NCBI GenBank assembly: GCA_017404985.1
Contig: JAFRBK010000042.1
Coordinates: forward strand, 1-42,805
Direction: 5' to 3'
DNA length: 42,805 nucleotides
From: Clostridia bacterium
GTDB taxonomy: Bacteria; Bacillota; Clostridia; Christensenellales; Aristaeellaceae
The notes under the pieces were generated by a model, which was given only the letters and a program-made list of their open reading frames with translations, did not search any database and was not told the origin of the DNA. Made by a program: the position numbers and the translations under genes. This document shows positions 1 to 42,805 of the stretch, in pieces (position 1 is the first letter of the stretch; the number at the start of each line of letters is the position of its first letter).

Positions 1-141
1 TACCACGGAAACGCCGAATAAACAGGTAAAGGAGTACTACAATCTGCTCGGATTATCAATCCCGGCACATGTAAAGCTCAAATCGTTTACCAAGTTGGTT
101 GGCTTGAAAATGTAGTCCTACTTTTCGGATTATCTACGGTT
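1..141 (+). mobile_element. Right end of an insertion sequence (left copy, partial)
   Basis: These 141 bp are identical to the reverse complement of the last 141 bp of the window (42665-42805). Identity ends at position 141, where the two flanks diverge (a at 142 against c in the other copy). The segment holds the 3' end of a transposase gene, a 26-bp untranslated tail and the presumed IS tip, read outward as AACCGTAGATAATCCG. The rest of the element lies outside the window. The flanking target is a decayed antitoxin gene. A target duplication cannot be tested because only one end of each copy is present. Confidence 0.85.
2..115 (+). CDS. IS transposase, C-terminal fragment
   Basis: The open frame enters from outside the window and ends at TAG 113-115, giving 37 residues that finish in SFTKLVGLKM. 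The identical fragment is encoded on the opposite strand at the right edge. The context (coding up to the tip of a repeated element) marks it as the end of a DDE-type transposase, most likely of the IS4/IS1634 group. That family call rests on general resemblance of the C-terminus only; no catalytic residues lie in this piece. Confidence 0.65.
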   Translation, partial: TTETPNKQVKEYYNLLGLSIPAHVKLKSFTKLVGLKM

Positions 142-352
142 AATTTTTCTGCCAAACGATGATCTTCACGGATCAGAAACAAGAGCTTTTTTGCGGTCGG
201 AGTTGGGTTTGTATATCAGCTGCTGCTTTTCCTTTGGAATGCGCGAGGGCTTCTGTCAAGCCATCCATCAACCCTTCAAAGAAATCGAAACCGGCAAAAT
301 TTTCTTCCATCTTCTGTTCGGACAGATCAGATTTAAAGACGTAATCTTTCAT
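142..352 (-). pseudogene. HigA/NadS-type HTH antitoxin, internally deleted and IS-truncated
   Basis: An ATG at 352-350 with an AAAGGAG site opens a 59-residue frame (stop at 173-175) that begins like HigA/NadS antitoxins: a short acidic N-terminus, then FFEGLMDGLTEALAHSKGK. After about residue 46 the frame departs from the family. One base over, the same strand encodes NPTPTAKKLLFLIREDHR, the usual end of these antitoxins, running straight into the IS tip. The helix-turn-helix between the two parts is missing, so a deletion of roughly 100-150 bp with a frame change is inferred. The IS removed the last codons. No function is expected. Confidence 0.6.
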
Positions 353-358
353 GACGGC

Positions 359-430
359 TTACTCCTTTTTGATTGCCTCAACCAGTTTTCGGACTTGCTT
401 TTATTGCTCCGGCATCAGGTTATACATAAT
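359..430 (-). pseudogene. HigB/RelE-type toxin, C-terminal remnant with stop codon
   Basis: Read on the minus strand this stretch gives MYNLMPEQ, a TAA stop at 403-401, then KQVRKLVEAIKKE and a TAA at 361-359. The pattern NLxPEQkKQxRKLVEAIKKE is the usual end of HigB/RelE-like toxins, which are encoded immediately upstream of HigA antitoxins, as here (7 bp gap). The rest of the toxin gene is absent: the ATPase gene abuts directly. I regard it as a relic of the pair with the antitoxin fragment next to it. Confidence 0.5.
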
Positions 431-1761
431 CAAAGATCAGGAACCGTTTCTCTGATTCTGTGTACAGCATACACAGGATATACCAAAACCTGATCATAGG
501 ACGAATAGTTCTCCAATGATACCCGAATACCTAGAGGTGATAGCGGATGAGATGACAGATAGCTCCTCAGACTCTGCATGCTTCCTTTACCGGAAGCCTT
601 AACTTCGATCGGCAGGATGCTGCCGCCCACCTGAAGCACATAATCGACTTCAGCGTTGGCTCCGCTCCTGTACCAGTAATACAGATCTGAAGGCGCATAG
701 GGATCCGATGCCTTCATCAGTTCGAGTCCGACCGCCATTTCAACAACGCTTCCCCGGTTCATCTCACGGAAAATCTCGGAAGCCAGAAGAGAAGCAGCAT
801 CAAGCCCACAATGTGTCAGGTATACTCCTGTATCAAATAAGAGAAGCTTTTTGTTCGTTTCTTTTCCGGTTGATCCCAAAGGAATGACATCACAGGAAGA
901 TGCCCTGACAGGATGGATAAGCCCCGCGCGGTGAAGCAGATCTATGCTTTCATCAAACAGGTAAGCGCTGATTCCCTGTACCGCAGAAGACGCTTTAACC
1001 TGAGCACAGACATTGTGAGCGGCATATTCGAAAACCTTCTGAAGGATATCCGGAGGAATCGGACTGTCATATTTCTGAAAATCATCCATGAAGCTCACAA
1101 TGATATCCCGGTGAACTCTTTGGCTGACCAGTATGCTTCCGGTATTCACATAAGCGGTCACTGCTTCAGGCATGCCACCGACAACAAGGTAGGTTTTATA
1201 CGCTTCCAGTAAGCTTTCATGTATTGCAGGATCAATTAGTTTGGTGCTGTCCAGATAGTCGCAAAGCATACCTTTTCCGATGCCCCGCAGGAACTCGGGA
1301 AAAGACAACGGATAAAGGAAAATACTGCGTACACGACCAACTGGAAAACTGATCTTCTTTTTCTTGCGTTTTCCGCTCAGAAGTATTTCCAGCAAGGAAC
1401 CGGCAGCAATAACATGGAGCTCGGGTCTGTCTTCATAAAAATATCTAAGCGAAACAACCGCTCGCGGGCAAGCCTGGATCTCGTCAAAAAACAGAAGGGT
1501 TTTTCCCGGAATGATTCGTTGACCGCTTTCCAGTTCCAGCGTGGTTAGGATTCTCTGAACATCCAGATCTCGTTCGAAAATTGCCTTACACCGCTCGTTT
1601 TCCTCGAAATTGATCTCTACATAATTCTCAAACTCAGCGGAAAAATGGCGGATGATCGACGTCTTTCCACACTGACGAACACCTCGAAGCAGAAGCGGCT
1701 TCCGATTCCATTCACTCTTCCATTCCAGCAATGCTTTGTCCATGTCACGTGAGATGTACAT
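430..1761 (-). CDS. AAA ATPase with DUF4143-type C-terminal domain
   Basis: This is a P-loop ATPase of the family found scattered as singletons in bacterial and archaeal genomes, whose cellular role is not established. Counting from the preferred start, Walker A is GVRQCGKT (27-34) and Walker B is LLFFDEIQ with D93/E94. The C-terminal part carries EVDYVL...PIEVKASG, a nuclease-like (PD-D/ExK-like) signature typical of DUF4143. Two ATGs lie in frame at 1767 and 1761; GGAGGG sits directly against the first and 6 nt before the second, so 1761 is chosen (443 aa). It is a single-gene unit with its own strong promoter, next to toxin-antitoxin debris. Confidence 0.85.
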   Translation of the reverse strand: MYISRDMDKALLEWKSEWNRKPLLLRGVRQCGKTSIIRHFSAEFENYVEINFEENERCKAIFERDLDVQRILTTLELESGQRIIPGKTLLFFDEIQACPRAVVSLRYFYEDRPELHVIAAGSLLEILLSGKRKKKKISFPVGRVRSIFLYPLSFPEFLRGIGKGMLCDYLDSTKLIDPAIHESLLEAYKTYLVVGGMPEAVTAYVNTGSILVSQRVHRDIIVSFMDDFQKYDSPIPPDILQKVFEYAAHNVCAQVKASSAVQGISAYLFDESIDLLHRAGLIHPVRASSCDVIPLGSTGKETNKKLLLFDTGVYLTHCGLDAASLLASEIFREMNRGSVVEMAVGLELMKASDPYAPSDLYYWYRSGANAEVDYVLQVGGSILPIEVKASGKGSMQSLRSYLSSHPLSPLGIRVSLENYSSYDQVLVYPVYAVHRIRETVPDL

Positions 1762-1780
1762 GCTCATCCCTCCATTTTGA

Positions 1781-1858
1781 AATTGCCAATCGTATTATAC
1801 CATAATATTTCAAATTTGCCAATCTAAAACACTATGATTATTTCATAATTGCCAATCG
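1781..1858. repeat. Three AATTGCCAATC direct repeats (candidate operator)
   Basis: AATTGCCAATCG occurs at 1781-1792 and 1847-1858, with a variant ATTTGCCAATCT at 1814-1825. The copies flank and overlap the -35 and -10 boxes of the ATPase promoter, so a regulator binding site (possibly autoregulatory) is the natural reading. No palindrome is evident within a unit. Confidence 0.5.
1794..1822 (-). promoter_or_regulatory. Promoter of the AAA ATPase gene
   Basis: On the minus strand TTGGCA (1822-1817), a 17-nt spacer and a perfect TATAAT (1799-1794) lie about 30 bp before the ATPase start. The -35 box is embedded in a repeated ATTGGCAA-type motif. Confidence 0.7.
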
Positions 1859-1869
1859 AAAGTGCGATA

Positions 1870-2021
1870 ACTGTACTTGTCAACAAAAGTAGACACGAAA
1901 ATTATTTTTTCCCTGTTTCATTTTCCAGCGGTAGACACACAGCACATTTTTCATGATACTGCATTTTCAGAAGTAGACATAGGAGATATTTTATTCAAGA
2001 TATTTTATGACGGTGGGGACA
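1870..2021. repeat. 42-bp phased GTAGACA repeats, IS21-type element end
   Basis: GTAGACA occurs at 1889, 1931 and 1973, exactly 42 bp apart, and a degenerate GGGGACA falls at 2015, again 42 bp on. The outermost copy lies in TTGTCAACAAAAGTAGACAC. Evenly spaced terminal repeats around a TGT...ACA tip are a hallmark of IS21-family ends, but no istA or istB reading frame follows. I read it as an orphan end left by deletion. The stretch 1768-2363 contains no gene I can support: a 103-codon frame over 1877-2188 has no ribosome binding site or recognisable content. Confidence 0.4.
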
Positions 2022-2232
2022 GTGATCTATATGCGGATTTCTCCAAAGGCCTGTATCTGCAAATGGTAATCAGCGATATCCTCCTTCTGGAAATAACGTA
2101 CGCCACGTTTTCTCCAATAGGAAATCTCCTCCCTGCTGTGCTTTCTCGCATATGGCAATTCAGCAGATCAAGCTTCCGGAAGACGTAATTATCGCGAGGG
2201 AACGGTTTTGATTATCAGACGGATATCATTTG

Positions 2233-2259
2233 GAGAGAGCAAGGCAGCTCTCTCTTTTT
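2233..2259 (+). terminator. Rho-independent terminator
   Basis: GAGAGAGC (2233-2240), 6-nt loop, GCTCTCTC (2247-2254), then TTTTT. The stem is perfect (8 bp). No intact plus-strand gene lies upstream, which suggests that one has been lost from this island. Confidence 0.7.
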
Positions 2260-2363
2260 GTATTCCAAGCTGTATGAAGAGCGGAAGCATCATTTGATTC
2301 TACTCTTCTCAATCTATTAGAAGTGTGCTATGATAAATATATAAAAAGAGGGGAGGTATCGGG

Positions 2364-2732
2364 ATGTGTAAAGTATTGCCGATGGATATTGGTACACGAC
2401 AGATCCGTGTAGCAGAAATCAAACAAAAGTATATCCGGAACATTATCGATGCCGCCAGCCAGTGTGATCTGATTGATCGAGTGGTTCTCTTTGGGTCAAG
2501 CCTGCAGGAACGCTGCCGGGATTCTTCTGATATCGATCTTGCTGTTTTTGGCAATCAGCCACGTTCCCGTGCGCTGACTTCCAGAAAATATGAGCGCTTT
2601 GCCAGGCAACTCTATGTTTTTGACGATCACGCCCAAGCGTATGATATTCTCTATTTCCGGAGCGGTTCCGGAGATTCCAACCCAATTCTCCATGAGATCA
2701 GCAGAGGGGAGGAACTATATGCCCGGAAATAA
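2364..2732 (+). CDS. MNT-type nucleotidyltransferase antitoxin (MntA-like)
   Basis: This is a minimal nucleotidyltransferase of 122 aa. G44-S45 followed by exactly ten residues and D56-x-D58 gives the GSx10DxD signature of MNT antitoxins, which in characterised MNT-HEPN (type VII) pairs neutralise the HEPN ribonuclease by transferring AMP to it. A GGGGAGG site lies 7 nt before the ATG. The gene overlaps the following HEPN gene by 14 bp, so the two are translated together, as expected for this system. The role is inferred from family and context. Confidence 0.85.
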   Translation: MCKVLPMDIGTRQIRVAEIKQKYIRNIIDAASQCDLIDRVVLFGSSLQERCRDSSDIDLAVFGNQPRSRALTSRKYERFARQLYVFDDHAQAYDILYFRSGSGDSNPILHEISRGEELYARK

Positions 2733-3156
2733 TCCGAATCCTCTGTCCGTTGCCCAAATAGATGCGGATCTTTTTATGGCCGATTCCGCTATTCGGAAGT
2801 CAGAAGAAATCTCCAGCAAAGTCGGAAAGCATCTGCGTGGTCTGGCAGGTTACCACCTTCAGCAGGCAGCCGAGAAGATGATTAAGTACCAGATCTATGA
2901 TTCCGGTATCCAAATTGACTATTCAAAGATGTACCGGCATTCACTGGATGACCTGATGAGCTATGCACGGTCCATGGGAATCTCTCTTGTCATTCCTTCC
3001 TGGGTGAACGCAAAGAAATATGTAATCACGGGATGGGAAGCAGAGGGCAGATACAATCTCCATTTTGTTGTCCGAATGGATACGTTGAAACGCTGTTATA
3101 GTGAACTGATCAAGTGGCGTAATCAGCTTTTTCCAGGTAGTTTAAGCAGCCTTTGA
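2719..3156 (+). CDS. HEPN domain protein, toxin partner of the MNT gene
   Basis: The protein has 145 aa. The ATG at 2719 is preceded by GGGGAGG 6 nt upstream and lies inside the end of the MNT gene. The helical core YHLQQAAEKMIKYQI followed by RHSLDDLM matches the HEPN family (PF05168-like), in which MNT partners are common. An R-x4-6-H catalytic motif of the HepT type is not obvious; the nearest is R-Y-N-L-H in the C-terminal third. It may therefore be a non-nucleolytic HEPN protein, or use other residues. A longer frame from 2590 exists but would overlap most of the MNT gene and lacks a ribosome binding site. Confidence 0.75.
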   Translation: MPGNNPNPLSVAQIDADLFMADSAIRKSEEISSKVGKHLRGLAGYHLQQAAEKMIKYQIYDSGIQIDYSKMYRHSLDDLMSYARSMGISLVIPSWVNAKKYVITGWEAEGRYNLHFVVRMDTLKRCYSELIKWRNQLFPGSLSSL

Positions 3157-3180
3157 GAAAGGCGATCCATAAAAAACAAA

Positions 3181-3300
3181 ATGAAGGATACCCTTGCCTG
3201 GGATCTAAGCAGAAACAACGACCCAACCAATTGCATTGACATTGATCCAAAAACACTATACTCCCTGGAGCATACAGAAGAACTGGAAGAAGTGGTGTAA
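3181..3300 (+). CDS. Possible small protein (39 aa), unrecognised
   Basis: An ATG at 3181 opens 39 codons ending TAA at 3300. The product is acidic (ends EELEEVV) and of ordinary composition. It follows the HEPN gene by 24 bp but has no clear ribosome binding site. It could equally be the tail of a lost gene. I recognise no family. Confidence 0.25.
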   Translation: MKDTLAWDLSRNNDPTNCIDIDPKTLYSLEHTEELEEVV

Positions 3301-3358
3301 CGCGAGAAAACACAAAACCGAAAGGATAAAAAAATTTTTTCAGTTTTTTGAAAAGTCG

Positions 3359-3398
3359 GAACGAAATGGAACGAAATGGAACGAAATGGAACGAGACG
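3359..3398. repeat. Four tandem 10-bp repeats (GAACGAAATG)
   Basis: Three exact copies of GAACGAAATG (3359-3388) and one variant GAACGAGACG (3389-3398), preceded by A/T homopolymers. This sits in the 416-bp gap 3157-3572. Function unknown; it could be a slippage tract or an iteron-like site. Confidence 0.75.
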
Positions 3399-3449
3399 GG
3401 AATGAATCTTTTGTAGTATACTATACTTGCCCAAATTGGATGGGGGAAC

Positions 3450-3483
3450 AAACAGCCTCGCGGAGTGATTCGCGGGGCTGTTT
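3450..3483 (+). terminator. Strong hairpin, possible terminator
   Basis: A 13-bp stem (one T-G pair) runs from AAACAGCC at 3450 to GGCTGTTT ending 3483, with an 8-nt loop. The T-rich tail is short (TTTGATT), so termination is plausible but not certain. Confidence 0.5.
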
Positions 3484-3500
3484 GATTAGAGCGGAAAGTT

Positions 3501-3558
3501 CAGAGTTTAGAGCTCGGGGGGAAGGACGAAGCTCAGAGTTTAGAGTTTAGAGTTCGGA
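3501..3558. repeat. CAGAGTTTAGAG direct repeats
   Basis: CAGAGTTTAGAG occurs at 3501-3512 and 3534-3545, with a further partial copy up to 3558. The repeats lie immediately before the terminase relic. They may be a dispersed intergenic repeat; no other copy is seen in this window. Confidence 0.5.
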
Positions 3559-3572
3559 GAAGGAGGCGACGG

Positions 3573-4148
3573 ATGCTCCGGAATGAGGATGTGGCGGAGG
3601 TGTTGCAGCGGCCGGAGGTTTTGGGGCGGATGGTTGGGTTTACGGATCTGACGGCTTTGCATGGGGAATGGATTCATGAGATGGTTTTCGGGGATAAGGA
3701 CTATACTTTGCAGGCACATCGGGAGGCCTTTAAGTCTTCGTGTTTGGCGGTGGCTATTCCGCTTTACATGGTTCTGTATCCTGATCGGAATGTGATCTTT
3801 CTGCGGAAGACGGACCATGATGTGGGCGAGATGATGAACATGGTGGCGAAGGTTTTGCAGTCGGATGTGATGCGGGATTTTACACAGACGAACCGCGGGG
3901 TCCAGCTGAAGATTACGGAGCAGAGCATGGACCACATCACGACGAATCTGTGGCATTTGCCGATGGGGGCTCCGCAGCTGCGGGGGCTGGGGATTCCAGC
4001 AAGAGCAGAGGTGGGGTTTGTGAAAGCGAGTTTCGGGATAAGACGATTCAGAATGGCGGGTGGAATCGGGTTGGGCTGTATGGGAAGTTTGATTATTTTA
4101 CCAAATTGTGGGATGGGATGTCTGTATTTTCCTGTAAACAAACGATGA
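3573..4148 (+). pseudogene. Phage terminase large subunit, N-terminal relic
   Basis: The first about 135 codons resemble the ATPase part of terminase large subunits: DYTLQAHREAFKSSCLAVA, then LYPDRNVIFLRKTDHDV, then MGAPQLRGLGI. In functional relatives the first block is a Walker A of the HRGSxKTT kind; here Gly is Glu and TT is SS. After GLGI the expected GKHAD...TDD region and the whole nuclease domain are missing. The frame continues into unrelated-looking sequence, and a neighbouring frame (to 4159) also reads protein-like, so a deletion or frameshift lies near 3990. A good AAGGAGG site precedes the ATG. No other phage genes are nearby. Confidence 0.6.
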
Positions 4149-4179
4149 ACGCAGTGTGAATAATCTTTCGCCGGATGAT

Positions 4180-5094
4180 TTATGCGTTTTCAGGGGGCTT
4201 TTTTGTGCTTTCTGTTTTCCAGTTCAGCAGGACCACGGCCGCGAGGATCAGGAGAATGCCGAGCCCGGACAGGAGGGTTATCGGCTCGGAAAAAAACAGG
4301 ATCCCGACCAGGGTGGCTACCATCGGCTCAATGGTGGCGAGGATGCCCGCTTTGCTGGCCTCCACCGTCTGAAGGCCGAGCGTATAGGACAGAAAAGGAA
4401 TAACAGCCGTGACCAGCGCGGTCAGGCAGCAGAAGAGCAGCAGCGAAATCGGGCTGGGCGCGGCGGAAAACTTTGAGACCATGTCCGACGGGTTACAGAT
4501 CAGCCAGGAACCGGCCGCGGCAAACAGAAAGGTATAGGTGGTCACGGTATAGGGAGAATACTTGCGCAGCGCAACCGTGCCGAGAATGCTGTAGAGGCCA
4601 TAGCCGATGCCGGAGCCCAGCCCGACAAGCAAACCGGTCAGAGATATGCCTTCTCCGGAGATTCCCGAAACCAGAACACAGCCGGCAAAGGCCAGGGCCA
4701 GCGCCAGGAGCTTCCTTCCGGTCAGTTTTTCCCGGAAGAACAGCGCCGACATCAGCATGATCCAGATTGGCGAGGTATACAGCAGAATCGCGGCCGTGGA
4801 AAGCGGCATCATGGTAATCGCCGTAAAATAACAAACCGTAAAGAACAGGATGCTTCCGAATCCCAAGCCCAGAAACAAAGGAATATCCCGCAGGGAAATC
4901 CGAAAGCCGGCAGGGTTGCGGATGAGCAGCAAAACAGAAAAGAACAGGGCGGCCAGCGTGACCCGGATGGACACGATCTGAACAGAGCTGAAGCCAAAGG
5001 AGGTGAGCTTTCGGACAAAGATTCCCATGCTGCCCCAAAAACAGCCGGCCAGAATAATCAGCAGCGGCCCGATATTTCGCCTGTTCCTTACCAT
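4180..5094 (-). CDS. EamA/DMT-family transporter (10 TM)
   Basis: This membrane protein of 304 aa has two EamA repeats, each about five hydrophobic helices, as in drug/metabolite exporters of the RhaT/YdcZ type. The substrate cannot be read from the sequence. Upstream in-frame ATGs exist at 5115 and 5112, but GGAAGGA lies 9 nt before the ATG at 5094, which is preferred. It follows the four-helix DMT gene on the same strand with a short gap (34 bp), so the two are probably one operon. Confidence 0.85.
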   Translation of the reverse strand: MVRNRRNIGPLLIILAGCFWGSMGIFVRKLTSFGFSSVQIVSIRVTLAALFFSVLLLIRNPAGFRISLRDIPLFLGLGFGSILFFTVCYFTAITMMPLSTAAILLYTSPIWIMLMSALFFREKLTGRKLLALALAFAGCVLVSGISGEGISLTGLLVGLGSGIGYGLYSILGTVALRKYSPYTVTTYTFLFAAAGSWLICNPSDMVSKFSAAPSPISLLLFCCLTALVTAVIPFLSYTLGLQTVEASKAGILATIEPMVATLVGILFFSEPITLLSGLGILLILAAVVLLNWKTESTKKPPENA

Positions 5095-5128
5095 GATTGA
5101 CCGTCCTTCCATCATGCGTTTTTTCGGC

Positions 5129-5557
5129 TTAGCGATAATTAATCAGCACAAGGCCGGCCAGGCAGACGATGATCCCGACGATTTTATTCCAGGTGATGGC
5201 TTCCCGATAAAGCAGGTGGCCGACAAAGATCAAGATGACAGCCACCATCGCGGAGGTAACAATCTGGGTGATGCTGACCTGCCAACCGGCCCGGAAGGCA
5301 TAGATAAATCCGACCTCCAGGCCAACGATGACGATGCCCAGAACGACCGGGGAACAGTTTGTCAGCCGGATTTCCCGGAGAAGGTTCGCGTCCCGGTTCA
5401 GAATATAATACAGGACACAGGATACGACGGCCCCGATCAGATAGGTGACGGTCAGCGATGCCAGCGGATTCATTCCTTCCGGAACGGATTTTGCGCAGAG
5501 CTGATAAATTGTGTTGGAAAGGACCACCAGGGCAACCGGCCAAATGTAGGCAAACAT
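5129..5557 (-). CDS. Small four-helix DMT/SMR-like membrane protein
   Basis: The protein has 142 aa and about four hydrophobic segments, the size of a half EamA or an SMR-type unit. A longer frame reaches 5722, but GGAGGGG lies 7 nt before the ATG at 5557, and the stretch between holds a minus-strand terminator hairpin, so the short start is preferred. It precedes the full-length EamA transporter in the same direction. Whether it works alone or with that protein is unknown. Confidence 0.75.
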   Translation of the reverse strand: MFAYIWPVALVVLSNTIYQLCAKSVPEGMNPLASLTVTYLIGAVVSCVLYYILNRDANLLREIRLTNCSPVVLGIVIVGLEVGFIYAFRAGWQVSITQIVTSAMVAVILIFVGHLLYREAITWNKIVGIIVCLAGLVLINYR

Positions 5558-5670
5558 GGCAAAACCCCTCCTGCTTTTTTGGAAGCCCCCTGCAGCAAGG
5601 CTCCCGATGAGTATACCATTCCGGAAGAAAAATGGACAGAAAAACCGGAAAAGAACAGATGAAAAAACAA

Positions 5671-5689
5671 GGGAGCCTATCAAGCTCCC
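5671..5689 (-). terminator. Minus-strand terminator
   Basis: On the minus strand GGGAGC, a 7-nt loop, GCTCCC, then TTGTTTTTT. It lies between the XRE gene (ends 5783) and the DMT pair (starts 5557), separating the two transcripts. Confidence 0.7.
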
Positions 5690-5742
5690 CTGCTCCCAGA
5701 AAACGTACCACTTGAAAAGCACGGTGTCCAGCAGATGAAAAC

Positions 5743-5777
5743 GGAATGCCCGGCATTGTGCGGAAACCGGGCATTCC
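5743..5777 (-). terminator. Hairpin downstream of the XRE gene
   Basis: An 11-bp stem (GGAATGCCCGG with its complement, 13-nt loop) starts 6 bp after the XRE stop. The following minus-strand tail is CGTTTTC, so this and the hairpin at 5671-5689 may act as tandem terminators. Confidence 0.55.
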
Positions 5778-5782
5778 GAAAA

Positions 5783-6550
5783 TTACCTTTTTTTGTAAAG
5801 GACAAGCTCCGGATTCAGCCCGTCTTTCTCATAGGTGCAGACCATGATAAAGTCCATGGCTGCAAGAACGCCGAAGCACCGGTCTCCGCCAAACTCCGAT
5901 TCCAGCTGGTTTCCCAGATAAGTCGTTTCGTCATTCAGGAACCTGGCTTTCAGGCCGTTGGGAAGGGGATATTCAAGATTCACATATTTTCCGACAAGCG
6001 CGTTCAGCTTTTCAACCCTGGGCAGGCCCTCTATATGTAGGCTGTTGATTTCTTCGATCAGCTGGTTTTTAAACGACTCGAACTGGCCGCCGTCGCTGAG
6101 CTCGTCATATTTCTTCCAGTAATCCAGGGTGGGCAGGGTCTGCTTCATATAAGCACGCGCCTGCTCCTCATCCATCCCTTCATGGACCATGTGGCCGACA
6201 CACACTTCAATCAGGTCGTCCATGCTGCTGTATGTGAAGGTTCCGTCCGCATAACACCATTTACAGTAATGCTCATTGAAACTGCCGTCTGCTTCCTTGC
6301 TGATGAGATCATCCTCGCTCAGCGGCATCGCGCAGCACTGGCAGACCAGCTGCCGGGGGGATCCAAGCAGCGTATTGATGGAAACGTTGAATTCCCGCGA
6401 AAGGATTTTCAGCGTATCCGTGTTCGGCTGCGTTTCGCCGTTTTCCCAGCGGCTGACAGCCTGGCGTGTGACCATCACACGATCCGCCATCTGATCCTGT
6501 GTCAGATGGTTGCGCTCCCTGAGGTTTCTCAGAACTTCACTTACTTCCAT
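5783..6550 (-). CDS. XRE-family regulator with Cys-rich and DUF6323-like C-terminus
   Basis: The protein has 255 aa. Residues about 1-62 are a helix-turn-helix of the XRE type (LTQDQMADRV...TRQAVSRWENGE). They are followed by a putative zinc ribbon (CQCCAMPL ... CKWCYADGT) and a C-terminal region ending near YLGNQLESEFGGDRCFGVL that resembles the DUF6323 family. AAGGAGG lies 9 nt before the ATG. Such fusions act as single-protein sensors; the ligand is unknown. The gene is transcribed alone, with hairpins after it. Confidence 0.8.
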   Translation of the reverse strand: MEVSEVLRNLRERNHLTQDQMADRVMVTRQAVSRWENGETQPNTDTLKILSREFNVSINTLLGSPRQLVCQCCAMPLSEDDLISKEADGSFNEHYCKWCYADGTFTYSSMDDLIEVCVGHMVHEGMDEEQARAYMKQTLPTLDYWKKYDELSDGGQFESFKNQLIEEINSLHIEGLPRVEKLNALVGKYVNLEYPLPNGLKARFLNDETTYLGNQLESEFGGDRCFGVLAAMDFIMVCTYEKDGLNPELVLYKKR

Positions 6551-6614
6551 GCGATTCTTCCTCCTTCAATTGGCTTTGCGCAGCATCATTGTAACAGAGA
6601 AGGCCATTCGGGCA

Positions 6615-6638
6615 AAGCAACTCGCTGTTGCTTTTTTG
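6615..6638. terminator. Hairpin with T tract, possibly bidirectional
   Basis: AAAGCAAC, loop TCGCT, GTTGCTTT followed by TTT on the plus strand. On the minus strand the tail is only TTTG, yet the only gene ending nearby is the minus-strand DUF4317 gene at 6733. Confidence 0.5.
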
Positions 6639-6732
6639 AGCCCGGGGCCAACTTTCACAGAAGCCAGACCCGGCGCAGGGACGCGAATTCCCGGCCACAA
6701 CAGGCGCCGCCTGATCGGAAGATCCGCTGCAG

Positions 6733-7884
6733 TCAGGATTTTGAGGGGAAGATCGGCTGGCCGTTAACGGCGATGTCGCCTTCGATCGGGATCAGCAGAT
6801 AGCTGCGCCCGTCAATCACCCTTGTTTCGAGAAGGTCAGCCTGCTTAGGATCGACTTTGATGGAGACGCTGGGCAGGTCAACCTTGAATTGCTTGGGAGC
6901 AACAATGTTGACAGCGGGCAGCACTGCGCCTGCGCCGAAGGTCTTGTCAAATCCGTCCTGGAAGGCTTCCACCCGTTCCGCGGAGATGCCGCCGTCCGTA
7001 AGAATGCGGGCAACATCCTGCTTGGCAAGCATCAGCGGTTCCGCGTCTTTGTCCTGCTCATCAATCAGGCCGGACACAACGCCATGCATTTCCTGCACGA
7101 TGTCCAGAGAGCACTCTGCTCCGAGGCTCTGGGCCAAAAGGGCCTGGAAATGATCCGTCTGTTCCGCGGCCGGCATCTCCGCCTCGACATTCAAGGCGGC
7201 TTTCAGGAAATCCGCATGGGCATCGTTGCAGTCTTTGCTGAAGAAGAGAATCGTGTTTACATCGGCAGCGCCGCCTTCATACAGCGGAAACAGGAACCCC
7301 AGCGCCGGCGCGCCGGCCAGCCACTCCGGAGCCCGTTCATGGAAGATGCTGTCAGAGGGCACATATCTCAGCGCCGGCTTTTCCTGCTTGACAGGACAGA
7401 CAGCACAAAGGAAATAGCTGAACGCCCGGTCGGAGTTTTCGTGATCGATCTCACCGTTTATATCGCGCCGGCGCACATCCATATCATCATGCATCAGCAG
7501 GATGAGCCAGTTGTCAGCCGTCTGGGCATCCTCGACAGACTGCATATCCGGATGTTCCGCACGAATTCCCGCAATCAGCCTGGTGAAAAGTGTCTGCACC
7601 GCCTCCTCATCGTTCAGGCCGGAATTCCGGACGCGGAGAAGAAGATCATCATTTTCCGCCGGGAACGCGATGGGATTGAGCGTCTGGCCGATCTGGCCGG
7701 AGAGAACCTTCTTGAAGATGGACATATACTTTTCATTTTCCTGCTCATAGAGCGTTGCGACCGGGAGGGCGAAACTTGTGATTGGATTTCCGACATAGTC
7801 CACATAGCAGCCGCAGATCAGAGATGGGTTTCTCTTATCGGGATTCAGCCGCCGTTTGATTTCAGCAAGGTCATGTTGATTCAT
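6733..7884 (-). CDS. DUF4317 family protein
   Basis: The protein has 383 aa. Its N-terminus (IKRRLNPDKRNPSLICGCYV) and the block AFSYFLCAVCPVKQ are characteristic of DUF4317, a Firmicutes family of unknown function. No signal peptide or membrane helix is apparent. The ATG at 7884 overlaps the stop of the preceding small gene as ATGA, and AGGAAAGGAAA lies about 11 nt upstream. A longer frame to 8013 runs through the small gene and is not preferred. Confidence 0.85.
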   Translation of the reverse strand: MNQHDLAEIKRRLNPDKRNPSLICGCYVDYVGNPITSFALPVATLYEQENEKYMSIFKKVLSGQIGQTLNPIAFPAENDDLLLRVRNSGLNDEEAVQTLFTRLIAGIRAEHPDMQSVEDAQTADNWLILLMHDDMDVRRRDINGEIDHENSDRAFSYFLCAVCPVKQEKPALRYVPSDSIFHERAPEWLAGAPALGFLFPLYEGGAADVNTILFFSKDCNDAHADFLKAALNVEAEMPAAEQTDHFQALLAQSLGAECSLDIVQEMHGVVSGLIDEQDKDAEPLMLAKQDVARILTDGGISAERVEAFQDGFDKTFGAGAVLPAVNIVAPKQFKVDLPSVSIKVDPKQADLLETRVIDGRSYLLIPIEGDIAVNGQPIFPSKS

Positions 7885-8201
7885 GGATGAAATGTTTCCT
7901 TTCCTGTAACACATTTTGTTTTCAGCGGCTTCGGGCGAATTCCGGTAAAAGGGAAACCGGATCCGGCGGAAGCCGCAGGAGCATATTTTACCATTAAGTG
8001 GTGAATGGCGCAAATTTCACACAAAAAAAATCCCATGCCGTAATCGTCCTCACGGTCATGGGCGTCTTTCTTGCGGTTATACCGTTTCCTGCTCTCAACG
8101 GTCTTTGTTACCGGGCTGAAGGCCCAGGTGACGCGCCGCTGCCGGTTGAGCTCCTTCTGAGCCTTCTTGCTCAGCTTCCCTTTGGGAACAAACTTCGCCA
8201 T
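7881..8201 (-). CDS. Small basic protein, unknown function
   Basis: As read it is 106 aa. The first about 55 residues are strongly basic and look like a compact conserved small protein (KGKLSKKAQKELNRQRR, then SPVTKTVESRKRYNRKK, ending near DDYGMGFF). The rest is less protein-like. A run of eight A/T bases at 8023-8030 follows GMG; one base fewer would end the protein about ten codons later at TAA. Either the long form is real and translationally coupled to DUF4317 by the ATGA overlap, or the natural product is about 66 aa. A G-rich site (AAGGGGGG) precedes the start; GTG 8207 and ATG 8204 are alternatives. Confidence 0.6.
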   Translation of the reverse strand: MAKFVPKGKLSKKAQKELNRQRRVTWAFSPVTKTVESRKRYNRKKDAHDREDDYGMGFFLCEICAIHHLMVKYAPAASAGSGFPFTGIRPKPLKTKCVTGKETFHP

Positions 8202-8292
8202 CATCACCGCCCCCCTTCACATCGCGTGAGAGCATTGTACCACAGGCGGAAGGGGATGGCAAGCGCCGCATCCATCGGGGCTGACAATTCTC

Positions 8293-8321
8293 TTGAATCA
8301 TGCAACCCGGTATGATACAAT
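8293..8321 (+). promoter_or_regulatory. Promoter of the adenylate-forming enzyme operon
   Basis: TTGAAT (8293-8298), 17-nt spacer, TACAAT (8316-8321) with an extended -10 TG one base upstream. It starts the plus-strand unit 8381-12628 and lies back to back with the minus-strand small protein gene. Confidence 0.65.
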
Positions 8322-8380
8322 TAAAAGTACTATGTAAAAGAAGCCGTGCCAGCAATGAAACGGCCGGAAAGGAACCAACC

Positions 8381-11053
8381 ATGAAAGCAGCTGAAAGGGA
8401 ACAATTGGCAAAAGTGCAGGAACGCTACGACAGCGGCGAACTGGCGGACCAGAAATGCTGGTCCTTTATCAAGGAGCTGAACTCCTACAGCGAAGAGCGC
8501 CTGAACAGCATCGCGATCCATGACAGTTATCGGAAATACACCTACCGCCAGATGTTCCGTTACTGGGAACGGTACGCAGAAGCCTTCTCCGGTGTGAATA
8601 TTACTGGCAAAAACCATTCCCGCGTTGCGCTGATCGGCATGCAGCAGACGGAGACCATTTTTGCCTTCTACGCCCTGAACATGACCGGGGCCTCCGTATC
8701 CCTCATTTATCATCTGGACCTGTATGATGAAAAGCGCATCCGGACCATGCTCGAAAGGGAGAAGATCACCGATCTGGTGATTTCCGAGGTCAATGCTTTT
8801 CCGAATGTCATGAAGAAACTCCTGCGCGAAAAGGAAGTTCTCGGCCTGCGGAACATTATTCTGCTGGAAAGCCCCATGGGCGGCGAATACGGCATCCCCC
8901 CGCTGGAGGCAGTCCGCAAGCTGAACGCGGCCATGTTCCGCGAGCTTGGGGGCGGGCTGCTGATGGCAGACCTTCTGAAGGAATATGAGGCCACGCCCAT
9001 CGCCTACGGCAGCCCGGAATCCACAGACGGGTCCGTGATCATGCACACCACGGGCACGGTGAGCGGCATTCACAAGCCGATCCCCATGGCTGACAAGGCT
9101 TTGAACTCTTTCGTGATCTGCGCCATGGAAGCGAAGGACACATACGACGATTTCAAAAAAGCGCCGAAAAAAATGGTCAGCTTCCTGGCGCTGTGCCTGT
9201 CCTGGGTTTACTCGATGGTGGACATGCTGCATACGCCTCTCGGCCTCGGCATGGAAGTGGTGTGCCTGCCCCTGGGCGCCACCAACCCGCATTTTGCCAA
9301 CGCGATCGAAGAATGCGGCATCAGCATTCTCTTTACCAGCATGAGCATTCTGGATACCTGGAACAAGACGATGCCCGATATCGACCTGTCCAAGGTGAAG
9401 GTTGTGTTCATGGGAGGCACCTATATTTCTCCCGAATTCAAGAAGAGCTTCAACGATTATCTGCGGTCCTGCGGCTCCACCGCACGGATTATCAACGGCT
9501 ACGGGCTGTCCGAATTGGGCGGCGCCTGCATCGTCGCCCCCTCGGACCGGGAAGACGACGCCATCGGCTATCCGCTGCCGGGCTTCAAGGTTAAAATTTT
9601 CTCCGAAGATGAAAAGAAGTTCTACGACCTTTCCGACGGGCCGCGCACCGGCGTCCTGTATCTATCCTCCCCCACGATGAGCAGCGGACGGCTGGGGGAC
9701 ACCGTATTCTTCGAACTGGAAAAGGTCGACGGGGAAGACTATTTCAACTCCAATGACCTTGTGCGGGTGAACGAAGACGGAAGCATGACCTGCATCGGGC
9801 GGTCCAACAAATTCTTTGTCAACAACGCCGGCGTGCGCTTTGACGCCGGGCTGGTCGAGACCGCCATGACCGCGCAGCCGGGCATCGCGGCCTGCGGCGT
9901 TGTGCCGGAGCACCACAAGATCCTGCATGACAATGTTCCCGTCCTCTATGTGGAAACGACCGGCGATTCGGACGGGTTAGGCGTGATGCGCGACGCGCTG
10001 ATTCAGGTGTTCATCAAAGACGGAAAACTGGCGGAGACCAATCTGCCCAGCCAGTGTGTGCTGGTGGAGAAAATGCCGCTGAATTCCGGCGGGAAGGTGG
10101 ACACGAAACGGCTGCAGTCCGGCGCCGTTGCCGGAAAGAGGTTCGGCATCAGGCATGTCAAACTGGACGGCAGGATCAATGATATCCTGCTCCTGCCCGC
10201 GGCGGACGGGGAATCCGCCGCGTTGAGCGGAGGCATTCCGGAGGAACTGGAGAACGATCCCTACAACATCCTGAACGAGATCTTTGCCGCCATTCCGGAG
10301 ATCAAAAGCGGCGGAATGTCCAAGATTCTGAGCATTCCCGGCCTGCGGGAACTGGTCAAGAAGCTCACGGACTTTGACCTGGACAACATTCCGGGAAGCA
10401 TCACCAAACTGGGCCCGAAGATTATGAAGCTTTCCATTGATGAGCTGCCGCCCCTGCCGAAGATGAACGGAGACGGGAAAAAGAGCGACACGAGGGACTG
10501 GCTGAAGAATCTGCTGTCCGTGTTTGAAGGAGTGGAAGCGCCCGCGCTGCCGCTGCCCGTGGTACCGCCGCTACCCATCGTTCCGCCGCCGCTGCCGCTT
10601 CTGCCGCCGGTGCTGCCCCTGGCACCCTGGGGATGGTCCGGGAAGAAGAACAGGAATAAGGATGACCGCAAGGACCAATGGAATCAGGTGAAAAACGACG
10701 CGGAAACCCGCAGGGAGACGATGCGGGGAGCGCAGAAAGCGTCCGTGGATGCCTGGAATGACCAATGGGACAAGGCCTTTCCCAAACTGATGGAGATTCT
10801 GGAAAGCTTCGCCGCTTCCCTGCCTGACGAAGCGCCTACGCTGTTCGGGATGCCGATTTTCGGCGTGTCCCCGAGGGGCTTTATGGAAAAGATGAACGAG
10901 TTCACGGAAAACGCCGGCAAGCATGCCAGGGAGCAGGCGGATTCCTTCAACGACTTCGTGCGGAAGGGACAGCAGCAGGCCAAAGAAGTGATTACGAAGA
11001 CTGTGGAACGCATCGAGAACGATACGGAAGATATCCTCGACGATGCGGAGTAA
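8381..11053 (+). CDS. Adenylate-forming (AMP-binding) enzyme fused to phasin-like helical domain
   Basis: The protein has 890 aa. Residues about 30-580 are an ANL-superfamily adenylating domain: A3-like HTTGTVSGIHKP (222-233), A5 NGYGLSE (372-378), A7/A8-like NDLVRVNEDG...GRSNKF (458-478) and an A10 lysine in NSGGKVD (K572). The A3 loop departs from the usual TSGTTGxPK. Residues about 625-700 are amphipathic, 720-749 are almost only Pro, Leu and Val, and 750-890 form a charged, Trp-containing helical domain paralogous to the next gene product. Acyl-CoA or acyl-AMP ligase activity on a carboxylic acid is likely; the substrate is unknown. The ATG at 8381 has GGAAAGGA about 7 nt upstream. The tail may anchor the enzyme to a hydrophobic surface (inference). 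Confidence 0.85.
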   Translation: MKAAEREQLAKVQERYDSGELADQKCWSFIKELNSYSEERLNSIAIHDSYRKYTYRQMFRYWERYAEAFSGVNITGKNHSRVALIGMQQTETIFAFYALNMTGASVSLIYHLDLYDEKRIRTMLEREKITDLVISEVNAFPNVMKKLLREKEVLGLRNIILLESPMGGEYGIPPLEAVRKLNAAMFRELGGGLLMADLLKEYEATPIAYGSPESTDGSVIMHTTGTVSGIHKPIPMADKALNSFVICAMEAKDTYDDFKKAPKKMVSFLALCLSWVYSMVDMLHTPLGLGMEVVCLPLGATNPHFANAIEECGISILFTSMSILDTWNKTMPDIDLSKVKVVFMGGTYISPEFKKSFNDYLRSCGSTARIINGYGLSELGGACIVAPSDREDDAIGYPLPGFKVKIFSEDEKKFYDLSDGPRTGVLYLSSPTMSSGRLGDTVFFELEKVDGEDYFNSNDLVRVNEDGSMTCIGRSNKFFVNNAGVRFDAGLVETAMTAQPGIAACGVVPEHHKILHDNVPVLYVETTGDSDGLGVMRDALIQVFIKDGKLAETNLPSQCVLVEKMPLNSGGKVDTKRLQSGAVAGKRFGIRHVKLDGRINDILLLPAADGESAALSGGIPEELENDPYNILNEIFAAIPEIKSGGMSKILSIPGLRELVKKLTDFDLDNIPGSITKLGPKIMKLSIDELPPLPKMNGDGKKSDTRDWLKNLLSVFEGVEAPALPLPVVPPLPIVPPPLPLLPPVLPLAPWGWSGKKNRNKDDRKDQWNQVKNDAETRRETMRGAQKASVDAWNDQWDKAFPKLMEILESFAASLPDEAPTLFGMPIFGVSPRGFMEKMNEFTENAGKHAREQADSFNDFVRKGQQQAKEVITKTVERIENDTEDILDDAE

Positions 11054-11217
11054 GAAGACGATTCATCATCCGGCAATGAATAACCTGATGGAGGAGACCG
11101 GATCCCGGACCCATCCGGCAGCGAATGCCGGAGAAAAAAGCGTCTGACTGGCAGCGACGATGATGTTGCTGGCATTCAAACATAACTCTTAGGCAATTTT
11201 GAAAGGAGAACAAAACA

Positions 11218-11667
11218 ATGGGTAACAAAAAGAAGATGGCCAAGGCGCTCTTCCCGCTCATGATGGGCTGGGGATGGACCAAGAGCGAACGCAAGGAAAA
11301 CTGGAAAGACCTGAAATCCAACATGGAGAAGCTCTGGGACCAGTACCAGGATGTGCAGAAGACAACGAAGGACGCATGGAAGGACCGCTGGGAAAAAATC
11401 TTCCCGCAGCTCATGGAAATGCAGCAGACTTTCGCCGACACCCTGCCCGATGAGAAGGTCTCCCTGCCTGGGCTTCCTACCAGCCCCCTGTCCCCGAAAG
11501 AATTCGTGGAGAAAATGAAGAAATTCCAGGAAAATGCCCATTCGCACGCCGTGGAGCAGAGAGAGCATTTCTACAATTATGTCGTTGAGCGGCAGCAGCA
11601 GGTGAAAGATGCCGTTACGGATGCTGTGGACCAGGTCGAAGAGGACCTGGATGGAAAAGAAGACTGA
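11218..11667 (+). CDS. Phasin-like Trp-rich helical protein
   Basis: The protein has 149 aa, is predicted almost wholly helical and has no cysteine. It aligns with residues 750-890 of the upstream enzyme throughout: WGW near the start, DAWxDxWxKxFPxLME, LPDE, SPxxFxxKMxxFxENAxxHAxEQ and QQQxK. Size, composition and the W-K-D-x-W helix recall the polyhydroxyalkanoate inclusion proteins of Bacillus (PhaP type), which coat storage granules; this is resemblance in character, not a proven homology. AAAGGAG lies 8 nt before the ATG, 164 bp after the enzyme gene. The hydrolase gene starts inside its 3' end. Confidence 0.7.
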   Translation: MGNKKKMAKALFPLMMGWGWTKSERKENWKDLKSNMEKLWDQYQDVQKTTKDAWKDRWEKIFPQLMEMQQTFADTLPDEKVSLPGLPTSPLSPKEFVEKMKKFQENAHSHAVEQREHFYNYVVERQQQVKDAVTDAVDQVEEDLDGKED

Positions 11668-12628
11668 TTTCCGATCGGACAATCGGCGTATGAATCCGTT
11701 GTTTCAGGTTCCCATCAGGATGATGGACCGCAGGTGCAGAAGGCTGGAAGCCGGTATTGAAACCGGCCACCAGGTTCCTGATGGCGTTCTCGAATATCTG
11801 GATATGCCGTTCCAGGGGGCAGGAGGCGTTCCACTGGCAGTGGACATCTTCCGGGCAAAAGCCCGGGACCTTCGCCCCCTTCCCGTCGTGATCATGATTC
11901 ACGGCGGGGGCCTGGTGGTCGGCACCAGGAAACTGTCACGAACCTTCTGCGAAAAACTGGCGGCGCGGGGCTTTCTTGTATTTGCCCCGGAATACCGGAG
12001 GCTGACGGAAACCGACGTGTTTCAGGAAATCGGGGATGTGGCCGCAGCCCTTGCTTCCGTTTCCGGCATGCTTGCGGAATACGGGGGTGACCCTGACCGG
12101 GTTACCATCGTATCCGAAAGCGCCGGTTCCTTTTTGTCTGTCTATGCCGTTGCGGCCATGGGGTCTCCGGCCCTGCGAAAAGCCTTCGGGCTGCCGGAAG
12201 TTTCTCTTCGTGTTCGCGCGCTTGCCTGTTTCAGCGGGTTTTTTTATACCGCGCGCAGAGATCTGCCCGGCCTGGTCTATGGCCGGATGATGTTCGGAAA
12301 AAAGAGAAAAGAATCCTCCTTCAGGCGGTACCTGGATCCGGAATGCCCGGATGTGATGGACCGGCTTCCGCCCGTTTTTCTGGCCGGAAGCGATGCGGAT
12401 TTTCTGAAAAGCTATACAAAGCGCTATGCGGCGGCGCTGCGCAGTGCAGGGCATTCATGCAAGCTGGTTTACTACGAAGGCAACAAAAAACTGACCCATG
12501 CTTTTCCCGCGTTAAAACCCGACCTTCCGGAGAGCAGGAACGTGATGGATCAGTTAGTGGACTGGATCAGTCTACGGGAACATCAATCATGGACAGAAGA
12601 GCCAGCCGGGTCTGAACGGCTTTCATGA
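11651..12628 (+). CDS. Alpha/beta hydrolase (HSL-like esterase/lipase)
   Basis: The protein has 325 aa. HGGG (84-87) forms the oxyanion hole and VSESAGS places the nucleophile at S157 (SxSAG in place of the usual GDSAGG). GSDADFL and a late THAF supply the likely acid and histidine. This is the hormone-sensitive-lipase layout, acting on esters or lipids. There is no signal peptide, so it is cytoplasmic. The ATG at 11651 overlaps the end of the helical protein gene by 17 bp with GAGG 6 nt upstream; an ATG at 11690 is an alternative. Coupling to a phasin-like gene and an acid-activating enzyme suggests turnover of the same acyl material. Confidence 0.8.
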   Translation: MEKKTDFRSDNRRMNPLFQVPIRMMDRRCRRLEAGIETGHQVPDGVLEYLDMPFQGAGGVPLAVDIFRAKARDLRPLPVVIMIHGGGLVVGTRKLSRTFCEKLAARGFLVFAPEYRRLTETDVFQEIGDVAAALASVSGMLAEYGGDPDRVTIVSESAGSFLSVYAVAAMGSPALRKAFGLPEVSLRVRALACFSGFFYTARRDLPGLVYGRMMFGKKRKESSFRRYLDPECPDVMDRLPPVFLAGSDADFLKSYTKRYAAALRSAGHSCKLVYYEGNKKLTHAFPALKPDLPESRNVMDQLVDWISLREHQSWTEEPAGSERLS

Positions 12629-12647
12629 GCTCTTTCGTCTTTTCTTC

Positions 12648-13178
12648 TTATTTGGATTCTTCCGCATCGGCTTCTTCCTTCAGGAGCTCCTTCTTTTCCA
12701 CATGTTCGATCTCGGCGGCAATCTCCGAGGCATCCATGCGGGTAATGGAAATCTGGAAATCCTTCAGCTTGGCGGCCAACGCGGTTTCATTCTCCTCCTG
12801 CACAGTCAGCAGCACGGCGGTCTCCCCGTCGATCAGGCATTCGCTGGCTTTTTCCAGCAGCGCAGCCTTGTCATCCAGCTCCCTGTCATCCATGGAATCG
12901 CCGATCAGCGAGCCGATGGTGCCGCCGAACAGAACGCCCAGGGGGCCGGCGAGCACGCCGACCAGGCTGCCGATCAGGGTGCCGGTCCAGCCACGGCCTT
13001 TCACCGAGTCGCCGTCGATAAAGCCGTCCTCCAGGGAAAGCTGTCCGGCGTCCTTCTTAACAACGGCAGCCTGGGAAATCGCAAATCCTTTGTCGCCGGA
13101 ATCCTGACGCAGCACGCTCAGAATCTGGTAAGCCTCACTGGGGACATTGCAATTGACGATGATCACATTTTCCTTCAT
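12648..13178 (-). CDS. DUF1269 family membrane-associated protein
   Basis: The protein has 176 aa. A glycine-rich hydrophobic segment about residues 62-95 (TLIGSLVGVLAGPLG, then GGTIGSLIG) between two alpha/beta-like halves is typical of DUF1269. Function unknown. The start at 13178 follows AAAGGAT; a longer frame to 13226 lacks a ribosome binding site. It converges with the hydrolase gene with only 19 bp between stops, and no terminator hairpin is evident there. The 288 bp to the next gene hold divergent promoters and nothing else I can support. Confidence 0.75.
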   Translation of the reverse strand: MKENVIIVNCNVPSEAYQILSVLRQDSGDKGFAISQAAVVKKDAGQLSLEDGFIDGDSVKGRGWTGTLIGSLVGVLAGPLGVLFGGTIGSLIGDSMDDRELDDKAALLEKASECLIDGETAVLLTVQEENETALAAKLKDFQISITRMDASEIAAEIEHVEKKELLKEEADAEESK

Positions 13179-13466
13179 TGAACAAACATCCTTTCTTGTT
13201 TTCGATACAGGGCGATTGCCCGACAATTACATTCGTGTTTATTATCCATTATAATCATGTTACAGTCAAGGGGATATTCCAGAATGCCAAACTGTTTTTT
13301 CGTTTTGCGTTTGACAGGGCATTTGACAATTTGGAACATCGCAGTTGGTGAGCTTGCGGGAAACAAGAAAATACAGTATTATAAAATGAACTGGATGTTG
13401 TTGCGGATCACAGCCATCAAGGGTTTATTTGACTTTATTGTATCATCATTGACAGGAGGAACAAAC

Positions 13467-15398
13467 ATGCCCCAGAATATTCTTCTGACATCCCTGGACG
13501 TCCCGGAGAGCAACAAAACCCTGCGGTATTACTCCGTGCAGAACGAATTCGGCCGCGACTACTGTGAAGCCCTGCAGAGCATGGAAGCGAGCACGAAGTA
13601 TATCCTGTCCCGTTTCCCCATTGACGAGATTATCGTCTTCGGCGAGAAGGGTTCTTCAGAAGGCGTCGACGACGGGAAGCTCTTCCGCCTGAGGGACATG
13701 GACACCCCTGACCCGGAAGGGGAGGAACCCCTTTCCGCCTTCAGCCTGTATCGTTCCCGGATCGCGCAGTATATCGGCGAACAGAGCCAGGAACAGCAGG
13801 CTTATGACGAACTGCTGCCCGAAGAGAAACGGGAAAAGCTTGCCAGCTTTATCCGGGATTATCAGGAGCAGCATTCGAATCAGGAGACGAAACGGCTCAA
13901 CCGCTTTTTTGACGAGCTGGCAGGCAACAAGGAGTTCTATGAGCAGCTCAAGGATGCGCTTTTCGATGCTTTCCCGGAGGCCCGCAGTGATTCCAGGACT
14001 ACGATGAAGTGGGTGAAAAACTATCTGTATAAACAGCTGAAGCCTACTGCCAAGCTGGAGATTCTTCCGATCAACGAAAATGTCTGCGCCCGTTATGTCC
14101 CGGCCGTCCTGCTGGAGAAACGGGAGTATTGGGTCAACCGCGTCCTGGACATCAATCAGGATGTGATCGACGGCAAGGATGAAATCAACCTGTATGTTTC
14201 CCTGGGCAGCAACTCCACGGTGGACGACCATCTTGTCATGAATATACTGAACATTCTGGTTTCCACGCCGGGAAGCAATGTCCACCTGAGGAAAAACATC
14301 AGGGTTTATGAATCTTCCGGGAATCTGGCAGGATCGATTGAAGACAACACCGCCATTTTCCGTACCACAGACCTGGTTGCAGCGGCGCATGCCTTTCTGA
14401 ATTACAGCAAGACAGATTTGCTTGTGGATTTCTGGGAAAACTGCGGGGAGCACAGCGATCGGATCAGCAGCCTGATCTATGCTGCGCGCCATGTGGACGT
14501 GGGAATTTCCATGTGCAATATCACGGAGGTGCAGGAAGGCATCCAGCTGCTGCGCAGGCTGTTCAGAAATGACCGTCCCTGGACGGACGCAGGATATTAC
14601 GGGCTCCTGTTCGGCATGATTGCCGAATGCATACAGGCGGATTACAGCGCACTGCTGGAGGGCGACGGCCCCATCCCCTTTATCGAACTGATCAAATGGG
14701 CCAACAAGCATCAGCTGTACCAGCAGGTTCTGACCCTGATTGAATCCAACGCGCCGAACAGCCTGGTCAGCTCCGGCATCTTCTACTACTGTGACGACGA
14801 GGCGCAGGCAAAAGAGATCACGAACCTGTTCGCCCTGCAGCGGCTGGAGATGAAGCCTTACGAATACTACAAGATGGATGACCTTGACCATTATTTTATC
14901 AAAAACTATGATCGGGGCAGCGTTAAAATTGGCGGATCCAAAGGGGAGAACAGGACGCTTCTGTACGCCATGCTGCGGGCGCAGTCCATTGAAAACCAGA
15001 ACCCAGGCAAGATCAGAGGCTGTACCGCATGCAGCAACATAGAAACGGTGCAGAATGTCCTGTATGCCTACTATCACCTGGGCGAGGTCCGAAACAAGAT
15101 CAGCCATGCGGACGAAGCCGCGCTGGCTGAGCAACGCCTGATTGTATCCGAAAGCGACATCAGCTATGCCATGATCAAGATGCGGGAAAGCATTGATTTC
15201 TTCATTATGAATTATGAAAAGGCCCTGGCGGAAGTGGGGGACAAAAAACCGAAGATCGTTGCCATCACCCCTGATGACGTCCGGAAAACCGCAGACCACC
15301 TGAAGTACATGAAAAGCCAGGAGGAGCGGAATGCATCCGGCGGGGACAAAGGCGGAAAATGGCAGGCGAAACCGGAAGACGGGAAAAAGATGTCCTGA
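13467..15398 (+). CDS. TM1812/Csx1-type CARF-HEPN protein, orphan
   Basis: The protein has 643 aa. The N-terminus ILLTSLDV...YYSVQN...YCEALQSMEASTKYIL, then IDEIIVFG, and a second block NLYVSLGSNS near 241-250, fit the Rossmann-like sensor (CARF-type) part of TM1812-family CRISPR-associated proteins. The C-terminal third is helical and contains R542-NKIS-H547, the R-x4-H motif of HEPN ribonucleases. Relatives are RNases switched on by cyclic oligoadenylate. Here no cas gene, CRISPR array or nucleotide cyclase is in view. The start at 13467 has an ideal AGGAGG 8 nt upstream; the frame is open back to 13257 but without support. A terminator follows. Confidence 0.7.
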   Translation: MPQNILLTSLDVPESNKTLRYYSVQNEFGRDYCEALQSMEASTKYILSRFPIDEIIVFGEKGSSEGVDDGKLFRLRDMDTPDPEGEEPLSAFSLYRSRIAQYIGEQSQEQQAYDELLPEEKREKLASFIRDYQEQHSNQETKRLNRFFDELAGNKEFYEQLKDALFDAFPEARSDSRTTMKWVKNYLYKQLKPTAKLEILPINENVCARYVPAVLLEKREYWVNRVLDINQDVIDGKDEINLYVSLGSNSTVDDHLVMNILNILVSTPGSNVHLRKNIRVYESSGNLAGSIEDNTAIFRTTDLVAAAHAFLNYSKTDLLVDFWENCGEHSDRISSLIYAARHVDVGISMCNITEVQEGIQLLRRLFRNDRPWTDAGYYGLLFGMIAECIQADYSALLEGDGPIPFIELIKWANKHQLYQQVLTLIESNAPNSLVSSGIFYYCDDEAQAKEITNLFALQRLEMKPYEYYKMDDLDHYFIKNYDRGSVKIGGSKGENRTLLYAMLRAQSIENQNPGKIRGCTACSNIETVQNVLYAYYHLGEVRNKISHADEAALAEQRLIVSESDISYAMIKMRESIDFFIMNYEKALAEVGDKKPKIVAITPDDVRKTADHLKYMKSQEERNASGGDKGGKWQAKPEDGKKMS

Positions 15399-15405
15399 GA
15401 TGCAG

Positions 15406-15436
15406 GAAACCCGGGCAGCGTGGCCCGGGTTTCTTT
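15406..15436 (+). terminator. Terminator of the TM1812-type gene
   Basis: GAAACCCGGGC, 6-nt loop, GCCCGGGTTTC (15423-15433), then TTTG. It separates two convergent genes (stops at 15398 and 15451). Confidence 0.75.
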
Positions 15437-15450
15437 GCAAAGAAGACGAT

Positions 15451-16740
15451 TTACAGGTTTTTCACCGCATTGAAACCTTTTTCCAAATCGCCGATGATAT
15501 CATCAATATGCTCTGTTCCGATCGACAGACGGATGGTATTCGGCCTGATTCCCTGATCGAGCAGTTCTTCCTCAGACAGCTGGGAGTGAGTGGTGGAGGC
15601 CGGATGAATCACCAGGCTTTTTACGTCCGCGACGTTGGCCAGGAGAGAGAAGATCTCGAGATGGTCAATGAACGCCCAAGCTTCTTTCTGGCCGCCTTTG
15701 ATTTCAAACGTAAAGATGGAAGCACCGCCGTTCGGGAAGAAACGCTGATATACTTCATGGTCCGGATGGTCCGGCAGGGAAGGATGGTTCACTTTTTCCA
15801 CCAGGGGATGGTTCTGCAGGTAATCGACGACTTTTTTCGTGTTCTCCGCATGCCGGTCCAGGCGGAGGGACAGCGTCTCCACGCCCTGCAGCAGCAGGAA
15901 GGCGTTGAACGGGGAAATGGAAGCGCCGGTATCCCTAAGCAGGATGGCCCGGATATAGGTCACAAACGCAGCAGGGCCTACGGCATCATAGAAGGAGACA
16001 CCGTGATAGCTTGGATTCGGCGCCGCGATGTTCGGATACTTCCCGCTGGCTTTCCAGTTGAACTTTCCGGACTCCACGATGATCCCGCCCAGGGTTGTGC
16101 CGTGGCCGCCGAGGAATTTTGTCGCGGAATGCACCACGATATCCGCCCCGTGTTCAATCGGACGAATCCAGTAAGGCGTGCCGAACGTGTTGTCGATGAC
16201 CAGCGGCAGGCCGTGCTTATGAGCAATCTCCGCCACCGCGTCAATATCCGGAATATCACTGTTCGGATTGCCGAGGGTTTCCAGATAGATGGCCCTCGTG
16301 TTTTCCCGGATCGCCGCCTCCACTTCCTGCAGGTTGTGGGCATCCACAAAAGTGGTTTCCACGCCGTACTGCGGAAGCGTATGCTCCAGCAGGTTGAAAC
16401 TTCCTCCGTAGATGGTTTTCTGGGCAACAATGTGCCCGCCGTTCGCAGCCAGCGCTTCAATCGTATAGGTTATGGCCGCCGCGCCGGAAGCTACGGCCAG
16501 CGCCGCGCTTCCGCCTTCCAGGGCGGCGACACGCTTTTCCAGCACTTCCTGGGTGGAGTTTGTCAGACGGCCGTAAATGTTCCCGGCATCCGCAAGCCCG
16601 AATCGGTCCGCGGCATGCTGGCTGTTCCGGAAAACGTAGGAGGTGGTCTGGTAAATCGGTACGGCCCTGGCGTCGGTTGCCGGATCGGGCTGCTCCTGTC
16701 CCACGTGAAGCTGAAGGGTTTCGAATTTATAGTTACTCAT
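15451..16740 (-). CDS. metY: O-acetylhomoserine sulfhydrylase
   Basis: The protein has 429 aa, the usual length for MetY. It belongs to the Cys/Met metabolism PLP family: SATKFLGGHGT places the cofactor lysine at K208, with YGRLTNSTQ, GNPNSDIPD and HPASTTHSQL as further family blocks. It makes homocysteine (or cysteine in some relatives) from O-acetylhomoserine and sulfide in the cytoplasm. An AAAAAGGAG site precedes the ATG. It has its own promoter and a long structured leader, and lies just after iscU. The sulfur supply theme is shared with iscS-iscU. Confidence 0.93.
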   Translation of the reverse strand: MSNYKFETLQLHVGQEQPDPATDARAVPIYQTTSYVFRNSQHAADRFGLADAGNIYGRLTNSTQEVLEKRVAALEGGSAALAVASGAAAITYTIEALAANGGHIVAQKTIYGGSFNLLEHTLPQYGVETTFVDAHNLQEVEAAIRENTRAIYLETLGNPNSDIPDIDAVAEIAHKHGLPLVIDNTFGTPYWIRPIEHGADIVVHSATKFLGGHGTTLGGIIVESGKFNWKASGKYPNIAAPNPSYHGVSFYDAVGPAAFVTYIRAILLRDTGASISPFNAFLLLQGVETLSLRLDRHAENTKKVVDYLQNHPLVEKVNHPSLPDHPDHEVYQRFFPNGGASIFTFEIKGGQKEAWAFIDHLEIFSLLANVADVKSLVIHPASTTHSQLSEEELLDQGIRPNTIRLSIGTEHIDDIIGDLEKGFNAVKNL

Positions 16741-16786
16741 TGCTGTAATCTCCTTTTTCTTTCATTTCTTCTGTTTCTGCGCCCCT

Positions 16787-16983
16787 GCTTCCGGAAAACA
16801 AAAACCGGAAGCTTTTGTTTACAAAGCTCCCGGGCAAATGACGGATGGATGGTTCAAACGCTAAGCCGGTTTTATCCGGAGGCGCTGGCAGGAACGATCA
16901 AACGCTCCCCCCGTCACGGTCCATGCCCGGGAGAAAAGCATTCGACATCCCATTACGCTTTGGTTGCTTTCCATCCCTCTGAA
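16787..16983 (-). promoter_or_regulatory. Structured 5' leader of metY, class unknown
   Basis: From the promoter to the ATG the transcript has about 270 nt of leader. TGCCCGGGAG at 16924-16933 and its complement at 16827-16836 can close a 10-bp stem around about 90 nt. Nearer the gene two hairpins compete for the same bases: GCTTCCGG/CCGGAAGC (16787-16812) and AGCTTTGT/CAAAAGCT (16810-16828). I see no S-box, T-box or cobalamin core. It may be an attenuator read by the upstream ORF or a riboswitch not recognised here. Confidence 0.45.
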
Positions 16984-16986
16984 CAT
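16861..16986 (-). CDS. Upstream ORF in the metY leader (41 aa)
   Basis: ATG at 16986 is preceded 8 nt upstream by AAAGGAGG (17002-16995), as strong as any site in the window, and the frame ends TAG at 16861. The peptide starts MFRGMESNQSVMGCRMLF: four Met and, in all, two Cys codons fall in 41. Its 3' part overlaps one arm of the long leader stem. A leader peptide whose translation senses Met or Cys supply is a reasonable reading but is inference. Confidence 0.45.
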   Translation of the reverse strand: MFRGMESNQSVMGCRMLFSRAWTVTGGAFDRSCQRLRIKPA

Positions 16987-17018
16987 GCCCTGCGCCTCCT
17001 TTCGTCTGGATTGGCTGA

Positions 17019-17051
17019 ATGATAACACTATTCACCTACTTTGTCAATAGG
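17019..17051 (-). promoter_or_regulatory. metY promoter with shared sulfur-locus element
   Basis: Minus strand TTGACA (17047-17042), 17-nt spacer, TATCAT (17024-17019). The -35 lies in CCTATTGACAAAGTAGGT (17051-17034), which matches 15 of 18 bases at the iscS promoter. Confidence 0.75.
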
Positions 17052-17061
17052 CATTATTGCA

Positions 17062-17442
17062 TCAGGATTGTTTTTCTCTGCTGCGCCAGTCTTCCAGCGC
17101 TGCCTGAATCGCTTCTTCCGCCAGAACGGAGCAATGCATCTTGTAGGCGGGGAGGCCATCCAGCGCTTCAGCGACGGCTTTATTTGTCAGCTTCATGGCT
17201 TCAGATACCGGTTTCCCTTTGATCAGCTCCGTCGCCATGGAGCTCGAGGCGATTGCGCTGCCGCAGCCGAAGGTTTCAAACTTGACGTCCTGGATGACGT
17301 CATCCTCGATCTTCAGGTACATCTTCATGATATCGCCGCACTTGGCGTTGCCGACCTCTCCGATGCCGTTTGCGTCTTCTATCACGCCGACATTTCTCGG
17401 ATTCCGGAAATGATCCATCACTTTTTCACTGTATAATGCCAT
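17062..17442 (-). CDS. iscU: Iron-sulfur cluster scaffold protein
   Basis: The protein has 126 aa. It is an IscU/NifU N-terminal-type scaffold on which [Fe-S] clusters are built with sulfur from the cysteine desulfurase. The three cluster cysteines are present in NAKCGD, FGCGSA and HCSVLAEEA, and the aspartate after the first is kept. GAGGAGG precedes the ATG, and only 12 bp separate it from the iscS stop, so the two form an operon. No hscA/hscB/fdx genes follow, as usual for the minimal system of Clostridia. Confidence 0.93.
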   Translation of the reverse strand: MALYSEKVMDHFRNPRNVGVIEDANGIGEVGNAKCGDIMKMYLKIEDDVIQDVKFETFGCGSAIASSSMATELIKGKPVSEAMKLTNKAVAEALDGLPAYKMHCSVLAEEAIQAALEDWRSREKQS

Positions 17443-17454
17443 GATCTATCCTCC

Positions 17455-18639
17455 TCACAGAATATGCTGCTTCTTTCCGCTTTCCAGATCCCGCCAGATG
17501 GGGGAAAAGCTTCTCAGGTATGCCACGACTTCCGTGACAGACCGAATGATTTCATCCACATCTTCGTCTGTCAGGTCTTCTCCGATGCTCAGCCGGAGAG
17601 AGCCGTGGGCGACATCGTGCACTCTTCCAATGGCCAGCAGCACATGGCTCGGATCCAGGGAGCCGGAGGTGCAGGCGCTGCCGGAGGAGGCTTCGATCCC
17701 TTTATCGTCCAGAAGGAGCAGCAGCGATTCCCCCTCAATGCCTTCAAAACAGAAATTCACATTTCCCGGAAGGCGGCGCATTTCGTCGCCGTTCAGCGCG
17801 GAATGGGGAATTCCGCTTAACCCCCGGATCAGTTTGTTTCTCTTCTCCGTCAGGGATATGGCGGTTTCCTGCATCCGGCCTGCTGCTTCCTTCAGGGCTG
17901 CAGCCATGGCGGCAATTCCGGGCACATTCTCCGTTCCGGCGCGTTTCCCGTTTTCCTGTGCGCCGCCCTCAATCAGGTTGGCCAGGCGGATCCCCTTCCG
18001 GGCAAACAAAAAACCGACGCCCTTCGGCCCGTGGAACTTATGGGCCGACGCGGAAAGCAGATCCACCTGATCATCGACAACATGGACGGGGATATGCCCG
18101 ACGGCCTGCACCGCATCCGTATGAAACAGGACGCCATGCTTTCTGCAGATGCTTCCGATTTCACGGATGGGCTGGATGGTTCCAATCTCGTTGTTGGCAT
18201 ACATGATAGTGACAAGGCAGGTATCCGCCCGGAGCGCCGCTTCGACTTCCTCCGGGCGGACGATGCCGTTTTCATGAACATCCAGCAGGGTAATTTCAAA
18301 GCCTTCCTTTTCAAGCTTTTCCAGCGTATGCAGCACCGCATGGTGCTCAAAGGCGGAAGAGACGATATGCATTTTTCCGTTCTTTCGCCCAATGGCTGCG
18401 GCAGACAGAATCGCCTGATTATCCGCTTCGCTTCCGCCGGAAGTAAACAGAATTTCCCGGGGATCTGCCCCGATCACTTCCGCAACAGAGCGCCGCGCTT
18501 CCTCCAGCGTTTCTTTGGCGCGCTGGCCAATACTGTACAGGCTGGAAGGATTGCCATAGTTTTCACGAATGACTGAAACCATGGTATGTAAAGCCGCCTC
18601 GCTCATTCTCGTTGTGGCGGCATTATCCGCATAAATCAC
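17455..18639 (-). CDS. iscS: Cysteine desulfurase
   Basis: This is a PLP enzyme (394 aa) that takes sulfur from cysteine for Fe-S cluster assembly. YADNAATT opens the protein, SASAHKFHGPKG carries the cofactor lysine, and SSGSACTSGS carries the persulfide cysteine with the short loop of the IscS/NifS class. The frame is open to 18657, but AAAGGAG lies 8 nt before the GTG at 18639, which is preferred and gives the usual start just before the YADNAATT block. It is the first gene of the iscS-iscU operon. Confidence 0.92.
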   Translation of the reverse strand: MIYADNAATTRMSEAALHTMVSVIRENYGNPSSLYSIGQRAKETLEEARRSVAEVIGADPREILFTSGGSEADNQAILSAAAIGRKNGKMHIVSSAFEHHAVLHTLEKLEKEGFEITLLDVHENGIVRPEEVEAALRADTCLVTIMYANNEIGTIQPIREIGSICRKHGVLFHTDAVQAVGHIPVHVVDDQVDLLSASAHKFHGPKGVGFLFARKGIRLANLIEGGAQENGKRAGTENVPGIAAMAAALKEAAGRMQETAISLTEKRNKLIRGLSGIPHSALNGDEMRRLPGNVNFCFEGIEGESLLLLLDDKGIEASSGSACTSGSLDPSHVLLAIGRVHDVAHGSLRLSIGEDLTDEDVDEIIRSVTEVVAYLRSFSPIWRDLESGKKQHIL

Positions 18640-18670
18640 AGGTCTGACTCCTTTCACTCAGGGTGAGGAC

Positions 18671-18703
18671 ATTTTACACCCATAAACCCACCGTGTCAAT
18701 AGG
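18671..18703 (-). promoter_or_regulatory. iscS-iscU promoter with shared sulfur-locus element
   Basis: Minus strand TTGACA (18699-18694), 17-nt spacer, TAAAAT (18676-18671). The -35 is inside CCTATTGACACGGTGGGT (18703-18686), nearly the same as at metY. An Rrf2-type (IscR/CymR) operator is the obvious candidate but is unproven. Confidence 0.75.
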
Positions 18704-18722
18704 TGATAAATGAGACGCCGGA

Positions 18723-19280
18723 TTACCGTCTGATCTCCCGGATCATGCAGTATTCATTCAGCAGCGTGCCGTCCTTCAGGCGGATGGCGTTCGGATGAAT
18801 GCCGGTGATCCGGAAGCCCATCTTCTCATACAGGGCCCTGGCCCGGTGGTTGCCCTCGATGAACTCCAGCTCCATCTGCAGAAGGTTCGGATTCTCTTCC
18901 GCAATGCGGATCATCTCCTGAAACAGCAGCGTTCCGATTCCCTGTCCCCAGTAGTCCTTTAACAGGGCGATCGCTACGCTGGCCCGGTGCCCTTCCTTGA
19001 TCGATTTTTTCCACGTAATCTGACAATTCCCGGCCACTTTTCCGTCCACCAGGCACACGAGCATCGCCTCGTTATCGGAGGCGTTGATGCGGTCAAAAAA
19101 CGCTTTCTCACCCTCCGCAGTGTATTTGCCGCATTCCTCGGGATAGCGGAGGATGAACTCCGTTTCTCCGGCGGAGATGTACAGATAATCCAGCGTTCCC
19201 TGGATGTCCTCATCCTTCGGGCTGCGAATCAGGGCTTTCCGGCCGTCCTTCATGGTATATTCAAACTCATTGATGATCAT
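18723..19280 (-). CDS. GNAT N-acetyltransferase
   Basis: The protein has 185 aa. The acetyl-CoA binding motif is seen in VAIALLKDYWGQGIGTLLFQ (Q/R-x2-G-x-G/A as WGQGIG), followed by the typical GNHRARALYEKMGF. The substrate is unknown. AGGAGG lies shortly before the ATG. It follows the two alkylation-repair genes on the same strand after 63 bp and may be their third operon member. Confidence 0.88.
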   Translation of the reverse strand: MIINEFEYTMKDGRKALIRSPKDEDIQGTLDYLYISAGETEFILRYPEECGKYTAEGEKAFFDRINASDNEAMLVCLVDGKVAGNCQITWKKSIKEGHRASVAIALLKDYWGQGIGTLLFQEMIRIAEENPNLLQMELEFIEGNHRARALYEKMGFRITGIHPNAIRLKDGTLLNEYCMIREIRR

Positions 19281-19343
19281 TGGAATAACCTCCTTAATTG
19301 CCTGGTTGGGAGTGCTTCATATATCATTGGCTTTTTCCCTTCC

Positions 19344-19652
19344 TCAGCAGTCCCATTGGTGCTTTTTCATTGCCACACAGCCGTTTTCCTGAAAGGTGAC
19401 ACCTTCAGCCAGCAGACGTTCTCTCTGCTCCGGAAAGTGCGGGGCCAGCCTTCCTGCATGATTCACAACACGATGGCAGGGATAGTTTCCGAAATATGCT
19501 GACATACTCAGAATCTTTCCGACAAGACGGGCATTCCGGTCCCTTCCGACCAGGCGCGCAATCTGCCCGTAGGAGGCTACCTTGCCCTCCGGAATCTCTT
19601 CAACAACCGACAGAATTTCATATGCCAGATCATCATCCAGGATTCTCTTCAT
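19344..19652 (-). CDS. MGMT-family DNA alkyl transfer protein
   Basis: The protein has 102 aa, i.e. only the C-terminal DNA-binding domain of O6-alkylguanine-DNA methyltransferases. The active-site motif PCHRV is intact with C59, so it could still accept alkyl groups, unlike alkyltransferase-like proteins where Cys is replaced. The domain is short (the N-terminal half of Ogt is missing), which is common for this subfamily. AGAAGG lies 8 nt before the ATG at 19652; a GTG at 19661 overlaps that site. It lies 41 bp after the AlkD-like gene, so the two probably act together in alkylation repair. Confidence 0.85.
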   Translation of the reverse strand: MKRILDDDLAYEILSVVEEIPEGKVASYGQIARLVGRDRNARLVGKILSMSAYFGNYPCHRVVNHAGRLAPHFPEQRERLLAEGVTFQENGCVAMKKHQWDC

Positions 19653-19693
19653 CGTCTGCACCTTCTGCGATTATCCGTATCGGAAGAATGCTT

Positions 19694-20407
19694 TCAGCGT
19701 TTCGACCCTTTTGCCTTTGCAGTCTGTACCTTCAGTGTCCTGAGATATTCTTTTCTTTCGTCCGGGATCCGGTAGCTTTCACACGCTTTCTGGATGGCCT
19801 TGTTGTGTGTCCACGGATCGAGCCGGCGGGCCTCAAGAAAGGATATCGCCGAATCCCATTGTTTGACCAGCGCTTCGGCGAACAACCAGGCGGTCATTAT
19901 GTTGACATAGTATTCATCCGAGCGAAGATCCGCCGGCAGACTGAGATACTCCGGCTTAAAATCCTCATCCAGATAGTTGGCCATCAAAACCCTCATTCCG
20001 CACCGGCGTGTATAGGGGGCGGGAGAAGAAATCCATGCCTGTACCCTGGGGATCAGTTCGGTACGGTGCTTTCGGAAACAGGCAGGATTGACAGCGTCAT
20101 TCACCGCCCAGTTATCAATATAGGGCATAAACTGCTCCAGCGCCGATACACAGGCCTCATAATCCCTGATCTGATTGATTAGTGCTACATGCAGGCAGTT
20201 TTCCTCATGCCAGGCATGGGGAAGCGTGGACAGAAAGACCGGGACGACAGGATCATCCCTGATCTGCCTGATGATGCTCCTGTATTCCGGGGAACGGATG
20301 CCGATGATCTTTTCCCGGGGAACGGTTGGAATCAGCTTTGCCGAGAAATCGGCATATGCTGTGTCCTGGTGCTGAAACAGGATCTGCTGCAGGTCATTCA
20401 GCGTCAT
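19694..20407 (-). CDS. AlkD-like DNA alkylation repair glycosylase
   Basis: The protein has 237 aa, the usual length for the HEAT-repeat AlkD family that excises alkylated bases. Family traits seen are the early YADFSAKLIPTV...GIRSPEYR block, the WAVNDAV segment with the catalytic-region Trp and Asp, and helical repeats throughout. GGGAGGG precedes the ATG at 20407; a longer frame to 20497 lacks support. It is the first gene of the repair cluster. Confidence 0.87.
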   Translation of the reverse strand: MTLNDLQQILFQHQDTAYADFSAKLIPTVPREKIIGIRSPEYRSIIRQIRDDPVVPVFLSTLPHAWHEENCLHVALINQIRDYEACVSALEQFMPYIDNWAVNDAVNPACFRKHRTELIPRVQAWISSPAPYTRRCGMRVLMANYLDEDFKPEYLSLPADLRSDEYYVNIMTAWLFAEALVKQWDSAISFLEARRLDPWTHNKAIQKACESYRIPDERKEYLRTLKVQTAKAKGSKR

Positions 20408-20516
20408 GATGATGATCCCTCCCGATTTGATTCGCCATAAACAGTATCTGACGGCTTGGAAACGATTATACGATGAAAAATTTGCCTTGTCGAGCATTTC
20501 CGGAATCAGGAAGAAA

Positions 20517-20543
20517 GGGGTGCAGGCAGTCTGCCTGCACCCC
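20517..20543 (-). terminator. Terminator of the beta-helix protein gene
   Basis: Perfect 12-bp stem GGGGTGCAGGCA with its complement around a 3-nt loop, followed on the minus strand by TTTCTT. It lies 31 bp after the stop at 20575. Confidence 0.8.
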
Positions 20544-20574
20544 CTGAATTTCTTTGTTTCCAGGGTACTTTCTG

Positions 20575-22038
20575 TTATTGTATTCCCTCCAGCGCGAAGC
20601 CGTTCACATACAGGGTGTAGCCGTTTCCGATGACGCCGGTCACAGCGCCTTCAAAAGAGGTAATGTAGGTATCTGCCGTCAGTGTCCAGGTGCTGGAGCT
20701 ATCCAGGACCACGTTGACTGTGCCGACTTCAGTGGAGATCACGGTGCCCTTCGCGTTTTCGATTTTCCCGCTGAACGTCCCTTCGAAAGACGATCCGTTG
20801 GTTAAGGACAGCGTCAGGGTGGAGTTGTTGCCCACCAGGATGGTTCCGGCCAGCGCCTGGTTGTCCGCCACCAGATCCGCGATATTGGAGGCGCCGCTCC
20901 AGCCGTCATCGCAGACGGACAGGAGGATATCGCTGTCTTCATTCACCAGATTCACACCGGACAGGGTAATCACCGCGTGGGTATTCGTCACATGGAACAT
21001 GTGACCGCTCAGGCTGGTCAGGCTGCCGCCGGTCATCGTGAAGGACGAAGTGCCGCTGTCAGCATCGCCGGACATGGACTGGTAGATCATGATCGTATCA
21101 TGGAAGGTGGCGTTGCCGTTGCACTGCGTGTTGTTGGCAACCAATTCGCAGTTCTCCAGGGTGATGGAGTTCATGCCTTCAATGCAGACGCCTTCGGACA
21201 GGTTGGACACCAGGGCGGCGTTCTTCACGGTGATATCCGCTGTGGAATAAATCGCCGGGGATCCGAGCCCGTTGGTGGTATAGGTGCCGCCATCCACCAC
21301 GACGGTTCCGCCGCCGCGGTCTGTACGGATTGCCGCGGAGGATCTGCCGCTTGTTGTGACAGTCAGGTTGCTGGCGTAAGTGATTCCGCCGCCGGTCGTC
21401 ATGATGCCGCCGGAACCGTCCCCGGTGGTCGTGATGGTTGTGTCTGAGATCACAACGGTCGTCCCGTCACCGGCAGCACCGTTATGGCCGCCGTTTCCGC
21501 CGTAGGAGAACACGCCGTTTGCTCCGGAAGCAGAAGTCTCAATCGTGCCGCCTGTAATCGTGGCTGTCGATCCGCCCATGACCAGGAGGCCCGCGTTCAG
21601 GCCGTAGAAGTTGCAGTTATCCCCGCCGTCGGAATCACCGGTCTTGGTCACCGTGGGATTCGAAATGGTCACCGCATCCGCGGTATTCACAATCAGGGCG
21701 CTTTCATCCGCGGTCTCAGAGGAATAAGCCTGGTCTGCCAGCTCTGCAGCTTCAGTGATTTCTGTGGCTGCCGTATACTCAAAAGACGAAGTGCCGCCGC
21801 CGGGAGGCGTACCACCGCCAAATCCGCCGCCGGGAGCGCCATCGGGAGGCGTTCCGTCACCGGGAGCACCATCGGGAGGAGTGCCTCCGCCAAACCCGTC
21901 AGGGGGTGTTCCATCCGGAGGAGTGCCCATATCACCGGGCGTTCCGCCGGGAGGGGTTCCTTCCGAACCGCCATCCGCCAGCGCCGTTACACTGAACAGC
22001 ATGGCCAGAGCGAGCGTGATTGCAAGAATCTTTTTCAT
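20575..22038 (-). CDS. Secreted beta-helix protein with Pro/Gly/Asp-rich N-terminal repeats
   Basis: The protein has 487 aa. A classic signal peptide (KKILAITLALAMLFSVTALA) is followed by about 60 residues of GTPPDG/GAPGDG-type repeats rich in Pro, Gly and Asp, then a long region of short Thr/Ser/Gly-rich strands (TITGGTIETS, VVVDGGTYTTNG, ITVKNAALVSN) typical of right-handed parallel beta-helices. No catalytic motif or cell-wall anchor is recognised. It is probably exported; a carbohydrate- or surface-binding role is possible. AAGGAGG lies just before the ATG at 22038; that site is itself read as codons if the upstream ATG 22056 is used, so 22038 is preferred. Confidence 0.8.
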   Translation of the reverse strand: MKKILAITLALAMLFSVTALADGGSEGTPPGGTPGDMGTPPDGTPPDGFGGGTPPDGAPGDGTPPDGAPGGGFGGGTPPGGGTSSFEYTAATEITEAAELADQAYSSETADESALIVNTADAVTISNPTVTKTGDSDGGDNCNFYGLNAGLLVMGGSTATITGGTIETSASGANGVFSYGGNGGHNGAAGDGTTVVISDTTITTTGDGSGGIMTTGGGITYASNLTVTTSGRSSAAIRTDRGGGTVVVDGGTYTTNGLGSPAIYSTADITVKNAALVSNLSEGVCIEGMNSITLENCELVANNTQCNGNATFHDTIMIYQSMSGDADSGTSSFTMTGGSLTSLSGHMFHVTNTHAVITLSGVNLVNEDSDILLSVCDDGWSGASNIADLVADNQALAGTILVGNNSTLTLSLTNGSSFEGTFSGKIENAKGTVISTEVGTVNVVLDSSSTWTLTADTYITSFEGAVTGVIGNGYTLYVNGFALEGIQ

Positions 22039-22153
22039 GATTATAACCTCCTTCATTCATCGGTCATCCATTCATCATCATCGGCCGGGATCTCTCTTCC
22101 CGACGTGGTTTATTATTAACAGAAACCTTGAAAAAAGCTTAAAAAACTGAAGA

Positions 22154-22181
22154 TTGACAGAACTTTTTTTCAAGCTATACT
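22154..22181 (+). promoter_or_regulatory. Promoter of the XRE-HD gene with candidate operator
   Basis: TTGACA (22154-22159), 16-nt spacer, TATACT (22176-22181). The inverted repeat CAAG-CTATA-CTTG (22171-22183) covers the -10 box, and TTCAAT/ATTGAA halves lie downstream. The XRE domain of the gene product may bind here. Confidence 0.65.
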
Positions 22182-22269
22182 TGAATCACAGGGTGTAAGT
22201 TCAATCTGAGCTTGCTGGAATTGAAACCCATTTCAGGATATGCTTATCAACGGGAAGGGGGCCGGCAGA

Positions 22270-23103
22270 GTGAATAGGAATATACTGATCGGGGACCGTA
22301 TCAGGGCGTCGAGGCTGGCAAAAGGGCTGAGCCAGGAACAGCTGGGGGAGCAGCTGGGAGTTTCTTTCCAGGCGGTCAGCACCTGGGAGCAGAGGAAATG
22401 CCTGCCGGATTCGGATCGGCTTCCGGTGCTCGCAAAAGTGCTGGATCTGTCACTGGATTCCCTCTTTGCGGAAGACGAAAAGAACTGGGAACTGAAGCCG
22501 GTTAATTTTGATGTCAGCCATATGTTTACCTTTGTGAAAGGCCGGGCACAGATGCTTGGGCTGACACAGACACTGGCTGTGATGGAACTGCTGCGCCCGG
22601 CGCACGGAGACCAGAAGCGGCGGTCGAAATACGGCTTTGAGTGCTCCTATATGGCTCACCCGCTGACCATGGCCTGCCATGCACTGGCAATGGGCCTGAA
22701 GGATGACGATGTACTCGCTGCCGCACTGGCGCACGACATGGTGGAGGACGCACAGATGAAGCTATCTGAACTGCCTGTCAATTCCCGGGTTCAGGAAGCA
22801 GTTCGGCTGGTTTCCAAGAATATGTACGATCCGAATGAAGCGGACTGGGAAGAGCAGTACTTTGCCAACATCCGGAAGAATCCCCTGGCCTGTATGGTGA
22901 AATGCCTGGACCGGACAAACAATCTGGCGGGAATGGCGGATGCTTTTTCCCGGAAGTGGATGATACGGTATACGGCGGAGACGGACCGGTATTATCCGCC
23001 ACTGCTGGATGTGATTAAGAAGGCGCCGGAATGGAACGACGCATGGTGGCTGCTGCGATATCAGATGATAACCATGACGGAGACATTCAAACGCCTGCTG
23101 TGA
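22270..23103 (+). CDS. XRE DNA-binding domain fused to (p)ppGpp-hydrolase-type HD domain
   Basis: The protein has 277 aa from a GTG with AAGGGGG 8 nt upstream (an ATG at 22240 lacks a site). Residues about 5-66 are an XRE helix-turn-helix (LSQEQLGEQLGVSFQAVSTWEQ). Residues about 110-250 match the HD hydrolase of Rel/SpoT and small alarmone hydrolases: H130 in HPLTM, H155-D156, E159-D160 in HDMVED, and D214 in KCLDRTNN, so metal and catalytic residues appear complete. No synthetase domain is present. A regulator that senses or degrades alarmone-like nucleotides is suggested; substrate and targets are unknown. Confidence 0.8.
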   Translation: MNRNILIGDRIRASRLAKGLSQEQLGEQLGVSFQAVSTWEQRKCLPDSDRLPVLAKVLDLSLDSLFAEDEKNWELKPVNFDVSHMFTFVKGRAQMLGLTQTLAVMELLRPAHGDQKRRSKYGFECSYMAHPLTMACHALAMGLKDDDVLAAALAHDMVEDAQMKLSELPVNSRVQEAVRLVSKNMYDPNEADWEEQYFANIRKNPLACMVKCLDRTNNLAGMADAFSRKWMIRYTAETDRYYPPLLDVIKKAPEWNDAWWLLRYQMITMTETFKRLL

Positions 23104-23138
23104 GGAACGCCGGCAGCTTTTTCATGCAGGCTTTCGAG

Positions 23139-23657
23139 TCATTGATGAATCCGTATCTCAGGCAGGACGGCATCAATATCGACATAACCAATATTCTCGT
23201 TGTGCCGGTCAATGTACACCGGGACAGTGGCTGACTTCAGCAGTTTCGTTACATCCGTTTTCAGATAACGGCTGTGGTAGATATGTACGACGCCGTTCGG
23301 ATCTGTCCAGGCTGCTTCGACCATCCTCGGCTGGCCGTACGTCATGTTCACATTACGCTGCGTTACAACGCCCAAAATCTGGGCGTCTACACAGTTGCCG
23401 CCTTCATAGGCCCGACGAAGCAGATAACGCCGGCGGATATCCACCGCCAGAAAAACCAGGCCCAGGAGCAGGAAAAGCCCGCCGATGCCGCAGAATACCG
23501 CCGTGAAAATGGCAGGATCACTGTTGCCCTTCCACCGGATCCTTCCGAACCTTCCGGATTGGCCAACCACAAGGCCGATCATTGTGAACAGAAAGCCCAT
23601 TGGGGCGAAAATGAACCCAATGATTCCATATACTGTCCAGACCATCTTTTTGGGCAT
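23139..23657 (-). CDS. DUF3592-like membrane protein
   Basis: The protein has 172 aa, with two hydrophobic helices in the first about 80 residues and a soluble C-terminal half (YEGGNCVDAQILG, then VPVYIDRHN) as in DUF3592-type proteins. Function unknown. GGAGG lies 8 nt before the ATG at 23657; a GTG at 23666 is too close to that site. It stands alone and converges with the XRE-HD gene. Confidence 0.7.
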   Translation of the reverse strand: MPKKMVWTVYGIIGFIFAPMGFLFTMIGLVVGQSGRFGRIRWKGNSDPAIFTAVFCGIGGLFLLLGLVFLAVDIRRRYLLRRAYEGGNCVDAQILGVVTQRNVNMTYGQPRMVEAAWTDPNGVVHIYHSRYLKTDVTKLLKSATVPVYIDRHNENIGYVDIDAVLPEIRIHQ

Positions 23658-23723
23658 TTGCCTCACCTCCAGGGAAAAAACGGTTCAACAATAATTATAC
23701 TCCAAATCCCAAAGATACAAAAG

Positions 23724-23751
23724 ACGGGGCGAGAAATGGGCCTCGCCCCGT
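23724..23751 (-). terminator. Terminator of the exported hydrolase gene
   Basis: 10-bp stem ACGGGGCGAG with its complement, 8-nt loop, followed on the minus strand by CTTTTG. Confidence 0.75.
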
Positions 23752-23809
23752 ACATGCCAGACTGGATCAGCAAAGCTTTATTCCCGGACCGGACGGAGAG
23801 AATAACAGG

Positions 23810-25159
23810 TCATGGATTTGTTCCGGTTCGGACGACGAAATCCGCAATATCCCGGATCACCCGGGCGTCCATTCTGTCAGCCCGGGTATAAACCGCGGCG
23901 CCTTCTGTTTTCTGGCCGTTGGTGAAGGCGTGGGTCAGCCCCGGAAAGGAAATCATCTGCCAGTTTTCCTTTTCGCCGAGGGCTTCTTTCCAGAGCCCGA
24001 AGTCGACCATGGTTACCTGATAGTCTTCTTCTCCCTGAAGCAGCAGCACAGGCTGGGTGATATTCTCCGCTGCTTTCAGAATGTCGTAGCCGGCCAGCCA
24101 CTTCCAGTAAGCGGAATAAACGCCGGCGACCGTATCATCTTCGGACAGGGAATCCAGGTCCCGCAATTTGTCCAGCTCGGCAAAAACCGCGTCCTTCTCG
24201 GCCTGCTGCTCGGCTGTGATCTCCGGCATCAGGGAATACAGGAAGTCATACTGTTCCCGCATCAGCACATCCAGCGGCCTGGGGGAGGCTGCCATCATGA
24301 TGAATCCCCGGGCCTTTACCGGTGCGCTTTCCAGTTCCCGCGCCACGGCCGGGATCGCATTTCCTCCGAGGCTGTGGCCCAGCACATAGATGCGGTCCGG
24401 ATCAATCCTGTCCTGCCGGGCAAGCAGCTGCACGGCATTCACGGCATCCTCAAGGTATTCATCCACCAGGGTAATCTGCTTATTTGTTGCCAGCTCCATG
24501 CCATATACATAGGAACGTTTGTCAAAGCGGTAGACCGCAATTCCCCGTTCCGCCAGGCCTTCGGCAAGATCCCGGAAAGGCTTCAGGTTTCCGACTGATT
24601 CATCCTTGTCGCTGGCACCGGACCCCTGCAGGAGAACCACCGCCGGGAACGGCCCTTCTCCCCTGGGGACGGCCAGGATTCCCGGCAGCTCCCCGAGCGA
24701 CGGCACAGGCAGAGCCAGCTCGATGCTGTCAAACAGAACCGATTCGGTTTTTTCCGCCTGGCCGCCGCTGTAGGCGCCGGTCTGCAGGCCCGCAATCGCG
24801 CCATCCTGAATAATGAGGATCAGGTCCACCTGCATCACGGAAAATGCACAGGGGATATGGAAGGCCTTCAGGCCTGCCATTTCCCCTTCATAAGCAGGCA
24901 AAACGGTTTCCGGCGTGCCGAGCATGGACAGCTGCTTTGCCAGGCCGGCGATTCCGCCCATCTGCCGGAGCGCCGCCTCCATCTGGGCGGAAAACGCCCA
25001 CACGCCTTCCAGTTTTTCCGGGTGCTCGCCCAGAAACACCGTGATGAATTCATCCGCGTCCGCGGCGGTTTCCATTTTTCGGGCGTTCTGCTCCGCCGAA
25101 GCGGCTCCGCAGACGGCCAGCATCATGACGGCCAGCAGGACTGAAATCAGTTTTTTCAT
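23810..25159 (-). CDS. Exported alpha/beta hydrolase with N-terminal DUF3887-like domain
   Basis: The protein has 449 aa. It starts with a signal peptide (KKLISVLLAVMMLAVCGAASA), then a DUF3887-like segment (about 30-140) and a serine hydrolase domain. GHSLGG carries the nucleophile, QGEEDYQV the acid and LTHAF the histidine. It resembles the BAAT/dienelactone-hydrolase-like esterases found outside the cytoplasmic membrane. The ATG (25159) overlaps the stop of the MerR gene as ATGA, with GGAGG 9-14 nt upstream, so its synthesis is coupled to that regulator. A terminator follows. Confidence 0.85.
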   Translation of the reverse strand: MKKLISVLLAVMMLAVCGAASAEQNARKMETAADADEFITVFLGEHPEKLEGVWAFSAQMEAALRQMGGIAGLAKQLSMLGTPETVLPAYEGEMAGLKAFHIPCAFSVMQVDLILIIQDGAIAGLQTGAYSGGQAEKTESVLFDSIELALPVPSLGELPGILAVPRGEGPFPAVVLLQGSGASDKDESVGNLKPFRDLAEGLAERGIAVYRFDKRSYVYGMELATNKQITLVDEYLEDAVNAVQLLARQDRIDPDRIYVLGHSLGGNAIPAVARELESAPVKARGFIMMAASPRPLDVLMREQYDFLYSLMPEITAEQQAEKDAVFAELDKLRDLDSLSEDDTVAGVYSAYWKWLAGYDILKAAENITQPVLLLQGEEDYQVTMVDFGLWKEALGEKENWQMISFPGLTHAFTNGQKTEGAAVYTRADRMDARVIRDIADFVVRTGTNP

Positions 25160-25881
25160 TTGATGTTTCCTCCATAAGTTTCTACGCAGAACCCACGGTT
25201 GCTGCATTTTGTACAGGTCAGTTTCCGGGCCTTTGGGGTATGCTTCGCAAAGAACATTTCCTTCATGGCCGGACGGAATGTTTCATGGCACTTGGGACAG
25301 ATGTAGGCCACATTCCGATGGTAATACCGGACGGCCCAGATTCCGTAGGGAATCACCAGAATGACCCAGACCAAGAAAGGCCACCAGATGCCTTTGAAAA
25401 TCCACAGCAGGATGGCCGCCCATTGCAGGATGCCCAGCGGAATGGCGGGCAGAATCATATTCCTGTGCACGGCGCTCAGTTTCTTTTTTCCTTCCATTAC
25501 GTTCGCTACGTCCCCGATGGTTTCCAGGGAGAACAACGGATCATGCTTCACGGTTTTTTTCAGTTCCGCCAGCCGGCCCAGTTTTTCCTCCCGTTCGCCG
25601 ATCTCCCCCTGCAGCAGCTTTTCCTGCTGCTCCAGCAGAACAGAGATGACGCTGCCGGGATCTTCTTCCTTCAGCAGCTGGCCGATGGTGTCCAGCGACA
25701 GGCCCGTATCCCTGAGAAAGCAGATGATCTTCATCTTCTTCAGGTCTTCCTCAGAATACAACCTTCTGCCGCCCTCGGTCAGCGAGCTGGGGACCAGGAT
25801 GCCTTTCTGATCATAAAACTGAACTGTGCGCACGGTGATGCCGCACGCTTTGGCCAGCTCTCCCGTGGTGTACTGTGACAT
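25156..25881 (-). CDS. MerR-family regulator with membrane helices and zinc-ribbon tail
   Basis: The protein has 241 aa. Residues about 4-70 are a MerR winged helix (YTTGELAKACGITVRTVQFYDQ) and about 75-115 a coiled-coil dimer helix. Two hydrophobic helices follow (LGILQWAAILLWIFKGIWW, then LVWVILVIPYGIWAV), then a Cys4 ribbon (CPKC...CTKC). This is a membrane-attached regulator, unusual for MerR. AAAGGAGG precedes the ATG. It is the first gene of a two-gene operon with the exported hydrolase, suggesting that it senses a cell-envelope signal. Confidence 0.85.
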   Translation of the reverse strand: MSQYTTGELAKACGITVRTVQFYDQKGILVPSSLTEGGRRLYSEEDLKKMKIICFLRDTGLSLDTIGQLLKEEDPGSVISVLLEQQEKLLQGEIGEREEKLGRLAELKKTVKHDPLFSLETIGDVANVMEGKKKLSAVHRNMILPAIPLGILQWAAILLWIFKGIWWPFLVWVILVIPYGIWAVRYYHRNVAYICPKCHETFRPAMKEMFFAKHTPKARKLTCTKCSNRGFCVETYGGNIK

Positions 25882-26083
25882 AGCCCCGCCTCCTTTCAGC
25901 GCCATCTTACTATATTACGTTACGTCACAAGCAATACATTACGCAAGGGGATTTTTTGTTTTTTCAGAAAAAAGCGCATTTCGGTCTGTTTCCGGACAAG
26001 GCTGAGGGCAGGAGCATCCGGAAGAAAACCGGGAACTATTTCCGGGGGACACTGCCGAAACGGGAAACTGTCTGAAACTTTAG

Positions 26084-26096
26084 CGGTTTAGTAAAA
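26084..26096. promoter_or_regulatory. Distal CGGTTTAGTAAAA element (candidate LacI operator)
   Basis: The 13-mer CGGTTTAGTAAAA occurs here and again, identically, at 26269-26281. LacI-family operators are commonly of the TTTACTAAA type. The 412-bp gap 25882-26293 holds this pair, the LacI gene promoter and the MerR promoter region, and no gene. Confidence 0.6.
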
Positions 26097-26223
26097 TCTG
26101 CCAACCGGACAGCGCACGGACGGGCAGGGAGGGATCTCAACGCTGCATAATGCGCATTTTGTGTTGAAAAATATATATTTTCAGCCCGATAAGAACATTT
26201 TTTGCGAAAATCAAAAAAGGGTG

Positions 26224-26253
26224 TTGACAAATCCTCCTGTTTCTGCTTATACT
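26224..26253 (+). promoter_or_regulatory. Promoter of the LacI-headed operon
   Basis: TTGACA (26224-26229), 18-nt spacer, TATACT (26248-26253). Confidence 0.7.
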
Positions 26254-26268
26254 CAGATCGTCCGAAAA

Positions 26269-26281
26269 CGGTTTAGTAAAA
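26269..26281. promoter_or_regulatory. Proximal CGGTTTAGTAAAA element (candidate LacI operator)
   Basis: Second exact copy of the 13-mer, 185 bp from the first and directly after the -10 box, ending at the ribosome binding site of the LacI gene. A repressor bound here would block transcription start, and the spacing would allow DNA looping with the distal copy (inference). Confidence 0.65.
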
Positions 26282-26293
26282 AGGAGAAATAAC

Positions 26294-27316
26294 GTGAGCG
26301 TAACGATCAGGGACGTGGCCAAATTCTGCGGAGTTTCCGTTTCCACCGTTTCGCGGGTGCTGAACGGTTATACGGACATCAGCGAGGAAACGGCAAATAA
26401 GGTTTTCGCAGCCATTAAAAAGCTGGATTATGTGCCAAACAACACGGCCCGCATGCTCACCAGGAAGGATACAAAAATCATCGGCCTGACCATCCCGGAT
26501 ATCAAGGATCCGTTTTTCTCCGAAAACGCTTCCGGAGCGGAAAAGCTGCTGCTGGAAAACGGATACCAGATTTTCTACGGGAACATGGAGCGCAGCGCGG
26601 ACAAGCTGCTGAACTACCTGCAGCAGGCCCGGCAGATGCGGTTTGACGGCCTCATCATTACGCCTGACGAGTGGACGGAGGAACTGCTGGACACGATCCG
26701 CAGGATTTCGATGCCGGTGGTGGCGCTGCGCAGGCGCCCGCCCCAGAGCAGCGGGGTGCCTTTTGTGGACAACGACCATTACAAGGGCGCCATGGAGATG
26801 ATGACCTATCTGACAGACCTGGGCCACACCCGGATCGCCCACATCGTGCTGCCCACGGGGATCGGCGCGATCCGCCGGGAAGCCTATCGCGATTTCTGCC
26901 AGATCCGCAGCATTGAAGCGCGGGATGTGAAGATCGACCTGCCGGCAAACAAACTGGACCAGGCCAGGGAGAACGGCTATCAGGCCATGAAGCGGATTCA
27001 CGAAACCTGGCCTGACACGACCGCCGTCTTTGCCGGAACGGACCAGCTGGCGATCGGGGCCATGGTCTATCTGCGGGAAAAGGGGCTCAGCGTGCCGGCG
27101 GATATCTCGATCGCCGGCGTGAATGACATGGACTATGCATCCCTGCCGTGGTTTGACCTGACGACCATGTCCCTGAACCGGACGGAGATGGGACGCGCAG
27201 CGGCGCAAATGCTGCTGGACATCATCGAGGAACGCCGGCCCCATCCGGAAAACCTGCTTCTGGGAACGTCCATAATTGTACGGGGAAGTACAATTAAATA
27301 TAAAAATGGAGGATAA
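26294..27316 (+). CDS. LacI-family transcriptional regulator
   Basis: The protein has 340 aa. The N-terminal HTH (TIRDVAKFCGVSVSTVSRVLNG) is classic LacI, followed by a periplasmic-binding-like effector domain (IIGLTIPDIKDPFFSE to the end). The start is a GTG with AAAGGAG 8 nt upstream. The binding protein gene begins 4 bp after its stop, so it is the first gene of the transport operon it presumably controls, and the twin 13-mers upstream suggest autoregulation. The effector is probably the imported sugar or its phosphate. Confidence 0.9.
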   Translation: MSVTIRDVAKFCGVSVSTVSRVLNGYTDISEETANKVFAAIKKLDYVPNNTARMLTRKDTKIIGLTIPDIKDPFFSENASGAEKLLLENGYQIFYGNMERSADKLLNYLQQARQMRFDGLIITPDEWTEELLDTIRRISMPVVALRRRPPQSSGVPFVDNDHYKGAMEMMTYLTDLGHTRIAHIVLPTGIGAIRREAYRDFCQIRSIEARDVKIDLPANKLDQARENGYQAMKRIHETWPDTTAVFAGTDQLAIGAMVYLREKGLSVPADISIAGVNDMDYASLPWFDLTTMSLNRTEMGRAAAQMLLDIIEERRPHPENLLLGTSIIVRGSTIKYKNGG

Positions 27317-27320
27317 GGAA

Positions 27321-28349
27321 ATGAAAAAGGTACTCTCGTTCACCCTCTGTCTCGCGCTGCTCTTCGCGCTGTGCCTGCCGGCACACGCTGACGTGGAGCA
27401 GAAGAACTCCTTCACCATGTACAGCTGCTACGTGGAAGCGGAAGTGGCCGGCCTGGTGGAACTGTTCACGCAGGAGACCGGAATCGATGTCAAGTATGTC
27501 CGCCTCAGCGCCGGCGAAATGCAGGCGCGCGTCGCGGCAGAAAAGGACAATCCTCAGGTCGCCATGATTTTCGGCATGGGCAATGACCTGTCCATGGCCA
27601 TGGCCGCGGAAGACCTGCTGGATCCGTATGTTCCGGCCAACATTGACCAGATGGACCAGCGGTTTGTTGATCCCGACGGCATGTTTGTTCCGCTGCAGAT
27701 CATCGTCACCTGCTTCGGCAGCAACGCGGACTGGCTCGCGGAGAAAGGCCTGGAGCCGCCGACCAGCTGGGACGACCTGCTCAAGCCTGAATACCAGGGC
27801 GAAATCTGCGTGGCTCATCCGGCAACATCCGGTGCCGCCTACACCGTGCTTTCCCAGACCGTACAGCGCCTGGGAACGGAAGAAGGCTTCAAATACCTGA
27901 AGGAACTGAACAAGAATGTCCAGGTCTACACCAAGGCAGGCGCCGCGCCGTTCACCTCCGCGGGCCTGGGCGAAGTCGGCGTGGCCATCGGCTATTCCGA
28001 CAACGCGCAGACGGTTGTGGACCAGGGCTATCCGCTGGTGGTTTCCTATCCGAAAGAAGGCGCCGGCTACGGTGTTACCGCGGCTGCCATGGTCAAGGGC
28101 GGCCCCGCGGATGAACAGGAAGCCGCGCATAAGTTCATTGACTGGCTGATCGGCGAATCCGCCATGACGCTGGCTTACAGCGAGTTCAACCAGTATCCGC
28201 TGAACACGACGGTCCATCCGGAACCCAAGATGATCCCGATTGAGGACATTGAGCTGATGAACTTTGACCCGGTGCTGTCCGCCCAGACCAAGAAGGACAA
28301 CATTGCCACGTTTGAAAACGAGGTCCGCTCTTCCGCGGATGTCAAGTAA
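27321..28349 (+). CDS. ABC transporter substrate-binding protein (Fbp/Afu type)
   Basis: The protein has 342 aa with signal peptide KKVLSFTLCLALLFALCLPAHA. The fold is that of the ferric/polyamine/sugar-phosphate binding proteins (EAEVAGLVELFTQETGIDVKYVRLSAGE, PPTSWDDLLKPEYQGEICVAHP). Members such as AfuA, once called iron binding, bind hexose phosphates; no Tyr pair for ferric iron is obvious. GGAGG precedes the ATG. Context (phosphatase in the same operon) favours a phosphorylated sugar or polyol as ligand over iron, which is inference. Confidence 0.85.
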   Translation: MKKVLSFTLCLALLFALCLPAHADVEQKNSFTMYSCYVEAEVAGLVELFTQETGIDVKYVRLSAGEMQARVAAEKDNPQVAMIFGMGNDLSMAMAAEDLLDPYVPANIDQMDQRFVDPDGMFVPLQIIVTCFGSNADWLAEKGLEPPTSWDDLLKPEYQGEICVAHPATSGAAYTVLSQTVQRLGTEEGFKYLKELNKNVQVYTKAGAAPFTSAGLGEVGVAIGYSDNAQTVVDQGYPLVVSYPKEGAGYGVTAAAMVKGGPADEQEAAHKFIDWLIGESAMTLAYSEFNQYPLNTTVHPEPKMIPIEDIELMNFDPVLSAQTKKDNIATFENEVRSSADVK

Positions 28350-28374
28350 TCCCTGTTCACCGGAAAGGACAGGC

Positions 28375-28409
28375 GGGCCCGCCGCGAACCCGAGACGCGC
28401 GGCGGGCCC
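28375..28409 (+). other. GC-rich intercistronic stem-loop
   Basis: GGGCCCGCCGCG (28375-28386), 11-nt loop, CGCGGCGGGCCC (28398-28409), no T tract. It lies between the binding protein and permease genes. Such hairpins commonly protect the upstream message and let the binding protein be made in excess. Confidence 0.65.
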
Positions 28410-28438
28410 CCTGCCGGCCCTGATCCAAGGAGGTACAT

Positions 28439-30145
28439 ATGGATTCTCCCGGAAAAGCCAGGAAGAAACAGCAGAAAAGTGAAAAAAGAAAAGAGTTTCT
28501 CATGCTCATCAGGCAGCCGGGCCTGCTTTTTGCCATCATTTTTGTCTTCGCGGTACTGATCCTCTTCTGCATCTATCCCATCGTCCGCCTGTTCATCTCC
28601 TGCCTGACGGACAAGAGCGGACAGCTGAACCTGGACAACATCAATTATGTCTTTACGAAAACAGACTTTTTCCAGGCGTTCTGGAACAGCATCAAGCTGG
28701 GGCTTTTCGTGGGCCTGATGGCGACGATCGTCGGCTATCTTTACGCCTTTGCCATCACGCGGACCAAGCTGCCCGGGAAGAAGTTTTTCAATATTATGGC
28801 GATCCTGCCGATTCTTTCGCCGCCCTTTGTCATCTCCCTGGCGGTGATGCTCCTGTTCGGACGGAGCGGGCTGATCACCAAAAACCTGCTGCATATCCGC
28901 GGCAACAACATCTACGGCTTCACCTGGCTTTCGATCGTTCAGATTCTGTCGCTTTTCCCGCTTGCCTACCTGAACCTCAAGGGCATGCTGGAGACGCTGG
29001 ACAGTTCGGTCGAGAATGCCAGCCGCACCCTGGGCGCCAGCCGGCTCAAGGTTTTCCTGACGGTGACGTTGCCGCTTTCCCTGCCGGGCTTCCTCAGCTC
29101 CTTCCTGATTATCTTTGCCAAGTCCCTCTGCGACTTCGGCAATCCGCAGGTGCTGGCCGGCGATTACAACGTGCTTTCCGTTTCGGCCTACCTGCAGATT
29201 GTGGGCCTGTTCGACCTGAAGACCGGATCGTTCATCGCCCTGTCGATCCTTCTGCCCTGCATGCTGGCTTACCTGATCCAGAACTACTGGGTTTCCAAGC
29301 GCTCCTTTATCACGGTGACGGGCAAAGCCACCGGCACGGTGGAGTTGATCAGAGAGAAAAAGATCGTCATCCCGCTGTTCGTCATCCTCCTGCTGCTGAC
29401 GCTCTTTACCATCCTGATGTACGGAACGGTCGTCTATGTCTCCTTTGTCAAGACCTGGGGCGTCAACTGGTCCATGACGTTGGACAGCTACCAGTTCATC
29501 CTCAAGCGCGGCGAGCGGGCGATCAAGGATACCCTGCTGCTGTCTTCCATCGCAACGCCGTGCACAGCCCTGCTGGGCATGCTGATTGCTTTCCTGCTGG
29601 TGCGCAAGAACTTCTTCGGCAAGCGCCTGATGTCCGCCGCCTCGATTCTTCCGTTTGCCGTTCCGGGCATCGCCCTGGGCATCGGCTACGTCGTGGCGTT
29701 CAACACCAAGCCGATTCAGCTGACCGGCACGGCGCTGATCATTATCGTCGCCATGGTCTTCCGAACGCTGTCCATCGGGGTGGAAACCGGGTCCAACAGC
29801 CTGCGGCAGGTGGACCCGAGTATCGAGGAGGCGGCGATCAACCTCGGCGCGGGAAACGCCAGAACATTCTTCACCATCTCCCTGCCGATCATGAAATCCG
29901 CGCTGTTCTCGGGGCTGCTCAATTCGTTCATCCGTTCCATGACGAGCGTCAGCGCGGTCATCTTCCTGGTCTCGGTCAACTGGAACCTGCTGACCGTCAA
30001 TATTCTGTCGGAAATTGAATCCAACCGGCTGGGCGCGGCCAGCGCCTACTGCGTCGCCCTGATGGTGATGGTGGTCCTTGCCGTCGGCGTCCTGGAATTT
30101 ATCGTGAACGGGCTCTTCGCCCGGAGGAGAAGATCATATGAATAA
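28439..30145 (+). CDS. ABC transporter permease, two fused membrane domains (FbpB type)
   Basis: The protein has 568 aa and about 12 hydrophobic helices in two homologous halves. The coupling loops are seen as ENASRTLGASRLKVFLTVTLPL in the first and EEAAINLGAGNARTFFTISLPI in the second (EAA motifs). Fusion of both permease domains is normal for the Fbp/Afu class. AAGGAGG lies 5 nt before the ATG, and the ATPase gene overlaps its end by 8 bp. Confidence 0.9.
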   Translation: MDSPGKARKKQQKSEKRKEFLMLIRQPGLLFAIIFVFAVLILFCIYPIVRLFISCLTDKSGQLNLDNINYVFTKTDFFQAFWNSIKLGLFVGLMATIVGYLYAFAITRTKLPGKKFFNIMAILPILSPPFVISLAVMLLFGRSGLITKNLLHIRGNNIYGFTWLSIVQILSLFPLAYLNLKGMLETLDSSVENASRTLGASRLKVFLTVTLPLSLPGFLSSFLIIFAKSLCDFGNPQVLAGDYNVLSVSAYLQIVGLFDLKTGSFIALSILLPCMLAYLIQNYWVSKRSFITVTGKATGTVELIREKKIVIPLFVILLLLTLFTILMYGTVVYVSFVKTWGVNWSMTLDSYQFILKRGERAIKDTLLLSSIATPCTALLGMLIAFLLVRKNFFGKRLMSAASILPFAVPGIALGIGYVVAFNTKPIQLTGTALIIIVAMVFRTLSIGVETGSNSLRQVDPSIEEAAINLGAGNARTFFTISLPIMKSALFSGLLNSFIRSMTSVSAVIFLVSVNWNLLTVNILSEIESNRLGAASAYCVALMVMVVLAVGVLEFIVNGLFARRRRSYE

Positions 30146-31241
30146 TGAAGCGGTCGGTGTAGAGATCAGGGACCTGGTGAAGACTTTTCCCGCGTTTGAT
30201 GACAAGAAGGGGGAAGTCTACGCGGCCAACCATGTGACGCTGTCGGTCCAGCCGGGCGAGCTGGTGACCCTGCTGGGGCCTTCCGGCTGCGGCAAGACGA
30301 CGCTGCTGCGCATGGTCGCCGGGTTCCTGATGCCCACCTCCGGGGAAATCTTTATCGGCAACCGTGAGGTCAGCAAAATCCCGCCGAACAAGCGCAATGT
30401 CGGCATGATGTTCCAGAGCTATGCTCTTTTTCCGCATATGACGGTGTATGACAACGTTGCTTACGGCCTGAAGCTCAAGCATATGGGCAAAACGGAGATC
30501 CGGGAGCGCGTGAAGGGCATCCTCCAGCTCATGCAGATCGAGAACTATGCCAGCCGTTTTCCGAACGAGATCTCCGGCGGCCAGCAGCAGCGTGTTGCCC
30601 TGGCCCGCGCCGTGATTACCGAGCCGAATGTGCTGCTCTTTGACGAGCCGCTCTCAAACCTGGACGCGAAGCTGCGGGAATACATGCGGGAGGAACTCCG
30701 CAAGATTCAGAAGCGGGTAGGCATTACCAGCCTTTATGTGACGCACGATCAGTCCGAGGCCATGGCGATCTCCGACAAGGTCATCATCATGCGCAGCGGA
30801 AAGATCGAGCAGGCCGGCACCGCGATGGAAATCTATGCGCGGCCGAAAAACCAGTTTGTCGCCGGATTCATCGGCAAGGCGAACTTTGTCCGGCCGGACA
30901 GCGTCCTTTCCCTTTCCGGGGGCAAGGCGGAGGTTGAGCTCCTGGGCAGGCGCATGACCATCGACGCTTCGGAGGAATGCAGGAACGGCGAACCCTGTGT
31001 CGTCATGATCCGCCCGGAGGATATCAAGATCAGCCCGGAAGGGAAGTTTAAGGCCCGGATTATTTCGAAGGCCTATTTCGGCCAGTATATCCGGCATTTC
31101 CTGGATATCGCCGGCCAGGAGATCGAACAGATGGACTTTACCCAGAGCAATGCCGCCCTGCAGGTCGGCGACGAGATTGCCGTGAACCTGGTGACTGATT
31201 CGCTCCGCCTGCTTCCCCTGGACGACACGGAAGAAACCTGA
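30138..31241 (+). CDS. ABC transporter ATP-binding protein (FbpC/PotA type)
   Basis: The protein has 367 aa. Walker A GPSGCGKT (47-54), signature SGGQQQRV, Walker B VLLFDEP and the switch histidine in VTHDQSEAM are intact. A C-terminal TOBE-like domain starts about residue 250 (CVVMIRPEDIKI). It drives the permease encoded just upstream. Because the second importer in the operon has no ATPase, this subunit could serve both, though LplB/YtcP permeases more often use a shared MsmX-type ATPase. Confidence 0.93.
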   Translation: MNNEAVGVEIRDLVKTFPAFDDKKGEVYAANHVTLSVQPGELVTLLGPSGCGKTTLLRMVAGFLMPTSGEIFIGNREVSKIPPNKRNVGMMFQSYALFPHMTVYDNVAYGLKLKHMGKTEIRERVKGILQLMQIENYASRFPNEISGGQQQRVALARAVITEPNVLLFDEPLSNLDAKLREYMREELRKIQKRVGITSLYVTHDQSEAMAISDKVIIMRSGKIEQAGTAMEIYARPKNQFVAGFIGKANFVRPDSVLSLSGGKAEVELLGRRMTIDASEECRNGEPCVVMIRPEDIKISPEGKFKARIISKAYFGQYIRHFLDIAGQEIEQMDFTQSNAALQVGDEIAVNLVTDSLRLLPLDDTEET

Positions 31242-31253
31242 GAGGAAAAAGAT

Positions 31254-32075
31254 ATGGATCAACTGTATGCGGATATCCTGAGCCTGGCGGAGAACGCGGC
31301 GCGCAAGGCCGGCATCTTCATCCGGGAAGCGCGGAAAACAGGCCTGCACGTGGATGCCAAGTCACGGATCGACTTTGTCTCGGACAAGGACCTGATGTCG
31401 GAGAACATGATCCGGGAAATGATCCGGGAGAAGTATCCGGACCATCTCTTCTTTGGCGAAGAATCGGTTTACGGCCTTTCTCCGGAGGAGGAGGCAGCAC
31501 GCATCGAGGCCTTCCGGGAGGAGGATTTTGTCTGGGTTGTGGATCCGATTGACGGAACGGTCAATTATATCCGGGATTATCCCCAGTACGCCATTTCCAT
31601 CGGCGTGGTCCATCACCGCCGGATCATCGCCGGCGTGATTTACGACCCCTTCCGGGACGAGCTCTTCTCCGCGCTGGAAGGGAAGGGCGCTTTCCTGAAC
31701 GGCGCACCGATCCGTGTTTCCGCGGCGAAGGAAGCGGGAGACGCGATTGTCAATACCAGCATGCCGATGAACAACATGACCACCCGTGCGGACATGGTTT
31801 CCCGGATTCCGCCGGTGTCCGAATCCTTCCAGTCCATGCGGATCTGGAACTGCGCGGCGATCAGCCTGGCGTCCGTTGCCTGCGGCCGGTCCGACGCGGA
31901 TTATGAAGCCGGCATCCACCTGTGGGATATGGCGGCCGGGATTGTCCTGGTCCGGGAGGCGGGCGGCGAGGTCACGCAGATGAACGGCCTTCCCTGCGCA
32001 CTGACCCAGACAAACGTCCTCGCCACCAACGGCAGTATTCATGCGGCGGCGGTCAGTGCGCTGAATACAAAATAA
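31254..32075 (+). CDS. Inositol monophosphatase family phosphatase
   Basis: The protein has 273 aa. Metal-binding motifs are complete: GEES (68-71), DPIDGT (97-102) and HLWDMAAG near residue 222. The family removes phosphate from inositol phosphates, histidinol phosphate, sugar phosphates or PAP in the cytoplasm. It follows the ABC ATPase after 12 bp, so it is made with the importer. The likely job is to dephosphorylate what that importer brings in. Confidence 0.9.
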   Translation: MDQLYADILSLAENAARKAGIFIREARKTGLHVDAKSRIDFVSDKDLMSENMIREMIREKYPDHLFFGEESVYGLSPEEEAARIEAFREEDFVWVVDPIDGTVNYIRDYPQYAISIGVVHHRRIIAGVIYDPFRDELFSALEGKGAFLNGAPIRVSAAKEAGDAIVNTSMPMNNMTTRADMVSRIPPVSESFQSMRIWNCAAISLASVACGRSDADYEAGIHLWDMAAGIVLVREAGGEVTQMNGLPCALTQTNVLATNGSIHAAAVSALNTK

Positions 32076-32093
32076 AGGATAAGGGTGGAAACG

Positions 32094-33035
32094 ATGCAGC
32101 TAAGCGCAAAAACGCTCCGGCAGGGAAAATGGCATATGCGGAAAAAGATGATCCGGCAGCATTGGCCGCTGTACCTGTTTCTGCTGCCGACGGTTGTTTA
32201 TTTCCTGCTTTTCCGCTTTTATCCGCTTTACGGCCTCCAGCTGGCCTTCAAAAACTACCGGGTCGTGGACGGCATTGCAGGCAGCCCCTGGGTCGGGCTG
32301 GACAACTTCCGGCGCTTTTTCTCCACGGCGGATTTCGGAAAGCTGATGTGGAACACTCTGGGCGTTTCCGTATTTACCCTGATCTTCACGTTCCCGCTCC
32401 CGATCATCCTTGCGCTGCTGCTGAACCAGCTGCCTTCCCTGAGATACAAAAAGCTTGTCCAGACGACCGTTTACGCGCCCCACTTCATCTCTACCGTGGT
32501 CATGGTGGGCATGATTTTTCTGTTTACCTCGCCGTCCTCCGGCCTGATCAACAAGATCATCGAGGGCTTCGGCGGCAAGGCGATCCATTTTACAGCGGAA
32601 CCCGGCTGGTTTGTGCCGATGTACGTGATTTCCGAGATCTGGCAGTCCACCGGATGGGGGAGCATCCTCTATCTGGCCGCGCTGGCCGGCGTCAGCCCGG
32701 AGCTGCATGAGGCGGCGCTGGTGGACGGCGCCAACAAGTTCCAGCGGGTCTGGCATATCGATATCCCGGGCATCCTGCCGACGATCGTGATCATGATGAT
32801 TCTCAACGCGGGCAAGATCATGAACGTTGGTTTCGAAAAAGCCTACCTGATGCAAACCTCCCTGAATATCCGCGCCAGCGAAATCATCGCGACCTATGTC
32901 TACAAGCGCGGCGTGCTCAAGTCACAGATCAGCTTTGCCACGGCGGTGGGCCTGTTCGAATCGGTCGTGAACATGATCCTGGTGCTTATCGTGAACTGGA
33001 TCTCCCGCAGCGTGACCGATTCATCGCTGTTCTGA
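32094..33035 (+). CDS. Sugar ABC permease, LplB type
   Basis: The protein has 313 aa with about six transmembrane helices. The N-terminal block WPLYLFLLPTVVYFLLFRFYPLYGLQ... and the EAA loop HEAALVDGANKFQRVWHIDIP mark the LplB group of CUT1 permeases, which in characterised cases move oligosaccharides or alditol-containing sugars. AAGGGTGG lies 5 nt before the ATG; an in-frame GTG at 32085 overlaps that site. It starts 18 bp after the phosphatase gene. Confidence 0.9.
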   Translation: MQLSAKTLRQGKWHMRKKMIRQHWPLYLFLLPTVVYFLLFRFYPLYGLQLAFKNYRVVDGIAGSPWVGLDNFRRFFSTADFGKLMWNTLGVSVFTLIFTFPLPIILALLLNQLPSLRYKKLVQTTVYAPHFISTVVMVGMIFLFTSPSSGLINKIIEGFGGKAIHFTAEPGWFVPMYVISEIWQSTGWGSILYLAALAGVSPELHEAALVDGANKFQRVWHIDIPGILPTIVIMMILNAGKIMNVGFEKAYLMQTSLNIRASEIIATYVYKRGVLKSQISFATAVGLFESVVNMILVLIVNWISRSVTDSSLF

Positions 33036-33048
33036 GGGGGGTGAAGAG

Positions 33049-33948
33049 ATGAAAAGACCGCGCAACGGCATTGCCCTGAGCAGGGCGGACAAGGCCTTCG
33101 ACGTCCTGGACTATATCCTGCTGACCATCGCGTTCCTGCTGGTGGCCTATCCGCTGTATTTCGTCGTCATCGCCTCCGTTTCCGATCCGATTGCCGTGTA
33201 CGAAGGCCGGGTGATCATCTGGCCCATCAAGCCGACCCTGGAAGGCTATGCCCGTATTTTCAGCTATGAAAGCCTGTTCATCGGCTACAAGAACACCCTT
33301 CTGTATACCCTGATCGGCACTGCCATCAATGTGGTGATGACCATTACCGCAGGGTATGCCCTCAGCCGGAAGGAACTGGTCGGCCGGAATGTGATGATGA
33401 TGGGCGTCATGTTCACGATGATTTTCTCCGGTGGCATGATTCCGAACTACCTGCTGGTGCGCAGCCTCGGCCTGTACAACACGATGTGGGCCCTGATCCT
33501 GCCGGGCGCCGTGAGCACCTGGAACCTGATCGTCTGCCGGACTTTCTTCCAGCAGACGATCCCGGACGAACTCCGGGAGGCGGCGGAGCTGGATGGCTGC
33601 GGGGACACGGGGTTTTTCCTGCGGGTGGTGCTTCCCCTGAGCTCCTCCATCATCGCGGTCATGGTGCTGTTCTATGCCGTATCCCACTGGAACAGCTATT
33701 ACAACGCCCTGATCTATCTTTCCAGCACATCCAAGTATCCCCTGCAGCTGGTGCTGCGCAACATCCTCATCGTCAACACCCTGGACGATATGGTCAACGA
33801 CGTGGCGACACAGGCGGCCCAGCAGCGCATGGGCGACCTGATCAAGTACGGCATGATCATCGTCTCCTCCCTGCCGCTCCTGGTCCTCTATCCTTTCCTG
33901 CAGAAGTATTTCGTGCAGGGGGTCATGATCGGGGCGATCAAGGGCTGA
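33049..33948 (+). CDS. Sugar ABC permease, YtcP/LplC type
   Basis: The protein has 299 aa and about six transmembrane helices. The EAA loop is REAAELDGCGDTGFFLRVVLPL, and the C-terminus PFLQKYFVQGVMIGAIKG is the near-invariant end of the YtcP/LplC group. It partners the LplB-type permease encoded 13 bp upstream. Confidence 0.92.
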   Translation: MKRPRNGIALSRADKAFDVLDYILLTIAFLLVAYPLYFVVIASVSDPIAVYEGRVIIWPIKPTLEGYARIFSYESLFIGYKNTLLYTLIGTAINVVMTITAGYALSRKELVGRNVMMMGVMFTMIFSGGMIPNYLLVRSLGLYNTMWALILPGAVSTWNLIVCRTFFQQTIPDELREAAELDGCGDTGFFLRVVLPLSSSIIAVMVLFYAVSHWNSYYNALIYLSSTSKYPLQLVLRNILIVNTLDDMVNDVATQAAQQRMGDLIKYGMIIVSSLPLLVLYPFLQKYFVQGVMIGAIKG

Positions 33949-33953
33949 ATTTA

Positions 33954-33972
33954 CAAGGACCGGAAGTCCTTG
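33954..33972 (+). other. Intercistronic hairpin before the binding protein gene
   Basis: CAAGGAC, 5-nt loop, GTCCTTG in the 54-bp gap ahead of the LplA-type gene, no T tract directly after it. Possibly a stabiliser or partial terminator. Confidence 0.5.
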
Positions 33973-34002
33973 CAGATATTATATTTTTGAGGAGGAAGAA
34001 CT

Positions 34003-35586
34003 ATGAAGAAGCTCGTTTCCCTGCTCCTGGCGCTGGCCCTGATGATGTCCTGCGCCGCCGTCCTCGCCGAGGATTATTACCCGGCGGAGAAGGTCTCCTA
34101 CAATGTCTGGATCCGCATGCGCCCGATGAACGGCAACGCGGACGACATGGAAATCTTCAAAATTATGGAGGAAAAGACCAATGTCCACCTGAACTTCGAA
34201 CAGATTCCCCAGGCGGACTGGGAGGAAAAAGTCCTGCTGACCCTGAATGGCGGCGTGGACCTGCCGGATGCCCTGTATTCCGGCTATTCCCTGACTTCCA
34301 CCCAGCTGCTTCAGTTCGGCGGCCAGGGACTGCTTCTGCCCCTGAACGACCTGATTGAGCAGTACATGCCCAACTTCAAGGCCAAGCTGGAAGCCCATCC
34401 CGAAGTGAAAGCTGCGATCACGGCCCCCGACGGAAACATCTACTCCCTGCCGTTCTGCCGCTTTGACGGCCTGACCGGCCAGATCCCCAGCAATATGTTC
34501 ATCAACAAAGTATGGCTGGATAAGCTGGGCCTGCAGGTTCCCACCACAATTGACGAGCTGGAAGCCGTCCTCACCGCGTTCAAGGAGAACGACTGCAACG
34601 GCAACGGCGACCCGAACGATGAGATCCCCATGACCTTCAAGAATGAAGGATCTCAGCGCGACCTGGGCGGCCTGTTCGGCATGTTCGGCTATGCCGACAA
34701 CCTCTACGGCGGCCAGCACCACTTCTGCGTGGATGACGGCAAGGTCATTCTGACCCCCGCCACCGAAGGATACAAGAAAGCCTGCGCCTACCTGCATGAG
34801 CATTTCTTTGCCAAGGGCCTGATCGACCAGGAAGGCTTCACCATGGACAAGGCGACCTACAACGCCCAGAACCAGGGTGAGGTTGCCAACATCGGCGCCT
34901 ACTTCTCCTGGAACATCTTCGACCTGGGCTCCGCCCACATGGATGAGTATGTAGCCATGGCGCCGCTGCTCGGACCTGACGGAACCACCAGCTGGGGCTA
35001 TGTGACCTCTTCCGGCATCGAGACCGTGGGCCTTGTGCTGACCAAGGACTGCAAAGACCCGGTCAACCTGATCAAATGGGCTGACCTGACCTATGACGAC
35101 TTCTACGGCATGCAGCTTGAGTACGGCTGCATCGGCACCAATATTGTCGAGCTGCCTGCGGATGACCCGAGCGGCTTCAAGTATGACTATGTGCGTGAAT
35201 ATCCGGACGGCATGACGTATGACGAGTTCCTCTTCGGGAACACCTATCCGGACTCCTGCCTGGCCCTCTTCCGCGACTTCTATGACACGGTTCTGCCGAT
35301 GCCCGACAGCGCCAAGGCCAAGGACAAGATCAACAACGAAATGTACCTGCCCGTCGCGACCACCAAGTATTATCCGACCCTCCTCTTCAGTGCGGAGGAC
35401 AACGACCGCATCAATGACATCGGCACCGACATCATCAGCCTGATCGAGGAAAAGCGTGCCGAGTGGCTGGCCCGCGGCGGCGTGGATGAACAGTGGGACG
35501 AGTACATCGCCACCCTGGAAGCCATGGGCATGCAGGAATACATCGATATCTACCAGAAGACCTACGACACCGCCTACGGCAAATAA
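34003..35586 (+). CDS. Extracellular solute-binding protein, LplA type
   Basis: The protein has 527 aa, the long form typical of partners of LplB/YtcP permeases. The N-terminus KKLVSLLLALALMMSCAAVLAE can be read as a type I signal (cut after VLA) or a weak lipobox at MMSC. The body has family features such as the linker NGNGDPNDEIPMTF near residue 205. GAGGAGG precedes the ATG. It is the last gene of the operon, ahead of a terminator. Confidence 0.9.
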   Translation: MKKLVSLLLALALMMSCAAVLAEDYYPAEKVSYNVWIRMRPMNGNADDMEIFKIMEEKTNVHLNFEQIPQADWEEKVLLTLNGGVDLPDALYSGYSLTSTQLLQFGGQGLLLPLNDLIEQYMPNFKAKLEAHPEVKAAITAPDGNIYSLPFCRFDGLTGQIPSNMFINKVWLDKLGLQVPTTIDELEAVLTAFKENDCNGNGDPNDEIPMTFKNEGSQRDLGGLFGMFGYADNLYGGQHHFCVDDGKVILTPATEGYKKACAYLHEHFFAKGLIDQEGFTMDKATYNAQNQGEVANIGAYFSWNIFDLGSAHMDEYVAMAPLLGPDGTTSWGYVTSSGIETVGLVLTKDCKDPVNLIKWADLTYDDFYGMQLEYGCIGTNIVELPADDPSGFKYDYVREYPDGMTYDEFLFGNTYPDSCLALFRDFYDTVLPMPDSAKAKDKINNEMYLPVATTKYYPTLLFSAEDNDRINDIGTDIISLIEEKRAEWLARGGVDEQWDEYIATLEAMGMQEYIDIYQKTYDTAYGK

Positions 35587-35615
35587 GCCAATTCAGACGC
35601 CCCGAGGGGGAAGCG

Positions 35616-35644
35616 CCCGCTGCCATCACCGGCAGCGGGTCATT
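35616..35644 (+). terminator. Terminator of the transport operon
   Basis: CCCGCTGCC, 6-nt loop, GGCAGCGGG (35631-35639), then TCATTTTG, 29 bp after the last stop. Confidence 0.75.
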
Positions 35645-35730
35645 TTGACTTTGTAAGCATGAATATGGTATCTTTGCGTTGTGCGGCGCCAAAGGGATGC
35701 CGCAGAAACTGAGCGAGGCGTTGATACAGT

Positions 35731-36414
35731 ATGAAAGTCGGCATTGTTTCGGATACTCACGATCTTCTCCGGCCCGAGGTGACAGGCGCGCTTCAGGGAT
35801 GCGATTATATCCTTCATGGCGGAGACATCAGCAGCCAGCGTATCCTTGACCAGCTGGAACAGATTGCTCCTGTGAAGGCGGTTCGCGGCAATAATGATAA
35901 GGACTGGGCGGAACACCTGCCGTTATTCCTGGATTTTGAGCTTGGCGGACTTCATATTTATATGGCCCATAAGAAAAAAGACCTGCCCAAAGATCTGACT
36001 TCCTATGATCTGGTGATCTATGGGCATTCTCATCAGTATGCCGAGGTTAGGCAGGAAACTGCCGGCAAGAATCGCACTTTGCTGTTCAACCCCGGAAGCT
36101 GCGGGCCTCGCCGGTTTACCCAGCCGATCACCATGGCAATCCTGAGGATTGACCCGGACGGATGGGTGATCGAGCAGGTTCAGATCCCGCACACGTCCCG
36201 GGAAAAGGCTCCGAAGGCCGACAGCGGAAGCATTTACAAGCAGATTGAAGTAGTGGTTCGCGATACGGAAAAGGGCCTTTCGGTTGATTTGATCGCTCAA
36301 AAGCATAAGCTGGACCCGGCTTTGGTTGAGCAGATCGTCCGACTGTACGTGACCCATCCCGGTGTAACAGTGGATGGCATCATGACAAAGATGGGTTTAT
36401 TGGGAAAGCTTTAG
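35731..36414 (+). CDS. YfcE/MJ0936-type metallophosphoesterase with C-terminal extension
   Basis: The protein has 227 aa. All phosphoesterase motifs are present: SDTHD (7-11), HGGDIS, RGNND, GHSH and NPGSCGPRR. The catalytic part ends near residue 155; the remaining about 70 residues are helical and include an HTH-like stretch (VDLIAQKHKLDPALVEQIVRLY). The substrate is an unknown phosphodiester. It has its own region after the operon terminator. No clear ribosome binding site is seen; GAGCGAGG lies about 12 nt before the ATG. Confidence 0.85.
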   Translation: MKVGIVSDTHDLLRPEVTGALQGCDYILHGGDISSQRILDQLEQIAPVKAVRGNNDKDWAEHLPLFLDFELGGLHIYMAHKKKDLPKDLTSYDLVIYGHSHQYAEVRQETAGKNRTLLFNPGSCGPRRFTQPITMAILRIDPDGWVIEQVQIPHTSREKAPKADSGSIYKQIEVVVRDTEKGLSVDLIAQKHKLDPALVEQIVRLYVTHPGVTVDGIMTKMGLLGKL

Positions 36415-36522
36415 AAATCGAAGGAACAATACCCGATTGTTGTGCCTGACAATCAACAATACTGTGAAGAAAATCCGGGAGCAGGCCGGGTTTGACCAGA
36501 TTCGTTGGGCGGATGCAGGGAA

Positions 36523-37119
36523 CTATAGACGGGAAATGATCTTCTGGCTGAACAGGCCATGCTGATTACAGCAATAATACAGCCAGCCTGTTCCGCGGAA
36601 AAAGAATCTTGCTTCCGCGTTTCCTTCCGGATACAATGCTTTGATTTCGCAGCGATCAGGCGTCATGTACGCTGCAAACGACAGATAATGATCCTTGCCC
36701 ATGGAGTGATCCGAAGAAACATATATCTCATCTTCCACTCTCTGAACATTCATACAATGCATCTCATCCGGTTCTTCTGCATCCAGCGCCGGAAGCTGAA
36801 TCCCACAGCAGGAGATCAATGCGTCTCCTCTGGCAAACAGTACATTCCCACAGACAGGACAGACATAGAACAGGCTTTTCAGCATGTTTGCAGATCTGTT
36901 TCTGTTGACAATTGTTTGCCCGCACAGCAGCTCCGGAACAGACACATGCAGTGCCTTGCCGAGCGGCTCCAGCAGGGATACATCCGGGAATCCGCGCCCT
37001 GTTTCCCATTTGGAAATTGCTTTATCGCTCACACAGAGCTGATCCGCCAGTTCTGCCTGGGTCATCCGATACTTCTCCCGCAGTGCCCTGATCGTCGCGC
37101 CTGTTACGTAATGATCCAT
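36523..37119 (-). CDS. XRE regulator fused to desulfoferrodoxin-type superoxide reductase
   Basis: The protein has 198 aa. Residues about 8-62 are an XRE helix-turn-helix. Residues 84-106 form a desulforedoxin-like site with C87-x2-C90 and C104-C105. The rest matches the superoxide reductase fold, with the five iron ligands H121, H138, H144, C184 and H187 in the canonical spacing (H-x5-H and C-x2-H). The catalytic Lys of EKH is Met here (E119-M120-H121). A redox or superoxide sensor that binds DNA through the same chain is suggested. AAAGGAG precedes the ATG. It is divergent from the GNAT operon. Confidence 0.82.
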   Translation of the reverse strand: MDHYVTGATIRALREKYRMTQAELADQLCVSDKAISKWETGRGFPDVSLLEPLGKALHVSVPELLCGQTIVNRNRSANMLKSLFYVCPVCGNVLFARGDALISCCGIQLPALDAEEPDEMHCMNVQRVEDEIYVSSDHSMGKDHYLSFAAYMTPDRCEIKALYPEGNAEARFFFRGTGWLYYCCNQHGLFSQKIISRL

Positions 37120-37143
37120 TGATCATCACTCCTTTCGGGACCG

Positions 37144-37172
37144 AGCATAGCAGAAGGTGCTGCCATCTGCAA
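37144..37172 (-). promoter_or_regulatory. Promoter of the XRE-superoxide reductase gene
   Basis: Minus strand TTGCAG (37172-37167), 17-nt spacer, TATGCT (37149-37144), 25 bp before the start codon. Confidence 0.5.
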
Positions 37173-37218
37173 CCTACGCTCCGTAGAGACAGATGGGGAA
37201 ATCCAATCCCGGAAGCGT

Positions 37219-37272
37219 TTGCGAAATGCTCCGGAAACGTGGTACAATTTTTGCAGCTGGCGAAGCTGCAAA
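37219..37272 (+). promoter_or_regulatory. Promoter and leader hairpin of the GNAT/PIG-L operon
   Basis: TTGCGA (37219-37224), 18-nt spacer, extended -10 TGGTACAAT (box 37243-37248). A 9-bp hairpin TTTGCAGCT/AGCTGCAAA (37250-37272) starts right at the expected transcript 5' end and may stabilise the message or bind a regulator. Confidence 0.55.
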
Positions 37273-37328
37273 CTGTATTACTGACTGCATCAATGCATTG
37301 TATCCATTCGAGAAACGGAGGAAAACAC

Positions 37329-38408
37329 ATGGCGGAAATCCGGTTGAGACCGATGGAAAGCAGGGATTACCCTTCGGTGGAAGCTCTCTGGAATGCCTGC
37401 GTGAAGGCCGGGGAAGTTCTGTACTATCCGCTGACAGAGAAACGTTTTCTGGAAACCTTCGTCCGGCATGAGGGATGCGAGCCCGGCAATTTGCTGGTTG
37501 CCGAAACGGATGGCCGGATTACAGGCATGGTTCACGGCGTGGCGCCCGGAACCTTTCGCCTGTCCCGGCCGGGTCAGGCCTACCTGACCTGCCTCCTGGT
37601 GGCTCCGGAAGCCCGGGGACAGGGTGTGGGCTCCGCCCTGCTTCGGACGCTGAAAGCCCGGATGCGGGAAGCCGGCGCGGATACGCTGTATATCTCCAGC
37701 CTGAATCCTGTCAGCCTGGCCTGGCGGATTCCCGGCACGCCGGGGCATGACCACAACAATATGCCGGGACTGGATACCGACTGTGCGGGCTGGGGCTTTT
37801 TTCTCCACCGGGGATTTCAGGAAAAGTATCGGGAAGCTGCCTTTTACCGGGATCTGGCCGACTACCGCCTGCCGGAAGAAATCCTGATCAGGCAGGACCA
37901 GCTGCTCCGGGAAGGGATTCGCACCGGATATTGGCAACCCTCCTGGGGCGATCAATTTGACGGCATGTGTGACCGTGTGGGCAGCGAATACTGGCGGGAT
38001 GTGCTGGCCACGGAAATCACTGCCTGGAAAACCGGACAACCCAACGCGGATGAGCGCTTCTGGCCGGATGGCCGGCGGCCGGATGGGCCCAGGCCGCTCC
38101 TGACAGCGGTTTGCCAGGGGCAGATTGTCGGATTCACCGGCCCCGTGGACCGGCAGGAGAGCGGCCGGGGATGGTTTACCGGCATATGTACGGATCCCCT
38201 GTTTGAAAGGCATGGCATTGCTACGGTGCTCTTCAACCTGCTGATGAACGCCTTCGTTCAGGAAGGAGCCGCCTTTACAACGTTGTTTACCGGCCTGACC
38301 AGCCATGCCAGAAAGGTATACGAACGGGCAGGACTCCGTCCGATCCGGGAGTTTGCCTTGATGGCACTGCCGCTCAATGAGGAAGAAGAAGGGAGAATCA
38401 TCAAATGA
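37329..38408 (+). CDS. Tandem GNAT N-acetyltransferase
   Basis: The protein has 359 aa with two GNAT-like domains. The first (about 1-175) has a clear acetyl-CoA motif in LLVAPEARGQGVGSALL. The second (about 200-350) has CTDPLFERHGIATVLF, weaker in the R/Q-x2-G-x-G/A loop. Between them lies a His/Asn-rich segment (PGHDHNNMPGLD). The substrate is unknown. CGGAGG lies 7 nt before the ATG at 37329; the frame is open upstream without a site. It overlaps the PIG-L gene as ATGA, so the acetylase and deacetylase are made together. Confidence 0.85.
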   Translation: MAEIRLRPMESRDYPSVEALWNACVKAGEVLYYPLTEKRFLETFVRHEGCEPGNLLVAETDGRITGMVHGVAPGTFRLSRPGQAYLTCLLVAPEARGQGVGSALLRTLKARMREAGADTLYISSLNPVSLAWRIPGTPGHDHNNMPGLDTDCAGWGFFLHRGFQEKYREAAFYRDLADYRLPEEILIRQDQLLREGIRTGYWQPSWGDQFDGMCDRVGSEYWRDVLATEITAWKTGQPNADERFWPDGRRPDGPRPLLTAVCQGQIVGFTGPVDRQESGRGWFTGICTDPLFERHGIATVLFNLLMNAFVQEGAAFTTLFTGLTSHARKVYERAGLRPIREFALMALPLNEEEEGRIIK

Positions 38409-39100
38409 GCAAAACGATCATGGCTGTCGGTGCCCATACCGGCGACGCCCAGCTGACCTGCGGCATGCTCCTGGCGAAACACGCCATGAACGGCGACCGG
38501 GTGGTGATTGTGGATCTGACCGCCGGGGAACGCGGAACGCCGCAGGGATGGACTGTTCAGGACTTCCGCGATTATAACGCGGAATGTGCCGGCAGGTTCG
38601 CGGAAAAGCTTGGCGGGGTATCCGTTGTGCTGGATACGCCGGACGGCGAATTGGCTGATACAAAAGAAGAAGAACTCCGCCTGGCATCCCTTATGCGGGA
38701 ATACCGGACGGATGCGGTGCTGTATCACTGGAAAAACAGCCTGCATAAGGATCACGAGGCTGCGTTCCGGATTACGGAAAACGCGATTTTTTTCGCATCT
38801 CTCCCGACATTCGAACATTCCCTGCCTCCCGCCCCGATCCGCCGTTTCATGTGCGCTGAAAACTGGGAGGATGAACCCGGGTTTGTTCCGTATTACTGGT
38901 TTGATGTAACCGACTCCTTCCCCCTGTGGAAGGAAGCGATCCGGGAACTGTGGCTGGCGGAGCATTCCCCCAGTTTTCAGTACCTGCGCTATTACGAGGC
39001 TTTGAGTATTGTGCGCGGGGCCCGCATCGGCGTGGATCATGCCACCTGTTTCGCTGCGTCATCTCCTACAGCCATGCGGCAGAAGCTGGATCTGCTGTAG
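38405..39100 (+). CDS. PIG-L/LmbE-family deacetylase, variant active site
   Basis: The protein has 231 aa. Family motifs are AHTGD (10-14) and HKDHEA with H114, D116 and H117. In canonical enzymes the first motif is AHPDD, where the first Asp is the general base and the second binds zinc; here they are Gly13 and Asp14. Zinc binding by H11, D14 and H117 seems kept, but the base is missing. It is either a subfamily using another residue or catalytically altered. It is translationally coupled (ATGA) to the double GNAT. Confidence 0.85.
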   Translation: MSKTIMAVGAHTGDAQLTCGMLLAKHAMNGDRVVIVDLTAGERGTPQGWTVQDFRDYNAECAGRFAEKLGGVSVVLDTPDGELADTKEEELRLASLMREYRTDAVLYHWKNSLHKDHEAAFRITENAIFFASLPTFEHSLPPAPIRRFMCAENWEDEPGFVPYYWFDVTDSFPLWKEAIRELWLAEHSPSFQYLRYYEALSIVRGARIGVDHATCFAASSPTAMRQKLDLL

Positions 39101-39147
39101 CAGGGAATCCACTCAGCGCAACCTCCAGGCTGATCGTTTCTGTATTT

Positions 39148-39678
39148 TCAGGACTCATTCACCAGTTTCCCGGTCATATGATCAACGGTCAGTTCCAGAC
39201 ACTGTACCCGGGGAAGTGCATTTTGCAGTTCACGCTGAATATATTCATCATCGTCGGTAAACTTCCGGCACAGGTTGGTACCGATCAATCTTGCTTTCTC
39301 TTCATCCGTGACCAGCGCAATCCGCCCAAAAACGATCACGCTGTTTACATTCAGAGCCCATTCCCCTGCTTTACGGTATCCGGCATCCCAGACGCAGTAG
39401 CTGACCTTATTGCATTTGGCGATGGCATCGATCTTATGTCCTGTCTTTGCGCCATGGAAGTAGATTTTTCCATCTTCCGGATTGTACCAATGATTCAGCG
39501 GGATACCATAAGGATATCCATCATCACCAAGCATGGAGAGCACACCGCGCTTTTCCTCCCGCAGGATACGGATGCAATCAGCCTCGCTGATCTGCTGTTT
39601 GATTCGCCTCATCTGCCTGAACATCCCTTGCTTCTCAGACGTAACCTGCTCATCATTCATGAATGCAGTTTCAGACAT
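39148..39678 (-). CDS. Pyridoxamine 5'-phosphate oxidase-like flavoprotein (Nim type)
   Basis: The protein has 176 aa. The split-barrel flavin fold is seen in KRGVLSMLGDDGYPYGIPLNHWY, IYFHGAKTGHKIDAI and NKVSYCVWDAG, as in the NimA-type (5-nitroimidazole reductase) branch of the PNPOx superfamily, common in anaerobes. The actual substrate is unknown. GGAGG lies 8 nt before the ATG at 39678. The 381-bp gap up to 40059 holds the SDR promoter; a 60-codon frame there (39891-40073) has no support. Confidence 0.85.
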   Translation of the reverse strand: MSETAFMNDEQVTSEKQGMFRQMRRIKQQISEADCIRILREEKRGVLSMLGDDGYPYGIPLNHWYNPEDGKIYFHGAKTGHKIDAIAKCNKVSYCVWDAGYRKAGEWALNVNSVIVFGRIALVTDEEKARLIGTNLCRKFTDDDEYIQRELQNALPRVQCLELTVDHMTGKLVNES

Positions 39679-39911
39679 GATCAACACCTCCGAAAAAGTA
39701 GGGGGAACAGAAATATTCTACTTCATTATATGCAACTGCGAATCAAATCGCAAGATGAATCAATACGCGCTGAACAGTGATTTCAGTGAGCCCAAACAGG
39801 AAAAACATGGCTGCCAGACATTTTGCGTCCTCGCCGGATCATCCGATTTCCCGGCTGCAGCTTTGAATACCGGGAATAATACAGAAAAATGTGATCGGGT
39901 ATCGAAAAAGG

Positions 39912-39940
39912 TTGGTTATTGTTACGGCCTGTGTTATACT
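39912..39940 (+). promoter_or_regulatory. Promoter of the SDR-acyltransferase operon
   Basis: TTGGTT (39912-39917), 17-nt spacer, TATACT (39935-39940), about 120 bp before the SDR start. Confidence 0.5.
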
Positions 39941-40059
39941 CCTTGCAGAACAAGAAAAGAAACGGAGACAGCATCCCCTGCAAGGCCCGGCGAAGCGTAC
40001 GGAAGAAGATAACAGCCCTTTTGCGGAGAGCTTTGAACGATTAATCCAGGAGGCATTGC

Positions 40060-40830
40060 ATGAGAATGTTTGACGGAAAGGTTGCGGTCGTTACCGGCGG
40101 AGCCCATGGGATCGGCAAAGCAATTGCGGATGCATTTGTCCGCGAAGGCGCTACGGCCCATATTATCGACAGGCAGCCCGGAAACTGGTTTGTCGGTGAT
40201 GTGTCGGATAAAGAAGCCCTGGAACGTTTTTCCGGATTGGTTGCGGAGAAAAGCGGGCATGTTGATTATCTGATCAATAATGCCTTACCGATCATGAAGG
40301 GAATCGACGAATGCTCCTGGGAGGAGTTTTCCTATGCACTGGGCGTTGGCGTTACAGCTCCCTTCTATCTGACAAAGCTTTTCATGCCGTATTTTGCACC
40401 GGATGCGGCTGTAATCAATATTGCTTCTTCCCGTGACCGGATGAGCCAGCCGCAGACGGAAAGCTATACCGCAGCGAAAGGCGGAATTGCCGCTTTGACA
40501 CATGCCCTGGCAATCAGCCTGGCCGGAAAAGTCAGGGTGAACAGTATTTCCCCAGGCTGGATTGATACAACCGGAAGTGAGATATCAGGTGCAGATGCAC
40601 TGCAACAACCTGCAGGCAGAGTCGGTAAACCTGAAGATATTGCTGAGATGGCTTTGTTTCTCTGTTCGGAAAAAGCCGGGTTTATCACCGGAGAAAACAT
40701 CTGCATTGACGGCGGCATGACAAAACTCATGATTTATCATGGAGAGCATGGGTGGGAGTACTTAAGAAACGGAGCGGCGTCAGAAGGCAGCGCTTCCTTA
40801 CAGGAGGGAAACCATGCTGGAATTCTATGA
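40060..40830 (+). CDS. Short-chain dehydrogenase/reductase
   Basis: The protein has 256 aa. TGGAHGIG (12-19) binds the nucleotide, NNA lies near 73, and the catalytic set is S123/S124, Y136 and K140 (YTAAK). Asp after the second strand is replaced by IIDRQ context, compatible with NAD(H). The last about 25 residues extend past the usual IDGG end. AGGAGG precedes the ATG. Its 3' end overlaps the acyltransferase gene by 17 bp, so the two are coupled; a ketone/alcohol step before or after acyl transfer is possible. Confidence 0.9.
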   Translation: MRMFDGKVAVVTGGAHGIGKAIADAFVREGATAHIIDRQPGNWFVGDVSDKEALERFSGLVAEKSGHVDYLINNALPIMKGIDECSWEEFSYALGVGVTAPFYLTKLFMPYFAPDAAVINIASSRDRMSQPQTESYTAAKGGIAALTHALAISLAGKVRVNSISPGWIDTTGSEISGADALQQPAGRVGKPEDIAEMALFLCSEKAGFITGENICIDGGMTKLMIYHGEHGWEYLRNGAASEGSASLQEGNHAGIL

Positions 40831-42007
40831 ACCGATTCTGGATTTTTCTGCACCTGAATACCAGAACATCATGGGTATGATCCTCTTCCTCAGGGATCCT
40901 GTGAATGGTGAAATCCTCCGTTGCGTTGTGGAAGAGATGAGGGAGCGTTTTCCATACTTTTATGTCAAAGCTACGAACAGAGGAGACGACCTGGTGACCG
41001 TGCCGAATGAACTCCCCATGACGGTCCGGAATACCTGGGAGCCGATCCGTCTTCATTCCGAAGCGTCCAACTACCACCTCGCAGCCTGGAAATACGAAGG
41101 CCGCCGGCTGGCATTTGAAATCCACCACGCCCTGACCGATGGAACGGGAGTGCTGCCATATATCAAAAGTACAATGTTCCTGTATCTGTCAAAGGTGACC
41201 GGCCAAGCCTTTGACCCGGCCGGATTCTGCCTGCCGGGCGATGTGATCCCGGAATCAGAAACAGGGAATCCGTTCAGCAAACTGGATGTCGACAGCGTGA
41301 AAGCTCCCCTGTATAAAAAGAAACCGATTCCCGATTTCTTACGGCTGACTGACGCAGCAGACAATGACAAAACGGTATTTTTCATGAAGCTCTCTGAAGC
41401 GCAGATCATGAAGTACTGCAGGGACTGTGACAGCACCCCGAATGTACTGATGTCCGTGATGCTGGCCAAAGCAGCGAGGCGCCTGGATCCGGAAAACGAA
41501 AAGCCGATTACCGTATTCGTATGCGTTAATCACAAGGCAATGCTGGGGGTCTATAACAATTACCGTATGTTCACGGACGTAGCTTTGCTGGATTTCCCGA
41601 AGGAACGGGATCTGGAAGATATCACCAAGGCATGTACAATCGCCCGCGGCCAGCTGATGCTGCAGGCCCAGCCGGAGAATTCCCTCTGGGAAATCAAACA
41701 GATGAAGCGAATGCTGCCGCCTCCGTCCCCGGATATTGCGCTGGCAAGTATCTGCGTTTCCTATGTCAACAGCAGAAACTTCGGGCCGCTGGATCCTTAT
41801 ATCGATGAGCTGTATGTCGTGACTTCACTCTCGAAGATCACAGATATCCTTTGTGAGGTTACCTGTATCAACCATCATTTTTTCCTTGCATTCATGCAGC
41901 CTTATTCCTCGGGAGAGTACTTCAGGTGTTTCCTGAAGGAACTGGATTCGACAGGAATCAGCTATGAGTTTCTCCGCAGTGAGCCATTGCGCATGTGCGG
42001 GATTTGA
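40814..42007 (+). CDS. Condensation-domain-like acyltransferase
   Basis: The protein has 397 aa. HHALTDG with H104, H105, D109 and G110 is the HHxxxDG motif of the condensation/alcohol acetyltransferase/WS-DGAT superfamily, which joins acyl groups to amines or alcohols. The N-terminal layout (PEYQNIMGMILFLRDPV, then a HxA-like beta strand before the motif) fits stand-alone acyltransferases of about 400 aa rather than an NRPS module; no carrier protein is nearby. AGGAGGG lies 5 nt before the ATG. Substrates are unknown. Confidence 0.8.
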   Translation: MLEFYEPILDFSAPEYQNIMGMILFLRDPVNGEILRCVVEEMRERFPYFYVKATNRGDDLVTVPNELPMTVRNTWEPIRLHSEASNYHLAAWKYEGRRLAFEIHHALTDGTGVLPYIKSTMFLYLSKVTGQAFDPAGFCLPGDVIPESETGNPFSKLDVDSVKAPLYKKKPIPDFLRLTDAADNDKTVFFMKLSEAQIMKYCRDCDSTPNVLMSVMLAKAARRLDPENEKPITVFVCVNHKAMLGVYNNYRMFTDVALLDFPKERDLEDITKACTIARGQLMLQAQPENSLWEIKQMKRMLPPPSPDIALASICVSYVNSRNFGPLDPYIDELYVVTSLSKITDILCEVTCINHHFFLAFMQPYSSGEYFRCFLKELDSTGISYEFLRSEPLRMCGI

Positions 42008-42094
42008 ACTCGTATGAAAGGATGGGGGTATATGCCTCATGCGAGATTTCGAAAAGATGCCGGCATAATGCAGCTATGCAGATTGTGAGAGAAT

Positions 42095-42676
42095 ATGAAG
42101 AACGGGATTATTGAGGAAGCAACAGCATACATCCGGATGTTGTTTCAGGGAAACAGCGACGGCCACGACTTTGACCATACCATGCGGGTTTACCATACAG
42201 CCATGGAAATTGCGGATTCCGAACCCAACTGCAACCGGCAGGTTACAGCCCTGGCAGCGTTACTCCATGACGCGGATGATTACAAACTGTTTGAAACGAA
42301 AAACAATGCGAATGCCAGAGCCTTCCTGGAAACACAGCATGTTGATGCAGCAACAGCCGAACAGATCTGTATGGCCATCAACTCGGTGTCCTTCAGCAAG
42401 AACAGGGACAGATGCCATGCACTGCTCGAGGGCAAGATCGTTCAGGACGCTGACAGGCTGGATGCTATCGGAGCTATAGGCATTGCAAGGACTTTCGCTT
42501 ACGGCGGGAAGCATGGCAGAACGCTGGATTCATCCATTGAACATTTTCATGAGAAACTGCTCCTGCTGAAGGATATGATGCATACGGAAAAAGCAAAAGA
42601 ATTGGCTGAAAGCCGCCACGCATTCATGGAAAAGTTTTTGCAAGAATGGGAAAATGAGCAAATGAACCGTAGATAA
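42095..42676 (+). CDS. HD-domain phosphohydrolase, C-terminus altered by IS
   Basis: The protein has 193 aa. The metal-binding set is H in DGHDFDHTMRV, HD in LLHDADD and D in VQDADRLDAIGAIGI, typical of HD (YedJ/YpgQ-type) phosphohydrolases acting on nucleotides. No strong ribosome binding site precedes the ATG. The last three residues (Asn-Arg-Arg) and the stop are encoded by the tip of the right-hand IS, which inserted after codon 190. Relatives end at about this point, so the enzyme may still work. Confidence 0.8.
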   Translation: MKNGIIEEATAYIRMLFQGNSDGHDFDHTMRVYHTAMEIADSEPNCNRQVTALAALLHDADDYKLFETKNNANARAFLETQHVDAATAEQICMAINSVSFSKNRDRCHALLEGKIVQDADRLDAIGAIGIARTFAYGGKHGRTLDSSIEHFHEKLLLLKDMMHTEKAKELAESRHAFMEKFLQEWENEQMNRR

Positions 42677-42805
42677 TCCGAAAAGTAGGACTACATTTTC
42701 AAGCCAACCAACTTGGTAAACGATTTGAGCTTTACATGTGCCGGGATTGATAATCCGAGCAGATTGTAGTACTCCTTTACCTGTTTATTCGGCGTTTCCG
42801 TGGTA
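42665..42805 (-). mobile_element. Right end of an insertion sequence (right copy, partial)
   Basis: Exact reverse complement of positions 1-141. The element tip lies inside the 3' end of the HD hydrolase gene, and the body of the element lies beyond the window. Confidence 0.85.
42691..42804 (-). CDS. IS transposase, C-terminal fragment (right copy)
   Basis: The same 37-residue C-terminus as at the left edge, stop at 42693-42691, reading in from outside the window. See the left copy for the family argument. Confidence 0.65.
   Translation of the reverse strand, partial: TTETPNKQVKEYYNLLGLSIPAHVKLKSFTKLVGLKM

Follow-up and report, generated by a model that had tools for sequence, protein, structure and literature searches.

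A ligase, a helical hairpin protein and an ester hydrolase encoded together in a Clostridia bacterium: a candidate surface-tethered module for acyl hydrolysis and activation

The window analysed here is a stretch of 42,805 nucleotides from a Clostridia bacterium (contig JAFRBK010000042.1), in which three genes lie in close succession. The first encodes an adenylate-forming ligase that continues through a proline-rich linker into a helical tail, the second encodes the domain of that tail alone, and the third, overlapping the second, encodes a hydrolase of the hormone-sensitive lipase (HSL) type. This arrangement had been proposed in an initial annotation and is confirmed by the sequence and by profile searches. 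The features are as follows.

8293..8321, + strand: sigma-70-like site (TTGAAT-17-TACAAT) preceding the three genes (from a consensus scan; no excess over shuffles)
8381..11053, + strand: adenylate-forming (ANL) acid ligase with a C-terminal tail, 890 aa (PF00501 profile, motifs, ANL fold in an AF2 model)
10538..10636, + strand: proline-rich hydrophobic linker ending in PWGW, ligase residues 720-752 (sequence)
10658..11047, + strand: fused helical hairpin domain, ligase residues 760-889 (42% identity to the free protein, modelled helices)
11218..11667, + strand: free hairpin protein, 149 aa, coat-like (similarity to the ligase tail, AF2 model)
11248..11277, + strand: LFPLMMGWGW, a motif of the free protein that corresponds to LPLAPWGW at the end of the ligase linker (alignments)
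11651..12628, + strand: HSL-type alpha/beta hydrolase, 325 aa (PF07859, motifs)

The ligase gene has a ribosome-binding-site-like AAAGGA before its ATG, and its product resembles AMP-forming acyl-CoA synthetases of the ANL superfamily (PF00501, E 1.9e-32). Its ATP-binding motif HTTGTVSGIHKP and GKVD lysine are both intact, and the P-loop, YG-x-SE, GR hinge and C-terminal lysine motifs that define ANL enzymes are all present, as is the ANL fold in the AF2 model. The model resembles luciferase as well as benzoate- and coumarate-CoA ligases, matches which do not tell the substrate. Neither do the PDB matches at 1e-12, which are to a beta-aminoacyl-ACP synthetase; at 1e-20 there is no PDB match. 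Unlike the named acyl-CoA synthetase equivalogs, the ligase lies far under every NCBIfam cut-off among the best 25 of 63 models (best 95.9 bits vs 632), and it and its kin carry a C-terminal hairpin or a methionine-rich tail.

The hydrolase gene overlaps the free hairpin gene by 17 bases. Its product scores well above the cut-off for Abhydrolase_3 (PF07859, E 6e-18, 65.8 bits vs 25), matches bacterial esterases in the PDB (E 2e-16) and retains the HGGG, SESAG, GSDAD and LTHAF motifs, among them the serine, aspartate and histidine signatures of the HSL type. It differs from the usual HSL type in that its nucleophile motif begins with serine and in its linkage to ligase genes, a related domain being fused to a ligase in kin. 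The second family match is BD-FAE (E 1.7e-14), a feruloyl/acetyl xylan esterase family. A hydrolase and an ANL ligase also act in sequence in olefin synthesis, where OleB and OleC can form one protein and are accompanied by OleA and OleD. OleB uses an aspartate nucleophile, whereas the window hydrolase has a serine lipase box.

It had also been suggested that all three genes follow one promoter at 8293-8321. The site exists, but promoter-like sites in 8150-12900 are no commoner than expected (2 found vs 1.4 +- 1.3 in shuffles), so that it is by itself no evidence. The consensus scan gave no promoter-like match between the three genes, which would fit a single transcript without proving one.

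The free hairpin gene starts after a gap of 164 bp from the ligase gene and has a strong ribosome-binding site, GAAAGGAG, at 11201-11208. Its product is 42% identical to the ligase tail over 132 aa (E 1e-36), and the two copies match nothing else in their own genome, which is 85% complete. Structure prediction gives the free protein helices at 2-16, 22-74 and 93-147 (pLDDT 85.8) and the tail helices at 760-812 and 831-889 at low confidence (pLDDT 44-63 per block of ten). Of the two long helices of the free protein, the first is amphipathic (equalled by 15/2000 shuffles) and the second weakly so (155/2000). At a threshold of E 0.001, Foldseek matched the hairpin to no solved structure, the best insignificant matches being helical proteins such as prefoldin, and PDB profile searches yielded no phasin and weak unrelated matches only. 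Across 398 genomes of the phylum, the hairpin was found in its own genome and in one weak match (E 2.7e-4). A hydrophobic stem precedes the hairpin in most of the ligase clade described below, with a Met+Pro fraction of 0.4 to 0.8 over 30 residues in 16/19 members (0.47 in the window and 0.43 in L042; for L034 and L045 the scoring covered just a shorter end of the tail). Met/Pro-rich stretches are present in many kin of the ligase. Homology of the hairpin to the methionine-rich tails of Lachnospiraceae-type ligases was considered and rejected (hhalign probability 0.2%), and the two are therefore treated as separate tails.

The hairpin had been described as phasin-like and the locus linked to polyhydroxyalkanoate (PHA) granules. 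Neither proposal is supported. Six phasin families were tested (PF09361, PF05597, PF09602, TIGR01841, TIGR01837 and TIGR01985). The two window copies reach no phasin cut-off in Pfam or NCBIfam, and the proteins of L036 and L041 and two of L047 reach none in Pfam. Among the remaining hairpin proteins of a set of 27, judged by E-values only, the best phasin match is 1.2e-4, to Phasin_2. Matches to this family number 5/27 for the forward sequences and 5/27 for the reversed ones (best 1.2e-4 vs 5.2e-4), and weak apolipoprotein and phasin matches likewise occur on reversed hairpins; phasin membership by sequence was rejected on this Pfam control. At E 0.1 or better, NCBIfam models matched 3/27 (TIGR01985), 2/27 (TIGR01837) and 1/27 (TIGR01841), a count with no reversed control. 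As for the granule itself, PhaC_N (PF07167) was found in 0/61 genomes by a search that was positive in Caulobacter. The class III synthase TIGR01836 was over its cut-off in 0/10 genomes and in no control genome either, with one sub-threshold match in G009, and WS/DGAT was found in 0/10 genomes with a silent control. Together, these searches leave nothing known to build an inclusion.

Some likeness to described systems remains. PHA granules of Pseudomonas putida are reported to carry an acyl-CoA synthetase (PMC5658603); this enzyme, ACS1, and PhaZ are found on the same granules as PhaF, which has a DNA-binding C-terminal domain (PMC5658603; PMC3574117). The PhaP crystal structure is described as a short helix and two long helices (PMC5180188), a layout shared by the hairpin model, which is weak evidence because the fold is generic. 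The hairpin is like the PhaF, PhaI and PhaP phasins of Pseudomonas and Aeromonas in being a small, helical and amphiphilic protein. It is unlike them in falling under every phasin cut-off, in the lack of PhaC_N and in being covalently part of a ligase.

A second comparison is offered by the ends of the hairpin proteins. Lys/Ala/Pro repeats end 8/17 distinct free hairpin proteins; at the threshold used, such a tail is absent from the window's copies and from 9/17 free proteins overall. Stretches of this composition occur in 17 distinct ORFs, comprising these eight, five ligase tails, three small next-door proteins and one penicillin-binding protein (L080, 15913-17866), the last of which is unrelated and was excluded from the module. 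The motif PAKKA is repeated seven times in a small protein of L038 and six times in an L047 hairpin protein. MLDS, the major protein of lipid droplets in Rhodococcus jostii RHA1, is reported to combine a droplet-targeting part with C-terminal PAKKA motifs through which it binds DNA (PMC5504291). Going by the repeats, the Lys/Ala/Pro tails of the eight free hairpin proteins appear to resemble the DNA-binding tail described for MLDS. Unlike MLDS, the window's copies have no tail, and WS/DGAT was not found in the search with the silent control.

That the three genes belong together, as originally proposed, is borne out by linkage, co-occurrence and fusion. The window ligase falls in a clade of 19 from Bacillota and Actinomycetota, and a hairpin is linked to 19/19: fused in 13, encoded by an adjacent free gene in 5 (starting 29-104 bp after the ligase) and, in 1, lying out of frame where the ligase gene ends. 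The survey was less uniform for the hydrolase, which is close by in 10/19 loci and was not found in the DNA examined at 7/19; the complete trio is therefore not a constant feature of the clade. Other ligase branches hold 14 distinct hydrolase-ligase fusion genes, making this linkage recurrent. Their hydrolase domains fall in a different branch from the one that holds the window's hydrolase, and the fusion argument is therefore valid at the superfamily level; for the hydrolase part of one fusion, BD-FAE is the first match (E 1.6e-18). Catalytic motifs are retained in nearly all ligases and hydrolases compared, and both enzymes of the window keep theirs. Within the genus, the hairpin occurs in 6/37 genomes and a hydrolase orthologue (at least 65% identity) in 5/37, all five of which carry the hairpin (1.4e-5 by counting, relatedness ignored). 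The contig of the remaining hairpin genome stops directly after the hairpin gene.

The loci were collected by ligase patterns, so the genes seen beside them partly reflect sampling. Where sample sites are named, they are rumen or intestine. Among neighbours shared by at least three loci, with ligase, hydrolase, hairpin and Met-rich genes set aside, none recurs beside trio-type ligases in a manner readable as membership of the module. At L040, the next gene encodes a ligase/carrier/PlsC-type acyltransferase protein, which speaks for an acyl-handling module. Across genomes, the acyltransferase family (PF01553) is present in 10/10 asked and also in 10/14 controls, so its presence in a genome tells nothing. 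MatE proteins are encoded at L040, L052, L054 and L055.

Several explanations can be weighed against these observations. Three independent neighbours brought together by chance, with the ligase tail having lately arisen as a duplicate of the gene that follows, would account for the adjacency and likeness of tail and free protein and for the restriction of the hairpin to just six genomes of the genus. However, the hairpin is fused, adjacent or overlapping throughout a clade spanning two phyla, and hydrolase-ligase fusions exist separately; the neighbourhood survey has already largely refuted this explanation, which is now very improbable. A more serious possibility, although a doubtful one, is that the hairpin is a protein-protein scaffold only, a coiled coil or bundle clustering ligase, hydrolase and partners in the cytosol with no lipid or inclusion involved. 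A simple helical hairpin whose nearest, insignificant structural matches include prefoldin would suit this role, as would the failure to find an inclusion-forming synthase (with the weak and silent controls noted) and the phasin and apolipoprotein matches of reversed sequences. The hydrophobic Pro/Met-rich stem and the recurrence of the Lys/Ala/Pro tails argue against it.

Rather less likely is a role in the catabolism of plant or dietary esters, in which a feruloyl-esterase-like hydrolase would free aromatic or other carboxylic acids, the ligase would make the CoA ester, and the hairpin would dock both on the membrane. The BD-FAE matches, the aromatic acid ligases among the structural relatives of the ligase and the rumen or intestinal origin of the samples are consistent with this. 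Nevertheless, Abhydrolase_3 outscores BD-FAE for the window hydrolase, the ANL fold matches are silent on substrate, and no reductase was noticed among the clusters common to at least three loci, some of which were family-scanned.

The likeliest reading, to which about an even chance is given, is a surface-tethered module for acyl hydrolysis and activation in which the hairpin serves as coat or anchor. The hairpin and its hydrophobic, tryptophan-containing Pro/Met-rich stem would form a device for surface binding and oligomerisation; the free protein would be the coat, and the fused copy would take the ligase to the same surface, perhaps an inclusion rather than plain membrane. There, the hydrolase would cleave esters, possibly thioesters, and the ligase would activate the freed acid with ATP to an acyl-AMP and on to an acyl-CoA or another acyl product, re-activating what had been released. 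In many relatives, the Lys/Ala/Pro-rich tail on coat or ligase may attach the particle to the nucleoid, in the way reported for PhaF, PhaM and MLDS. A bolder extension, which we consider quite unlikely, is that gut Bacillota and Coriobacteria possess an inclusion or surface-compartment system that dispenses with PHA synthase and WS/DGAT, in which adenylating ligases with fused or adjacent coat domains, together with a hydrolase-fold enzyme that may serve as the acyl transferase, would build a hydrophobic acyl store out of acids taken up in the gut, cover it, anchor it to the nucleoid and later mobilise it.

In the literature searched, which covered a minority of subscription papers and no bioRxiv preprints, no description of the ligase-hairpin-hydrolase architecture appeared among the papers listed, and within the same limits a whole-word search found nothing linking phasin with Butyrivibrio. 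This gene set of gut and rumen bacteria, in which enzymes for activating acids and for cutting esters are joined by a small coat-like protein, is apparently undescribed, and its probable role is to handle acids, fatty or otherwise, at an oily intracellular surface. If this is true, the hairpin would be a natural anchor from enzyme to surface, and rumen and gut anaerobes would have an unrecognised route for keeping acids at a hydrophobic surface, releasing them and activating them again, which would bear on the handling of fatty or plant-derived acids in the rumen.

The trio described in the initial annotation is borne out in its anatomy, with a ligase whose helical tail recurs as a free protein and a third, overlapping hydrolase gene. 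The promoter placed ahead of it is present as a site, though shuffled sequence contains sites of this kind just as often.

8293-8321, + strand: promoter-like site (2 such sites vs 1.4 in shuffles)
8381-11053, + strand: adenylate-forming ligase, 890 aa (PF00501, E 1.9e-32)
11218-11667, + strand: free hairpin protein, 149 aa, a stand-alone version of the ligase's helical region (E 1e-36, 42% identity across 132 aa)
11651-12628, + strand: Abhydrolase_3/HSL hydrolase, the third gene (E 6e-18)

Ligase residues 720-752 form a Pro-rich hydrophobic stretch ending in PWGW, after which the helical region follows, and the hydrolase gene overlaps the free hairpin gene by 17 bases. The ligase tail and the free protein are the sole hairpin matches in this genome (2.98 Mb, 85% complete). 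A second, 37%-identical ligase on its contig C42 (locus L031, 9780-11861, - strand) lacks the hairpin and ends in an FPW...FMPFG stretch; no hydrolase, hairpin or further ligase was found in its 19.9 kb surroundings. Elsewhere in the window, a 713-aa protein (13257-15398, + strand) without a Pfam match at cut-off has relatives close to ligase loci L030/L073 (one place) and L035. Another, of 397 aa (40814-42007, + strand), had no Pfam match at E 0.5; its HHALTDG stretch resembles the HHxxxDG acyltransferase motif, and relatives occur in L068 and L078, with ligases from other branches than the window's.

The proposed gene-neighbourhood survey linked the hairpin to all 19 ligases of the window's clade and placed a hydrolase near ten. 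It covered 49 loci from one scan of a genome collection with two ligase patterns, so a ligase is present in every locus. Record titles that give a sample site name the ruminant rumen or intestine; the others name the isolate only. In a quick ligase tree (73 rows, SH-aLRT support only), the clade has support 100 and intermixes Clostridia, Lachnospiraceae and Coriobacteriaceae/Atopobiaceae, a mixture read as transfer between phyla. The hairpin is fused to the ligase in 13 members (window, L033, L034, L039-L046, L049, L074), four of which also carry a free hairpin gene (window, L033, L034, L049). It is the next gene, 29-104 bp past the ligase, in five (L035-L038, L047). In L048 (2112-5391) it is read in a different frame that overlaps the end of the ligase, so that either a fusion has been split or the sequence contains an error. 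At blastp E <= 1e-5 against the window hydrolase, the nearby hydrolases lie on the same strand in the window, L033-L036, L038, L041 and L049, and on the opposite strand in L047 and L048. L037 and L045, without a hydrolase call, stop at a contig edge, and no hydrolase was found within the locus DNA of seven members (L039, L040, L042, L043, L044, L046 and L074, the last with only ~1.2 kb downstream of the ligase). MatE-type membrane proteins also lie close to ligase genes (L055 5744-7531, L052 5191-7047, L040 13482-14831), those of L055 and L052 with an additional HATPase_c_2 domain; two in L054 (3211-4977, 12487-13722) were assigned through clustering only.

Among 61 genomes surveyed, 37 of them genus members (own included), the hairpin occurs in six of the 37 (G000, G003, G009, G011, G025, G033), with one weak match outside the genus (E 9.1e-4, another genome of the order). 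A close ligase (at least 70% identity) is found in five of these six and in none of the remaining 31 genus genomes; in the sixth, G003, the hairpin gene forms the start of a contig. All five genus genomes (of 37) with a hydrolase orthologue (at least 65% identity) carry the hairpin, an overlap with a chance of 1.4e-5 by simple counting, which is a guide only since the genomes are related. G004, without a hairpin, has a hydrolase relative at 38%; in G025 the contig stops directly after a hairpin gene. Extra free hairpin copies apart from the trio are found in G033 (two) and G011 (one).

Other-branch ligases, ~31-49% identical to the window ligase, either stand alone or form clusters of at most four genes, and many come with hydrolase-ligase fusions. 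Fourteen distinct fusions were identified (L051, L052, L053, L055, L056, L057, L060, L062, L066, L069, L070, L075, L079, L080), 895-1051 aa long except in L069 (799) and L060 (531); those of L056 and L060 are cut by a contig end. Outside this count, the L054 fusion repeats that of L053, and L076 has one in pieces. In a hydrolase tree built without outside hydrolases, the fused domains group with three free ones (L050 7016, L052 1782, L059), and the window hydrolase with six more from its clade (support 100/99 for each group), indicating repeated linkage to ligases by hydrolases of two types. Directly ahead of the fusion, seven loci (L057, L060, L062, L069, L070, L075, L079) encode a Met-rich protein of 142-212 aa, some of NPMNMMNPMN type; these are possibly a further coat or scaffold protein, and one scanned against Pfam gave no match. 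Several other-branch ligases have a Met-rich helical tail at the C-terminus, and in some of them Lys/Ala/Pro repeats come after it; profile comparison found no homology of these tails with the hairpin. Small acidic or Cys-containing proteins also occur in ligase-hydrolase clusters (L053 17535-17833, L052 2766-3278, L054 7352-7972); two of the three start MYKGF..DI..VF, and a Pfam scan of the L054 protein found no match. In L026, a 4HBT thioesterase and a GNAT acyltransferase (10844-12078) precede an other-branch ligase, and a hairpin protein with a Lys/Ala/Pro-rich tail lies 0.9 kb past it.

The ATP-binding loop, YG-x-S/T-E, GR hinge and catalytic Lys are kept in nearly all ligases (one row is cut). 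Nearly all hydrolases have HGGG, the nucleophile-motif Ser, and the acidic and His motifs; HGGG deviates in the L052 7044 and L041 hydrolases, several deviate around the acidic residue, and in one row the His cannot be read. The AF2 ligase model (pLDDT 72.1, pTM 0.62) matches luciferase, benzoate-CoA ligase and coumarate-CoA ligase (E ~1e-28 to 1e-26); among the best 25 of 63 NCBIfam models, none came near its cut-off.

For the hairpin, the phasin resemblance first suggested stands as a likeness, not as membership. The AF2 model (27 sequences; pLDDT 85.8, pTM 0.61) has helices at 2-16, 22-74 and 93-147, the same layout as the short helix and helices 17-60 and 66-109 given for Aeromonas PhaP (PMC5180188), but a helical hairpin is a common fold, and Foldseek returned nothing at E 0.001. 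Amphipathicity exceeds shuffles in the first long helix (15/2000 reach it) and is weak in the second (155/2000). Pfam matches over 27 members (E <= 0.1) include ApoLp-III (7), Phasin_2 (5), Apolipoprotein (4), PHA_synth_III_E (1) and PhaP_Bmeg (1). Since Phasin_2 matches reversed sequences equally often (5), the sequences give no support for membership in the phasins. Reversed Apolipoprotein matches number 3, and ApoLp-III is absent among the 25 of 37 reversed-control families listed; the hairpin may or may not be akin to apolipophorin-like helices. NCBIfam phasin models, run on forward sequences only, match up to 3 of the 27.

A screen for Lys/Ala/Pro-rich tails took in ORFs of at least 100 aa, 1603 from the window and L033-L081 together with those from L026, L029 and L032, and required a 40-residue stretch with K+A+P >=0.6 that holds 6 or more K and 4 or more A. 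The 18 ORFs found, 17 distinct, comprise eight free hairpins, five ligase tails, three small genes adjoining ligase or hydrolase (L038, L032, L054) and an L080 penicillin-binding protein taken as unrelated; their closeness to ligases is partly by design, because the loci are centred on ligases. Nine of 17 distinct free hairpin proteins, the window's included, fail the screen. PMC5504291 describes DNA binding by the Rhodococcus lipid-droplet protein MLDS via C-terminal PAKKA motifs, and PMC5658603 has PHA granules tied to the nucleoid by PhaF and PhaM. PAKKA occurs seven times in the L038 small protein, six times in one L047 hairpin protein, and once each in L029, L035, L079 and an unrelated ORF of L066.

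The survey for PhaC and wax synthases gave no match over cut-off. A classical PHA granule is unlikely, given that PhaC_N is in 0/61 genomes (control positive in Caulobacter) and the class III synthase model gave one sub-threshold match in ten genomes, with control genomes also giving none over cut-off. WS/DGAT was found in 0/10 genomes, its control silent too, and a lipid droplet may or may not be present. The one pointer to acyl lipids is in L040, where the gene adjoining a hairpin-bearing ligase (10786-13482, - strand) encodes 898 aa that combine AMP-binding, phosphopantetheine and PlsC-type acyltransferase domains.

In summary, the genes make up a real and conserved set joined through fusions, in keeping with the shared logic of ligase, coat and hydrolase first proposed. 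The main rival is that it forms a plain scaffold; the best reading, to which we give roughly even chances, is a surface-anchored module for acyl hydrolysis and activation.
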